A stretch of 64,000 nt of DNA, from assembly GCA_029834535.1 (NCBI GenBank), contig JAQMWT010000533.1, positions 248,001 through 312,000 on the forward strand. Reading direction: 5' to 3'. The notes beneath the pieces are model-generated. The model did no database searches, had not been told where the DNA came from, and saw only the letters and a list, made by a program, of their open reading frames with translations. Each line of letters starts with the position of its first letter. Position 1 is the first letter of the stretch. This DNA comes from Chrysophaeum taylorii (lineage: Eukaryota; Sar; Pelagophyceae; Pelagomonadales; Pelagomonadaceae). The position numbers and the translations under genes were made by a program. Shown one piece after another: positions 1 to 64,000 of the stretch.

Positions 1-800
1 TTTGATGGGGTTTGCTTCACTTCGCTGACGCAGCTTGGCGTTGCGCGCCTTCGTGCATATGAGCCTGCGGATGTCGATCTTCTCACTTTGCTCGTCCGGA
101 CTTCTTTCGTCGGCCCGTGCATGTCACTCATGGCGCGTGCCATGTAGCTTAAGTTCCTCATGGCGCAATTAGCCAACCGAGAGCGCTCTGTTGCCTGGGG
201 GTTTGTTGTCCCTGATCACAAGTGTCGCTGTTGTCGCCGCGCTGGTTCTTCCGAGGCGCCTGACCATCCTCTGACTACGTGCCTACATCACACTTTGCGA
301 GGCAGAGTTATGTGGCTACTCTGCTGCTCCATGCTCTCGTACTTGCGAGCAAGACTTTACAGCAATGGCGGACTTCCTGTCTCTCTGCTTCACAAACTAC
401 CCTTACTCTTGATTACGGCCGCGACGTTCGTCTGCTCTTCCCGTTGCAAATGGCACCGACGCTGCTTACAACTCCGTGCGCGGTCGTTTGCCGGTGGAGC
501 TTATTGACATCCTTATTGCTTGTGACGTTGATGCTACTACCGTGTGGTTACCTTGTATTCTCGTGACATTCGGCCGCCTCGCCCGGATAAAATGATGCTT
601 GCTTACTATAATAAGAAGAACAGGCAGAAATCGAGAAAGACTGAACAAGCACATCCACAGTGCAGTGGACCCTATACGCGGGTAGTTAGTTGGGCCCTAT
701 ATCGGGTAGCCAAGATTCGGTTGAGGTTCAAGATCGGGCGAATTTTTAACCCTTGTCCCAAAGATCGCGTTGAGAAGCGTGCGAAGCACAAACAAAAAGC
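1..800. other. Upstream region of antenna gene, no supported gene
   Basis: No gene can be supported here. Several forward frames are open for 90-170 codons but none resembles a known family, and the stretch 1-560 looks like decayed coding sequence, perhaps of a mobile element. The last ~130 bases before the antenna gene are its likely promoter; the GGGCCCTATATCGGG stretch near 690-705 contains a TATA-like core. The window starts inside this region, so anything truncated at the left edge cannot be judged. Confidence 0.4.
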
Positions 801-1412
801 ATGTTCTCCAAGGTCGTTGTCGCGCTTTGCCTCACGTCGGCTGCTGCCTTCGCGCCCGTGGCCACCCACGCAGCCCCCAAGACCGTCGTCAAGGCCTTCG
901 AGACCGAGCTCGGCGTCCAGGCCCCGCTCGGCTTCTTTGACCCTCTCGGCCTCCTTGCGGATGCCGACCAGGAGAAATTCGAGCGCCTCCGCTACGTCGA
1001 GATCAAGCACGGCCGCATCTCGATGCTTGCCGTCCTCGGCCAGATCGTGACCAAGGCGGGGATCTTCCTCCCGGGTACCATCGACTACTCGGGCACCAAG
1101 TTCTCCGACGTCCCCACCGGCTTCGGTGCATTCTCCGCGATCCAACCGGCCGGCATCGCCCAGATCGTCGCCTTCGTCGGCTTCCTCGAGCTCTTCGTGA
1201 TGAAGGACTCGGCCAACGGCGCCGCTCCCGGCGAGTTCCCGGGCGACTTCCGCAACGGCGCGCTGGACTTTGGCTGGGACACATTCTCGGCTGAGGAGAA
1301 GCTGAGCAAACGTGCGATCGAGCTCAACAACGGCCGCGCTGCCATGATGGGCATCCTCGCGCTTATGGTCCACGAGGAGCTCGGTGTTTCCCTCTGGCCG
1401 GGCGGCATCTAA
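801..1412 (+). CDS. Fucoxanthin-chlorophyll a/c light-harvesting protein, plastid-targeted
   Basis: This 203-residue protein is a membrane antenna that binds chlorophyll a/c and fucoxanthin and passes excitation energy to the photosystems in the thylakoid. Residues 1-16 form a signal peptide that runs into an AFAP motif (16-19), the usual signal-peptidase/transit-peptide junction of stramenopile plastids with four membranes. The first LHC helix carries EIKHGR (67-72) and the third carries ELNNGRAAMMG (174-184); the Glu, His/Asn and Arg of these motifs are the chlorophyll ligands and inter-helix salt bridge of the family. Length is typical and no intron is needed. The start is the only ATG that gives the bipartite leader. 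No operon-like context; the next 10 kb is repeat-rich. Assignment to a particular LHCF/LHCR subclass is not possible from reading alone. Confidence 0.95.
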   Translation: MFSKVVVALCLTSAAAFAPVATHAAPKTVVKAFETELGVQAPLGFFDPLGLLADADQEKFERLRYVEIKHGRISMLAVLGQIVTKAGIFLPGTIDYSGTKFSDVPTGFGAFSAIQPAGIAQIVAFVGFLELFVMKDSANGAAPGEFPGDFRNGALDFGWDTFSAEEKLSKRAIELNNGRAAMMGILALMVHEELGVSLWPGGI

Positions 1413-2184
1413 GTGCAATCACGGTGTCGCTGCGGCCGCGACGGCCGCGCCTTTTTCTTGCACATGAACCCAAGAGGACTACATGAACCGAGGAAGATAA
1501 ACAGTGACGTGGGTCATATCTCTAGCCGCCCTTCGTCAGGGTAGTGCGACAAAGTCGAATTTCGTGGTGAAGACGGGAGTGACTAGGATGTGCGCGGTGC
1601 TACAAGCTCATCTCGTTCGGGGATTAGGCAAAATTAGGCGAACCGGAAAATGCTATAAGAGATTACTGCATGGTGTCGCAAAGACATCAAGCTTGATTGG
1701 AAGGCGCTGTGAGCCTACTGCAGCAAACTGCGGTATGCGATCGTAGCGCGGCAATGCGCTTTGCGCTTTCTTGCTTCTGCCTTCGCTGTCCTCTCTGGTT
1801 TTCGTCCTTTCATCCTCCTACTCTGCGCCCGTCCACTCTGACTTTTTTCGAGCCTGGGAGTTGCTCACAATAACATGAAAATGATAGGTACCTCCTTTGC
1901 ACTACATTCCTTTATCACGTGCCACCTTCAGCCCCCCTCCGTTGACTTCCCTTTCGCAATTCTGCCATCTGGCTCTTTGAGCCTGGCAGATGCTCTTTTC
2001 TCTCTCGCTGCGATCATCCATTCTGGCCCTTTGATCCTGGGAGTTGCTTACCATAAATTAAAACAGGCTTCGAGCCTAGGAGTTCCTACCCATAAGAATA
2101 ATATGCTCATTCGTCAAGCTCAACTGCGTTTTGGCGTCATTTTCCCTGTCTTCGAATCCCGCCACACTGCAAATGCCAAATGAC
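1413..2184. other. Intergenic region with short repeats
   Basis: The first part (1413-1800) is the presumed 3' flank of the antenna gene; an 80-codon forward frame at 1504-1746 has no recognisable features. From about 1800 the base composition becomes AT-richer and a short motif recurs (separate entry). No gene is supported. Confidence 0.5.
1847..2090. repeat. Four copies of a short TTYGAGCCTGGGAG motif
   Basis: A roughly 20-base motif of the form TTCGAGCCTGGGAGTTGCT begins at about 1847, 1976, 2030 and 2069. The copies differ at one to four positions, lie in the same orientation and are spaced 129, 54 and 39 bases apart. Each is preceded by a pyrimidine-rich run. Function unknown; they may be leftovers of a repeat element. 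Confidence 0.55.
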
Positions 2185-5015
2185 CCATCTTTGTTCCACG
2201 GGCCGCACACGCTTCGGGTGGGTCGAGGGCACCATTGTGCGGGCCAGCTCAAATGATGCGCAACTCGCTGGGGGTGGTCCGCTCCCCGGCTCCGCCGCTG
2301 CATCTGATTAAAAAGTCGTCGATCTTGCGTTCGCTGTCGGTTGGCCGGCCCCTGATATTACCAAGTTGCGGCGGGTATGCCACGAGGACGAGATTTTGTG
2401 GTCCACCTCCTTCCTAGCGGCGGACGGACATTTTTTTCATGGCGCATGTATTCCTCCTTCCGCGGTGGAGCGTGCTTGGTTCGCAGGGCGCTTAAAGACA
2501 TTACTCCATGTACATACTTTCGGTCTTGTTGGGCTCGATTGGGTCCATGGTCGCGCAATGGTGGGTGTCACCCGTGGTGACGTTTTCTTGTGCATGGTTG
2601 ACGGCCACCTGCGCATAATTGAGGGCAAGACACGGATGATGATAACGCGCTGCTTGTCTGTGATTTGATATTCCGGACAAACCACCGAGTGCTGTATCAA
2701 GACGCAGCTGGCTGGTAAATTGAAGAGGTTTGGTATGTGGGTCGTATCCACGGCTCACGGGCCGTGGCAGACACACCCACATCCACATTTGCGCTGGTGG
2801 CGACCAGTACCCCCTGACCCCGAAGGCTGTGCGACCGCTTCGTGTTCTTCCCTGTGATTCGTCTGTTGACTGGGAACCTAAAGCGTGGTTTGTCCAGAAG
2901 CCACGGCCATTGCGGTCTCTCGCGTCGGTACGCGTCGCCTTCCCGCGAGACGCTGCCGCCACGCTGGCGAGTTTCATCGGGAGCCTTTCTCTTTGCCGTT
3001 AAGCCCCGCTGCGATGCGCAACGAAGTTACTTGTTTCTGTGGCTGCGAGCCGACGTTGTTCTGTACTGAACCGTGGCCGCGGTGGCGTGTCATCATTGTC
3101 TTCCCCTTTCAATGCTTTAAATCCAGGCGTTGCTCCAAACAGTTCTCCTAAGCGGAGACACCAGACATCCCTTTCGGTTGCTCAAGGAAATCAGTCCACG
3201 CCCGTGACTCCCAAGTCATCAACAGTCCAACAGCAAACTAAACCGCAAGCAGCAAGGTCCGAGTACTTCCTGCTCAAGCACTGCAAATTTGATGCGATGG
3301 CGATGATGTCAGGGAACGTTATGTCACTTGGTACCCAGCCACCAAACTTTCTCCTACCACCACCTAAAGATCCTCAATGTTGGCATCAGTCCATTCAACA
3401 TCTGCTTACGGAAGCACAACAAACAAATTTTGTGGACAATGTCCAGTTCTTAAGTTCATTGCTATGTGTAAAAGCAAAGCGCATCCGGAATGCCCCCAAC
3501 ATATCGCCCAATGAAGGTATACGCTTCCATCGCTACCCGCCCATTAAAGGGGTTGTCAAAGTACATGTGGCGTGTACCAGGTGCTATAATAAAACCAGCA
3601 CGCCGGGTACACCCCTTGTACTCGTTATATGCACTGAAGATGAGCTTTAAACGAACAAAATCGCTAAAATCATCGAAGATCATCTCGCGTCTGAACAACA
3701 TGCCTCGCATTGTTTCGACGTACCGCGCCCCTTCTTTCTGTTGATTTGCGTCATGTGCAGCCTATCCCACCACGGGACAGCCTTAATTCGCAATAATCAA
3801 CAATCTTTTCATCTTTCATGTTATAATGATCCTGCTGCACACATGAGAGCTATCATTCTCCGCCTTGGAAAGTCTATTGCTATTAACAAGCTGCTCAAAG
3901 AGGCGCTCATGCATTGTATGACGAGCTTTAACGTCGATGCTTCTAAAATCATCGTCAACCCTGACGCTAATGCTCCTCTCTTGCTACAGCTGCCTTATAT
4001 TTCGAGTGTAAATCTTGACATTCTTGTAGCGGCTTGGTCCTTATTACAGTCCATTGAAAATAAAACCTGTGTAGTGACCAATCCTGATGAGCTACTTGAT
4101 ATGCTCATTGAAAGCTTCGTTAGTGATGTCTCTCACCAACTTAATGCTAATTCCTCCGAGTCGGTACCGCCAATGCTCACTTATTTTCGTCAACTTTCAC
4201 CTGAGCACCAATCAGCCTTTAAAAACGTGCTAGTCCAGGTTGGCTATCCCTCTGCTATAATTGATGCCTTTTCAGATAATATCTCATCTGAAGATGTAAC
4301 ACCAGCACCAATCGACAATCCATCCGCTGAACCCACGCCAGATAAAGCTAACGACAATATGGCTGAATCTTTACGCCAATTAAAAGAAGAGATTCAGTCT
4401 TTATCCTCACGTCTCACTAACAGTGAGCAGCAATTGATGGCACGAGATCAACAGCTATCGGTTGCGCTAAATACCTTAACCCAGATGCAAGAAGCTTACG
4501 ACACACTAAACGCTCAAGTGACCGAGAATATTAAACATGTGTCACTCTTAGATAACATACTCTCAAGTCTTCAGATGCATCAGGACAATATAATCCCAAC
4601 CTTCGCTGTCTTTGTCCACATAATCTCACGCTCGCTCATTTCGTCTATTGGACAGTTCCCTCCAAATACGTATGATGAGGCACAGCAAACTCTAATCGAC
4701 GACGCAGCTCACAACTTACACGCCGCTATGTCTGATGCACAGGATCATGTTATCCCTGCTTTGGATCTGCACGCTTTAACACCAGACGCTGCTATGTCCT
4801 TCCTCTCGTCTGTTATGGCACCCTTGGTCACCTTGAGTGATGCTATGACTACACATAATACTGCTAACGACATATCCTCCGATGATCACAACTCGTCCTC
4901 TCCAGAATTATAGGTACTGGACGATAATAGCGAGGATGAATTGGACCACACGTCTGATGTTGTGGATACCGATACCGCTTCTTTACGTAATATCACGACA
5001 CGCTCGACATCATAA
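2185..5015 (+). mobile_element. Fossil element, family A copy 1 (unknown class)
   Basis: This AT-richer tract differs in composition and codon use from the GC-rich host genes. It holds several forward reading frames, among them 2366-2668, 3039-3650 and the long frame entered separately. The middle frame contains a cysteine pair (ACTRC) followed by a PGTP motif. Related frames occur near 35.9 kb and 63.7 kb, so this is a multicopy family. It looks broken, with a few breaks. No reverse transcriptase, integrase or transposase can be recognised, so the class is open; a gag-like or capsid-like origin is possible. It ends shortly before the left arm of an inverted repeat. Confidence 0.45.
3753..4913 (+). 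CDS. Long open frame of fossil element family A, coiled-coil protein
   Basis: About 386 residues are open from the first ATG at 3753. I do not recognise the family. The first ~190 residues are mostly helical, the section after about 195 is acidic and Pro-rich, and residues ~200-270 give a clear coiled coil (heptads with Leu/Gln in LRQLKEEIQSLSSRL). The C-terminus is Asp/Ser-rich. Codon use is AT-rich, unlike the flanking host genes. It is probably a structural-type protein of an element, because short diverged relatives lie near 35.9 kb and 63.7 kb. The function is not known. Confidence 0.4.
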   Translation: MCSLSHHGTALIRNNQQSFHLSCYNDPAAHMRAIILRLGKSIAINKLLKEALMHCMTSFNVDASKIIVNPDANAPLLLQLPYISSVNLDILVAAWSLLQSIENKTCVVTNPDELLDMLIESFVSDVSHQLNANSSESVPPMLTYFRQLSPEHQSAFKNVLVQVGYPSAIIDAFSDNISSEDVTPAPIDNPSAEPTPDKANDNMAESLRQLKEEIQSLSSRLTNSEQQLMARDQQLSVALNTLTQMQEAYDTLNAQVTENIKHVSLLDNILSSLQMHQDNIIPTFAVFVHIISRSLISSIGQFPPNTYDEAQQTLIDDAAHNLHAAMSDAQDHVIPALDLHALTPDAAMSFLSSVMAPLVTLSDAMTTHNTANDISSDDHNSSSPEL

Positions 5016-5136
5016 TTAATCTGTCATGTTTTGTTGTTGTTTGTTCCATTGTTCGCTGTTCTCATGTACATTGCACAAGTTCCGCCTCAAGAACGTCTGA
5101 AATGCACAAACCATTCTTTCACACGCTGAGGGGGGG

Positions 5137-5539
5137 CAGAGAGCTACACTATTATGTGTACGACACTGGAACATTTCACTCCTTTCACACCTATCTCCGC
5201 AAGAGGGTTTTCTCTCCGTAATACGGCTTTCCCTCTTTCCTTCCTTACCCTTCCGCAATTACTTATTCATGACTATGAAGAATACAGTCTGAAGCTCTCT
5301 TCCAACATGGAGTAGGCCTCCAGGTGCGTACCGTCAGGTACGGGGTTTTCTGTTTAATTAACAGAGGCTTCGTTCCTCGTTGTCAGTGTAAACGCTTCTA
5401 TGGGACTTAATGTCCTTAAGGAGTTAGGGCCTAAATCCCTACCTTGCGTAGTAGCATGTGACAAGCGGAATGGCCTGTACACGCCTAAGACTGCACGCAG
5501 TCTCTACCATGTACCCGGAGAGGGTGAAATCTCTCCAGG
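5137..5539 (+). repeat. Left arm of ~400-bp inverted long repeat
   Basis: This segment matches the reverse complement of 8990-9393 along almost its whole length. Shared blocks include AGAGAGCTACACTA at the outer end, CGTATTACGGAGAGAAAACC (reverse-complement sense), TTAGGCCCTAACTCCTTAAG and GTACCCGGAGAGGGT near the inner end. It also holds a short hairpin-forming CGTACCGTCAGGTACG stretch near 5328. It is probably an LTR of the fossil element. Confidence 0.8.
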
Positions 5540-5757
5540 GACGGAAGCACTTCATTAGAATTGCCAAACCGTCTCCGAAGCATATGCGCAAGATTTTCAT
5601 CGCTCTTAACAAGAACTTTAACGTTAATGTTGTTTCGCAAGTCATTGGAGGCGCAAGCCAAGAATGCAGGAGTAGACAACCCGGAGCAAAGTAGTGTTGC
5701 AGTGGGTACGCGTGAGTTGGATGTTATGGTATGAAGCAAACTTGGGTTAAACTTGCG

Positions 5758-7326
5758 TCATACAGGGGGTGAGAAATGCTTGCGAACATAAGGCAACTGT
5801 GAATGCATGGACTCCAAAATGGTTTTAAGCCACGGGACGTAGATTACACGTTCTAGTAATTTGGAGTAGAGTTTTAGCATCTCACGTTGTTCGTTGAAAG
5901 CACTTAATTTAAACTGTAAGGAGCGAAGTTCCATCTTTCGAGCTTTAGCTTGCTGTAGCGAATAGATTGGGAACGTAGGTAAGAGGTTGTTTAGCCTAAA
6001 CAGAGTAATCTTGACGTTGTCATCAATCTTGCTCTGGATAGTTGACCGTCCTTTATATTCAACCCCATAAAGATGTACACCAAGATTATCTTCTCCCCAC
6101 TGAGTCATGTTGATGATGTGCAAATCAGGATCGTTGTGCTGATTCTGCTTAGGTAGGAAAAGTGCAACATCAAGCTTGACGTACCCAACGTTCGGATGCT
6201 TTGGGAGAGCGGGAATAACAGTTCTTATTGTCATTGCGTGGGTAATGCTTTGAGTGTCCGTAGCCGTCTGGATGGCGGGCGACAAGGATTTGGGCAATTT
6301 AACGATGTGTATTGGATCAGCATAACGTTTAAAGTTAACGACATGTTGTGAAGCACATGTGTCTGCATACCCAGGTGTAGTCATTAATGGTAAGTTGTAC
6401 TCATTGTACAACTTCAGCAGAGTTGCGCAACACGCATGTGTAGAGCTTTGACCGAAGACATATTGCGCCATGAAGCTTTGCGTTTGTTCGGAAGGTACAA
6501 CAACGAGTGCAAAACCATTGTCTAATTTCGGAAGCAGCCTAGGGGGCTCTGTGCCATCCTCGTTCTCTCCGTCATGTTGGTTATTGGAAAGCTCAGAGTT
6601 ATGAGAAGCTTCCCGTGCTTGACGACGAATGATAGCATTCCGTGCTTTAGCGTTTAAGTGCTGCAGTAATGGTTGAGGAATTTTGTCGATTTCTTCATCT
6701 TTTATAGAAAGAAAGGTATGAAACATCTTTTCCGTTTCAGCAGTCCCCGTCTGCTCCGCATCACTGAGGGACGCTGTAGGAGCAGATGTATCAACTTGAT
6801 CCTTTTCTTCTATGATGTGAGACTCTTTAGCTGTCTCTAGAAAGTTCGAGATTGTGCTGGACATTGTATCAACGCGTGATAGGTATAGGTGAACTTGAGT
6901 GGCTTCCTCAGGATCAAGAGTCTGCGTAGAAGCTTGATAAGCAGTGGTCCAGAAGGTACTTAGTAGGCTCTTCATTTTTTCTTGTACCACTTTAGAGTCG
7001 GTAGAAGGATTGGGATTCGCTTCCTGTAATTTACCAAACAGATGGCGAAGACGGTCAACTTGATAAGTAGCCCGATCCATTAATGACATATTAGAGCGAG
7101 AGTTGCGGTTAGTGGACTGTGAATAAACAGGACGGTCGAAACTAGTGCCTTTAACATTATAATTTGAAGGTGGACGATAGTAAGACGTGCCCCGAGGTGA
7201 GATTGTAGACGCTTTATCTTTAGCGTTACGCAGCTTACGAGCGTTAAAACCAGATTGTCCAGCGACTGTTGCTAACAATGAGTAGGCATTGTTTAGCGAG
7301 TCGTGGGACTGGTGAGTGGTATCCAT
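5758..7326 (-). CDS. Fossil element frame with copia-like protease motif
   Basis: A 522-residue frame with an ATG start. The N-terminal half is polar and low in hydrophobics, as expected of a gag C-terminus, with an acidic, Asn/Ser-rich linker. Around residues 320-330 a DTCASQHVV stretch resembles the DSGAS-H-type active-site motif of Ty1/copia aspartic proteases, and the following ~150 residues are beta-strand-rich as in that family. No later polyprotein domains follow. It belongs with the two frames upstream (8506-7479). Confidence 0.5.
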   Translation of the reverse strand: MDTTHQSHDSLNNAYSLLATVAGQSGFNARKLRNAKDKASTISPRGTSYYRPPSNYNVKGTSFDRPVYSQSTNRNSRSNMSLMDRATYQVDRLRHLFGKLQEANPNPSTDSKVVQEKMKSLLSTFWTTAYQASTQTLDPEEATQVHLYLSRVDTMSSTISNFLETAKESHIIEEKDQVDTSAPTASLSDAEQTGTAETEKMFHTFLSIKDEEIDKIPQPLLQHLNAKARNAIIRRQAREASHNSELSNNQHDGENEDGTEPPRLLPKLDNGFALVVVPSEQTQSFMAQYVFGQSSTHACCATLLKLYNEYNLPLMTTPGYADTCASQHVVNFKRYADPIHIVKLPKSLSPAIQTATDTQSITHAMTIRTVIPALPKHPNVGYVKLDVALFLPKQNQHNDPDLHIINMTQWGEDNLGVHLYGVEYKGRSTIQSKIDDNVKITLFRLNNLLPTFPIYSLQQAKARKMELRSLQFKLSAFNEQREMLKLYSKLLERVIYVPWLKTILESMHSQLPYVRKHFSPPV

Positions 7327-7478
7327 CAGCAGTAATTTAGGTGGTTAGTAGCGGTGGTACCCGGAATATAAGGAATCCATGAAGCTGGTTTATCCAAGCG
7401 CCGGTTAGTTGAGAACCTCGTCTCATTGTATACCTTCAATAAGAACTCCAGTAACGGGCGAACATCAGAAGGATCCAC

Positions 7479-7745
7479 TCATTTCAAAACGTCAGGATCA
7501 CGAGTAGAGGTGTTGCTTGAGCGCGATTCATATAGTTTACACCATTCTAACAGAGATTGTGCATAGCGTTCATGATCAGTGGGGTTGGCATATAAACGAT
7601 AGATCTCCTCGTGAGCCTTGAGGGCTATTATTGAGTCATTAAACTGAATTGATGCTTCGTCTTTGTTGAGTTGTTTGGCCTGAGTTTGAAAAGCAAGAAG
7701 TTGTTCGACAAATACATGAGCGTACCAATTAACATTTAAGGACAT
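7479..7745 (-). CDS. Small fossil element frame overlapping the gag-like frame
   Basis: An 88-residue frame whose ATG overlaps the end of the upstream 256-residue frame by about ten bases. It is helical and charged with no recognisable motif. Overlapping frames are common in retrotransposon gag regions, so it may be part of the same protein in the living family. Uncertain. Confidence 0.3.
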   Translation of the reverse strand: MSLNVNWYAHVFVEQLLAFQTQAKQLNKDEASIQFNDSIIALKAHEEIYRLYANPTDHERYAQSLLEWCKLYESRSSNTSTRDPDVLK

Positions 7746-8506
7746 TCGATTGAATTGTGATTTAAGTTCAGTAACATCCGTACAATGTACAGTCTCGTAG
7801 TAGTAAAGTAGTAATAATAGGACAATAACATTATTGCTCTGGTTTTGTTTGGATGCGCAGTTAGCGCATAAATTTCTTTAAGTTGTGCCCACATAGCGAG
7901 GGCGGGGCGATCTTGAGATTCTAAATTGAAAAACGTGTACAAGAACCCCGCGTAGGTCTCGCAATACTTACACCAATCGGCATTAGAAAGACCTGAGAAG
8001 GATATATTGGTTAGAGATGGATCATACACAATTGATTTAGGGAGTTGGGTGTTTAAATTCTCAAGTACAAGTTTAACATCGTCGTTTAATTCGGGACGAA
8101 CAAGATTAAATGACTCTTGAAAGAAGAGTCGTTCAAGATCATTACGCTCATCGGCTGATAGTCGATGGGTGTGATTTATATGCCACGTTTTGAGGTGATC
8201 AGGGAGTGCATCTTCGTCTGGAAGATGGAGTTCGTTAATTTTCTCTAATTTCCATCGAGATAGTATGATATTAACTTCGTAGTCGATAAGCTGGTTGTAC
8301 TCCGGAGCATTCCGCGTGTAAGCGTCATATGAATCGAAGCAGAACAACGCGTCCGCATATGGGCTCGTCATGTGCCTACGCATTTCGAGTTGCAAACTGA
8401 CCTTAGTTGAATTGTCTTGGAAACGAAGCCCTTCGTGTAACTTATCAACTAGAGTTTGTTCCTGCTTATAGATATCCGTAGTGGATATTGGTTTGGGTCT
8501 TGACAT
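7736..8506 (-). CDS. Fossil element gag-like frame
   Basis: A 256-residue frame, largely alpha-helical, Asn/Leu/Tyr-rich and AT-rich in codon use. It is the first frame after the right-hand long repeat on the minus strand, the position a gag gene would occupy. There is no zinc knuckle. I infer a capsid-type role from position only; the sequence is not recognised. Confidence 0.4.
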   Translation of the reverse strand: MSRPKPISTTDIYKQEQTLVDKLHEGLRFQDNSTKVSLQLEMRRHMTSPYADALFCFDSYDAYTRNAPEYNQLIDYEVNIILSRWKLEKINELHLPDEDALPDHLKTWHINHTHRLSADERNDLERLFFQESFNLVRPELNDDVKLVLENLNTQLPKSIVYDPSLTNISFSGLSNADWCKYCETYAGFLYTFFNLESQDRPALAMWAQLKEIYALTAHPNKTRAIMLLSYYYYFTTTRLYIVRMLLNLNHNSIECP

Positions 8507-8989
8507 TGTTATGACCTACTCGAGGTAGGTTAGAGGATTGATAAACAGGTTCGGCACATAAGAATGAAGAGTTTCTTGAGTTTCTTGAGTGCGGGTACAT
8601 ATGTACGCTATATTTAAGCGTGGATTTATTCAAAGACCAAACAAAGCAACATGCCACTTAAACATGATGATTTGAGACTGAAGAGTGGATTAATTCTCTA
8701 GCAGTCAGTCTATTGTTGGGAATGCAAGGGGAAAACCCACGCAAGTTTCCGCGGCGTGTGTACAAAAAATTTAGTTTTATTTATTATGCGAGTGCACGTG
8801 ACCAGTGACCGACCCAACTCGGTCATGAACCAACTTAACTGGCGGACACGCACCGTCACACAACAGATATGTACAGTAGACTACCGCCAAACACATTTTC
8901 GCATTGTACTCGTGATCAGGCGTAAACTGATCACTCCATTATACGCACAACACAGTTGGGTTGACACACCTACGCATCTGGGCCCATAA

Positions 8990-9393
8990 CCTGGAGAGAT
9001 TCGACCCTCTCCGGGTACATGGTAGAGACCGCGTGCGGTCTTAGGCGTGTACAGACCATTCCGCTTGTCACATGCTACTACACAAGGTAGGGATTTAGGC
9101 CCTAACTCCTTAAGGACATTAGGTCCCATAGAAGCTTTTACACTGACAACGAGGAACGAAGCCTCTGCTAATTAAGCAGAAAACCCCGTACCTAACGGTA
9201 CGCACCTGGAGGACTTCTCCTTGTTGGAAGAGAGCTTCAGACCTAGGACTTCATAGTCTTGAAATAAATAATTGCGGAAGGGTAAGGAAGGTGAGGGAAA
9301 GCCGTATTACGGAGAGAAAACCCTCAAGTAGAAGGAGTGTGAAAGAAGGTGCGAGGAACTCCAGTGTCGTACACATTATAGTGTAGCTCTCTG
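8990..9393 (-). repeat. Right arm of ~400-bp inverted long repeat
   Basis: Reverse-complement partner of 5137-5539, about nine-tenths identical by eye. Differences are scattered substitutions and small indels, heaviest around 9225-9260 and 9325-9355. It precedes the gag-like frame on the minus strand, as a 5' LTR would. Confidence 0.8.
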
Positions 9394-11737
9394 GACGGCT
9401 ATCAAAAAAGCCTAGTTTGTTAATATTACCACTAGTATGGTCACAAAAAAGCCTTGTGGTATGGTCGGAAATTTTGGTAACCAAATTGAAAATGTGCAGT
9501 TTGGTCACAAAAAAAGTATAGAAAGGTCGAAAAAGTGTCTGGTGCTTGCTTCAACCCAGTCCACTGATGAAGCCGAGATGTTCCGTTTGGGCGATCAATA
9601 GATTATGCAGAACAATGTAAGTTACCAAGTGCAAGTACACTGAACAACAGGCGCAAGAGGAACCTACTAACAAATCTCCCCTTGCAGCACGTTCTTCATT
9701 CACACCTTGGGAGCGTAAATTCAACAGCAAAACGCTTAATTTTTCTGAGGCATCTGTTGCTAGGTTCTCGCAAGAAGACCTACAACATATTTCAGCGTAT
9801 ACAACTGCTACCAGTCGTAGACGCAGCGAGCAACAGACCGAGGCACCCAGAGCCACTCCTGGCAACAACACAACTATCGATCAACCACAACGAAAAAACG
9901 CTGGAATATCGCCCTTTGATTTACAGAGTGGTGTGTGGGCGCTGGCAATCATGAGCCCGCCGCGTATGTAGCACTCGTCATTCCTTTTAAATTCATGCGC
10001 GTGATCATATATCTCAAGCTGCTAATGCAGCCTAACCTCTTCGCTGCAAATGTTTATTTTCATTTACGCATCACATGCCTGCCTATAAAAACATATGAGG
10101 GGAAAGAGCACCCCTCCGTATAACCAGCTAATTTATTATTTGGATACGTGTGCATCTATAAGATTGATGATCACGTTTGATTATACGTTCAATTTACACA
10201 TCGTCCGTATCGATGAGCGTATCGCACCGATTGTCCAAAACGCGACAAAATGCACATCATGCTAGTTAAGATCACTGTTTCATCCTTACAGAAACATCCT
10301 GAGGTTGGCTGTGTGAAGCGCTCGACGTGGCACTCTTTCTTAAACCGACAATGGGCGCCAGCTCTCTATTATTTCCGCTCCCGAGTGGAACAAAGCTGAT
10401 CTCAACATTACTTTCATGAAAGTAGTGAACGACAGTAGTGAACAACAGACCTCTTCCTTCGTCACTAGCGAAAAGGACGAAGGTGTTATAGTCGACGAGT
10501 TGACGGGCGGCAAGCTAGACGCTTCGTTGGCTCAACATGTTGCCGAACAAGCCCGAAGGACTACCACCCTCGTCCTATGAAGTCGATGTCCCTAACAACG
10601 TGCACGCCTCTCCGCGAGACGACAACCTCGGCGAAGTACCGGAACAAAAAATTGACGACAACTCGACCAGCGTCGATCAACACGAGCCCGACTCCGCCAG
10701 CGTCATCTCCGAGGAAATGCTGCCCGAGCTCATTACGGATGATTCAGAAAGCGAGATATCCGATGATAACGATGAACAGCGTGACCTCCGACCACGACTC
10801 GGAAAGCGAAATTGTTCTAGTCGTTCAACCGTGCGTCGCGGGCAACGCATCTTTCTCTTTCTTTTTCATTTCCAGGAACTCCCTCGGAATCCGAAATTGG
10901 AATCGACATGAGAAGCACCAGAAGAACCAATGATTCTCCTATAGCCACTACTACTCGCAAGTAATGCAAATATTGGGAATACGTGTCGACGGGACAAGCC
11001 TCAACGCGACGACGCGAGATTCCGCCAAGTATTATTCATTGATGAGAGACCCTCCCGATCGAGTCGATGAGAAACACGACGATTGAACCGATGCTATACG
11101 ACAGAACAGTTTCATTATTCATCGTGACGATGGAGAGTTCTTCGCGTATCGTGAGAATGGTGACGAACCAGCTGACGAGAGAACCACGATGAACGCCGAG
11201 TCTGCGATTGTAACAAAGTCTCGTCGCATTATCCACTCACCAACGCTGGAACAAGAACCTCGTTACGAGCGTATTTCTCGCCGCACGAGAGCGCATCTTT
11301 CCATATCAAGGACTGGAAAAGAATCACGCGTCTTCGTTCTGTGAGCCAATACAAGAGAAAGTCTTTCGAGTCATCAAGTGCTTCGATATAACGGGGAGTT
11401 TATCGTTTATGCACTTTTTTTTTTTTTGCAAAAACAGGAGCGTTTTCAATCAAGGATTCGACGGTCATCCCGGATCCGCGACGACGCGACGCTCTTAAAC
11501 GCGCTCTACACTCCCGCTTTGTTAGCTCTCAGGCCGGGACGTCGGGATGCAAGAAATTTCGGATGCGACGACGCGTCGTCGCAAACCGAAACTCACCACT
11601 GCGTTCTCTTTACTACCATATGATGTCTCGATTCTGCCACGACAACCAATTATTCCGCGTCTCGCGAGGAGGCCGATTGATTCCATCACGTCGTTTGAGG
11701 TTGAGGGTAGTGGCTGCCGTTGGGGTAGACAGGAAAA
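9394..11737. other. Repeat-derived intergenic tract
   Basis: No intact gene is supported. 9420-9540 is AT-rich, with GGTCACAAAAAA repeated three times in slightly different forms. 9650-9945 and 10420-10911 contain forward polar frames (Ser/Thr/Gln- and Asp/Glu-rich) that look like fragments of element proteins. 11036-11400 is similar in texture. A run of T bases lies at 11411-11425. Composition returns to GC-rich at about 11.65 kb, where the next host gene ends. Confidence 0.4.
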
Positions 11738-13003
11738 TCAGCCCCTTGCATGAGGCACGGCGCGGCAGCAGCCGCCGCGGCGGAGCTCGAAGTGGGCGTC
11801 GACATAGTCGACCTCCCAGATGCCGAAGAAGCCGTCGGCTTGGACGTCGACGGCGGCCCAGAGGACGAGACCGACGTTGCCGCCGCGGCGCCGAGTGGAT
11901 CGATGTTGTTGTTGATGGGATTCGGGGGTGTATGATTTTGAAAAATGGAGGGCGGGCGACGAAGATTCGGCTTTCTCGATGCGGCCGTCGAGTTGGAAGT
12001 GCCCCAGGTCGTCTCTGCCGGTGCCGGAGATGCGGTGTTCGGAGGAAATGGTAAGCGTGACGAGAAAGCGGTCCTTGAGGGAGCCGGAGGCATAATAAGT
12101 GTAGACTTCGAGGGCGAGGTCGTTGGGAAAACAAAAAGGGCAGGCATGCAGCTGCTGTTGGTCGGGCGGGAAGGCGAGGGCGAATTCGGGGAGGAAGATG
12201 TTGACGAGGGCCCGGGAAGCGTGCTTGCAAGCCATGCCTTGGCAGTATGCCGAGGTGCTTGTGCCTGGCGCCACGTGGAGGTTGAGCCTCGCGGAGGGCG
12301 AGGTGAGGAGCGCGGCGAGAGCCTTGCGCGCGGCGGGACAAAGTTGGGCATCGAGGCCGCAAGACGCGACTACGTTGGCGAGGGATGCAGCGGCGAGTTC
12401 TTGGATCGCGCCGAGCTCGTTTGAGAGGAGCGACAATAGCGCAGCAGCGGCACCGCGGTTGTGAAGCTCGCGGCAGACGCGAGGATTCTTGTCGGCCGAC
12501 ACGAGCGCCGTCGCCTCTAACGATTCCAGCGTCTCGCGTCGCCCCGCCACCGACGCCCGGTACTGTACAAAGAAACACGCCTTCTCAATCAAGGCCACGT
12601 ACTCTGTGACGGCCGCGCGGAAGGGATCAGTCCCGTGGCGGATCGAGACTTTGCGCCAGAGGTCGTCGAGGCCGTCGAGCCACGCCGCCGTCGACGCGCT
12701 CGCGCGGGCGTAGCCCCACACGAGGTCCATGCCGTCGCAGAATACCAACACGGCCATGCACAGGTCCGCGGGAAGCCTCCGCGCGAGCTCGCATCGCATG
12801 TCCTTTTCCTTCGAAACCGCCGCCGCCTCTGTTACGGTTGTTGTTGTTGTTCCTGTTTTCCGGTTCTCCATCATCTCGTCGAAGCGAACCAAGGAGGCGC
12901 GCAGCTCGCTCAACCGTAGGTGAGCCTCCTCCTGCTTGTGCTCGAGCTCGGCGAGCTGCGCGGCGCTCTCGCGCAACCACGCGGGCAACGAAAGGGAAGA
13001 CAT
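11738..13003 (-). CDS. F-box-like/armadillo-repeat protein with conserved C-terminal domain
   Basis: A 421-residue protein from an ATG at 13003. Residues 1-45 form a short coiled coil. Residues ~70-115 resemble an F-box (LARRLPADLCMAVLVF... then LDDLWRKV), which would bind SKP1 of an SCF ubiquitin ligase. Residues ~150-275 are helical with armadillo-like spacing (RELHNRGAAAALLSLLSN; EELAAASLANV-like) and probably bind a substrate. The C-terminal ~120 residues form a beta-rich domain with HFQLDGRI and FGIWEVDYVDAHFELRRGG, of unknown function. The gene is head-to-head with the exostosin-like gene, with only 57 bases between start codons. Family assignment is by texture and motif; the F-box call is moderate. 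Confidence 0.65.
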   Translation of the reverse strand: MSSLSLPAWLRESAAQLAELEHKQEEAHLRLSELRASLVRFDEMMENRKTGTTTTTVTEAAAVSKEKDMRCELARRLPADLCMAVLVFCDGMDLVWGYARASASTAAWLDGLDDLWRKVSIRHGTDPFRAAVTEYVALIEKACFFVQYRASVAGRRETLESLEATALVSADKNPRVCRELHNRGAAAALLSLLSNELGAIQELAAASLANVVASCGLDAQLCPAARKALAALLTSPSARLNLHVAPGTSTSAYCQGMACKHASRALVNIFLPEFALAFPPDQQQLHACPFCFPNDLALEVYTYYASGSLKDRFLVTLTISSEHRISGTGRDDLGHFQLDGRIEKAESSSPALHFSKSYTPESHQQQHRSTRRRGGNVGLVLWAAVDVQADGFFGIWEVDYVDAHFELRRGGCCRAVPHARG

Positions 13004-13060
13004 CGTCGCAATAACGCCGCTTCCGTTGTTAATAATATCTATCCGTTAGTCGTCGTCCCT

Positions 13061-14473
13061 ATGATGATGATGATGATGATGATGAGAGCCCTCGTCGTCC
13101 TCGTCGTCGTGATGGCTGAAAGCTCCCCTGTCGAGGGGGGGGGGACCAGCAAGGCAAGCGTCGAGGCGTGCCTCGCGAGGAAAACGGAAACGAGGACGGC
13201 GACGTGCCCTTCGAGGGTGTCGCGCGAGTGCCTGCGCGCGTCGGTCCCTTTCCGCACGCCCTACACGCGTATCAAGCGGTGCTTCGAATGCTGCGTGAGG
13301 CACTGGCTGGAGGTGTCCGGGCTCGCCGCGAACATCCGACACCACGTCGAACGGCTCAAGGTGCGAGGACACGGCAAGAGCCGCGCGAGCCCGGACTTGG
13401 CGGATTTTGGGCTTTTTGATCCGGTCGCGAACGTGCTCGTCCACACGCACGCCTTCGCCGCGATCTCGCACGTCCGCATGCACCCGTACCACGGCTGTAC
13501 CGTCACCCCGACCGCCCAGAACGCCTCGTTCGTTGTCGCGAGCCTCTATCAGTACGACCCGAACCTCGTCGTCGTCGGCAAGTTCCGGGACGCGATCGCG
13601 CAGCCGGCGAGCGAGCACGCGGCGTGCGTCCAGGCGATGCGATCCCACTACTCGCGCCTCGTCGTCGACCTCTGGCGCCAGTTCAAGTTCGTCCCCGAAA
13701 CAAAAGTCTTCGAACGGTCCAGCCTTTTGCTCGCGAACAACGTCGGGAACGTGACGAGCCCCCACTGTTCGTCCAAGGGCTTCGTCTGCTTGCCCGAGGG
13801 CCATCGCGCCTACGATAAGATTTTCGAAAGGACCATCGGCGTTCGCGCCGCTTCGGTCTGGCACGGAGTCTTGGAGCATCCGCGCTTGGAAGCCGTCGAG
13901 CGCCAACGCCGACTCGTCCTCTGCTGCTGCATGAACACCGATCCAAAGCACGGCTCGCGCCGCGACAAACTCGTGTATATGCAGCGCTTCCCCGAGTTTT
14001 TGTGTGCCGGGAGCGACAACAAGTACGACTCCAGGAACTCGAGATGGGCTGCGCAGCACCTTGGTCCCCCGCGACTCGACTTTGACGACGAATCGGCTCG
14101 GGCTATCGAGACCGACGTCCAGGCCAAAGTACAGCACGAATACGTGCTCCAGAAGGGCACCGTCGACGCCCACATGCCCCTGCTCCTCCTCAACTCCAAA
14201 TTTGTCTTCTCGCCCAACGGCGTCGCCGAGCAGTGCTTCCGCGAATACGAGGCCATGATCTCCGGCGCTTACCCGCTCGTCGACCACTCCTGGTGGGAAC
14301 CGCGCCGCGCCATGCTCGCTTCTCTCCCTGTCGTCCCCGTCCTCAACTGGTCCACCGTCACGCCCGCCTTTCTCGATGCCACCTGGGCCAAGATGGAGGC
14401 GCGCTCCTACGACGTAAAGCACCTCTTCCTCCCCTTCTACTACGACAAAATCCTCGCGTCGGTCGGCATGTAA
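13061..14473 (+). CDS. Exostosin-like (GT47-type) putative glycosyltransferase, secretory pathway
   Basis: A 470-residue protein. It begins with a run of eight Met codons made by an ATG microsatellite, then the hydrophobic RALVVLVVVM, a signal peptide or anchor, so a Golgi/ER lumenal location is expected. The start could be any of the eight ATGs. The C-terminal third matches the exostosin-type pattern: LLNSKFVFSPNGVAEQCFRE, YEAMISGAYPLVDHSWWEP, then LNWSTVTPAFLD, comparable to the SPRG...R.wEal..G.iPiv...W block of GT47 and related plant/algal proteins. The middle is Cys-rich (CCCMNTDPKHGSRRDKL). Substrate unknown; it likely transfers a sugar to a glycan or glycoprotein. It shares a 57-bp promoter with the F-box gene. 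Confidence 0.65.
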   Translation: MMMMMMMMRALVVLVVVMAESSPVEGGGTSKASVEACLARKTETRTATCPSRVSRECLRASVPFRTPYTRIKRCFECCVRHWLEVSGLAANIRHHVERLKVRGHGKSRASPDLADFGLFDPVANVLVHTHAFAAISHVRMHPYHGCTVTPTAQNASFVVASLYQYDPNLVVVGKFRDAIAQPASEHAACVQAMRSHYSRLVVDLWRQFKFVPETKVFERSSLLLANNVGNVTSPHCSSKGFVCLPEGHRAYDKIFERTIGVRAASVWHGVLEHPRLEAVERQRRLVLCCCMNTDPKHGSRRDKLVYMQRFPEFLCAGSDNKYDSRNSRWAAQHLGPPRLDFDDESARAIETDVQAKVQHEYVLQKGTVDAHMPLLLLNSKFVFSPNGVAEQCFREYEAMISGAYPLVDHSWWEPRRAMLASLPVVPVLNWSTVTPAFLDATWAKMEARSYDVKHLFLPFYYDKILASVGM

Positions 14474-15034
14474 TTTTTTATATTATGTTGTACTTCGCTT
14501 GATCCCCTCGCTTGCCGCACGCTTGCGATGTGAAGTGGAGGAGGACGGTGCCTCGTCGTACCCTGCACAATTTTGCATGCTCCTCGCGTAGATTGCTTGA
14601 CCTGTTCGACTTCCGGGCTGGAAGCCGGAGGAACGTTCGCCGCGGGACAGATCTTTGCCAACCGCCCCGGGACGCAGAAGGAAACGTCTGTTAACGACAT
14701 GTACGGTAGTTTCCAGTCACTTGTCGCGGACTCCGCGTCGCGCGGCGACAGCCGTCAAATCCCCCCGATGCTCTTTCCCCTGTGATTCCGATCCTGCTCG
14801 CTTCGGCGCTCGGATTATTAGCCTACCCCCCGTGCATGCACTGGGCTGGCCTATGTCAGCTATAGTGTTATAGTCTCTTCACTTCTTCACAATACAATGT
14901 CATTTCCGGCGTTTTCAAGATTACGTGCGCTCGGCGCAATTCTAGTCAATCCTTCAATTTTCGAACGTTGTCGTCGTCGTCGTCGTCGTCTCGCATCGCG
15001 CCGTCGCGACGCTGATCTCGTCTTGAAGAAGAAT

Positions 15035-15129
<95 letters not shown>

Positions 15130-16683
15130 CTTCGGGAAAAAAACTGTTCCATCAGAGACAGGGACGAGGAAAGTAAAAGAATCTACGCGAGCACCTAGTC
15201 TTAACAGACCAGCGTGACCAAGGGCGAACGAACACTACGTAGCATGATTTAGCTCGGCGTGAGAGCAAAAAACATCCTTAGCGCTAATCATCGTATCCTT
15301 CGAACGTCACGCACGCAATTCTTGTCGCGCGACTGTTTGTTCAACGCACACAAAATAAAATGTTCGCGGCCGCCGTCGGCATGTCGGGGTCAATCTCCGA
15401 TGGTGTAAAAAAATGACATGATGCACCGCGGTGGAATCGACGGTTGTCGCACGAGTGGGGGTCGAGCTCTTTGAAAACGAGGGCGCCGTCAAAGATGAAC
15501 AATTTGTCATCCTCTACCGTCAGCCAGCGCGCAGATGAGGCTGCGATCCCCCAAAAGCACATTTCGCAGCGAAGTTGCACGCCCACCGTTCCCGCCTGGT
15601 TGTCGCCAAACTCGCAGACGATGAGCTCGTCGAGTCGACAGCATCTGCTCTGTCGTCACGAGGCGCAAAGGCGCCAATGACACGCGCCAGCCAGTGGCGC
15701 GCGCACGTCGATCCAAGTCGAAAGTTGCGCGCGTATCAGGTAGAATCGCGGAGCCACAATAGAAGTTTGCGAACCAACGAGAGCGTTCAATGCAGTCAGT
15801 CAAACCTGCTCTCGGACGCCGCCGACGCTCCAATGCAGCACAGTCAAAAATTTCTCTTACCGTGGGCTGGATGGAGGCCGAGGGCCTGCGTGTCATCAAG
15901 CGAGATGAATCGCGACGTCCGAAAAGTAATGAACGAGTCGCACTATCCGTGGAGGACCTCGAGCAAGCAAGTTTCAGAGCGCAATCCACGCCGTGTTTAT
16001 ACAGCAGCCGTTGACGTCAATAATGACCCCAGATAGCGAGCAACTTGACGTCCTCTTCTGCCGCAGAGACGTGCGATCCCCAGCGCGCACCCGACGACGA
16101 ACATCGCCAGCAGGGGATGTTGCCCCGCATGCACCTACTTCTCCCGGAGGCCGAGGGCCAAGCCGAGACAGAGACTCTTTGATGACCCAGCCCCGCGTTG
16201 CCAACCCCCTCGTTGCCAACGAATTGAGCCCCGGTCGGCCTCCTCTAGATTGCGAAATAGTCTCCACGACCGCGGCAACAGCTCCTCTCGCCTCCCCGCT
16301 TTATCAACTTGCCATCATGTGGCCCCGAGCGCAATGGCATCTGCTTAGCGGCTCTTCGACCTCTGCGCTTGGCCCGGGCCCCCTCCTCCGAACTCACCAA
16401 CAATAGCCCGGAAGTTGCAATCGGGCGGCCGTGCTTGCGGCGGCGTTGGCGATGCAGTGGGCGCTGAGGAAGAGGACGCCGTTGTCCATTAGGGGTAGCC
16501 CTGAGCCCTCCTCCGAAGCGAAATAAAGGGCACAGAAAATTATATACAGGCGGGCGGGAGATCTCCGCGTTGCATTGATAAGCCGCATTCTGCTGGACCA
16601 TCTACTATCTCTCGCACCTACATCCGCCCACCGGCCCCAGATAATTATGCGGCGTGGTAGCGCGGCGAGTGTTGGCGACGCCG
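14474..16683. other. Intergenic region, no supported gene
   Basis: Apart from the TTTA microsatellite I see no supported gene. On the minus strand, 15340-15620 holds a plausible exon-like stretch (RWLTVEDDKLFIFDGAL...) ending at a stop beside AATAAA-like sequence, but no convincing continuation upstream, so it may be a decayed gene. 16050-16680 lies upstream of nothing identifiable and downstream of the DM10 gene. A TGACGTCA-like site at 16012 stands alone. Confidence 0.4.
15032..15129. repeat. (ATTT)n microsatellite, ~98 bp
   Basis: About 24 nearly perfect tandem copies of ATTT. It is open in one forward frame only because the repeat has no stop (LFIYLFIY...), so that frame is not a gene. 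It is preceded by a shorter CGT run at about 14969-14990. Confidence 0.97.
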
Positions 16684-17360
16684 TCACTCGTCACGACGTT
16701 CGGAATTCGACGCCAGATATAGATCTTCGAGGATGTTGAAAGTGTCGGCGAGTGGGACGTTGTCGGGCTGCCCGAGGCGCTGCTGGAGAAAGGCGATATC
16801 GCGGAGCATGAGCCGCAGTGAGGCGGTGCCTTTTAGTTTGTGGTCGCGCGGCGGCCTCGAGCGCCCTCCTCCGTCGTTGCCCAGGCACTGCTTTCCGGAC
16901 GGAAGACTGCGAACTATCGCGCCTTGCCGGACGAGCTTGTGCACCAGGTCGTCCTGAATTGCCGACAAGCGCTTCGCCTCCGACTCGAGCCATCGCAGCG
17001 TGGCCGAGTCCGTCTGCAAACGCGCGCGCGTGGGAGTGCGAAAGACGACGGACGTCTCGCGTACCTGTCTCAGGGTGACCATTCGGCCAAACAGACTAAG
17101 TTTGCAACCGACGTGGAGGTCGCAGGCCTCTATTGGGCCGAACCTGGGAGTTGTCACGTCACACACCAAGAAGAAAACATCACGCACTTTCCAACGAGAT
17201 GCGAGAGGGTGTAGTGCTCCGATTTCTTTCTGTTCAGCCACACGACGCAGCTGCCGTCGTCGGTGTTGAACTTGAGCGACAACTCGCGTCGAGTGTTTTT
17301 GCCGCCGTCTTGCTCGCGCCACCAAGAGGTGAAGGTGAGCGCCTTGGGCGGCGGCAGCAT
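16684..17360 (-). CDS. DM10-domain ciliary protein (two exons)
   Basis: The exons are 17360-17188 and 17143-16684, joined across a 44-nt intron (17144-17187, donor GTGCGT, acceptor CAG); they give exactly 210 codons plus stop. Residues ~8-100 form a DM10 domain: LTFTSWWRE, then a charged LSLKFNTDDGSCVVWLNRKK strand pair, HLVGKFGPIEACDLHVG and LSLFGRMVTLRQV. This matches the DM10 fold of NDK7 and EFHC proteins, inner components of motile axonemal doublets. The rest is helical and unassigned, with no NDK kinase domain. The start at 17360 is chosen because the domain begins at once and the upstream Asn/Gln-run frame is promoter. The gene is head-to-head with the DNAAF6-like gene, another cilium gene, 87 bases away, which supports the call. 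Confidence 0.78.
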
Positions 17361-17447
17361 ACAAATATATCCTATGTTGTAGTTGTTGTTGTTGTTGTTG
17401 GTGCATGATGACGTCACCAACGGATCATTCGTCAAGAGCCGTCGCAC
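17361..17447. promoter_or_regulatory. Bidirectional promoter of two cilium genes with CRE-like TGACGTCA
   Basis: The 87 bases between the start codons of the DM10 gene (minus) and the DNAAF6-like gene (plus) must hold elements for both. A perfect palindrome TGACGTCA, the classic bZIP/CRE site, lies at 17409-17416. A TATA-like AAATATAT sits at 17364-17371, right against the DM10 start, and a (GTT)n run at 17383-17400. The role of the palindrome is inference. Confidence 0.5.
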
Positions 17448-17999
17448 ATGTCGTCGTCGTCGTCGTGCCTTGGGCAGTCAGAGATTGGGGCGTTGCACAA
17501 CCTGCTCAGAGAGCATCAGGAAAAGGAGGACGTCCTCGGACCGAGTCAGACGCAGGTTGTGTCGGTGGATCCCGCGGCGGCCGCCGAGGCCTTTAAATTG
17601 AAGAAGAAGAAGGAGGCGAATGCCATTTGGCAAGAAGACGAGATTCCGAGCGAGGATGCTTTGGGGTTTATGTTCGAGCCCACCGACGAGCGCCAGAGCG
17701 CCTCGTTTGAAATGGTCTACAAGCAGCTCGTGAACTCCGAGGACGTTTACCTCGGGACCGAGAAGACGCCGTCGTCGTGCCACTGCGACGCCATCGTCTA
17801 CAAAATTTCGTTTCCGGGGCATCGTCACGCCGAGCTCGCCGTCGAGGTAACGCGCACCACGCTTCGCGCCGAGTCGTCGAGGCTCAAGCTCGCGCTCTAT
17901 TTGCCCCAGCCCGTCGTCGCCGACCGAGGCAAGGCCGAGTGGGATGCAAAAACTAGCGTCCTCTCTATCACGCTCCCCCTCGCGACCGACGAGTGGTAG
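17448..17999 (+). CDS. DNAAF6: DNAAF6/PIH1D3-like dynein axonemal assembly factor
   Basis: A 183-residue protein with an ATG at 17448. Residues 2-14 give SSSSSCLGQSEIGALHNLL and the middle has the family signature EANAIWQEDEIP, followed by FEMVYKQLVNSEDVYLG and then SSCHCDAIVYKISFPGH, closing with a CS-like beta domain (LKLALYLPQPVVAD, TSVLSITLPL). This matches PIH1D3 (DNAAF6, Twister) along its length, including the IW..EE.P and VG.EDVFLG blocks. In animals and algae it acts in the cytoplasm with HSP90/HSP70 co-chaperones to preassemble outer and inner dynein arms. Length is slightly shorter than the human protein. No intron is seen. Its partner across the promoter is a DM10 axonemal gene. 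Confidence 0.88.
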   Translation: MSSSSSCLGQSEIGALHNLLREHQEKEDVLGPSQTQVVSVDPAAAAEAFKLKKKKEANAIWQEDEIPSEDALGFMFEPTDERQSASFEMVYKQLVNSEDVYLGTEKTPSSCHCDAIVYKISFPGHRHAELAVEVTRTTLRAESSRLKLALYLPQPVVADRGKAEWDAKTSVLSITLPLATDEW

Positions 18000-18119
18000 T
18001 CAAGTTTTTAAAAACAACAAGGAGTTGTTGCGTCGACAACAACGCGCACGTACCTCCCCTCCCTCTCCCCTGACGTACGAAAATGAAGTCCATTGCCGAC
18101 GCCGCCGCCGCCGCCGTTA
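18000..18119. terminator. Convergent 3' ends of DNAAF6 and FolC-type genes
   Basis: Only 120 bases separate the two converging stop codons, so the 3' untranslated regions must be short or overlap. A GCC/GCCG run sits at about 18097-18115. No AATAAA is seen, only AT-rich TTTTTAAAAACAAC just after the DNAAF6 stop. Confidence 0.35.
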
Positions 18120-19421
18120 TTATATGTCACGCAGCCTGACCCAGTCGTCCAAGGGGAAGGCGGAAGGGTCGAGGTGAAAGGCCCACTCGCGGGCCTCGGC
18201 CGCGACGTAGAGGGAGCCGCAGACGAGGAGGTTGGGATAAGCAGCAGCGGAATCGAGGGCTGCGGACGTGGAGGGCGGGGAAGCAGGTTGGGCCGGGATA
18301 ACTTTGGGGTTGAAGCGCTTGGCCAAGTCGGCGGCGCGCGCGGGTCGCTTGGAGGGCGGGAGATCGCGGCCGTAGGCGGCCTCGACCGTCACGACGGCGC
18401 TCACGTTTCGAGCGTTGGCCTCTATCGCCCCCAGCATGTCTTCTTTTTCCTCGCCGCACCCAAATATCACGAGCCAACGGACGCCGGGAAAACGCGCGTC
18501 GGCGTCGCGGAAGAGGCGCGATATCGAGTCGCCGTTGTGCGCGGCGTCGACCAGGAGCCGGCGGCCTCGGAGCTCTACGATCTCGAAGCGCGCCGGCCAT
18601 CGCGCTCCCCGAAAATCTGGTTCCGGAACGCCGAGCTCGACGGTCGCGCGATGCGCGAGGGCGCGGTTCTCGTCGGCGGTCGAAGCCCCCGACGAAGGGA
18701 CCACCTCGAGCGCGGCGCCGACGTCCGCCGCGCGTTTCCCGAGGGCACTCATCGCCTCCGGAGCCTGCGTTGCCGGCGTCAACGCGAGCTTCCCCGGCCG
18801 CATGATCCCGGCCTTGTGCGCGGCGATCTCGGAGAGCGTCGACCCGAGCAAGGCCGTGTGGTCGTAGGATATGGAGGTTATCACGCTCAAAGCGACGTCC
18901 TCGGGCTCGGTGAAATTAGTGCTGTCGTAGGAGCCTCCGATGCCAGCTTCGAGGATGACGACGTCGCACGAACGCTCGGCAAAATAGAGGAGGGCCGTCG
19001 CCAAAAGTCGGTCGAAGAAGACGGCCCCCCACCCCTTTTCATCGCCGGCGCGGTCGACGGCGGCGACGCGGTCGAGCGCTTCGCCGCCGAAACGCGCGAG
19101 GTCGTTCGAGCTGATCGGTGTTCGCCCGATTCGCATCCGCTCGCGCGCTGAGTGGAGGTGCGGACTCGTGAAGCACCCGACCACGCCGTGTCCCTCGAGC
19201 CCCGCGCGCACCAGCTCGCACACGCTCCCCTTCCCCTTGGTCCCCGCCACGTGCACATACCTTCCCACACCCCCGATCTCCCTACTCAACGACCGAAAGA
19301 ACGCGAGCCGCCGTCTCGCGCGTTCCGCGGCAGACATATTCAGCCGTCGAGGGTGCACGGCGGGCGCCGCGAGCAGCTCCTCGATCACGCGACGGCGGGG
19401 TTGCTGGACTCTTGGAAACAT
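18120..19421 (-). CDS. Folylpolyglutamate/dihydrofolate synthase (FolC family)
   Basis: A 433-residue Mur-ligase-family enzyme that uses ATP to add glutamate to folates (or to dihydropteroate). The P-loop GTKGKGS is at 60-66, followed by GCFTSPHLHSARERMRI, the folate/Mg loop. VVILEAGIGGSYDSTN and ISYDHTALLGSTLSEIA with HKAGIMRPG are standard FolC motifs, and the glutamate-ligase C-terminal domain starts at about 290 with LVDAAHNGDS. Length is normal and there is no intron. The start at 19421 gives the family's N-terminal helix (RRRVIEELLAAP). Eukaryotic FPGS and DHFS cannot be told apart here. No clear organellar leader is visible, though the Arg-rich N-terminus could act as one. Confidence 0.9.
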   Translation of the reverse strand: MFPRVQQPRRRVIEELLAAPAVHPRRLNMSAAERARRRLAFFRSLSREIGGVGRYVHVAGTKGKGSVCELVRAGLEGHGVVGCFTSPHLHSARERMRIGRTPISSNDLARFGGEALDRVAAVDRAGDEKGWGAVFFDRLLATALLYFAERSCDVVILEAGIGGSYDSTNFTEPEDVALSVITSISYDHTALLGSTLSEIAAHKAGIMRPGKLALTPATQAPEAMSALGKRAADVGAALEVVPSSGASTADENRALAHRATVELGVPEPDFRGARWPARFEIVELRGRRLLVDAAHNGDSISRLFRDADARFPGVRWLVIFGCGEEKEDMLGAIEANARNVSAVVTVEAAYGRDLPPSKRPARAADLAKRFNPKVIPAQPASPPSTSAALDSAAAYPNLLVCGSLYVAAEAREWAFHLDPSAFPLDDWVRLRDI

Positions 19422-22130
19422 TTGAATTCCGTTACAACCACGAGGGGGGGGCGGTCGCTTGCTTGTGCATATCTAAGATGCGACCGACAACCAGCGCTGG
19501 GCTTTTGGTCGGAGTGGAGTGGGGGTCACCTTCATATTTGTCTGCTTCGGCGCCTTCCTAGGGGGGATGAGTGGGGTCCTCACCACAGCGCCGCCGGCGA
19601 AAGCCTGCCACACCAGGATGATGGAAGTTCGTATTGCGGTGCGATGCCGGCGACGATCTTACCATCAGGTAGGTCTCCAACAAGGGAAATGACACGTCGA
19701 AAGATGAGTCTTTCTTTCTTTCTTCCCCCCCCCCCCTCCACAACCACGCCGCCATAACCTTCCAGCACCCGAGTAAGTAAGAGAGAGAGAGCGCTCTCTC
19801 GGAGCGAGCTGAAGTAATAAAACTTGTTTTCGCTCCTCCTGCGTTGTATGCGAAGTCTCTGGCACGGTCTCCAGGCACATCGTGCATCTATGGTCGGTGC
19901 TCGGTGGAGGCATTCTTCAGCACTTTCGTGCACCCCTCATGTCGGTTTCGTGCATTCACTTCAAAGACGATTTATTCGAGCTGGCCCATCCTTCCGTCTG
20001 CCAATTGGCCGGCCGGCAGCACCGAGAGCACGACAGTGCAGGCGCTTGCGCGCGTGTAGCCGAAGTTGCCACCTCGGTACATTTCTTGCCCTTTTTCGAG
20101 CTTCCAGACGACCGAAGTCCAGCGTCGGGAAAGCTCGTACGCCGACTCGACGACGCGCTTCCGTCCCGCCTTTTCGCAAACTGCAGGGGGTGCGATTGAT
20201 AACAGCCTCCCTGAGACGAACCAAGTCGCTTTTTTTGACAGTCGCATAAGGATCAAGTTACGACACGAGTAGCATGCCCTTCATCTGTGGCCATACGATG
20301 ATATTCTTCGCGCGTCCTCGAATCGCACTCTATCGGCGCAGTGCCCGCTGCAAGATGTATTTTGTCTTGAGTTCCGGCGCGTCGAACGTCTCTCCGAGTG
20401 GCGTCTCTCTCTGCGGTTCAGAGTGTCGATACCATGGCGCACAACTCGCCCGTTTATCGGTATTCTTGTAGTGCTTCTCCGCCACAATCTTCAATGCAAT
20501 GAGTTTGATGGTGCGGCAAAAAAACGTAGTGGTCGAGAAGCACGAACGCCGCTTCTTTACCGTGCCACGTTTCTGCGCGCTCGCGCGTCCACACTTCGTA
20601 TTCGCCTCTTGCATGACGAAGATAATTGGTGACTCCTCGAACTCAATGCGGCAACATGATTTTTTTCCGCCGATGACATCCTGTGTTAGGAACCACGCGA
20701 GTCTTGCCAGGGTCTCCAAGAAGATGATGTCCATCTTGTCCTTTGTGGCCTCGATCGCGTGCCGCGTCACCGCGCTGCTCGATTCGAATCATCGAGCCCC
20801 CGTGGATAGCAATCGACGGTCTCTGTACGCCGTGCCGGGCACTGTCCACTTTGCCGAGCGGCACTTCCAGTGCAGCTAGATGACCTTGGAGGCGAACCAG
20901 CGGTCGAGGTCATCGCGGCGATTCCACATCAGCGGCTGCTGTCGGTTGACTTTGCCCAGGTACAATGCGTCATCGCGGTAGCGGGCAACGCTGATCTACA
21001 ATCCTCCAATCTTGTTGGGAATTTTCCCTGAAGAAGCGATTCACCTGCGCAGCTGCGAAGAACAGAAGGTACACGCAGACCAACGCTGGGCGGACGACGC
21101 AGAGGGGCACAAAATGGGCAGGCAAAGAGGACAGACAACGTGCGAAAACAGCAACTTTGTGCACAAGGTCCAGACACCGAACGAAACGCGCGCGATTGGG
21201 CACAACGTGTTTGGTTTGCGGAGAGAAACTGTTGCAGCGTGTACTCGGTGACAACAGAGCGGCCCCACGTCACGCGAGCCGACCGACAGGGTGCGAAGTT
21301 GGCACGATTCACGCGCATTACACATGGATTGCCACGAAGGGGCGTCGACTGGGGGGCGCGAACGTAGCACAACGCCGGGATTTGACGCAAGCCTTTATAG
21401 ACTTGAGCAGGCACGACACGGGCTGACATGTCGAGCTGCGGCGACGGAGCGAGACAGCAGCACGAGACGTCGAGCAGCAGAACATTGCGCGTGTCGACGT
21501 CAGAGCTTGCTCTGTGGGAACGAGAAAGGTGAAAGTTTCGGGGCAATCAACAAACAACAACGACGACAACATGCCGCGGACGAAGAGAGTGTGAGTATGA
21601 GATTGAGTTGGCAAAAAATAGTGCCTCTTCGGCCTTCAGAGCGGGCTGTTAATAATTCGAGATTTTCCTTCGTCCCTACTAGCGAGCGCAGATTTCCGGT
21701 CGTCGTCGTCGCCGATCTTGGTCGTGATATTCTCCTTGATCAAAGCACGGTCGCCCCTTAGATCGGGTGCCTGATCTACCAAATGCCATCGGTACCAGCA
21801 CGACCTCGATCCGACATAATGGCAAAATACGCATGCTGGCTTTCACGCCAAACCTTTACGCGTGGACGAGACTAATAACACACAGAGTAACATAATCATA
21901 TGGTTCTTGCAAAGCGCAAAGACTCAGGCTCCAAGAGACAGAATGAATGAGCGCAGAGGAAGAGAAAGAAAAAAAGACCACGGAGTCACGCCACTCTAGG
22001 GGGGGGGGCAGACAAGCAGACAAGGCACGCGCGCTAGAAGTTTATCCTCTAGGGGGAGAGCAGCTTACGCGCAACAACGCAAGCAACAACACGGAGTAGG
22101 AGTCGCCATGATATGTTCACAAAATTCTTT
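19422..22130. other. 2.7-kb region without a supported gene
   Basis: Reading both strands, I find no family I can name. Minus-strand frames at 20330-20734 and 20929-21546 are open for 135-205 codons but have no motif, and several short frames around 19960-20260 overlap. The composition is host-like rather than AT-rich, so a multi-exon or decayed host gene on the minus strand between 19.9 and 20.9 kb is possible. Low-complexity runs are CTTT/C at 19710-19735, GA at 19785-19800 and poly-G at 22002-22010. Confidence 0.4.
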
Positions 22131-24381
22131 TTACCACGTGTAGATGCCTCCGCGCTTTACGAACATGTCGTAGTCGAAGCCAGCTTGCTCGAAGACCTCG
22201 GCAGGATCATCGAGGATTGAGATCTCGCGAGGCATCTTAGATCCATCGCTGCAGTCTAGCCAGCGCATTTTTTCATCGAGCAAGAGGTAACTTGCTTGCA
22301 TTTCGTTGTTAGTCTCCGGCACGAGCGAGGCTTGGGCGCTGTGGCGATCGACGAACGCAGCAAACTGGTCAGGCGAGACGACGAGGGGACGCGCATCGCG
22401 AAGGTCACCGCCGATGCCGCCGTTCTCCCCGTCCAAGACGAGGCATTGGAAGACTTTCCAGCGAAACGGGTCGAGCCGCGTAACGGGCGCATTCATATCT
22501 TCTTCGTGATTCAGCGAGGTGACGACGGTGTTCAACTTAAACTTGATATCTTGCTGCGAGACCCAGTCTCTCACGCGAAAGATCTGCTCGAGATGCTCGA
22601 TGCCTGCGAGACCCGGAGCCGCGCGGCCGAGCCGGGCGTTGATGTCGGGATCAAACGAGTCGCAGCTGATCCCGAGGATGTCAACAAACTTCCCATACTC
22701 GCGCATCCAGTGTTTCGAGATTAACGAGCCTGGAATAGGCAATGCAGACAAAAATTTGGGGTCATCACGAACGCACCGTTGGAGATGATGGCCGTCGAGA
22801 CGGCGAGCTCGGTCGATGCGAATCGAAGGAGCTCGCCTAGAAATGTTGGCTCGAGAAACGGCTCGCCGCCCGCGATGTTGAGCTTTTCCATGCCAGCCGC
22901 CTCGAGCAAGCTCAGGCCGCGTTTGGCGTCTTCCAAAGACAGCATCTGGGACGTTTTGGCCGTGTGGAAGCAGAACTTGCATCCCATGTTGCAGCGGCGC
23001 GAGATGAAGTAGTTCACAGAAACTGGTGCGCGTCGCGGCGTCGACGCGAGCGCCTCGACGAAGTGAGAACCGAAGAGCCGCTTCATGAGCGCCCACCACG
23101 CGATCAACCTGCCGAAAAAAAAGGTCTTGTTGCTCCTGAAGTGGGATCGTTGCGGGCTGTCAGTCTTTTCGTTTCGGAGGGGATGAGCAGGGCCATGCTT
23201 CAGGCGTCGACACGAGCGCATGATTTCGTCGTCGACAGGCGCCGAGTCAGGCGACCAATAGCGCCAAAGGAATCGCGGTGCCATAAGCGTGCCAAGCGAC
23301 AGCAACTTATCCAGCCTCCAGCCGAGCGACACCGAGAGCCAGTTCATCGACAGCCCGACGACGGGTTCGCCAGGCGTGTCGGCTTCGTTCTGAACTTCGT
23401 GGAACCACCAGGGTGGCACATAGAGGAGATCCTGCGTTTTGGCGTTGGAAGTTCGTCGCGTCTAAATTGAGGACAAATCGCACTCACTCCAGGTTCGATG
23501 GTGATGACGGCCCGGTCGGCGCGGTCGTAGGCGGGAAACCGAGACGCGCTTCTTTCTCGGTCGTGGTCATTCACAACGCTCATGTAGGCAACGTTCGCTC
23601 TTGGGAGGACGTAGAGCTCGGGCGCGGCCGACGGCGGCCACAGATGCCACTTTTTACGACCTTGGAGCTGCAAATAGAGGTTCACCGAGGGATCGGCGTG
23701 GCAGCGCGTGAACGTTTTCCTGTTGCCGATAAAGAGGAGAGCAGCGAGTTCCCCCCACTCGGCGCCCTCAGTACCACGCAACTCGTCGATGCGATCAGTG
23801 TCAACGCAGGCTCGGAGCAGCGCGCGGCCTTGTTCTTCGTCGAACACCTCGTGCACGGACTTGGCGTTGACCGTAGATCCAGTGGCGATGCGGTCGACGA
23901 GCTCGCCCAGCTCAATCTCCTCCTCCACGACACCCCTCGACTCGTACGAGTGCACGAGAACCTTTGTGGTACACGCCTCCGCTGAAAAGCGCTCGAGAGT
24001 GATGGTCTCTGGCTGCCACTTTCGAATCACAAACGGTGCGTCGGCGTCGCGGATGAGTTTCTTGATGACGCGAGAATCAGTCGACAACGGAACCTCGCCT
24101 ACCGCGAGGCGGTCGCCCCGGCCGCGACCAGCGTTTTCTCCGAGAAAAAACATCACGCGTGTGCACGCGACGCCCTGAAACAGGACGAGCAGACTCCCCA
24201 TCACGACGACAACAACGACCGTGGTCGTAAATGTCGGGGCGTAAATGACAACACCGGCGAGGGAGCCGATAGCGATGCGTTTGAGGCCAAGGATGTGCAG
24301 AAGCAACATTGCGCCCCACAAGACCTTGGCCGAACGCGTCTTTACGGCGTTTAAAACGCTTCGTGGGCAGACGACTGTCAT
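22131..24381 (-). CDS. RSAD2: JmjC/cupin 2OG-oxygenase fused to viperin (radical-SAM, RSAD2-like)
   Basis: Three exons (24381-23488, 23431-22777, 22729-22131) with introns of 56 nt (23432-23487, GTGAGT..CAG) and 47 nt (22730-22776, GTGCGT..CAG) give exactly 715 codons plus stop. Residues ~22-80 hold two hydrophobic segments (membrane anchor). Residues ~95-335 are a JmjC/cupin-8 domain with the Fe ligands H228, D230 (RCHADPSVN) and H309 (PPWWFHEV). Residues ~430-715 are a viperin domain: CNMGCKFC (445-452, CX3CX2C for the 4Fe-4S cluster and SAM), GGEPFLEP, ISCDSFDPDIN, RWKVFQCL, VPETNNEM and KRGGIYTW at the end. Animal viperin turns CTP into chain-terminating ddhCTP. No stop separates the domains; a weaker 105-nt in-frame intron (23109-23213) is possible but would not break the fusion. 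Start: the first ATG, since the longer frame begins at TTG. Confidence 0.85.
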
Positions 24382-24774
24382 GACCTGAGCAATCTCTCCG
24401 TGATTAGGACTGCAGACCGGACCAAGACGCCACAAAATATGCAACTGTTCGTGTCGTGTTGGACACTAATCTCAACAACTACTCTGCATATGCACCTGAG
24501 AGCGCGCGTGTCCGACACACCTTTCGTCTGTGTTGTTTTGTGGGATAGGAGGGATGTACACCTTCGTCTGTGTTGAACACAACTTCTTCAAGAGTTTATT
24601 TTTCCGACATTGGACAGCTGTTCTAGGATTATTATTATTATTATAGCAAACACTACTTCTTCTTACTATTATGAGTATACGTACTGTAGTGGTTCCAGGA
24701 TGATCCTTTGTATCGTTGAAGTCTCGTAATAACCTTTTTGGAAAAGCCACCTGACAACTCGATCTTGTTCGACC
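24382..24774. promoter_or_regulatory. Shared intergenic promoter of viperin-fusion and kinase-fusion genes
   Basis: The 393 bases between the two divergent start codons hold an AT-rich core (TTATTATTATTATAG near 24630) and a repeated ACCTTTCGTCTGTGTTG / ACCTTCGTCTGTGTTGAA pair at about 24520 and 24550. The paired direct repeat is a candidate regulatory site. Co-regulation is inference from the head-to-head layout. Confidence 0.45.
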
Positions 24775-26379
24775 ATGAAGTTGGTCGTCGCGGTCGTTGG
24801 GGCCCATTGCTGCGGCAAGACGACGTTGGCGAGGAAGTTCGCCGCTCAAACCGGCGCGCGTTTCGATCAAGAGCTCGGTGAGAAGTTGGCAGAAGAGGCC
24901 GGCACTGCGGCTGGTGTCGACGACGAAACTGTTCTAGCGCGCGAAACGGAGCGCGATCGCGACGATGTCTGCTTGCGCGTGGTGGAGACATGGCATACAG
25001 GAAATTTCGGGTGGCACAAGTTGCGGCGGGATCGCGGCCTCGCAGATGGACACGACTTGGAAGCGCGCACGCGACGAGCGGTTCGCGAGGTCGCGAGAGA
25101 CCACAAGGTAGTCTTCTTTGTACTTCGCTGCTCGGACCAGGAGCGGCGGAAGCGGCGCGAAAAATCCGGCAGGACGCGGTTACCGCCGTTCGACAACATG
25201 GATGAGGAGGAAATGTTCGAGGCAACGTTTCGCGTCGGCGAGGTAGCGATCGAAGAAGTGCGCCAACTCGTGGAAACCCAAACGGCCGAAAACCGGGCTG
25301 GTATGATAGTGGTGGACGTCTCGACCGACGGCGAGATCGAAGACATCGTCGACATCATGCATGCCGAGCTGCTGAAAGCGCTCGCGCGCGACGACTTCGT
25401 CGACGCGGAGCGTCTCTCGGGCTCGATGCGCTCGGCACGCGTCGCGCTCGAGAGCGCCATCGACGCCGTCCCGGGGCTGCGCGAGTTGCTGGCGAGGCAC
25501 AAGTTTCCGGCGGTACAACGTCGAATCCCGGGAAGCGGTGTTGTTCCTGACGGCGCGAGCGAGTCGACGATCGTGAAAGAGGTGGCCGATGCGCTCTGCG
25601 TGACGTCGACGTCGACGTCGAGCCCCCCTCTGGCACCACTCCGCGCGTTCGTCGACGCCGTATCATGCAAAGATCTGGAGGGCGCGTTCTACATCCCCGA
25701 GACACTACGTCGTATTTGCCCCACCAAAAAAGAACAAACGACAAGCCTTGTACGGCGCGCGCTCGACGCCACCGTCGACCATGGCTTTGCCGTCGTGTAT
25801 CGTGGGCTCGTGTCGACGGCGGCGTGCGATGCAATCGTGGGCGAACTCGAGGCTGCGCGTCGCGGCGAGCTCGAGAAGATAACCGGGCTCAACCGCCACA
25901 AGTGGAAGAATTTCAACGAGCCCAAAACGTGCTCGAACGCAAAGATCGAGCTCACTTTTGTTAAGAGCGCGGTGGCTCGCCAAAGGAGAGTTGAGGTGCA
26001 CGCGGCGCTGGCCAAGAGAACCGGTCGAGAGGAGTGGGCCCGACCTAACCCCCCAAGCAAGGAAGATCACGTCACGGTGTTTGCGTACGTCGAGGGCGCC
26101 GAGCTTCGGCCCCACCGCGACAAAGACATAAGCGACGCGAAGGCGCTCACCGCCGTCGTGGTCGTCGGAGATGAGTTTGAAGAGGGAGCGTTCTACGTCA
26201 ATAAAGATGCGGAGGTCGACCCCAGCACAGGCCACGCCACCGCCGAAAGTAGAGCCCGACGCCAGCGGTTCCCCGACCTTCGACGAGGGGATGCCGTGGT
26301 CTTCTGTAACGACAAGACGGTGCACGGCGTGGAACGCGTCGCGAAAGGACGACGGATCTCGGCATCGTTCCGCGTATGA
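24775..26379 (+). CDS. P-loop nucleotide/nucleoside-kinase-like domain fused to 2OG-Fe(II) oxygenase
   Basis: A 534-residue protein from an ATG at 24775. Residues 1-200 form a P-loop kinase-like domain: GAHCCGKTT (9-17, Walker A), VFFVLRCSDQERRKRREKSG (~113-133, Walker-B-like strand and Arg-rich lid), similar in layout to small nucleotide/nucleoside kinases and the AAA_28/NadR group. Residues ~310-534 form a 2OG-Fe(II) dioxygenase: LRPHRDKD (H447, D449), GDAVVFCNDKTVH (H517) and GRRISASFRV, whose Arg binds 2-oxoglutarate. The gap contains a helical linker. Specificity is unknown. It is divergent from the viperin fusion, recalling the CMPK2-RSAD2 pair of vertebrates and the kinase beside prokaryotic viperins; a role in supplying or modifying the nucleotide is inference. 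Confidence 0.78.
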   Translation: MKLVVAVVGAHCCGKTTLARKFAAQTGARFDQELGEKLAEEAGTAAGVDDETVLARETERDRDDVCLRVVETWHTGNFGWHKLRRDRGLADGHDLEARTRRAVREVARDHKVVFFVLRCSDQERRKRREKSGRTRLPPFDNMDEEEMFEATFRVGEVAIEEVRQLVETQTAENRAGMIVVDVSTDGEIEDIVDIMHAELLKALARDDFVDAERLSGSMRSARVALESAIDAVPGLRELLARHKFPAVQRRIPGSGVVPDGASESTIVKEVADALCVTSTSTSSPPLAPLRAFVDAVSCKDLEGAFYIPETLRRICPTKKEQTTSLVRRALDATVDHGFAVVYRGLVSTAACDAIVGELEAARRGELEKITGLNRHKWKNFNEPKTCSNAKIELTFVKSAVARQRRVEVHAALAKRTGREEWARPNPPSKEDHVTVFAYVEGAELRPHRDKDISDAKALTAVVVVGDEFEEGAFYVNKDAEVDPSTGHATAESRARRQRFPDLRRGDAVVFCNDKTVHGVERVAKGRRISASFRV

Positions 26380-27013
26380 ACATTGTTGGAGTGGCATTGT
26401 GAACTCTAGAGACACGCTTCTGACTGACCCACGCCACACCCCTCCTCTTCCACGATCAGCAGTCGACTGGCAAAACCCCGAGGGTCGCTGGCGACGACTC
26501 CCAACCCAAGCTTGGTTGGCTGGGCGTTTTGACATCCACTAGGACTCGCAGCAGACCCCGCCGAAGCTTGGTTGTTAGGGGAGAAAAAGAAATCAAAGTG
26601 CGCTTACAAGACGGGGGACGAGTGACGAAAGAAAGAAAGTCTCTGGGTCGGCAGGCGTATGCAGATTCAAAGTGAGTCTCCCAGACTCGGAAGGGCACGG
26701 AGAAGCTACCTCTCCCGAACAATGGCGTCTGGCGTGTGCATAGGCCCCCCGTGCCAAGTCACATTGTCGCGCTCGGGAGAAAGAGTGCTAGGACCCCGGC
26801 CGAAGCACGGGCAGTGCCAACGGGAGCGGGCGGAGGTATTGGCGACTGCGCGCCTACCTAGCCCCAACATCTACATATTTTATGTCTTGTGGGGGGTTCG
26901 ACTTTTTTCACTTATCTTTGGCGCACCTGCATTTATTTCTAACGCCCGCGTGATCGTCCTCGAGTACCTACCAAAAACGGAGCATCGGTGATCTGCACGG
27001 GGATGCCGCTCTC

Positions 27014-27052
<39 letters not shown>

Positions 27053-27575
27053 AGCGAACTCGAGTGGTTTGCACAACATATTGTCGGTGTGCGAGGGCGC
27101 TCGGGAAAAATCGGGCGCGACACGTCCAACCGTCTGGAGAGTGAGACGTCGAAATCGTCGGCACATCTTTCGGCTGCAGCTGGTGACCCTCGTGTCCCAG
27201 CAGGCAGCAGAAGGGGTAATCGCATGTTGGTCAGAAGAAGAAAGTAGAGAGGGTATCGACGAGACTGGAGCAAAGAGATCCTTGCCGCAGGAGCTTGTCG
27301 TCGTCCCTCCGAGTCCGTTCGATCACCAGAGGCGAGGCAAGCTCTGAAAGATCAAAGTCGGGGCGGCGCCAGAGCCACGACAAGTACGTAGGCAGGTCCC
27401 TGACGACGACGACGACGAGGACACCATTTTTTTTTGGTCGGGTCGTCGCCACGGTTCTGTACTTGGCATTCTGTTTGTGGTTTTTACAAGCAAGTTAGTT
27501 TTTCGGCAGGCAGAAGCGTCCGAAGTTTCTTGGGTGGTACTAACCCTTTATAGAAAGGTCCTGACGCCGATAAGG
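26380..27575. other. Intergenic region, 1.2 kb
   Basis: No gene is supported. It contains a (CAG)12 run (separate entry) and a T-run near 27427-27437. The near-repeat CCAAGCTTGGTTGGCTGGGCG / CGAAGCTTGGTTG at 26507 and 26561 is short. A 119-codon frame starting at 26988 owes its length to the CAG run. Confidence 0.5.
27015..27050. repeat. (CAG)12 microsatellite
   Basis: Twelve perfect CAG units in non-coding sequence. The poly-Gln reading it allows has no supported gene around it. Confidence 0.95.
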
Positions 27576-29309
27576 ATGAAGGTGCCGGTGGACCTCGAGA
27601 TGCCGACATCGAGCGGTGAATACGTGATCGACCGGAAGCTCGGGACGGGTTCGTACGCGACGGTGTGGCTCGCGTCGCGAGGGGATCAGGTTGTGGCGCT
27701 GAAGGCGATCTCGCGCGATCGTCTCAACGCGAAGCTTGCAGAGAACCTCGAGTCGGAGATGAGAATCCTGCGGGAGTTCGCGCACCCGAATCTCGTGGGC
27801 CTCGTGGAGATCAGCAAGCATCCGCAGTACATCTACATCGCGCTCGAGTACATGCGAGGTGGCGACCTACAGAAGTTTATTCGTCGCGAAGGAAGGCTGG
27901 GCGAAGGGACGGCGCGGAGGTTCATGGGGCACCTCGCGAGCGGGTTAGAGTTTCTGTGGTCGAAGAACCTGATCCACCGCGACCTCAAGCCCCAGAACCT
28001 GCTTTTGACCGAGGCCTCGACGACGGCGACCTTGAAGATCGCCGATTTTGGGTTCGCGAGGCGCTTAGAAACCGCGGCTCTCGCGGAGACGTTGTGCGGG
28101 TCGCCGCTTTACATGGCGCCCGAGATCCTGAGTTTCAAGCGGTACGACGCCAAGGCCGATCTCTGGAGCGTGGGGGCAATCTTGTTCGAGATGCTTGTCG
28201 GTTCGCCGCCCTTCGCCGGCCGCGACCATCGCGAACTCCTCGCGAACATCAAGACGACGACGCTGAGACTGCCCGCCGACGTGAGGGTCTCGCAAGCGTG
28301 CTTGGTCTTGTTGCAGCAGCTCCTCAAGCGCGACCCCGTTTCCCGCATCTCCTTGGATGACTTCGTGGCCTGCGAGTTCTGCCGCGGCGACGACGACGAT
28401 CGAAGCAGACCGCGTTCGGGCTCGCGACGACGACGCGACGACGCGCTCCGGTCGGCAGCGATCCGCGAAGACGACGAGGCCGACACCGACGACGACGACG
28501 AGATCCCGAGAATCCCGGCATCGCGGCGTCAGGTGATTTCGAGCCGGGGCACGACATCCTCGTCGTCGTCGTCCGCGGGCACGGCGACGAGCTTGGCCAC
28601 GACCCCGAGACCTGCCGCCGCCGCCGCCGCCGCCGCTCCTCCGGTGCGCGAACGACAGCTCACGACAAGCCGGCGCGAGGAAGCCCCGCCGAACACGACC
28701 TCGAGCGGGGAGTTCGTGGTAGTCGACCACGGCACGCGCCGACGGCGGAGACAATCTCGGCTCGCGGTCGAGTACGCGGACGAAGCCCTCGGCTGCGCGC
28801 TCACGCTCGGCTGGGTCGGCGACGGCGTCGCCGACAAGCCGGTCGAGGCCCTGGCGGTCTACGTCCAGGCAATTCGCGTCGCGCAGAGCGCCTTCAAGGC
28901 CGCGCGCGCCGCCGCCTACTCTGGCGGAGATCGCCAAAGGGCGCTTCTCGCGCTCGTCCGCGATCAGCACGACGTTCTCCTCGCTCGCGCGGACGACGCC
29001 CGCACAGCCGTCAGATCCCCCGCGACCCTCGGCGGCTCCTGGAAGACGGCCACCCGCGCGACGAGACCCGTCCCCGCACTCGTCTACGAAGCCGCCATGA
29101 ATGCCGCTCGTACCGGGGCCGCCCGCGAATCTCTCGGCGATACCGAATCTGCCGCGAACAAATATGCCCAGGCATCGCGCTGCCTCGCCGCCCTCCTCTT
29201 CTCCTTTGACCTATCTGACACGGACCGCGCGGCCATCCTCGCCATCTCTCGCGGCCCCGTCGACCGAGCCCTCGAGCGAGTCGCCCTCTCCCGACCTCAC
29301 TCCTCCTGA
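27576..29309 (+). CDS. ATG1: ATG1/ULK-like serine/threonine kinase with C-terminal MIT-like region
   Basis: A 577-residue protein from the ATG at 27576; upstream in-frame codons lack an ATG. The kinase domain (~15-290) is complete: GTGSYATV (23-30), catalytic Lys in VALKAI (43), HRDLKPQN (134-141), DFGFAR (157-162), GSPLYMAPEIL (175-185) and DLWSVGAILFEMLVGSPPF. The combination matches ULK/ATG1 kinases, which start autophagy at the phagophore. Residues ~290-440 are disordered with Asp/Arg, Ser and Ala runs. Residues ~445-575 form paired helices with YAD..A..AL-like and YVQAIRVAQSAFKAA segments, resembling the tandem MIT (EAT) domain that binds ATG13. No AIM motif is claimed. ULK3/FUSED-like relatives are an alternative. 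Confidence 0.85.
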   Translation: MKVPVDLEMPTSSGEYVIDRKLGTGSYATVWLASRGDQVVALKAISRDRLNAKLAENLESEMRILREFAHPNLVGLVEISKHPQYIYIALEYMRGGDLQKFIRREGRLGEGTARRFMGHLASGLEFLWSKNLIHRDLKPQNLLLTEASTTATLKIADFGFARRLETAALAETLCGSPLYMAPEILSFKRYDAKADLWSVGAILFEMLVGSPPFAGRDHRELLANIKTTTLRLPADVRVSQACLVLLQQLLKRDPVSRISLDDFVACEFCRGDDDDRSRPRSGSRRRRDDALRSAAIREDDEADTDDDDEIPRIPASRRQVISSRGTTSSSSSSAGTATSLATTPRPAAAAAAAAPPVRERQLTTSRREEAPPNTTSSGEFVVVDHGTRRRRRQSRLAVEYADEALGCALTLGWVGDGVADKPVEALAVYVQAIRVAQSAFKAARAAAYSGGDRQRALLALVRDQHDVLLARADDARTAVRSPATLGGSWKTATRATRPVPALVYEAAMNAARTGAARESLGDTESAANKYAQASRCLAALLFSFDLSDTDRAAILAISRGPVDRALERVALSRPHSS

Positions 29310-29658
29310 CATCATCATGTTCCGCCCTATTCTTCTTGTTGTTGTTCTCTCCTGCTTCTTTTCTTTTTTTTTCTTATAGTACCACCACCACCACCTCCGA
29401 CGACGACGCCCCGCTCCCCCCCACCCCTTCCTTCCTCCCTTGTCACGTGAAGCATAGGGGGCCAGCAGCCCTCTCTGTCTGCATTACACTGCATTGCATT
29501 GCACTGCATTTCGCGCCGTCGTCTGTGCACACTGTCTCGCAACCCACCGGCGGCATCTGCACATAACCGCGCTCCCCGATTGCGCGAGCACTCTTGTATC
29601 CCACTCTATCGCCCCGCCTCGATCTACGCTCCTCCGAGGCCTCGTCGCCTTTTTATGT

Positions 29659-29695
<37 letters not shown>

Positions 29696-31075
29696 CGGGT
29701 TGTCTACGCCGCCGCCGCCGCCGCCGCGTTCTTCTACCCCATCGATTATTAAAAAATCATCGATCGATATATTGAAGAAGCTCGATCCTTGAGGCCTACG
29801 AAATCTTTTCGCACAATAAAAAAAAAAGCTGTTCGGGACAAATCCGAGAACAGCAACCTGCTGACGTCACGCGTCGAGTAGTTGCTTCTGATCTCTCGTG
29901 CTGATCAAGGCTGCCGCCGCGACCAGCGCGCTTTCGAGCATCTCTGGCTGCACGAGCGCGTCCTGGTGGCGCGCGTGGAATACGTCATGTACACCGTGTC
30001 TTCGGGGAGCATTTGCTTGGCACACTAAAGCTCTACGCGCGAATAATAAAACGAGCTCGTGTCCGGAACGAAGAGCCATGTCGAGATCTTGGCAAGTTCA
30101 CCGAACTGCTCGATTTCTTTTTTGAGTGGCAAGACGATGAAGAATACAAGCAGCAAATGCAACTCGGCGGCGTCGCAACGGATAATAAGTTTGAGGCGGA
30201 TATGTTGAACGATCGTCGTCTTACTTTCGCTGCGACACTCTCGATATCGACAGCAGGTCGACGCGGCCGGCGACAATGCGCACACACCAGAGTCCTTCTT
30301 CTTCTTCGAAGGCCTCATCACCACTTTCGACGGTGATCTGATCGGTTTCGTCGAGGGTGATAAATAATATGCTCATCGCCGCGCGCGTCGAAGTACTCGA
30401 TGACTCGGCAGCACTTGAGGTATATATGGGCAAGCGGAGAAATACTGGATGGACTGCTCGTGGTGGTCGTCCAGTAACAAAATGCTGAGCCGCACTACTA
30501 AGAGGTCGAACTACTGAGAGTAGTCTACTAAGCATGCAGACAACGACGTCGAAGAGCTCGTCTACTTTTTGGACTAGCTTCGCAAACTTCGAGGCAGCAG
30601 TAGTCTCTTGGCGGCGAGCAACGACCTGCAGTGGCAGCTCCCCAGTGGCGGCGGAGCGCGAGTGGGCGTCGTTCTAGCTGGTCGGCGATAGCTTGCCAGA
30701 ATTTTTCTTCAATGTCGTTCTGTCGTTGTTGCTATATGTATAATGTCTTCGCGCACTGGTGAGGCGACACTCCGGCCTCTGCGCAGCGTCGCACTATATA
30801 TAACAAGCTGGGTCCTTCCTTATCAATCAATCAACATAGCACACTCCTCCGATGCGGCGTCGTGCGAGTTTTCGATCTGCTCGACGGCGCGTTTGGAATT
30901 ACAGAGTATGTTTCGTAGAGACCTAAGGGAGGTGATGATGATGATGATGATGAAACTCGCCGCACCGCAACAGTTTTTGGAGAAAACGTACTTTTACACA
31001 GACCCGAAAATAAAAACGTCTTCGGGGCAGACGGGAGCTGCCCGCTTAAGGTGAGGTCCGGTCCGGGTGGATGTG
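29310..31075. other. Intergenic region, 1.8 kb
   Basis: No gene is supported. It contains an ATC run (29662-29693), a CGC run (29708-29728) and repeats of TGCATT near 29483-29512. Minus-strand frames at 30025-30535 (acidic, VESGDEAFEEEEGLW) look like a decayed host gene or single exons, but I find no consistent splicing. TGACGTCA occurs once at 29862. Confidence 0.4.
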
Positions 31076-32198
31076 TCACGAGAGGGATCGCGCGCCGACG
31101 GGAAACGAAACGTCGAAGAGGAGACCGCACTCGCCGCAGACGTGCTGCGTCGCGTTGCCGCCGACGCAGCCGGTGCCGTCGAGTGGAGTGGTATCGAGCG
31201 CGCACGCGGGCCCGTCGTCGTCGTCGCGGTAGAGGCGGATGTAGCCTTCCTCGCCGAAAGAAACATCCCAGGAGTTGCGGACCTGCGCGCGAGAAAACTC
31301 GAAGATACGCGGCGCGCAAGAGACGCACGAGCCAGTAGTCGGCGCCGAGGTCGTCGTCGCGGCCGTATCCGACGAGCTGGACGACGTGGTTGAGGTCGAG
31401 GGATGAGTTGGAGCAGGCGTCGAAGACGCCGGATTCGTAGTCGTGCCAGAGCGAAGCGTCGACGTTGACGGCAAGGGGCCCCACGTTGACGAGGGCGTCG
31501 AGGACGGCGTCGTAGTCGTTAACGTCGACTTTCTCGTAGCCGTCGATCGAAACGGCCGCAGACGCGGCCGTGCAGTTTCCCGAAGTGTCGCCCGCGTAGC
31601 TCGCATAGGGGTAGGTCCATTCTGTGGCCTGGCCGTAAAGCTGAACGTAGTTGAAAGCGAGCTCGGGGATCGAGCCGCCGCAGCCGCCGGAACCTCCGCA
31701 GTCGTACGGGTTGGCCGCGCAAGATACAAGTTGCTGCGCAGAGAGCACCGGGAGTTCCCCCGTCGCAAGCGCGACGTAGGACTCGACCGACTCGGTGGAG
31801 GCGAATGCCCAGCACGAGCCGCAGTTGCCCTGGTCCTTGACGGCGGTGACGACGCCCTCGTCGCGCCAGTCGAGGCTCGCGGGTCTCGCGCCGCCGCTGC
31901 CGCCCCGACGAGGAGCATTTTGAGGGAGTGTGATCTTCCGCCGGCCGAGACGAGCGGCTCGCTCGTTTTCGGTCAAGTCCGTGAGTGCGTTGATTCCCAT
32001 TTTCCAGGAATGCGCCGCGCGGTTGTGGGCGGCGATGGTCGCCGTACGCGCCTCGAAGATGCGCCGCCGCTGTCTCTCCTCGTGGGCCCCCGAGTACCGC
32101 TTCCCGAACTCGGCCTTGTACATCTCGAAGCTGTAGCCCTCGTGCCACGGCCGCGCAGCCGCAGACGAGGGCAATAATAACAAACAGAGCATCATCAT
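31076..32198 (-). CDS. Papain-family (C1A) cysteine protease, cathepsin-like
   Basis: Two exons (32198-31329 and 31282-31076) flank a 46-nt intron (31283-31328, GTGCGT..CAG), giving 358 residues. Residues 1-15 are a signal peptide, ~24-80 an I29 inhibitory propeptide (YKAEFGKRYSGAHEERQRRRIFEA and GINALTDLTENE). The mature enzyme begins near 105. Catalytic residues are Q123, C129 (QGNCGSCWAF), H271 (DLNHVVQLVGYG) and N293 (VRNSWDVSFGEEGY); the last two lie on opposite sides of the intron, which confirms the splice. The lysosome/vacuole lumen or secretion is expected. The C-terminus adds a short Cys-containing tail (CGECGLLFDVSF). ATG at 32198; the codon before is GTG. Its start is 65 bases from the divergent small gene. 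Confidence 0.92.
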
Positions 32199-32263
32199 CA
32201 CCAGATGAGGGTTTTTTTTTTTTTAAAAGGCACTAACTAGGGTATGTATTATTGAATTGTATA

Positions 32264-32605
32264 ATGAAGGTGATGTTGTGGCTTCTCCTAGTAGTCGAAC
32301 ATCAAGCCGTGGCCGTTTTGATGCCCGGTTCTTCTTCTTCTTCTTATTCTCCTGCACGTCTGGGGGCGGTTGTTTCTCCACCTCCTTCTCTCGAAAAACG
32401 ACGACGTGGTGTCGTCGTCGTTTTTGCTGCAAAGCAGCAACGACAATCTGACGACGACGACGACGACGACGTCGTCCGCGAGAAGAAAGAGATGAGCAGC
32501 AAGGTGGGAAAGCTCGTGTTCATCATGACACCCTTCGTGCTGGGTATCCTGGACACACTTTATCACAAGGAGATCATGGGCTTGCTCGATGGGATGAGCA
32601 CCTAG
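32264..32605 (+). CDS. Small secretory or plastid-targeted membrane protein, unknown
   Basis: 113 residues from the ATG at 32264. Residues 1-20 (MKVMLWLLLVVEHQAVAVLM) look like a signal peptide, followed by a Ser/Pro-rich stretch that could be a transit peptide, an acidic Asp run (about 66-72), and one hydrophobic helix (KLVFIMTPFVLGILDTLYH) near the C-terminus. I do not recognise the family. The layout fits small thylakoid or envelope proteins of complex plastids, but no AFAP-type motif is visible. The stop lies 16 bases from the converging F-box gene. Confidence 0.55.
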   Translation: MKVMLWLLLVVEHQAVAVLMPGSSSSSYSPARLGAVVSPPPSLEKRRRGVVVVFAAKQQRQSDDDDDDDVVREKKEMSSKVGKLVFIMTPFVLGILDTLYHKEIMGLLDGMST

Positions 32606-32621
32606 TTTATTTATTTATTTA

Positions 32622-33842
32622 TTACACCCCAATAGGATCGCAGTAGAGGCTGGGCGCGGCGGCACCCGGGCGGTCGCCGGTAAGGACGGTCGCGCGCGGG
32701 GCGGCCGCGCGGACGTGGGCGTCGAGGAGACCCGTGTCGCGGGCATTGAGGCACTCGAGGGTGGGGGCGTTGGAAAGGATGTGGGCCAGCGAGGCCGCGG
32801 GGTCGTCGTCAAAAAAGCCGCGTTTGCCGTAGACGTTGAGCTTGGCGAGGCGGGGCCACGAGGCGCAGGCGAGGGCGAGGGCGTGGGCGGAGACGGCGGT
32901 GGTGGCGAGGTTGAGGACGACGAGGCCCGGGAGGAGGGTAAGGTTGTCGAGGGCGCGGTCGGTCAGGCGAACGCAGCCGCCGAGATTAAGAATTTCGAGA
33001 GTGCGGGCGAGGCTGGCGAGGGGGGCTAGTTCGGGATCGCGGAGCGCGTCCAAGTTCATGAGGTTCAAGCTGACGAGGTTGGGGCACGAGACCGCCCACC
33101 TGACGAGGGCCTTGCGTTGGTAGGACGGGAGGGGGTCGAAGTCCGAGACGCGAACGGCGGCGACTCGACTCGTCGCGAGCGTCGCGAGTCGCGAGCACGC
33201 GGCGCGCAGCGCCCGGACGTCCCTCAATCGCGAGGCGAAGTCGAGCACTTTCGCGCAGACCTCGAGGGGCAGCGTCGCGACGAACGATGGTCCCTCGTAT
33301 TCTGCTGCCGGAACAAAGAGGTTCCGGCGGCGGGACGTCGTCGTCGTCGTCGTCGTCGTTCCGGAGGAACACCGAGCTTTCCAGGTGACGGCGAATTTCA
33401 GGGTAGGGGCCGTCGCTTTGAAAAGGAGGGCGTCGGCCTCGTCCCCCAGTTCCAAGACCCCGCTCCGGTCGACGGTTACGAAGCGGCCGTCGTCGCGCTC
33501 GAGCTTGAAGCCGTCGCCGTACCTCGGCGCTGGAGCATCGCACCGCAGGAACCACCGCCCCCCGTGCGGGGCCCACGCGAGCTTGTTGCCCGCGGTCCCG
33601 AGCACGCAGGGTCCCGCGCCGTAGTTGGTGAAGACCTCGAGGGACTGGTCCAAGGGGACAGCCCCGAGTCCCCCGCGGAAGGTGACTACAGCAGTCTCGT
33701 CCAGAGGCCCCAGTCGCGCGCGGCCCCGCGATACGACCACGTACCCGTCGGCGCCGCCCTCGCACCACAGCTTCCGCTTCCGCTTCGAGACGCACTCGAG
33801 GAGCACGGGCGTGTCGAAGGCCAAGTCGGGGACGTCGTCCAT
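32622..33842 (-). CDS. F-box/leucine-rich-repeat protein with beta-trefoil-like N-terminus
   Basis: A 406-residue protein from an ATG at 33842. Residues ~15-160 are beta-rich with a repeated pattern (GGADGYVVVS, GGRWFLRCDAP, DDGRFVTVDRSG, fascin/actin-crosslinking-like trefoil repeats). Residues ~185-235 form an F-box (FVATLPLEVCAKVLDFAS, RALRAACSRLATLA). Residues ~240-400 are LRRs of the AMN1/F-box type: CPNLVSLNLMNL, LEILNLGGCVRLTDRALDNL, LVVLNLATTAVS, LAKLNVYG and LECLNARDTG. It probably recruits a substrate to an SCF ligase. The mix of trefoil, F-box and LRR is unusual. Divergent from the PDZ gene by 112 bases. Confidence 0.72.
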   Translation of the reverse strand: MDDVPDLAFDTPVLLECVSKRKRKLWCEGGADGYVVVSRGRARLGPLDETAVVTFRGGLGAVPLDQSLEVFTNYGAGPCVLGTAGNKLAWAPHGGRWFLRCDAPAPRYGDGFKLERDDGRFVTVDRSGVLELGDEADALLFKATAPTLKFAVTWKARCSSGTTTTTTTTSRRRNLFVPAAEYEGPSFVATLPLEVCAKVLDFASRLRDVRALRAACSRLATLATSRVAAVRVSDFDPLPSYQRKALVRWAVSCPNLVSLNLMNLDALRDPELAPLASLARTLEILNLGGCVRLTDRALDNLTLLPGLVVLNLATTAVSAHALALACASWPRLAKLNVYGKRGFFDDDPAASLAHILSNAPTLECLNARDTGLLDAHVRAAAPRATVLTGDRPGAAAPSLYCDPIGV

Positions 33843-33954
33843 CTCTTTACCGCAGGAGCATCAATATTCCGTTGAAACGCGGGCCGTTACTTGTTTGTTC
33901 CCAAAATTTCCTTTTTTTGGACGGGGACACGGACACGGACACGGACGGACGACG

Positions 33955-34728
33955 ATGTGCCGTCCGGCTGAAAAGCTTTACGACAGCAACCCGTCGCTGA
34001 CCAAAGCCCTCGTCGAGGGCAGCGACCCCCACGAGGCCTATCGCGTCCTCGAGAGCCAGGGCCGTCTCGTGCGCCTCACCTTTGATGAACGCAGCCTGGG
34101 CCTCTCCTTAGTTCTCTCGAAACTCGGCGGCGGTCGTCGCATGGTAGTAGTCGAAGAAACCTTCGCGAACCGCGGCGGGGGCATCGCGGCGGCGCATCTT
34201 GGCCCGCACGACGAGCTCGTGGCCGTCGACGACAACATCTTGGTGGATCCCGACGTCCCCGCCTTCGAATCTCTTCTAGACCGACTCCGCCGCGGCCCTC
34301 GGCCCCTTCGCATGGCCTTCGCAAAGGCCCGTCCCCCGCCGACCTCCTTGTCACCTCTCTCGGCGCCCACGCGTCGCCGACGCGCCCCCGGGCCGGGGGG
34401 CGCCCGTCGCCACCTCGACGACTCCTCCGCAAAAATCTCCAAACCCCTCTCCCCCCGCGACCGACTCGTCCCCAGCCGCCTCTGCGCAATAATCGCCCTC
34501 CTCCTCGCCAAATTCACGGCCTGCCTCCGACGACATACTCAACCTCTCTTCGCGCTTCTTGGCCTGCCCAATACCGCCGCCGAGGAGGAGGAGGAGGAGG
34601 ACGACGACGCCGGCGACCTATCTCCCGCCACGCGCTCGCCCCTCTCCTCGGTCTCCTCCTTCCGATCCCTCAACGAAGCCCAAGCGCCTTCTCCCCCGCC
34701 AACTTTCAACGTCGCGGACGCCGTCTGA
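33955..34728 (+). CDS. PDZ-domain protein
   Basis: 257 residues from the ATG at 33955; the longer frame upstream lacks a better start and crosses the GGACAC microsatellite. Residues ~45-130 form a PDZ domain: RLTFDERSLGLSLVL as the carboxylate-binding strand (LGLSL in place of GLGF), GGIAAAHLGPHDELVAVDDNIL as the canonical helix/strand, and PLRMAFAK as the last strand. The rest is Pro/Arg/Ser-rich with a hydrophobic patch (CAIIALLLAKFTACL, ~185-200) that may be a membrane or amphipathic helix, and an acidic Glu/Asp run. Function unknown; a scaffold role is likely. Confidence 0.65.
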   Translation: MCRPAEKLYDSNPSLTKALVEGSDPHEAYRVLESQGRLVRLTFDERSLGLSLVLSKLGGGRRMVVVEETFANRGGGIAAAHLGPHDELVAVDDNILVDPDVPAFESLLDRLRRGPRPLRMAFAKARPPPTSLSPLSAPTRRRRAPGPGGARRHLDDSSAKISKPLSPRDRLVPSRLCAIIALLLAKFTACLRRHTQPLFALLGLPNTAAEEEEEEDDDAGDLSPATRSPLSSVSSFRSLNEAQAPSPPPTFNVADAV

Positions 34729-35345
34729 CACGACGTCGTCGTCGTCCATTACACCTCCGCCGCGACAACGTCAACACCGCCGCCCTCGTCGTCACGCGCA
34801 ACATAAGCTGCTCTCTAATCTCGTTCTTCTTACTTATATATACGCAACCCGCCTCGCGGCGCCCATTGACGACCGTGGCCACGAAGACGATGTAGCGCTC
34901 GACTAATTCGACGAGGTCACGTCACCACCGAGACGTCCTTTTTGGGTGGACACACGGCGCGCGCTCAACGAAGCATCGCCGACGGTGCGCCCCAAAGACG
35001 GCCGTCGCAGTGGCCAACGCACCCCCCATCGTCTCAACTTCGGCGTAGGCTGCCTGCCGAACAACATGGAAAAAAAAGAATCTAGCGCGTCTCGTAGGTA
35101 CCGCGCTTGTTGTTGTTGTTGTTGTTGTTGTTGCTGCTGCTGCTGGGAAATGATGGCCCCTGGAAATAGCACTCCGCAAAATTTGAATCAATCACATACC
35201 CTGGAGTATTGCTGACGGCCTAACTCTACCCCTTGGTAACGAGTTTGCCTATTTTCATTTCGAACTCACGCTCTTTTGTACTACGCCGGAACATAATCCG
35301 GAACTATCACAACCATGCTAACCTTTATTGACGTCAACGCCTTTC
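34729..35345. other. Intergenic region with GTT/CTG run
   Basis: No gene is supported. A mixed (TTG)n(CTG)n run lies at about 35107-35144, giving poly-Gln or poly-Cys readings that are artefacts. GC-rich host sequence gives way to lower GC from 35.2 kb. Confidence 0.5.
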
Positions 35346-35603
35346 CTTCCACTCACCACCGCTCTCCTTTGCGCTCGACGCTCTCACCCCCGCCGCCAAT
35401 CAAGCTGCTTCAATCAGCGCACGCTCCGCGCCCTTTAACCTTTGAGTTTACTCCTAAACTCTCCTTGACCGCTCGGCTTCAGTCCCCGCCTTCTTGTCTC
35501 GTCCCACTCACCTGGCCAGCTCTCCTTTCCGCACGACGCTCTGACCCCCGCCACTCTAATCTGCTTCCACTCTGCGCCAGCGCTGACCTTAACCTTTGAG
35601 TTA
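35346..35603 (+). repeat. Two copies of a ~100-bp dispersed repeat (family R)
   Basis: Copy A (35346-35462) and copy B (35513-35603) share the order CACTC..CGCTCTCCTTT, GCTCGACGCTCTCACCCCCGCC, AATC.AGCTGCTTC, CAGCGC and AACCTTTGAGTTTACTCC. Further copies are at 38876, 39459 (partial) and 56507 in the same orientation. No coding potential is apparent. Confidence 0.7.
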
Positions 35604-35862
35604 CACCACCTTAACCCTTCTTGACCGCAAGGTCGTTAAACTCGTACCCTAACCCCTATCCAGTTTACTCCTCAACCCCTATCCATTCACTTTTGCCACA
35701 ATTTCACTAAATCGTACGGCTGATACCGATGCGACACTCCGGAAACATATCACTTGCGACCAAAATGATTTTTTTTTTTATATTTCTCCTGATGTCGAGT
35801 ACCTTTGTTCTACACAGTCAACTGGTTAAAACGTGGGGTGACATCCCATGAGTCCACAGTAC
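35604..35862. other. Spacer with poly-T run
   Basis: AT-rich non-coding sequence between the family R repeats and the fossil element. It contains repeated short CCTAACCCCTATCCA-type phrases near 35648-35690 and a T run at 35769-35778. Nothing else is seen. Confidence 0.4.
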
Positions 35863-36842
35863 CATGTACAAGCGAGGTTCAAGTGGCTCCACTCTTGTAC
35901 TGCATCACTGCTGCACGCAATGTTTAACAGCTGGCACCCCAACCCAACTGACAACAACCAAGAATAATAACGACCTGCCTCGAAATGTTCAAGATCACTT
36001 GCAAAGTGACCATCTTAAAATAAATACTGCCATTCCCGCGAGTTGTCTAACTTTGATCATATACTTCGCTTGCATTAACACCGATCACGTGCGGACTGGG
36101 TTGGAAATTCTTCCTCGGAACATCTCTTCTTTTGAATTCCACGTGCAAGATTCTCCCGCTGGTCACCTTCGGGCAACATTGATTCGGATATATTGTATGC
36201 CAGCCAAATTTAAGACATTGGTCCTGGAGCGCCTATCGAAACACAAAATATGACAAGATGGTTTGTGTAACCATCAAGGCCTACACCTAGAAAACGCACA
36301 CCTGCCTTCCAACTTGGCTTTTTACCACGTAAAAATCGAGCGTCATAACAATGTATGTTGATTTGCTCACTCTCACAATGGACCTTCTGTTGTCTCGCAA
36401 ATGTTTGTATCATCAAAGGTCACCGGATACCCGCCCACAAACCGTGTTGGATGATATTCAAGCGCCACAGCACTCTGATGAAGACGATATCAAATTTGCC
36501 GAACTATTTCTTAAGATTAATCTCCATCGTTGTACGACGAGCTAACGACGGCTCCTACATCACCGGAACCTCCTGTGTCGACCGAAACGTCGTAAAACTA
36601 CCCAGGCTAGAATACCTGAAGCTGAAACTAAAGATGAACCCGCACTAACGAAATGGTGACTGTACCTGGCACTTTCGTATCCAATGTTCAGAAAGCTTTA
36701 GTTGAAGTACACGATCAATTGCTTGTTTTCTCCACGGAAACTCAAACACAAACTCAAGAGCAACACACCAAGATTCTCAATCTGCAGACCGAAACAACAG
36801 AACTTGAGCAAGAAAAAAAGCGTCTCCACCACAGACTCTAGT
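35863..36842 (+). mobile_element. Fossil element, family A copy 2
   Basis: AT-richer tract with forward frames at 35864-36253, 36351-36648 and 36653-36841. The first frame has the same order of features as copy 1: a Cys pair followed by GTP-type residues, DHLQSDHL corresponding to EDHLASEQH, and a later AGHLRATLIRI corresponding to AAHMRAIILRL. The last short frame is a Gln/Glu-rich coiled coil like the one in copy 1. Broken, several breaks; clearly older or more diverged than copy 1. Class unknown. Confidence 0.45.
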
Positions 36843-36997
36843 TTCAGTCAAAGGCCGCTTATTTCCGCCTACGAGTAACCTTAGCGTGTCATAAACTACA
36901 CTATACAAAGCTTCTGTATTGTGATGTTACACTTTGAGTACACGTGTCGCCAAACACACAAGCTGCCAGATCCATAACTACAGTTATGGAGGCAGCA

Positions 36998-38338
36998 GTT
37001 CTAACTAACTAACTAACTTCAGACCTCTCCCGAGCATGGGAGCCAGGCCGGACAGGCAGGAGCCGATCCGGAATCACAGAGGAAAATCACGCAGTTGGGG
37101 CAGAGGCGAAGGACGAGGACTCGTTGATGACGGACCGCCACTGCGCGCGGTCTTGTGCGAAGTCGTGCAAGAGCGTCGCAGGCCGCAAACGTGTTGGTCC
37201 ACGAACAATCGACCTGTCCGTCGCGTTCTGCCCAACCGAGCGAACCCCATCCCAGCGCGGACTTTCCGGGTGCTAACCGGCCAGCCCGGGAGGCGAGCAG
37301 GCACCGTCTCACTCCGGGACGGCCGGGGCCGCCGCAGGGAGCAAGCGTGTTAGGCGCCGTCCTCCATCGCAACCAACGGTTAGCGCTCGCAGGGTTAGGC
37401 AGCAGTTCTGTGATGCACAACAACAACAATGCTTTCGCCGCAACTTCATCGTGGACGACTGTACCCTAGATCCGTTCACCGATCCGCGTTTTTAGCGAAT
37501 CATCTGGATAAGCTCAATCTTGGCGTCCTCGTGCCCACATTATAGGATAAACTTCTTGCGTTCTGATTGCTTAGCCCTCCGAGTTCGCGTCATTGTTTGT
37601 ATCAAACAAAGTCGACGACGTTGATGTTGTTAACGACGATTCACTGGATGCCATCAACGACACTGCATCCTCCTCTGATTCGCATGACCTGGGAAAGTCG
37701 GATACACTTGCTTGCATGACCTCTGGGCTGGTCGTTCCTGCCTTTTCTACTCCATTAGAACATCGAGGCCCGCTTAACAACCCATTCAAATACTCTAAAG
37801 AACTGGCTATCGCAAAAGAAACAATCGGTGGCTTTTGTTGATGATAACATATTGCCACCTTCTGACGTCGACGGCGACACAGAAGGCATTCTTCTCTGAC
37901 TTGCAAGGCCATTTCTCTATTTGTTTGTGTCCTCCTTTGACACTTAAGACAAATCGAGGTTGTGCAGAGAAAGGGCTAGTTTCATCCTCATCCTTTTTTG
38001 CCGTTCGTTGAGAACGTCAACTCTCTCTTAACTCTCTTCTTCACTCCGTTTCCACAAAACTATAGTCCCGGTTGTAGCGGTTAAATTGGGGACGGCCTCT
38101 CCAGATGCCGTTTCCGCTACTTAAGAGGTTACTGTCACACCGGTATTTGTGCTCACTTCGCTTAGTCCAAGGATTAGAGCGCCCCGTAGGTAACACGTAA
38201 ATGTACTTTTAACCGTCTTCCCAAGCTTCTACCCCAACTGTGTGATTTTTTGCTCTGTGATCCTGGACCGGCTACTACCGGCCCAGCCTGGCTCCCATGC
38301 CCGGGAGAGGTCCGAAGTTAGTTAGTTTAGTTAGTTCT
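36998..38338. mobile_element. 1.34-kb element with ~52-bp terminal inverted repeats
   Basis: The ends are inverted repeats: 36998-37050 (AGTTCTAACTAACTAACTAAC..TTCAGACCTCTCCCG..CATGGGAGCCAGGC) and 38283-38338 (the reverse complement, about nine-tenths identical). The inside has a GC-rich half (37019-37430) and an AT-richer half with a short acidic frame (37593-37841), with no recognisable transposase, so it is probably a non-autonomous DNA transposon or foldback-type element. The inner reading frames are not supported as genes. Target-site duplications are not evident by eye. Confidence 0.6.
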
Positions 38339-38828
38339 TGTCTATGTGTCGTCTGTCGTGGGCTGGGGCTAGGAGAATCTAGCCTGCTCTTTAAACCTAA
38401 CTTGCCAGACGCACAGGGTGAAACGGGATGTTTCATTTTCCCCTTGCCACTGCACTTCAGAGTCTTCTGGGAATTTAGCGTTGGTGTCGGTAACCAACCA
38501 TATAGCGTAGATGTCGTGCATGTGTCGACTTGCCGAGAAATATGGGGGTGCCATTGTCGGATGACCTTTATCAAGAGATTCGTCGGGGCATACGCCGCGG
38601 TTGTAACGCGGTTTGTGTTGTGCGTTGTGTGCGTAGAATAAACCGATACTTTGGGTGCCACCCCCTGATGTCGGATGGTGCCGTGCGATGTGACGACCAT
38701 GGTTGTGGCATAGTGTGATAATGTCGACATGGTGACTTCAGCCTGTCCGGTAAAGAACACGCATCGGGATACATCTGTCTTCCACGCACATCACGTGTCT
38801 ACACACCTTTCCTAACCCACTAAACGTC

Positions 38829-38983
38829 CCTGGCGGCGCCCGGACGGTTAGGCTAACGCCTCGCCGCCCCCCTTACACCCACTCACCCCACTCTCATTTC
38901 AGCTCGACGCTCTCACCCCCGCCAACCTAAGCTGCCTTGATCAGCGCACGTTCGCTAACCTTCGAGTTTACTCCTAAACCCAC
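38829..38983 (+). repeat. Family R repeat copy C with GGACGGTTAGGCTAACGC leader
   Basis: The block starts with GGCGGCGCCCGGACGGTTAGGCTAACGC and continues into family R (CTCACCCCACTCTC, AGCTCGACGCTCTCACC, CTAAGCTGCCTTGATC, TTCGAGTTTACTCCTAAACC). The leader recurs at 39421, so the two copies flank a 440-bp GC-rich segment (38984-39420) whose frames are not recognised. Confidence 0.65.
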
Positions 38984-39420
38984 TAAACGCCCTGCGTGGT
39001 CAAGTTCGGACCCCCCCCGACCCCTCGCCCTCGGGGTCGACCCGGCAGCCTCGCCCGAGACCGCCTCGTGGAGTTTGGGCCCGTGCTGGAGGAGTTTGTT
39101 GTTGGCAATTTCAGGGAGGGTAGTGACAACCTACACGGCCTTCTCCACCGTCTTGCCCGTCAAATTGGCATCAACACTGGCATCAAGTGCTCCTTCCCTC
39201 GCGGCAGTCACGGCAGCTCAGACATCGCGCCTCTACCGGCGTCTCTCCATCACGGTGCACCGTGAGCGTGCCCGTCTCCTCTTAGCGGGCCTCCAGTATG
39301 TCGAAGGTGGCGCAGCCACCGCCCACCTCTAGCAACGGCATTACGCGCAGGCTTACTTCAGGGAGCGCGAAGACGCTTACAGAAACGCCAACGGCCCCGA
39401 CGTCTCGCGGCCGCCGGTCC

Positions 39421-39485
39421 CCGGCGGCGCCTGGACGGTTAGGCTAGCGCTTCTTCGTTAACCTTTGAGTTTACTCCGAAACCCC
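39421..39485 (+). repeat. Partial family R repeat copy E
   Basis: GGCGGCGCCTGGACGGTTAGGCTAGCGC is followed directly by AACCTTTGAGTTTACTCCGAAACC. It is a shortened copy of the 38829 block and lies 28 bases before the GST start codon, so it may overlap that gene's promoter. Confidence 0.6.
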
Positions 39486-39512
39486 CCTCCCCTCTTTATT
39501 CGTCGGTCGTCG

Positions 39513-40288
39513 ATGTCTGTGCCAAAGTTGCTGTACTTCGACATTCCGTGCGTCTCTTATAAAACGAAATGAGTTTTTGACGCAGCGGCAAAGCCGAGGC
39601 GATCCGATTGTGCTTCACCTACGCTGGTATTCCGTTCGAAGACTACAGGTTCAAGGACCGCGAAGAGTTTGTGAGTTTATTATGCGACATTATTATGACG
39701 TCCCCTTAGCTGGCGATGAAAACGTCGGGGAAGCTCGTGTTCGGCCAGGTACCCGCTCTGGAGGTCGAGGACGTCATACTGACGCAGTCGACCGCCATAT
39801 TGCGGTATGTCGCCAAGCTCAAGGCGGAGTCCGCACTCTATCCAGCCGATCCGATCCTCGCCGCGCGCGTCGACGCAATTTGCGACCAAGAGTCCGACGC
39901 GTTCATGGGCTTGCGCGTCGCCAAATACAAAGGACGCTTTGGGTTCAAGTTTTTAGAGGACGACAAGTTCAAAGAACAGCTCGACGACACGCTGGCAAAC
40001 TTGAATTCTGAGGTCATCCCGCGGCACCTCGACGCGCTCGTAGCTGCGCTCAAGGCCGGCGGCACGGACTGGCTTGCCGGCACGAAGGGACCCTCCATCG
40101 CAGACTTTTGTTGGGCCCCCGTGTTGAAGGGTATTCACGAGGGCAAGTTCACCGGGGACGCCAAGGTGCTCGACGCGTTTCCCGACCTTGTTGCCTTCCT
40201 TCACAAGTTCTACACGCTCCCCGCCATCGCGGAATACTACAAAGACACTCCCGAGACTATCGACTTTAGCGCCAAGGGTCGCGCCTAG
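39513..40288 (+). CDS. Glutathione S-transferase (sigma/alpha-mu type)
   Basis: Three exons (39513-39547, 39586-39670, 39710-40288) separated by 38- and 39-nt introns (GTGCGT..CAG; GTGAGT..TAG) encode 232 residues. The thioredoxin-fold N-terminus reads KLLYFDIPGKAEAIRL, with the catalytic Tyr8 in the LxYFdi..rgeaiR pattern of sigma/mu/alpha GSTs; GQVPALEVEDVILTQSTAILRYVA carries the cis-Pro and the QS glutathione-binding pair. The helical C-terminal domain ends with WLAGTKGPSIADFCWAPVL, the N-capping box (S..D). It conjugates glutathione to electrophiles or peroxides in the cytosol. Without splicing only exon 3 is open, so a simple ORF view would miss the active site. Confidence 0.92.
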
Positions 40289-41022
40289 CCCCCATCCATC
40301 GATCGCAAGCATAAGCCTGTCGCCATATCGAGCAAATCGCACATACGCGAGAGCGCAGTAGCCACTCCTGTGCAGTCGAGAACTTCATGGGCGGCGGTAG
40401 TGCATGCGCATTTGAGTATACGGGTATGGTGGACGCCTCCAGTTGTGTGCTTCTCGCTCCAAGTGCGATTGTGCTGCCTCCCGCCGGAAGTTGCCGACGG
40501 CCGGACTAGTTAGAACCGCAACGCACACCGCGAAAATGTGCTATACGGCACGCGTCTGATCGGCCCTGGTACGAATAGCATTATCGCACTGAGTCCTGGT
40601 GCAGCGAGGATGCTCGAGGTAGTGGCGCCAGCCTCTTCCTCTCCGCTCATATTGCGCCACGTACATAGTTCGCGATCCGTCCGGACTGGTGGCCGCGGAG
40701 CAACCACGAGGGGGATATCGGTGGCGAGCGACGAACACGTGGTGGTGATCTGGACGCGCTGGTCCACGCGCCCCCCTGGCATGGCATGGCATGGCATGGC
40801 ACAGGACATGACATGGCATGGCTCAGGACATGACATGACATGACATTGTGGTGGCAGATTTCCTACCGGAAGACAGACCTACGTCATCCATTCAGGCAGT
40901 TTTAACGACAGCAGTAAAAATGTCAGACACTTTATTACAAGCAGTATCCGGTCCTATAGTTATTTTTTCCGGTGAACAACAACACAGGCTTAGCGCTTGA
41001 AGGTAACGCCATCAAGGCAACG
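40289..41022. other. Intergenic region, 0.7 kb
   Basis: No gene is supported. It holds the pentamer repeat described next and is otherwise unremarkable. The stretch directly before 41023 is AT-rich (TTATTTTTTCC) and is the likely promoter of the EGF-repeat gene. Confidence 0.5.
40777..40846. repeat. CATGG/CATGA pentamer repeat
   Basis: About 70 bases of tandem GGCAT units that change to GACAT units, interrupted by CACAGGACATGACATGG and CTCAGGACATGA. CATG is a palindrome, so the array can fold on itself. Both strands are open through it, giving false frames. Confidence 0.9.
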
Positions 41023-41700
41023 ATGATTGTCCTGCGCGCGTTGTTGTTGGTACCCGCCGTAGTCGCGTACTGCCCCAACGGGTGTTCCGGGCATGGGTCG
41101 TGCGGCTCTGATGATCGGTGCACGTGCTATCTTCGGCCGAACGGCGAGTATGCGTGGCAAGGCGCCGATTGTTCGGAACGAACGTGCCCGACGGCCGAGG
41201 CCTGGGTGTACTACCCCGTTATGGGCGAGAACAACGTGCATTCTGTCACCGAGTGCTCGCACATGGGTGCCTGTGACCGCCAGACAGGAGAGTGCGATTG
41301 TTACGACGGTTACGACGGCATCGCGTGCGAGCGGACCGTGTGTCCTAACGACTGCAACGGCCGTGGCATCTGCTACACCCAGAAGCAACTCGCGGCCGAG
41401 GCGGGCACCACCTACACGACCCCTTGGGACGCGATGAAGCACGTTGGCTGCGTCTGCGACCTCGGCTACCGCGGGCCGGACTGCTCGTTGCAAGAATGCC
41501 CCTCGGGTGCCGATGTATTGACCGGCAAGGGAAACACCGAAGGGCGTGACTGCTCTGGTCGCGGTCTTTGCGACTACGACACGGGTCTCTGCAAGTGCTT
41601 TACTGGTCAGTCGTTTCGCATTATTTTGTCTCGTCTGATTTTGCGGCGTCTCGCAGGATATTTTGGAACAAAGTGCCAATCACAGACGGTGCTTGGCTAA
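41023..41700 (+). CDS. Secreted EGF-repeat (teneurin/tenascin-type) protein
   Basis: Two exons (41023-41605, 41657-41700) with a 51-nt intron (GTCAGT..CAG) give 208 residues; the intron is a multiple of three, so an unspliced frame also stays open, but splicing restores the last EGF motif [14 protein letters not shown] signal peptide ([14 protein letters not shown]) is followed by four to five Cys-rich modules: [53 protein letters not shown]..., and [18 protein letters not shown]. It has no transmembrane segment, so it is probably extracellular or cell-wall-linked. Similar EGF proteins are common in stramenopiles; function unknown. Confidence 0.82.
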
Positions 41701-42016
41701 TTTTTTGCGTTTTTTTTTCGATGTAAGAGCGGTGACGCGTCGTCGCCGTTGGCGGGTCACGTCACCTGACAAGAAATAGAAGGGGGGTTTGTTCGAAGAA
41801 GAGAGGTCACAAAACCCGCGAGCTGGCAATCGCAACAGCGAGGTGTTGTACGTACGTGGCGCTCGGAGTGAGACTGCCGGTGGTCTGCCTCGTTTTGAGA
41901 TGATTCCAGCTTCGGAATGATTTAATAATATAAAAACAGCCTTGGTAAAATAAAAAAGATATTACTGCAAAAAAAAAAAAATCACAGAGCGAGCGCGTCG
42001 ACGAGACGCTCTCCTG

Positions 42017-42049
<33 letters not shown>

Positions 42050-42447
42050 TTTAGGTCCAACGCACACCCCTCAGCGGCCTTGTTGCTGCTTTTTGTCTTT
42101 TGTTGTCCGTGACGCGGCTTCCTTTCATGTGCCCCCATCTTCTTCTCCACGCGGTGGTGTCACTCCATCCACCGACCATTCCATCCAAACGCACAATACT
42201 ATTCATCCTGCTGGCAGCGTGCTGCTTGCGTCACCCCCCGCCTTCGCATAATAATCCTCTAAGGCGGCGACGACGATGACTTTGACTTTGACTTTGACGA
42301 CAGGGGAGAGGGCGAGAGAAAGAAATCCAACGACGACGACGACGAGGAATACAAAAAAAAAGACAAACGCGTGTAGATAGATAGCCCCTTACTTACCCTC
42401 TCGAGAGTGGTGTGGTGAGCGATTATTATAAGATTTTTTCGGTGAAG
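41701..42447. other. Intergenic region with CGT run
   Basis: No gene is supported. A (CGT)10 run lies at 42018-42048, a poly-A run at 41969-41981 and the phrase TTTGACTTTGACTTTGACGA at 42281-42300. The last 80 bases before 42448 are the likely promoter of the SDR gene. Confidence 0.5.
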
Positions 42448-43401
42448 ATGCTGGACATTGTGACGTTGCAGACGGTGGTGTTGTTGGCGGTCTTTTACAA
42501 GGTGGGCGTCCCGTTAGTCCTCGGGGCGTACAAGTGCTTTTTGCGGCCCGGCAAGAAGCTGAAGAAGTACGGAGAGTGGGCCGTCGTGACGGGGGCTACC
42601 GATGGAATCGGGAAAGCGTTATGCGTCGAGTTCGCCAAGCAAGGGCTGAACGTGTTTTTGATTTCGCGGACCGAGGCAAAGCTCGTGGAAGTGGAGGCGG
42701 AGCTGAAGACGCGATTCGGGGGGTCGAGGTTCGGTCACCTCGCGGTGGACTTTTCTGGGGGGTTTGACGCGGGCAAGGAGGCGGCGGTCGTCGCAGCCCT
42801 CGATACCCTCGACGTTGGCGTCCTCGCCAATAACGTCGGGATGTCGTATCCTTTTACCAAGTACTACCACGAGCTTACCGATGCGGAGGCTCGGGATCTG
42901 TTGGCGCTCAACGTAGAGTCGACTTTCGTGATGACGAAGCTCGCGCTGGGCGACGAGACTAAGGGAATGATCGCGCGCAAACGCGGTGCCATTGTCAACA
43001 CGTCATCGGCCGCCGGGACGCAGATTTCGCCGTTGTTGGCGGGCTACTCGGGCGCCAAGGGCGGGATTGTCATGTTTTCGAAGAGTTTGGCGGCCGAGCT
43101 TAAGCCTAAGGGCATCGACGTCCAGGTCCAGACCCCGCTTTTCGTGACGACCAAGCTCGCTAAAATCAAGCGCGCCTCCCTGACCGTGCCCTCGCCGTCG
43201 ACCTACGCCAAGGCCGCCGTCAAGGCGATCGGGTACGATGATGCCATCTCGCCCTTTTGGAGCCACGCGATCCAGCTCTGGCTCATGGACTGCCTCCCGA
43301 CCTCTTTTGCCGTTGCCATCGTCGCCAACATGCACCACGCGATCCGTAAAAAGGGTCTCAAAAAAGAAGCTGCCAAGAAGGAGGACAAGAAGGCCCAGTA
43401 G
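42448..43401 (+). CDS. Very-long-chain 3-oxoacyl-CoA reductase (KCR/HSD17B12-like SDR)
   Basis: 317 residues from the ATG at 42448. An N-terminal hydrophobic segment (~5-28) is a likely ER anchor. The Rossmann fold has TGATDGIG (48-55, NADPH), NNVG (128-131), S186/S187 and the catalytic Y200-x3-K204 (AGYSGAKGG). The order and spacing match 17-beta-HSD type 12, LET-767 and plant KCR1, which reduce 3-ketoacyl-CoA in the ER fatty-acid elongation cycle. A second C-terminal hydrophobic stretch and a Lys-rich tail (KKEAAKKEDKKAQ) fit an ER membrane enzyme. No intron. Another role, such as sterol reduction, cannot be excluded. Confidence 0.88.
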   Translation: MLDIVTLQTVVLLAVFYKVGVPLVLGAYKCFLRPGKKLKKYGEWAVVTGATDGIGKALCVEFAKQGLNVFLISRTEAKLVEVEAELKTRFGGSRFGHLAVDFSGGFDAGKEAAVVAALDTLDVGVLANNVGMSYPFTKYYHELTDAEARDLLALNVESTFVMTKLALGDETKGMIARKRGAIVNTSSAAGTQISPLLAGYSGAKGGIVMFSKSLAAELKPKGIDVQVQTPLFVTTKLAKIKRASLTVPSPSTYAKAAVKAIGYDDAISPFWSHAIQLWLMDCLPTSFAVAIVANMHHAIRKKGLKKEAAKKEDKKAQ

Positions 43402-43524
43402 TACTCGTGAATGGTGATTTTTTTTGCCGCCCCGGCCCCGGCGCCAAGACCCCGCCCAAAAAAGTTGTTGTAAAAATATCGGCGTGCGCATCTTGTCTTC
43501 CGGAACGGACCGCAGTAGGTGGTG

Positions 43525-44109
43525 ATGCTCTTCTTCATTTTGGTCCCGGGCGCCTTGACGACGGAGCCGACGTTGGCCCCCTCGACGTTCTTCGAGTGCG
43601 ACGGAACGTTTATTCCTTTGAAAGTGACCCGGCGGGGCGCCGGGGCCGGGGACAACTACCTCGAACTGAAGAGCGATGGGAGGACGTGGAGGCAGAAGCT
43701 CAACTCTCCTGTCGGGGGAGAGTTCGCGACGCAGGCGTGCCTCCGGGATGCGTGCTACTCGCTGTCGGTGGGCGGCGGGCACTACGAAGAGATGCTCGAG
43801 TGGGAGATGTGCGGGATCAAGGCGGGATCGCCTTGGGCCGGTCGAGTTTGCGTCGAGGCCGGAACTTGCCGAAGAGAAACGCCCGCGACGACTTCTCTCA
43901 CCCGGCGCACGTGGTCATGGTGCGGCGCCCAGCGTGTCCCTGGGCTCGTCGTGGAGTTCGGTGGCGCTTCGCTCAACGTGACGGCGCGGTGCGAGGGCCT
44001 GAGCGGGTACACGAACGAGAGTTGGTACTACGGCGAGGTCTCCGCGGAACCGCGGATCGAAACGAACGGCACGGCCGTGTTCGTGGGACTCGTCGAGGCG
44101 GCAACGACT

Positions 44110-44145
<36 letters not shown>

Positions 44146-47100
44146 GGGGGGGGGGTGTTCTTTCCGCAAATCGGGAACGGGAGTCCCGATATCGTCGTTA
44201 CGACAGACCGGAACGCCAAGGGCGGCGAGGGCTGGTACGTCGCGGCCGCGATTGCCAAGAGCGATTCGTTCGGCGACGGCTGGAACGAGTACGTGCTGCG
44301 GATCACCGGGGATGGGGGAACAACCTGGTACGCGGGGACCCTCGCTTCGGGGAGCTTCGAGGCGGAGTCGGTGCTGCTTGGATCAGGGTGCTACGCGATA
44401 GACGTCGACGCGGGCTACTACGCGTCCGAGGTGTCGTGGTCGGCGTGCGGCGTCGCGACGGGGGGCGCGCCGAGTCGCGGGGTCGAGCTGTGCGTCGACG
44501 AAATCGCCGGCTGCACGCGGCGCGTTTCGAGTGGGGCCACCGCGGGGACCAGTTTGAATGGAAAGCTCAACTATTCGTTCGCGGTGGTCGAGCCGGCGTC
44601 CTTCGATTGCGGCGGTCCGTTTGCCGGGTCGCTCGAGCTCGCGGTCGCCGACCGGAAAGTTCTCGTCGAGGCCGAGGTCCTCGACGACGCGGCGGGGACC
44701 AGTCGTCTCGTGGGGTCTTCTTTGTCTGTCGACAAAGAAAAAAGCGGCGGCTTTGGCGCGTTTTTTGAATTAGTGTTCGAGTGGACGACGACGAGCTTCG
44801 ACGCGTACGACGTCTTCGAGGGCTGCGACGTCGACGCCGCGTCTTTGCTTTTCGTCAAAGCCACCATCGACGACGACGATGATGTTTTGAGGCTGGAGAT
44901 CCGCCACAACGCTTCTCTTCGCGCTTCTTATTCTGGTTCGGGAGCACCGCAGGCGGTAGGGTATCGGCTTTGGACCCGAGGCCTCGAGCGGCGCGTCGTC
45001 GACGGCGACGGCGACGCGTCGGCAGCATCCTGGGCGCTCTCGACAGTTTCTCACCGTCCGGCGTTCCAACAGGCAACCATTCTGGTCGATGGCAACAACG
45101 CGACGGGGCTGGTGAGCGGGGGTGAGATCGCCGACTGCGACGGCCCGAACGTCCTCGAGGTTCGTATGGCTCCCGGCGTGGAAACGAGGGCGGCGTTCGA
45201 GCTCTGCGGCTCGACGGTCGCGACGAACGGCGCCTGGAGCTGCGGCTACCTCCCCGACGACGACGACGACGACGACGAAGACGGCAATAATGATGACGAC
45301 TACTACTCGGCGGCGTGGCGGGAGAACGACGACGACGCCACCGGCGGCGGCGGCGGCGCCTGGGAGGGCGCGGTCTCCGAACCGGAAGTCGTCGCGCCGG
45401 TCGACGAGATGATGATAGTCGCGGCGGCGGCAGACGACGCGCTCGCGCGGCTCGGGGCTGGATTGGCGATCGGCGCCAAGGCCGCCGTCGACGCCCGAGA
45501 GGTGCGGTGCACGACGACGTTCGACGCTTCGCGATTCGAAACGGGCACGTTGGGGGGCGACGGGCTTCTCGCGGGGTGGGTCGACGGCGCGTTGGTGCTC
45601 CTCGAGGGCAACCCTTTCGGCGCTTTCGTCGTCGACTGCGCCTCCAAAACCCTCGAACTCGCCATCCGGTGGATGAACGGACCGGTTTTCGTCGACGTCT
45701 GCGGCGGCGCGAGCGTCGTCGAGTGGCGCTGCGCGCAGGAGGAGGAGGAGGAGGACGACCTCTCCTGGACGACCGGGCCGTTCGATTCGTGGCCGGAGAA
45801 GAAGATGACCGAGACGACGGAGGGTCCGGCGCGGTGTCGCGCGACGGCGATCGTCGACGCGCCGCGGGCGTGCAAAAACGAGCTGGAGGCGTGCGTTGAA
45901 TTGGTCGAATTCGCGACGGCCACGAACATCAACGAGGCGCGCGCGGGAGAAACGGCGTGCGGCACTTTGGACCAACCGAGTCTCTGCGAGGCGACGTGCG
46001 GCTACTGCGAACCCCCCGACGACCCGAGCGAAGCGACGTCGCTCGAGACGGCAACGTTACCCTGCGCCAACCTCTCGCTCGAGCTGAGGGACCAGTTCGG
46101 GGACGGCTGGAACGGAGGGACTTGGGCGATCCGCGAGCTGGATCCGCCCGACGACCGGGACAGCGTGAGGGTCGTCGGCACGATGGCCGACGGCGGCGTC
46201 GAGAGCATCGACGTATGCTTGCCGGCGGGCTGCTACTCGTACGAAACGACGGCGGGCTCCTTCGAGTACGAGTCCGCGTGGTCGTTGTGCGCGGAAGAGG
46301 GCGGCCTCCGCGACCGCGTCGATTTTTGCGTCGACATCTCCGGGACCTGCGAGCTCCTCTTGGACCGCGCGACCAAAACGACGGCTCGGCTTTCTTTGTC
46401 GTCGAAAGAAGAAATGGGGTGCGCGACCCTCGAGGTCCCGAGCGTCGCGTGGACGTGGCGAGGCTACGTCGCGGTCGGGAAGCCCGGCTTCTGGGGTGCC
46501 GAGGGGGTCGTCGTCAAAGCGGCGGCGGGAGCGTCGTCGATCCAGACGCACGAGCGACTCGAAGTCGACTTTACCTGGTCGAAAAACTGCGAGGACCGAG
46601 AGACGACCGTCGCGAAGATGGTCGTCGCGTTGTCCGCCGCGGCGACCGAGTCGATCCTGCGCGTCGACGCGGCGCTCTCGCTGCCCGCCGAGGCCCCGCC
46701 CGGTTTCGGGTTGGAGCTTTCCGGCTACGAGCAGCCGCTTTACTCCTCTTCGGAAAAAAAGTCGTTCTACTATCGCCGCCTCGACCTGCCCGAGGGCTGG
46801 ACGATCGACGGAGCGCGAAACGCGACGGTCCTTCCCGACGGCAATTACACCTTCCGAGGACCACCCACCTCCGCGGACCTCTGCGACGGAGTTTTCGCGG
46901 ACGACCGAGCGGTCGTCGTCCGGGTCGAAGTGAAACGCGGTCGGTGCGAGATTGCGCGCGAGAAAAAAAAAAATGTCGTCGTCCCGTCGCTCGCGGCGAG
47001 GTCTCACGTCGTCTCTAGAATACGGGAGGACGCGTCTCGAGCCTGCGACGGCGCGACGCTCAGGTCCGTCGTCGTTTCCGTCGAGACGCCGGATCCGCCG

Positions 47101-48357
47101 CCGCCGCCCTCGAGCGGCGATGACTGGTGCGTCGCGCGGCTCGAACCGGGCTACGACGATCGAGGCAAAAAAACAACACCAACAAAAGCCCTCGCGAGGA
47201 CCTCCTCCTTTGCAGATTCTTCGATCAACGTCGAGTGGTCGAACGCGACCTGCGATACAACTCTCGCGCGCGCCGCGTTCAGCTGGACGGCCGAGTACCA
47301 ATACCCCTCGCTCGCGCTCTCGGTCGACGCCGCCGCGACCTCGCCTTGGGCTGGCTACCTCGCGTCTCCCGGCGACTACGGCCTCCAACTCGAGCTCCCC
47401 CGCGAACAGTTCTTCTTCGATTGCGCCGACCCCCGCGCGGTCGCGACGACGACGACGACGATGACCACTCCCTCGAAAATCCGCGCCGCCGACGGCTTCG
47501 AGCTCTGGGTCAACGGCGTCTTTTCGCGCGCGGGATTCGGCTGGGCGACCCTCTTCGAACAAGCCTCGCTTCCGTTTCGCTGCGACGGCCTCGACGTCGT
47601 CGCCGCGCGCCTCGTCGCCGACGTTCGCGCCGGTTTCCGCGCCTCGTTTGCCCTACCGTGCTACGACGACGACCGCCGCCCTCTCGTTCTCGACACGACG
47701 CCCGCCTGGGCCTGCCGCGCGGCGACCAACGCGTCCGACGACCTCGCCTGGACGCGCCGCTCCTACGACGCGAGTCGTTGGCCGCGAGCGGCGCGCGTCT
47801 CCGACACGACCACCCTCGACGCCTTCGAGGCGCCCTCGCGCACCAGCGACTGGATCTGGGCCGACGACCCCGACGCCCGCGTCGTCTGGTGCCGTATCGT
47901 TGTCGCCGCCGCCGCCGCGACGACCACCTTGGCCCCGACGACGATACGCGCGCCCCGCGAACGACGGTATACCTCGAGCGGCATGCCCCTCCGCGCCGCC
48001 TACAAAATTGTTGCCGTCGTCGTCGGCTTCGCCCTCGCCGGCTTCGTCGCGTTCCTCGCGTATAAGCCTCTCCGCCGACGCTGCGCCGCCAACCGAAACC
48101 TCTCCCGCTTCGCCGCAGCTCTCTCGACGGCGGGAGACTACTACGCCCGACGCTCTTCGCGCCGCGACGCCCAACTCAACGAGCTCATGCTCCCCGCCGT
48201 CGATCCGCCTAGACGCCCGAGCCTCGCCGCCCGCGTCGCAGCGCTCCACCACCCCGAAGCTGCGTCGGGAGACACCTACTTCCACCCCCTCGCCGACGGC
48301 CCCGACGACGATAATTACCCCGCTTCTTTCGCCCAGCAGAGCCACCAAGACTTTTGA
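43525..48357 (+). CDS. Giant type I surface protein with FGDGWN repeats and ShK-like module
   Basis: A 1,610-residue single-exon protein from the ATG at 43525. Residues 1-12 start a signal peptide. Two modules carry the stramenopile/algal FGDGWN motif (about residues 249 and 857), each followed by GxCYxxxxxxGxYxxExSWxxC; a third degenerate copy sits near residue 80 (GGGHYEEMLEWEMCGI). Residues ~782-830 form a ShK-like Cys module (six Cys ending TCGYCEP). Large parts between are beta-rich and acidic, with Asp runs and a Ser run from TCG repeats. A single transmembrane helix (~1492-1513, KIVAVVVGFALAGFVAFLAY) precedes a basic cytoplasmic tail. Probably a cell-surface adhesin or receptor; function unknown. 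Confidence 0.72.
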
Positions 48358-48786
48358 CTCTGACTTCTGTTGTTGCGAGAAAGAAGAGCAAGATCACGAC
48401 CCACCACCCTCTTCCTGCCGCTAGATATAGATGGATAGAGTTTCTGACGCCTTTTGTTTCTTTTTGTTGACAATATATAATCTACTGTAATCGGGGCTTC
48501 TTTCTTTTTGGCACACTCCTTTTTTTTTTCTCCATACAACATATATCTCGTCAAAGGTGGACTGACTGACTGACTGACTGACACTCGGCGGGCGAAGATG
48601 ACTCGGATACTCGTCGGTGCGTGAGGATGATTTATTTGGTCCTGGCTGAAGAATTCTTTCGACGGACGCAGCCATCGCCCGCGCAGGCGAACCTTGAAGC
48701 TTCTTCTTCTGACTCGCCACTAATTCAAATCGATGAGAAGGAAGCGCTGCGAGGTCAAGGGTTCGTTGGTTAATAGTGGTAGTATT

Positions 48787-48819
<33 letters not shown>
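48358..48819. other. Intergenic region with ACG run
   Basis: No gene is supported. A TGAC run lies at 48562-48582 and an (ACG)n run ends at about 48820, where it immediately precedes the AAR2 start codon. An in-frame upstream ATG at 48733 could add a basic, Thr-rich leader. Confidence 0.5.
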
Positions 48820-48820
<1 letters not shown>

Positions 48821-50101
48821 TGGCCTCCTGTGTCGTGATCTCGGGGTGCAGCGCGGGTATGGAGGTTGGGATCGACGCGTACAGCTGGGTGGTAGGTCCT
48901 CGATTCGGTGGCGTCCGCGACGTGGAGCCGGGGCTGCACCTCGTCGTCATGTCGCGGGGCGACGGCGTCGGCCGCCAGGGCGTTTGGATTGAATTGGGCG
49001 CTGGGGAAGTCGTCGCCAAGGAGTGGGACGCGACGGCGGAGGGCATCGCGCACGAGGGTGCGAATCCATCTCTGGGGGAGGGATCGGTCTTGGCGATGCA
49101 ACGCGAAGCGGCGACGCCCGGCGCTCTCAAGTTGGGCGGGTACCCTCCGGACCACGCTGGAGTCTGGCGCGCGCTGAGCCGCCACGTCACTCGCGCGAGC
49201 CTGCGTCGGTGCGGCCTGGAGCTCGACGCGAGCTTCTCGTGCGACGAGACACCCGTCGACGACGAGGAGGAGGAGTTCGACGGCACTTGTTCGCGACCGA
49301 GCCCGACGTGGACCGAGTTTGGCTCGGCGTCGTCGACGGGCGAAGCGGCGGCCGTCACGCGATCGCATCTCGACGGATCGGAGCGCGTGCGGCGTCTTGT
49401 GAGGACGACCTTCGGGGCGCCGACCGAGCTCCTGGCCGAGATCGAGCTCGCGTTCGTATGCTTTCTGGCGCTCGGCTCGCTCGCGGCTCTAAAGCAGTGG
49501 CAAAAAGGCCTCGCGCTCGTCGCGTCGTGCGACGATCTCATGGCCGCCGAGTCCGCCTTCTTTCAAGATCTCGTGGATGTTTTGCGCGCGCAGCTCAGCC
49601 TCGCGCCTCCGAACTTCTTCCGGGATCCCATCGGACGCTCGGAGGACTTTCTCAGACCGGCCCTCGCTAACCTCTTAGAGGGTCTCGCCGACGATCGAGG
49701 CCTCTTCGACTTCGTCCGGGACCGCTTCGGCCTCTTCGCCGACGCTGCAGACCGCGATGACGCCCGCCGCAGGCGTCTCTTCGACGCCGCGCGTAAGCGC
49801 TTTTTTCTGCCTCGTCGCATTCGCCGTTGTCGTCGTAGGCTCGGCCGAAGACGCCCCCGTCGTCGTCGTCGACGGCTCACCCGGCGCGATGCAGGAAGAC
49901 GACGATCCGCGCGCCGTCCTCCGTCGCCTTGGCTTCGTCGACCTCGCGACTGAGATGGACCCCGAACGCGAGGATCCTGCCATGGCTGCTATGCGCGTCC
50001 TCGACGAGGGACCGCCCAGCGCTCGCGCGGACGCCTTCCGCTACCTCGAGTCTCTGGCCGGGGAGGGAGCTTCGCCAGCGTCCAACATAATACCGCAATG
50101 A
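48820..50101 (+). CDS. AAR2: AAR2-like splicing factor (U5 snRNP assembly)
   Basis: Two exons (48820-49792, 49839-50101) flank a 46-nt intron (GTAAGC..TAG), giving 411 residues. The N-terminal beta-domain has the AAR2 pattern GMEVGIDAYSWVVGPRFGGVRDVEPGLH, and the helical C-terminal domain has LLAEIELAFVCFLALGSLAALKQWQKGLALV, then PPNFFRDPIG. AAR2 binds PRP8 in the cytoplasm and nucleus during U5 snRNP biogenesis and is exchanged for BRR2. Exon 2 encodes an acidic tail (MQEDDDPRAVLRRLGFVDL). If read through, the intron gives a long Arg-rich tail that is an artefact. Start: 48820 gives the family N-terminus; 48733 is an alternative. Confidence 0.88.
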
Positions 50102-50473
50102 CGGGGGGTGGCATTGCATCTGACCCCCCGCTCCTCTCGCTGCTCGCGTAGGATGATGGTTTTTTTTTTGAAAATACTGTAGGATCCCTAATGGCGAGCG
50201 CCCTCCTTCCAAGAGGTGGTGTTGTTGCCAGGGCTTGCTTCAACGAGCGTGCCCTTGTCTTGCGTGCCCTTGTCTACATAATACCTGTAGTATCGACGCA
50301 GGACTGCTCGCGCTGAGCTGATTGATGGGGGGGGGGTGTAGTTTCGAGCTTTTTTTTGCCAAAATGATGCCGCTCGCTCCAGTAATAATAAGGTCGACGG
50401 CCGAACGGCGAAGCGGGCGAAGACGCAGCAAGACAGTAGTATCGAAAGAAGTGTATTGCTGCTCCTCGTCGAC
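50102..50473. other. Spacer between AAR2 and broken ankyrin gene
   Basis: No gene is supported. It contains homopolymer T and G runs (50160-50169, 50331-50339) and a short direct repeat, GCGTGCCCTTGTCT, at 50248 and 50263. Confidence 0.45.
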
Positions 50474-51150
50474 ATGAATGCGCTCGCAATGTTCAACGGC
50501 GTCGATGACGACTACTACATCGAAAAAAAGCGCTCCGCGTTGTCCGAGATGATCGACGCCCAAGAGGATTGGTTGTTCGGCTTGCTGGACGGCGTCTCGG
50601 AGGCCGCGCTTGAGTCGCTTGCTCACCGGAGTCGCGTCACAAACCAATCACACCTCGTCGAAATCTCCAAGATTTTTGACAAGATCGGCCTCGATAACCA
50701 CAAACGAGCGTTGCTCGAGAGCTGATGGTTCCCGGCATCGATAACCACAAACGAGCGTTGCTCGAGAGCTGATGGTTCCCGGCAACAACTACGACCCGAA
50801 AATCGACGACAACGTCAAGGCAGCTGCTCATCGCGGACATCTCGAGGTCTTAAAAATGGCGATCCTGGAGTGAATACACAGCCTTCCAGACGGCCCTCGG
50901 GGGCCAGCTCGAGGTGCTCAAGTGGTTGCGAACCGAGGAGTGTCCGTGGGACGAAAACGAACGTGCGCTGCAGCGGCGCAGGCGGGCCATTTCGAGCTCC
51001 TCAAATGGGCTCGCGCGAACAAATGCCCCCACGTGGAGTCACAGTACGTGCTTCGCGGCGGCTTCCAGCGGCCAGCTCAGGCCGCGTGTGCCTCTTCCGA
51101 CCACGCCGCGACGTCCGTGCCTGGGTGGAAGCGCAATCGGCCTAGCACCA
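50474..51150 (+). pseudogene. Broken ankyrin-repeat gene
   Basis: The opening frame (50474-50725, ~83 residues) is an acidic helical N-terminus. Ankyrin-like phrases continue in shifting frames: KAAAHRGHLEVLKMAI near 50830, GGQLEVLKWLRTEECPWDEN near 50910, and AQAGHFELLKWARANKCPH near 50980. These match the LEVLKWLR..GCPWDE type abundant in pelagophytes and some giant viruses. At least three frame changes and a stop after LES break the gene; a perfect 47-bp tandem duplication (50691-50784), not a multiple of three, is one of them. No expression can be inferred. Confidence 0.7.
50691..50784. repeat. Perfect 47-bp tandem duplication
   Basis: Two identical 47-base units start at 50691 and 50738 (each begins TCGATAACCACAAACGAGCG and ends GGTTCCCGGCA). 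Identity is complete, so the duplication is recent. It lies inside the broken ankyrin gene. Confidence 0.97.
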
Positions 51151-51313
51151 GGAATCTGTGTATCTTCCTTGCCGTATCTAGAAAAATGACAGGCCTGCCA
51201 CTTTCTTTTCCCTCATCAAGCGTCGAGATCATCGTCGTCGCTGACCCCTCCCACAGGCCTCTCGAGAACAACACAACAGAACTTTAGTCAGGCGGTCGGA
51301 GAGCGCAGTCGTC

Positions 51314-51421
51314 GTCACTCACTCACTCACTCACTCACTCACTCACTCAAAGAAAAGGAGGGTCAGAAAGGAACAAGAAGCTCGGTCACGAAGAAGAAGA
51401 AGAAGAAGAAGAAGAAGAAGA
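51314..51421. repeat. (CACT)n and (GAA)n microsatellites
   Basis: A CACT array (51314-51349) and a GAA array (51390-51421) lie downstream of the single-TM gene on the minus strand, inside its presumed 3' flank. Confidence 0.9.
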
Positions 51422-51541
51422 GGGAGGAGCAGCAGCGGAAGCTTCAAAAACTCGAGGAAGGCGCCGGGAAGAAAACCCCGCGGGGCGGGGCACGCGAGGC
51501 GCGAGGGTGACCAACGGCGCCGAATGAATGAATGAATGAGC

Positions 51542-52120
51542 TCACTTGTACTTCGCCTTGAGGACTTGGTCCTGGGCAAACTTTTCGATGGTGGGCATCG
51601 CGAACTCGTTCCAGCCGCTCTTGTCGCGGAGCTCGAGATGTCCCGTCTTCTTGTCCATGCGAAAGAGCGCTCGTTGTTGCGGGTTGAATCGATTGAGCTT
51701 CTTCCGCGCGTCGTCCTCGAAATTCGACGTGACGAAAAGGCCGACGTTGCCCGCACCCCACTCGTACCAGACTTGCCACTCTTTGTAGTCCTCAAATTTC
51801 CGCGGCCTCTCCGAGTACTTGTCCCATTGCGCGTCGCTCGCGAGAATAGTATGTTTCACCGCCTGGCTCGCGTCGCGCACGGCGTGGCCCGCCCGGTTCG
51901 TCAACACCTGGACCAACCGGTGGATCAACTCGTCGACGTCCATGCGCTGTAGCCGTTGCCACAAGATGAACACGAAGAACCCCACGACGATGTGGTCTAC
52001 GACAATCAGCATTGATGCCAAGGCGACGAGATTGGGCCAGGAGGCCGACTCCTCCGCGTCGTAGACGCACCGCTTGCGGTCGTCCATCATGTTGCGAACG
52101 CGCCCGAACACACTCGTCAT
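51542..52120 (-). CDS. Single-pass membrane protein, unknown family
   Basis: 192 residues with an ATG at 52120. A hydrophobic segment at ~31-55 (LVALASMLIVVDHIVVGFFVFIL) follows a basic N-terminus (VRNMMDDRKRC), so it is anchored with a cytoplasmic or lumenal tail of ~135 residues. The tail is charged and Trp-rich (WDKYSERPRKFEDYKEWQVWYEWGAGN) and ends KAKYK. There is no signal peptide and I do not recognise a family. GC content and codon use are host-like, which supports a real gene. Its downstream flank carries the CACT and GAA microsatellites. Confidence 0.6.
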   Translation of the reverse strand: MTSVFGRVRNMMDDRKRCVYDAEESASWPNLVALASMLIVVDHIVVGFFVFILWQRLQRMDVDELIHRLVQVLTNRAGHAVRDASQAVKHTILASDAQWDKYSERPRKFEDYKEWQVWYEWGAGNVGLFVTSNFEDDARKKLNRFNPQQRALFRMDKKTGHLELRDKSGWNEFAMPTIEKFAQDQVLKAKYK

Positions 52121-52850
<730 letters not shown>

Positions 52851-53720
52851 CTAGGCGAGCTTGGAACCGTGCGCGTGGATGACGAGAAAGTTGTCGGTGA
52901 GCTCGTTGAGGGAGTCGGCGCTCTTGGAGACAGCGGCCAGGACGGAGACGGCGAGGGAGTCGTTGTAGTCCTTTATGAATTCCTCCTTGAGGTCGGCGGG
53001 TTCGGCAGCAGGAAGCTGGTCGCAGAGGTTGGAGACGTGGCGGAGGAGGCCGTAGTCTACCTGAGCTTTCCCCGAGGAGACGAGGTCAAGGTATTTGACA
53101 ATTTCGAGGACGCGGTGCCTGAGCGTCTTGAGGGATGAGTCGACGTTTTCGATGTGGACGTCGAGGGCGGACTCGGTGTCGGCGGGGGTCGTCTTCGCTA
53201 CCTGTTCCATAGCGATTTGCTCGGCCTGGAGCGTCTGAAGTTGGTAGGGGATCGAGACGAACAGCATCGTCGGGGTCTCGTTGACCATGTGGAGCTCGTA
53301 CTCGAAGATGGTGATGGGGAGTTCTTTGGAATCAGCAGAGGGCGAGGGATCCATAATCAAAAAGAGAGGACTTTCGTTGTATTTGAGGAAGTCCTTGTGC
53401 AGCGCGAGATGGTCCGAAGTCGCCTCTTTGGCTACGGTGTACCAACCCAAAAGCTCTCGGTCCTTGTAGACGGCCGTGAAGAGCTCGGTTTGTTTGAGCA
53501 AATACGTTTCGTCGAGGGCCGCTGGCGGATCGGAGACTAACTCGATCGCATCGTAGATCGACACCTCGAGACCCGATTGCTTTCCAAACAGGAGGCCAAT
53601 GATCGGCGCCGATGATGCCTGCTTCCCCCCGCCCACTTTCACGCGCGTAAAGTGGTCCGACACGCCGACGATGGCTAAAGGGTGCAGAGCGACGCGACGT
53701 CCGCCTTCAGACCCACTCAT
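52851..53720 (-). CDS. CSN6: COP9 signalosome subunit 6
   Basis: A 289-residue MPN-domain protein, ATG at 53720. VALHPLAIVGVSDHFTRVK opens the MPN domain, followed by IIGLLFGKQSGLEVSIYDAIELV, QTELFTAVYKDRELLGWYTV and SPLFLIMDPSPS, which follow CSN6 closely. The JAMM zinc residues are absent, as expected of CSN6, which pairs with the catalytic CSN5. The C-terminal helices (~190-289) hold LKTLRHRVLEIVKYLD and join the signalosome helical bundle. The complex removes NEDD8 from cullins, which links it to the F-box genes in this window. No intron. Confidence 0.93.
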   Translation of the reverse strand: MSGSEGGRRVALHPLAIVGVSDHFTRVKVGGGKQASSAPIIGLLFGKQSGLEVSIYDAIELVSDPPAALDETYLLKQTELFTAVYKDRELLGWYTVAKEATSDHLALHKDFLKYNESPLFLIMDPSPSADSKELPITIFEYELHMVNETPTMLFVSIPYQLQTLQAEQIAMEQVAKTTPADTESALDVHIENVDSSLKTLRHRVLEIVKYLDLVSSGKAQVDYGLLRHVSNLCDQLPAAEPADLKEEFIKDYNDSLAVSVLAAVSKSADSLNELTDNFLVIHAHGSKLA

Positions 53721-56388
53721 ACTCTTCTTTACCCTCCTCTACGACGGGTAAGCGATGGGGAGAAGTGCCAATAATTAATTGTAGTAGGGGGCGGCAAGAC
53801 GTCGTCGTGAGGTCGTCAAGAAGACGTCACCGAGGGCACACCATCAAACTGGTGGGCAGCGCCAGTGCGACCAATTTTTCTGAAAATCCACCAAGTATGA
53901 CACAGCCAGACCGTCACGCCGCGCATGTGTTTTTGTTGTTGTTGTTGTCAAAGAGATGCGCAGACGTGAAGCCGGCGGAATTTTTTCGTTCGCAAGAAAG
54001 GACGTACCGAACTGGCACCCCGCCAACTGTAAGAGGAGGCAACTCAATCTGCGGCGATTGTGGCAGAGTGGCGAAAGGCGTTCATTGAGTAACCGAATGC
54101 TAAGAGGGAAATGGGGAATTACGAAATGGGTATTTATTTTTTGAGCGCTGCTCCTAATACGACCGATCTGGCGCGTGTTTCCGTGCGTGGGCTTGTTGTT
54201 GTTTACGTGTATTGCGAGGGTAGATTTCGATTTTTCCGTTAAGGGTCCACCTGGCGCGCGATGGCTGACTAGAATAGGCCGCCTATGGTAAGTGAGTGCT
54301 TAAACATATTCCCGCGGGTCGTACTTCGAGCTCTCCGCCATATGAGCGTCCGCCGCCGCCGACTGGTCGCGTTCCGGTTTATTCTATAAGAAGCCTCGTT
54401 TTGTTTCATCCTGGGAGCACGCCTCTCTTTTGACGCGGTGTGCTCGCGGCCTCGCAGAGCTCTCGTGCCTTTCTCCTCATCCAAGCTACTTAATTACTGA
54501 ATGTGGCGGATGATCTGCGTGGGACATTATAAATTTCGCCATAACGCCAGCTTCCTCCACACAACTAACTACCTTCAAAGGCACTCAGTGCATGCTGCGA
54601 CTGGCATTTTTTTTTCATATCAGGTTTTAGCCTTAGTGGGGTTGCTTGCCATATCAAAAAGTTGTTTTGTTTTCTTTCGGAGAGAAGGAACGCGATAGTA
54701 TGATCATTGGAAAACATCGTGATTATCAGAAAGGTTTTGGGACCTGGGATATTGACGTACGCGGCAATTGGTTTCGCTACAGGAGGAGGGAAAGCGGCAA
54801 GTTAAGGGGTAAAGGAAGTCTCAACAGTCAGATGATAGGCCTTTAGACATAGTTTTGCGATCCTGGCTACTTTGTGCTAAACTTTAAGGCAATTATTAAC
54901 ACATTATGACTATGGCGAGAACAATCCCCTGGCTAATCAAAAAAAGAGCCAGAATAGAGGATCGCAGAGTAGAGAATGAAGGATGACAAGAGACGCAACG
55001 AACGGCGAAAATGGGTGAAGAGCAAGTGGAACGGCATAAGACGAAGTTAGCGAATGCGGGAGGAAAATGGAGGAAGAGGGCTTACCCATGAAGAGCATAG
55101 AGGGCAATTAAAAAAGAGCACGCACGAGGGAAGCCGGGGAGAAATTAAAATTCCGCGTAATGGTGAAGAGAACAAAAAATATGGAGTAATAGGTCTGAAC
55201 AAGCCGGCCTCGATGCCATAGAATCGCGTGGGAACGACGAGTCGCGATGACGGGAATCTATCTCTTGACCGTTAGGCAATGGCAGCCATTTCGAAGCACT
55301 GTTGGTACGTCGGTATCGGCGAAGAACATTTGCTTTGCACGTCAAGCAGCTTCCGGCCCGGTTGGGCGATAAAACCAAGGTGATGATGCGGCGTCACATC
55401 GATGCGCTTCCATGGACGTGTAGATCCTCTTGCAGGCGTCGCCTCCTGTTCGCGGCGGCGGCGGCGGCGGCGCCTCCGCCATGTGCCCCAAGTCGCGGCA
55501 GTTGCTCCGAGACGATCGCTTGGTCACGGCGACTGTCAAGGTTTGCGAACCCGAGTCGAGCTTGTACCAGTTGTGTGATCAGAGACAACACGAAGTCAGC
55601 GGCTAGCCCGCCCGCAACCGCTCCACTCGAGTGCTCAGACATGGTGCGACGAAGAGGGGCGATATTTACTTACTCTCCCTCCCACTTTCTCACGGGTCGC
55701 GGCCGCCGTTTTTTTTTTGCATCACTACTCTCCGCGATTATTTTTTTTGCACATGGTGGTTGTCCGACGAAGCTGCTCGGATGAATCAGACCGCGCAAAA
55801 CTCTAGCGATGCTCTTCCTAAACGCTGTGGGTTTGGTGGTGTCTCCCTCGGCGAGTTTACCCCTTGTGCCGATCGCGAGACGATTGAGGCTCCCTGGCCA
55901 GAAGGAGCCCCACCTTGGATGCCCAAGGCATACATCTTCCCTCCCACGAGAACCTTCTGAGATTCTCCTGAAGTCCTCCTCCAGGAGATATATCCCCGCG
56001 CCGTTTTTTTCGCACGCCATTTCGCTGTCCTCTCCGGACGACGCTCATCTCCCCGGGATCTCCCCACCATGTTTGCAGCAACGTGACGACAACACCTCTG
56101 CGGGGTACCCTTGTAGAGTAAAGAGCATTGTCCGCTACTACGCAGGAGTACGAGGAGGAGACGGATGGAGGGGAATATAACTATTAGGACCGTGGGGGTT
56201 GTTCGGTATCTACACGCCCAAACCCTCGAACCCCCGCACCCTTATTACTAGGCCCGTCCTCTCTTCGCCTGCCCCACGACTCGGCGATGACCCCGACTAG
56301 GTCCCGCGTACTTATCTCCGCCCGTCAGGCACATCCCTCCTACCCCACAAACCCACCCACATCCTTGTAAAGACAAACAAGTGCAGGC
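53721..56388. other. 2.7-kb intergenic region without a supported gene
   Basis: The texture is mixed: host-like GC to ~54.2 kb, then AT-rich, purine-biased sequence (54.6-55.2 kb) with many GGAA/AGAG phrases, then host-like again. Frames at 55302-55784 and 55786-56070 are open on both strands, Ala/Arg-rich, and without any motif. A GCGGCGGCGG run is at 55454-55473. I see no RNA gene. Confidence 0.4.
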
Positions 56389-56727
56389 CAGTAAGTTCAC
56401 CTAGTCCCAATCTCTAACCCTAGTAAGTTCAGGTCTGGTCCCACTAAGTTCACCTGGTCAGTTAGTTCACTTAGTCCCAATCTCTATCCCGGCGTAAACC
56501 CACTCGTGCTCACGCCCACTCACCCCACTCTCCTTTGAGCTCGTCGCTCTCACCTCCGCTAATCTAAGCTGCTTTGATCCGCACGCGCCGCCAGCCTTTG
56601 AGTTTGAGTTGTCAAAAAACTCCAGTAAGCTCACCTGGTCTAAGTAAGTTCACCTGGTCACTCACTTCACCTAGTCCCAATGTCAAGACCCAGTAAGCTC
56701 ACCTGGTCCCAGTAAGTTCACCTACAG
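56389..56727 (+). repeat. Array of AGTAAGTTCACCTGGTC-type short repeats
   Basis: At least eight degenerate copies of a 15-20 base motif (AGTAAGTTCACCTGGTCCC, with variants AGTAAGCTCACC, CTAAGTTCACC, GTTAGTTCACTTAGTCCC) lie in the same orientation in two clusters, 56390-56480 and 56620-56727, on both sides of a family R repeat. The core GTAAGT resembles a splice donor, which may be chance. Confidence 0.7.
56507..56612 (+). repeat. Family R repeat copy D
   Basis: Shows the family order CTCACCCCACTCTCCTTTGAG, GCTCGTCGCTCTCACC, CGCTAATCTAAGCTGCTTTGATC and CCTTTGAGTTTGAGTT. It sits within the short-repeat array, about 20 kb from the other copies. Confidence 0.65.
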
Positions 56728-56739
56728 TGCGCGTGTAGA

Positions 56740-57313
56740 CGCCGGGAGGGGGCTTATCGGTATTGCGCAGCACGCGTGGGGTAGGGTGGAGTCGTCGACT
56801 CAGAAGAGCATACCCTCGGGGTTGCCGATCGACAGAGAGCCACGTAGAGCTGGACGTGACAGAAGACAGGCTTGGGCGAGAGGACGCCGACCTCGCGGGG
56901 CGTCTAGCCCTGGCTCTTGTTGATCGTGTGGCGTCGGCGGGCCTCAAGGGATACAGGTTGGAGGAGCCTCGGTGACAACGACACGATCGATCGTGTATCT
57001 GGTACCGTTGCAGTGGCCGTGCGACGGGTCGAGGTTGCGAAGACTTTGAGCTCGCGATCAAAGTCAGCATGCCGTTGGTTGTCAGGGAGTTCAAAACTCG
57101 ACTCTTGAGAGCGAGGCGTCGGCTTCCGACCCAACCTAGTCGGCCGAAAAGAACTCCGACGCCTCGTCTCCGGGAAAAAAAGGCCGAGGTCATGCGCACG
57201 TTGTCAGCATCGACAGCATCGTTTCGACGGGGCGTGAGAATGGCGCGCTGAAAGAGCCGCCGCGGGTCGTGGAAATAGTCTGCGAGGTCGCCGTAGACGG
57301 CTTGGAGGCTCAC
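56740..57313 (-). pseudogene. PIF1-type helicase relic, Helitron-like
   Basis: Minus-strand pieces of a PIF1-family helicase C-terminus lie in order but in different frames. Near 57.2 kb there is YFHDPRRLFQRAILTPRRND, matching the RAILAPxNxxVDxxN block. At 56972-57049 LRNLDPSHGHCNGTRYTI matches the LLRNLDxxxGLCNGTR motif. At 56795-56870 FCHVQLYVALCRSATPR matches motif VI (FxHGQLYVALSRxxxP). The Walker A part and any Rep domain are absent. At least two frame changes break it. The short form with NGTR and QLYVALSR is typical of Helitron helicases, so this is probably a decayed Helitron end. Confidence 0.7.
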
Positions 57314-57632
57314 TGTCTGGCTCTCGCGCCTACCTGATCCTTACTCTCGCGCCTACCTGATCCTTACCCTAAATCGAGGGACGGACAAACAGACAAACAA
57401 ACAGACAAACATCTGTCGATTAGTAGTTAGGACACCCACATCCTTGGACATTAAAACACACCCTGATTTAATGACAGTGATTACTATTCGAAACCTTAGA
57501 AAAAAAAACGCTTTAGTCCGTCCAATCATGAATACTCCCCGTCACGGTAACTACAATTACAGTCGTATCTCTGAGTATTCCGCAACGGACCGGAGACCAC
57601 CACGAACACGTCCTGCTGGGTACACGTGGACG
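57314..57632. other. Promoter-proximal spacer with short direct repeat
   Basis: A 23-base phrase, TCTCGCGCCTACCTGATCCT, is repeated at about 57324 and 57347, followed by an ACAAACAGACAAACA run (57382-57408). It contains no gene; the last part is 5' flank of the amidotransferase. Confidence 0.5.
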
Positions 57633-58694
57633 ATGGTGCCGCCGACGTGGGTATTGCTGGTGGTGCCGGCGGTGGCATGCCGGTTCGTGGTGTATGTTGG
57701 GGACGAGGAGATGAGCGCTGAGGAGCTGTTGGTGGTGCCCGATCATAATATCATTGGTTTAGGGACCGCCGATGCCGAGGAGCACACGCCGGGGGCGCGG
57801 AGCAGTGGCCGGTTCAACGCGTCGCAGTTCGCGTGCCGGAATGTCGACAAGAATCTCGACGGGTGGGGGGTCTCGTGGTACGTCGAGGGGTCTGACTTCC
57901 CCCGACGGATTCGTTCCCCCGAGGCCGTCGCGATCGACGGTCGCCCGCACGGCGAACTACTGAAACTGATCAAGGGCGACCCCATAATTCCGTTTATGGC
58001 GACGAACAACTCGTGCGTGAGCGACGTGGTGCCCGAGCGACGGTTCCCGCTGCGGAGCAAGGCGATCTTGGCGCACGTGAGGGCGGCCTCGGCGGGCGGG
58101 CTGGACAAAACGAACAGCCATCCTTTCGTCTACAACACGTTGACGTGGGTCCACAACGGGGCCATCGCGGCATTCGACGAGGTAAAACGGCGGTTGCGGG
58201 CGACGCTGGACCCCTCGATACTCGGGCTGGTCGCGGGAGACACCGACTCGGAGTATGCCGGGGCGGTCTTCGTCGACCAGCTCAAGGGTTTTCCGCAGGG
58301 CCCGTCGTACTCGGTCGACCAGCTCAAGGCGGCGATGCGCACCACCTTGAAGCACATCACCGAACTGAACGAGGAGTTCGACGACGGAAACTCCCTCAAC
58401 TTTGGCGTCTCCGACGGAAAAAATCTCGTCGTCGCGCGGTACCGGTCCTGCCCGAACGAGGACCCGCCGACCCTCTACTACAAGCTCGCGCGCAACGGGG
58501 TCGTCGTCGCCTCGGAGCCCCTCGACACCGATCCCCACCACCTCCTCGACTGGACCCTCCTCGGGAAGGACCGCTTTCTCTCCTACGGCCCGTCGGTCGG
58601 CGTGGTCGTCGAGTGCATCGACCCGCTCACGTGCGACCCCTGTGACACCCCGGCTGCCGCATTCCACCAAGGCCGCCTCGTCGTCTCCAAGTGA
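57633..58694 (+). CDS. Secretory DUG3-like class II glutamine amidotransferase
   Basis: A 353-residue protein from the ATG at 57633. Residues 1-15 (MVPPTWVLLVVPAVA) are a signal peptide ending in AVA, and the next residue is Cys16 followed by RFVVYVGDEEMSAEELLV. Cytosolic relatives (yeast Dug3, bacterial YafJ) begin Met-Cys-Arg-Phe and use the N-terminal Cys as nucleophile. Here signal peptidase would expose it instead. Other motifs match: DKNLDGWGVSWY, AHVRAASAG, NSHPFVYNTLTWVHNGAIA, VAGDTDSEYAGAVFV and LVVASEPLD. Dug3 acts on glutathione in the Dug2-Dug3 pathway; whether this one hydrolyses glutathione or another glutaminyl substrate in the secretory pathway is unknown. No intron. Confidence 0.88.
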   Translation: MVPPTWVLLVVPAVACRFVVYVGDEEMSAEELLVVPDHNIIGLGTADAEEHTPGARSSGRFNASQFACRNVDKNLDGWGVSWYVEGSDFPRRIRSPEAVAIDGRPHGELLKLIKGDPIIPFMATNNSCVSDVVPERRFPLRSKAILAHVRAASAGGLDKTNSHPFVYNTLTWVHNGAIAAFDEVKRRLRATLDPSILGLVAGDTDSEYAGAVFVDQLKGFPQGPSYSVDQLKAAMRTTLKHITELNEEFDDGNSLNFGVSDGKNLVVARYRSCPNEDPPTLYYKLARNGVVVASEPLDTDPHHLLDWTLLGKDRFLSYGPSVGVVVECIDPLTCDPCDTPAAAFHQGRLVVSK

Positions 58695-58882
58695 ATAAAA
58701 GTAAATAATGATCCGTTGAAAGTGTGCCACACTGTTGAACCGCCCGCCGCGGCGCCGCCGTATGTTTTTTTTGATTTGATTTGATTTGTTTAGAATAAAG
58801 TAGTGCCGGGTGCCGTAGCCGGCACAGGTTGTTGTTGTTGTTGTTGTTTCAAACGCCCAGGTCCTCCCTCCCTCCCGCCCGT
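58695..58882. other. Short spacer and promoter
   Basis: Contains TTGATTTGATTTGATTTG (58771-58788) and a (GTT)n run at 58829-58847 that lies 36 bases before the DEK start. Confidence 0.4.
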
Positions 58883-59848
58883 ATGTCGAAGCGCGAGAGG
58901 AGGAACACGACCCGGCTGACGTACGACGAACCCAAGGAGGAGAAGGGGGCTGTCGTAGGGTCGGGGACTCCTTTGGGTGAGATCGATGAGATCAAGCTCG
59001 GTGTGACCAAGAAGAACGAGGAGGCGATCAAGGCCCTCCACCAGCTGGTGTTCAAATCAAAGGGGAAGCACGGCCAGCAAGGCCGGAACCTGAAAGCCTT
59101 CGCGGGCTTCGTCTACGGCAACGAGCCGGAAATCGAGCGGCAACGATTTTTGGATCGAGCGCTCAAGCTGAACGCGACCGTCGTCAAGGACATCATGGAC
59201 GTTCTCGGGATCGAGAGAGCCCCAAAAAGTTTCGAGGAAAGCGGCGCGACCAAGGAGGCGATGTGCGAGCGACTCATCGAGTTCCTCGAGTGCCCGAAAA
59301 AGCCTGGCAAGAAGAAGACCGTGGAAAAGAAAAAAGCGACGCCCGCGACGCCCAAGAAGTCGGACGACGTGACGACGCTCCTCATGCGAGCCGTCGCCAA
59401 GCGCCAGCTCGAAAACGACAGTTCGGACGACCCCGCCGTCAAGGATCTGGTCAAGGCGGCCGAGGAGTATGTCGGCTGCAAGCTCCCAAAGGCCTTCTCT
59501 ACGATCATGAAGGACATCATATCCAACGGCGAGGGCCCCCGAGACGAAGAGGACGAGGAAGAACCGGAAGAACCCCCCGCCAAGAAGCCCAAGAAGTCGC
59601 GCAAGAAGAAGGAGGAGGAGGTGCAACAGGAAGACGACGACGACGACGACGACGACGAACAAGCAGCAGCAGCAGCAGACGGGGATGAGGACAAGATGGA
59701 CGAAGACGCGAAAGACGACGACCAAGAAGAAGAAGAAGAAGATCATCAAGAAGAACAAGCAGCAGATGAAGAAGAAGAAGAAGAAGAAGAAGAAGCCGCT
59801 CCCGCCGCCAAGGACGAAGACGACGATGCTGCCAAGGAAGACGATTAA
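58883..59848 (+). CDS. DEK: DEK-like chromatin protein
   Basis: 321 residues from the ATG at 58883. The DEK/SAP region (~26-150) reads GTPLGEIDEIKLGV, EEAIKALHQLVFKSKGKHGQQGRNLKAFAGFVY, RALKLNATVVKDIMDVLGI and MCERLIEFLECPKKPGKK, the pattern of metazoan and plant DEK. A C-terminal DEK_C-like helix bundle (VTTLLMRAVAKRQLEN... DLVKAAEEYVGCKLP... STIMKDII, ~165-225) follows, then a basic patch (KKPKKSRKKK) and a long Asp/Glu tail that can act as a histone-chaperone surface. DEK binds DNA and histones in the nucleus. No intron. The acidic tail is built from GAA/GAC repeats. Confidence 0.87.
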   Translation: MSKRERRNTTRLTYDEPKEEKGAVVGSGTPLGEIDEIKLGVTKKNEEAIKALHQLVFKSKGKHGQQGRNLKAFAGFVYGNEPEIERQRFLDRALKLNATVVKDIMDVLGIERAPKSFEESGATKEAMCERLIEFLECPKKPGKKKTVEKKKATPATPKKSDDVTTLLMRAVAKRQLENDSSDDPAVKDLVKAAEEYVGCKLPKAFSTIMKDIISNGEGPRDEEDEEEPEEPPAKKPKKSRKKKEEEVQQEDDDDDDDDEQAAAAADGDEDKMDEDAKDDDQEEEEEDHQEEQAADEEEEEEEEEAAPAAKDEDDDAAKEDD

Positions 59849-60586
59849 TTTTTCTCCCCCCCGTTCTTTTTCTTCCCCGCAATAATAGCCTCGCTCTCGA
59901 TCTTTCGGTTTCTCGGCCGCCGCCGCGCCGACGAGATATATTATATATCTGCGCCGGCGTGAGCTTTCTAGGCTGACCTCCCTCCCCTTGATAACCACGT
60001 CTGAGACAGACACACAAGCCTCTCGAGATGATAAGAATAATCGCTTTTTTGGGAAAAAAAATCCGGGATCGTCGACGCTTCTTATAGCCGTCTTCTAAAA
60101 AAAAGGCTCCGGACGGGTAGAGATGGCGCGATTCTGGAGGTCGATCGTGACAGTAGTAAGGAATTTTGTCGACGCCCGTTATCTCCGCGAGGCGCAGACA
60201 GGTATTATCCCGCGGCGCGGACTATTGTTGCGTCCTACGCAAGCCCCAAGGAACCACGCTCGCGCGCGAGTCGACCTCGCCTCGATTTTCAATCTGCGTC
60301 CCCATTGCATCTCCTCGCGTGCACGCCCCGGTACACACACCAAAGCGCTCGTGTTTCGGGCATTTACAGTCTATAGCCCTAGAATATGCTGAGTGATCTC
60401 GAGGAGAGGACCTGCAGCAGAGAAGTGAAATCACCAGCAGAAGTAAAATCACCACAGTGGGGTCGTTCGACGCGAGCCTCGGGAGTTTATTTGACATTGT
60501 CCAATCACAGGAGTCACAACATTTTAATGTGTCGTCAGGGGCTTTTTACCGAAACAAAAAAAAAATAGGGCGCTGAAAACCGGACT
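59849..60586. other. Intergenic region between convergent DEK and actin-factor genes
   Basis: No gene is supported. A palindrome-like GATATATTATATATC lies at 59934-59948, A runs at 60054-60062 and 60557-60565. Frames at 60123-60396 are open on both strands but without motifs. Confidence 0.45.
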
Positions 60587-62323
60587 CTACCAGTCGTCCA
60601 CGTCGTCGTCGTCGTCATCTTCCTCGAGGTCTCGAACGTCGGTGCGAATGGCCGAAATTCTCGCAGCGAGAACGTCGAAGAGCGTGTTATTATGCGAGAG
60701 AGGTGACGGCATTTCGCGAGTCGAGGCGTCGCGAAGACCGGAGGCACCTTTCTTGAGCTGCGATGCGAGATCGATCGACAGCGACGGGCGTGGTTCGGGA
60801 GCTGGGGCCTTGTGCAGGCCAGAGGCGCCCGTCTTGAGCTGCGATGCGAGATCGATCGACAGCGACGGGCGTGGCTCTGGGGCCTTGTGCAGGCCAGAGG
60901 CGCCCGTCTTGAGCTGCGAGGCAAGTTCCATCGACAGCGACGGGCGTGGCTCCGGGGCCTCGTGCAGGCCAGAGGCGCCCGTCTTGAGCTGCGAGGCAAG
61001 ATCCATCGGCAGCGACGGGCGGGGGTTGTCGTCGCGAGGTGGCGGTGACGGTTTACTCTCGCGTCGCGGCGGCGGCGGTGGTGGCTTCCTGTCGCGAGGA
61101 GGCGGCGGCGGTGGCTTCGGCCGCGCCGGTAATTCGTCCTTGGACGCGGGTTCAACGGCTTCTTCCTCGACCCGAGACTCGGCATTTGTGGGCTGCACCG
61201 AAGGTTCCTCCTCAGAAGGCTCGGCAGGAGGCTCGACCGAAGGCTTGGTAGCAGGAGGTTCAAAGGACGGCTTGCAAGCAGGCTCGACCGAAGGCTTGGT
61301 AGCAGGAGGTTCAACCGACGGCTTGCCAGCAGGCTCGAGGGGTGCGGTGAGTCCCCGAAGGTTTGCCGGATCGAAGGAGGGGGCGTCCGGGTCGAGGTAG
61401 TAGAATCTGACCTGAAGCTCGCCGCGGCCCTGGGTTAGCGGGAGCCAGCCAACGTCGTAGGTTTGGTTTTTGTCGATGATGTCGTCGACGACGATGTCGA
61501 GGCCCCCAACGTTTGAGGTCATCCCCGTGAGGCTGCGCTGCTTGAGCTCGATCTTGAGGCGCGTCCCGCGCACGCGCGTCGCGAAAACCATGCGCCGCGG
61601 CGTCATCTCGGTAACAAAGGTGCGCGCCTTGTTTCCCCGAGCCGCGAGCTTCACCTTGTCCTTGGGCGACGCCTTGTCGGGATTGTCGATTTTTTTGTCG
61701 AGAATCATCGTCCGCACCCACTCGACCCCCGCGGCCACCGTCATGCCACCGCGGGAAAACTCCGGGCTGCGCGCCGCCGCGCGCGCCCAGTCGCGCGGAG
61801 CCGACTCCGTCTTGAGCCGGAATTCGGCCCGGTGCTGGAAGATCGCCGGGGCCAGCTCCTTCGCGTAGGCCTTGGCGTCGAACGAGAGGGTGCGCGCGAT
61901 GAGCTGTAACTCCGCCGCGGGGTCCTCGTCGAGGTTCCGCGCTCCGAACACCGTCACCTCGAGTTGCGGCCCACCCCCGCACCGGCTTCCCCACGATGCC
62001 CGCTCGCATTCCGCCTCCAACTGTTCTTGCCTCGCGACGAACGCGGGAACACCACGGATCTCGCGAAACGGCCGCGCCTCCGCGACGCCCACGTTTGGCG
62101 CGCAAAGCAGCTGCGTCAGCACCCTTCGCATCCCCTCGACGATGAGTTCGTGCTTGACCGCGCCGCGGTCGAACAAATACCCACCCCCGCCAACCCACGA
62201 CGCAACGTACGCCTCGAACGCACTGCTCCCGTCTTCCTCGAACGTCATCTGCCCCTCGACCTCGATGAACCGCCCCACCACGTCGCCGGCCTTGAGGTGC
62301 GACGCGAACAGCTTCGTCGCCAT
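60587..62323 (-). CDS. WASP/SCAR-like Arp2/3 nucleation-promoting factor
   Basis: A 578-residue protein from the ATG at 62323 (an upstream in-frame ATG at 62464 looks like 5' leader). The N-terminal ~300 residues are not recognised but end in a beta-rich, C2-like stretch (GLDIVVDDIIDKNQTYDVGWLPL). Then comes a Pro-rich, repeat-rich linker (KPSVEPPATKPSVEP) with two poly-Pro stretches. Four ~25-residue repeats follow (RPSLSIDLASQLKTGASGLHKAP and variants; DNA period 75-79 bp, 60735-61020), which have the size and helix-then-LKxG look of WH2 actin-binding motifs. The end (LFDVLAARISAIRTDVRDLEEDDDDDDVDDW) is a central-acidic tail with the terminal Trp that activates Arp2/3. The overall layout is that of a nucleation factor; direct homology is not proven. 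Confidence 0.7.
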   Translation of the reverse strand: MATKLFASHLKAGDVVGRFIEVEGQMTFEEDGSSAFEAYVASWVGGGGYLFDRGAVKHELIVEGMRRVLTQLLCAPNVGVAEARPFREIRGVPAFVARQEQLEAECERASWGSRCGGGPQLEVTVFGARNLDEDPAAELQLIARTLSFDAKAYAKELAPAIFQHRAEFRLKTESAPRDWARAAARSPEFSRGGMTVAAGVEWVRTMILDKKIDNPDKASPKDKVKLAARGNKARTFVTEMTPRRMVFATRVRGTRLKIELKQRSLTGMTSNVGGLDIVVDDIIDKNQTYDVGWLPLTQGRGELQVRFYYLDPDAPSFDPANLRGLTAPLEPAGKPSVEPPATKPSVEPACKPSFEPPATKPSVEPPAEPSEEEPSVQPTNAESRVEEEAVEPASKDELPARPKPPPPPPRDRKPPPPPPRRESKPSPPPRDDNPRPSLPMDLASQLKTGASGLHEAPEPRPSLSMELASQLKTGASGLHKAPEPRPSLSIDLASQLKTGASGLHKAPAPEPRPSLSIDLASQLKKGASGLRDASTREMPSPLSHNNTLFDVLAARISAIRTDVRDLEEDDDDDDVDDW

Positions 62324-62562
62324 GCCTCTTCCGTTTCGTGACCGTTTGGTCAACGGACCTTCACCGCGCGCCTTTGGAGAGTGAATTATTTTTAGCAGGC
62401 AGCTAGCTGACTGTCTAAACGAACGAGTGTGAGTGTGATACGTTTTTCGGAGTCCTTCGGACATGATCGTTATTCTCGCCGAAGAAGAAACCGATACGAC
62501 ACACAGAGCAGGATGATAAGCGCGACAACCAACACCCTCGAAATCAAACGACGACAAAGGAG
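62324..62562. other. 5' flank of actin-factor gene
   Basis: The promoter region of the actin-factor gene and the upstream spacer of a small forward frame. Nothing else is seen. Confidence 0.4.
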
Positions 62563-62934
62563 ATGGCGAAGCCGTACAAACTTGCTACCGCTGCGCAGCC
62601 CGGCGTTAAGGCCAACGGAAACAGTGCACAAGTCGCACATTTCGGAAAAGGTGCCGATTCGTCCACCACCCTGGTTTTTTCGGATGTGCCCTTTTGGATG
62701 CATCAACTGGATGTGTCGTGGCACACGCGCGCCAATAGTTGTTTTGTGGGGGCGAGCGAAGAAAAACAAGAAAAGCATCGACCGAGGCCAAACCTCAAGT
62801 CAAAATGGGCTTCGCACGAAAGCCATTTCATTTCAGACTCCCACCAAGTGAGCTCAAGACTGTCCCTAGCATTTATCCAATCCAATGATCCTATATTATT
62901 GGAGCATCAAAACAATCCAACTCACCAATACTAA
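62563..62934 (+). CDS. Possible small ORF, unknown
   Basis: A 123-residue frame with an ATG at 62563 and no recognisable domain (AKPYKLATAAQPGVKANGNS at the N-terminus). It runs from host-like composition into the repeat-rich tail. It may be a short gene, a gene fragment or chance. Confidence 0.2.
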   Translation: MAKPYKLATAAQPGVKANGNSAQVAHFGKGADSSTTLVFSDVPFWMHQLDVSWHTRANSCFVGASEEKQEKHRPRPNLKSKWASHESHFISDSHQVSSRLSLAFIQSNDPILLEHQNNPTHQY

Positions 62935-64000
62935 CCAATCGTCTCCTGTCCCAACTTCGTCACTGTATTCTTAGTGTACGTCTGCTGTCATCCACACTGG
63001 CCGTTTCAGGACCATCGCTACCTACACCGCAAGCAAAACACATCCGGACGTCATCGCCGACGATGTCGTTGTGACCGCCACCAGGACCAATGTCAACGAA
63101 ATACCGAGCTCGAGCCGCCATAAGACACCGCCAACAGCATATCTCGTGCGATGCAGCCGGTCGCCGCCGGTGCCACGCCATCTGTACGGACTGCGTGACT
63201 ATCTTCAGCTCGCTCCACACGAACCTTCCGCGAAAAAGGAACATACAATCTCCACTCCACGCTTGAGCATTTCGAATCCACCGAAACGACTGGATCGAGG
63301 ACATATTATATGCGTAGTCACGTCCGACCCGTTCTCGCGCCCAAGTACACCTCGAATTTGCGATTCTGTGCGACCAATGCCGTATTAAAAAAGACAACTA
63401 CGCCAAGTTTGCTGCGACTCGTAGCATGGATTTCCGCACCTATAGATGCCTCACCATTCGCCCTCGCGTGCAACACCAAACATTGAGTCGAACTTTAAAC
63501 CGATTCTTGACCACCGGCTAATACGTGCTGGACCACTAGACGCCGTACGCCGAAGTAAACGCGCTGGATGACTCCGCTCCTGAGCCCACCACACTGACCG
63601 CCATCGCGAATCCTCTGGGGTATGAAAGTCGTGCCTGGCATTGCGTCGTCGTCTAGAATCACGCAAACCGCACTACACCGGTACTACTCGTGAGAATCGT
63701 CACAGATCCAATCCAACTCTCTCTGCCACATTGAAAATCACCGAAATCCCACCATCATGTCACCGTCTGCTCATTATAACTCGCTGTGCCTGCTGTCTTA
63801 CCCAGGAGCCTGTTGGTCGTACCGTACTCCCTGATTTCCAGCGATTAACCATTATCTACCGCGACGTACTCCACCATATCGTCAACCCTCCGCGAGGGCA
63901 CCTGACCTTTGTCTTCAGCATCTGCACCGACGCTGTCGCTCCTGCCGTCCGCTCGCAACGCTACGGCAGGTACCGTGGTAACCTCGCGTACCGCCGCGTC
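62935..64000 (+). mobile_element. Fossil element, family A copy 3 (continues past the window)
   Basis: AT-richer sequence with short forward frames. Near 63,770-63,960 one frame has the family A order: a Cys pair (RCACC), a residue run ending IIYRDVLHHIVNPP and then LTFVFSICTDAVAP, which parallels copies near 3.5 and 35.9 kb. The rest (63,050-63,450) resembles a Cys-containing frame but is not recognised. Broken, several breaks. The window ends inside it, so its length is unknown. Confidence 0.35.

Follow-up and report, generated by a model that had tools for sequence, protein, structure and literature searches.

Viperin is among the best cases of immunity common to the domains of life. Does a single gene of the pelagophyte Chrysophaeum taylorii join this enzyme to a JmjC oxygenase and, if so, what might the oxygenase do? 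The locus lies in the window, a stretch of 64,000 nucleotides corresponding to positions 248001-312000 of contig C533 in the 70.8 Mb C. taylorii assembly. In the part of the literature covered, we found no report of a JmjC-viperin or cupin-viperin fusion, and the architecture is probably undescribed. The partner of viperin named in the available text of one essay is the nucleotide kinase CMPK2 (PMC11249213). The fusion is perhaps a form of this ancient immune enzyme that has not been described before. It would pair an oxygen-using enzyme with an iron-sulfur enzyme, and iron-sulfur enzymes of viperin's kind are usually oxygen-sensitive. A conserved oxygenase partner would be a direct, testable lead on viperin regulation or on new product chemistry.

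Gene model and the seam between the domains

The fusion gene runs from 24381 to 22131 on the minus strand and has three exons and two short GT-AG introns. Once spliced, exons 24381-23488, 23431-22777 and 22729-22131 (minus strand) form a frame of 2148 nt, with 715 codons followed by TAA. The first-pass annotation had described a 715-codon frame after removal of two introns. Splicing reproduced this frame, and H228, D230, H309 and the viperin motifs are all present. The features are as follows.

23488..24381, minus strand: exon 1; start codon, hydrophobic N-terminus and the greater part of the JmjC domain (with H228, D230, N234 and K243)
23432..23487, minus strand: intron 1, 56 nt, GTGAGT..GCAG; no break in homologues at this point; matches the deposited protein
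22777..23431, minus strand: exon 2, which spans the seam; last part of the JmjC domain with H309, conserved linker and start of viperin with CxxxCxxC
22730..22776, minus strand: intron 2, 47 nt, GTGCGT..CCAG; matches the deposited protein
22131..22729, minus strand: exon 3; remainder of viperin, with TAA immediately after the terminal Trp
23336..24120, minus strand: JmjC/Cupin_8 domain, approximately residues 88-330; span includes intron 1
23201..23236, minus strand: linker motif VDDEIMRSCRRL, residues 364-375; common to Balamuthia, altered in other fusions
23048..23122, minus strand: hydrophobic or amphipathic stretch of the seam, residues 402-426, identified by eye; contains M414
22131..23035, minus strand: viperin domain, residues 431-715; span includes intron 2
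22970..22993, minus strand: radical-SAM cluster motif CxxxCxxC (C445, C449, C452)

The deposited GenBank protein, CTAYLR_002863, is identical to our gene model from codon 25 to the C-terminus. Its start is M25 (24309). Upstream of M25, residues of the related proteins P0002, P0003 and P0004 still align, with weak similarity. According to the available text of the genome paper, the C. taylorii gene set was derived genome-wide from long-read contigs, using RNA-seq and homology as evidence (PMC10366177).

Both H309, the last iron ligand of the JmjC domain, and viperin residues C445, C449 and C452 are encoded by exon 2, whose single frame stays open over 218 codons. When the letters of exon 2 were shuffled, 21 of 20,000 shuffles stayed open. 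Hence, openness alone is modest evidence, and homologues decide the matter. The seam had been described as lacking both a stop codon and a start better than the JmjC N-terminus. The frame is indeed open without a stop, but an in-frame ATG (M414, at 23086) lies inside the seam. Thus, judged by sequence, a separately initiated short viperin is possible.

Other carriers of the fusion

Two search queries had a pooled yield of 159 distinct proteins, as listed. The fusion is present, whole or in part, in seven of these. Six of these fusions served to build a profile of the JmjC part and linker. At E below 1e-10 this profile matched eight of the 159 proteins (P0001, P0002, P0003, P0004, P0081, P0154, P0010 and P0159). 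P0159, the unfused protein among the eight, is a weak relative; in lists of up to ~8000 candidates, no other unfused protein close to the JmjC part was found. P0004 is from Balamuthia mandrillaris (Amoebozoa). P0081, from the JGI and MMETSP listing, is a marine transcript whose name is marked type complete. It was therefore taken as transcript evidence from another organism.

The sequence of P0003 stops within viperin. P0154 consists of the JmjC part, the linker and the first viperin residues, followed by an apparent unspliced intron, and P0010 has an apparent unspliced intron within viperin. By eye, the introns of P0154 and P0010 interrupt CxxxCxxC at identical or adjacent codons. This suggests an intron position shared by the two and absent from C. 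taylorii. A word-based search that used the JmjC part of Balamuthia as query listed just the two named fusions and added nothing to the 159 proteins; P0002, P0003, P0010 and P0081 went undetected. Hence, a shared-word search overlooks true relatives.

The same architecture is thus found in an amoeba, in P0081 and in further sequences, so the fusion looks real at the level of sequence. The single JmjC-viperin protein of the first-pass annotation is strongly supported, since Balamuthia and others have the same domain order and a conserved linker. The opposing reading is that there are two genes, or an assembly join, and no fusion in the cell. For this, viperin alone could begin at M414. Conversely, exon 2 spans both domains, the fusion recurs in other data sets with a conserved linker, and the P0081 transcript is named complete. 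We regard the two-gene reading as highly improbable. Assembly error is very unlikely because independent relatives have the same fusion; the joining of two loci during assembly was rejected on the basis of these independent data sets.

The two domains and their relatives

Pfam model Cupin_8 matched residues 151-315 with an E value of 6e-26 and 92.2 bits, above the cut-off of 27.4. The JmjC_2 model scored 30.8 bits, above its cut-off of 22. The PF02373 JmjC model scored 23.2 bits, just below its cut-off of 24; P0003 scores 31.4 with the same model. Hence, the JmjC label is based on the Cupin_8 and JmjC_2 models and on the fold. The iron triad, HxD..H, is H228, D230 and H309, and is intact in six of the seven fusions. 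Residues N234 and K243 align with the Asn and Lys of FIH. By sequence, the domain belongs to the FIH/JMJD/TYW5 kind of JmjC domain, and its ligands for Fe(II) and 2OG are in place.

FIH (the HIF asparaginyl hydroxylase), JMJD5, JMJD7 and TYW5 have the JmjC fold in common with the C. taylorii domain, as well as HxD..H with the Asn and Lys aligned to FIH. They differ in sequence, with ~17-21% identity to the C. taylorii domain, and we know of no fusion of any of them to a radical-SAM enzyme. The closest JmjC hydroxylase by sequence is FIH, which by fold is tied with TYW5, JMJD5 and JMJD7. Among JmjC chains, Foldseek ranks JMJD7 top. The nearest folds also include TYW5, which acts on tRNA, and the halogenase OocPQ. 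With enzymes that hydroxylate proteins tied with one, TYW5, that hydroxylates tRNA, the substrate could be of more than one class.

Six of the seven fusions have all five ligand residues (H, D, N, K, H) at FIH-equivalent positions, and P0010 has none of them. The loss in P0010 suggests that JmjC catalysis is not retained in every lineage. It also bears on another reading, in which the JmjC domain serves viperin chiefly as a scaffolding or dimerisation module and catalysis is incidental. The JmjC-like region of P0010, with all five ligand positions changed, is what such a module might look like. Conversely, the intact ligand positions of the other six fusions, which are divergent, argue against a scaffold, and we think this role improbable.

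In the viperin part, Pfam Radical_SAM matched residues 440-553 (E 8e-14). The NCBIfam viperin model TIGR04278 matched residues 431-715 with an E value of 1e-99 and 333.6 bits, below the cut-off of 450; the Balamuthia fusion, with 430.7 bits, is also below it. TIGR04278 appears tuned to a subset of viperins, probably of animal type. Its cut-off does not define the family, so viperin was assigned by NF038283, the tree and the fold. The NF038283 score is 221.4 bits, above the cut-off of 180, and P0002, P0004, P0081 and P0010 score 215-255. By sequence, this is a complete eukaryotic-type viperin domain. The viperins (RSAD2/SAND, radical-SAM nucleotide dehydratases) of mouse (6q2p) and Trichoderma virens have the CxxxCxxC motif, ~50% identity and a near-identical predicted fold. 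They match the viperin part only, whereas the C. taylorii protein adds an N-terminal oxygenase. No second viperin was found among the 12 matches listed for the C. taylorii genome; the three strong matches are the fusion gene's own exons.

Animal viperins end in a C-terminus of the LDW or LAW type, with a role in iron-sulfur loading. An LDW or LAW C-terminus is present in three fusions (P0004, P0081 and P0010). The last residue of the C. taylorii protein is the Trp of GGIYTW (22131-22140), and P0002 ends three residues past its Trp.

In a quick tree of 104 rows, an 87-row branch (SH-aLRT 99) contains all six fusions. Thus, the fusions belong with the eukaryotic viperins and are separate from the 16 prokaryotic rows. 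P0158 is placed outside the 87-row branch. A viperin tree of 56 rows requires three changes to account for the six fusions that have a viperin part. Unfused viperins, including P0009 of the diatom Pseudo-nitzschia, are interspersed among them. The fusions form one clade in 0% of 200 bootstrap trees, and the AU test does not reject their monophyly (p 0.4). Just past the JmjC domain (P0001 residues 311-365), C. taylorii and Balamuthia have 49% identity across 55 positions, and VDDEIMRSCRRL is present in both linkers. A linker motif common to two supergroups argues for one old fusion. Linker identity is lower elsewhere (P0001-P0081, 36%; P0003-P0004, 33%; C. taylorii-P0010, 14%). The data fit both one fusion followed by losses and a fusion passed between lineages.

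A prokaryotic origin of the fusion was rejected: at least 62 prokaryotic loci encode a relative, and those listed match only from query residue 368 on, with no fusion among them. The JmjC and linker profile was also run against 1834 frames of 65 loci (62 prokaryotic and 3 viral); the best match, and the sole one at E<=1, had an E value of 0.31. A viral origin was rejected because three IMG/VR scans gave no fusion and nothing that encodes the JmjC part; of L019, L020 and L021, the first and the third were inspected. By eye, L019 has a radical-SAM-like frame. L021, an IMG/VR contig, has a viperin-like radical-SAM gene (4974-5909, plus strand) near two integrase-like frames, also by eye.

Some unfused viperins near the fusions (P0082, P0084, P0103, P0110, P0091 and P0006) have a hydrophobic start followed by QAF, EAF, GFAP, AAW or ASF. 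By eye, these N-termini resemble the two-part plastid targeting sequence of ochrophytes.

Possible roles of the oxygenase

The first-pass annotation had suggested that the oxygenase could oxidise viperin's product further, regulate it or act on a different macromolecule. Our preferred reading, plausible but tentative, is that of a membrane-anchored two-enzyme protein, in which a ddh-nucleotide synthase and a 2OG oxygenase act in the same pathway. The N-terminus has hydrophobic stretches within residues 20-73 and, going by hydropathy alone, would hold the protein on a membrane. According to the available text of two papers, viperins convert CTP or UTP to ddh-nucleotides that terminate RNA chains (PMC10732462, PMC9642334). 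The viperin domain would likewise dehydrate CTP or UTP, giving a ddh-nucleotide that stops viral RNA synthesis. The nucleotide may be supplied by the genome's own CMPK2-like kinase, described below. The JmjC domain would be a working 2OG oxygenase, most likely hydroxylating a protein, whether viperin, a partner bound to it or a protein of the virus. Such protein hydroxylation would tie antiviral output to oxygen, iron and 2OG. It is preferred here because most JmjC relatives of known function hydroxylate proteins.

The predicted structure has a pTM of 0.53, and the mutual orientation of the two domains is not fixed by the model. Residues 347-380 and 396-406, in the 691-aa form, have pLDDT under 50. 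A second prediction, made from 8 sequences with P0154 as the first row, had a pLDDT of 55 and was left out as poor.

Viperin has other partners. In the precomputed annotation, P0015, P0031, P0034, P0036 and P0044 combine viperin with a thymidylate-kinase-family domain (PF02223). These CMPK2-like fusions, as here, have a second enzyme in the same chain as viperin. They differ in that viperin is paired with a nucleotide kinase instead of an oxygenase. In the tree, P0031, P0034, P0036, P0038 and P0055 are near animal viperins, and P0015, with a C-terminal kinase, is near the JmjC fusions. Viperin also follows an inorganic pyrophosphatase in P0070 and a CYTH domain in P0157. Here too the partner is N-terminal, but it is a different one, and both proteins are on another branch of the eukaryotic viperin tree. 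Together with the fusions of distant protists, the pyrophosphatase and CYTH partners suggest that viperin has joined other enzymes more often than we found described. By eye, P0075 is similar to P0157; a CYTH match was not reported for it.

These partners bear on the chief rival to protein hydroxylation, namely that the JmjC domain oxidises or hydroxylates viperin's ddh-nucleotide, giving a new antiviral small molecule. It is the chief rival because the other domains fused to viperin (thymidylate-kinase-family, pyrophosphatase and CYTH) handle nucleotides or phosphates. The presence of TYW5 and OocPQ among the nearest folds is also consistent with product oxidation. Conversely, the available text of one paper states that in mammals ddhCTP itself blocks RNA synthesis (PMC10732462). 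We consider product oxidation unlikely. A more far-reaching form of the idea, which we think improbable, is that the fusions represent a distinct line of viperin immunity in eukaryotes, spanning at least Stramenopiles and Amoebozoa, in which oxygenase and radical-SAM dehydratase work in series within one chain to make an oxidised ddh-nucleotide. If true, this nucleotide would be an antiviral small molecule of a new kind, and its synthesis would require both oxygen and 2OG.

Alternatively, the target of the oxygenase at this membrane site might be RNA or a different macromolecule, hydroxylated apart from the nucleotide chemistry. The sole link to RNA is the tied fold match, and Foldseek puts JMJD7 first. 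Hence, this too seems improbable, and protein hydroxylation is still the reading that we prefer.

A candidate for the kinase of the preferred reading is L086 (C533:15779-16162), which has a 590-codon frame and is on the fusion's contig, ~254 kb away. Its product is 31-40% identical to the kinase parts of five viperin-kinase fusions (best E 1e-26), a far better match than that of the genome's other thymidylate-kinase-family gene. Given these matches to kinase parts, we take it to be CMPK2-like.

The fusion gene has a divergent neighbour, noted as a candidate partner, at 24775-26379 (plus strand), and the two start codons are 394 bp apart. A search of the PDB found no match to the neighbour below E 0.1. 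It encodes a P-loop kinase-like AAA_18 domain followed by a 2OG-FeII_Oxy_3-like domain, which is just below cut-off, and is present as a single copy in the genome search.
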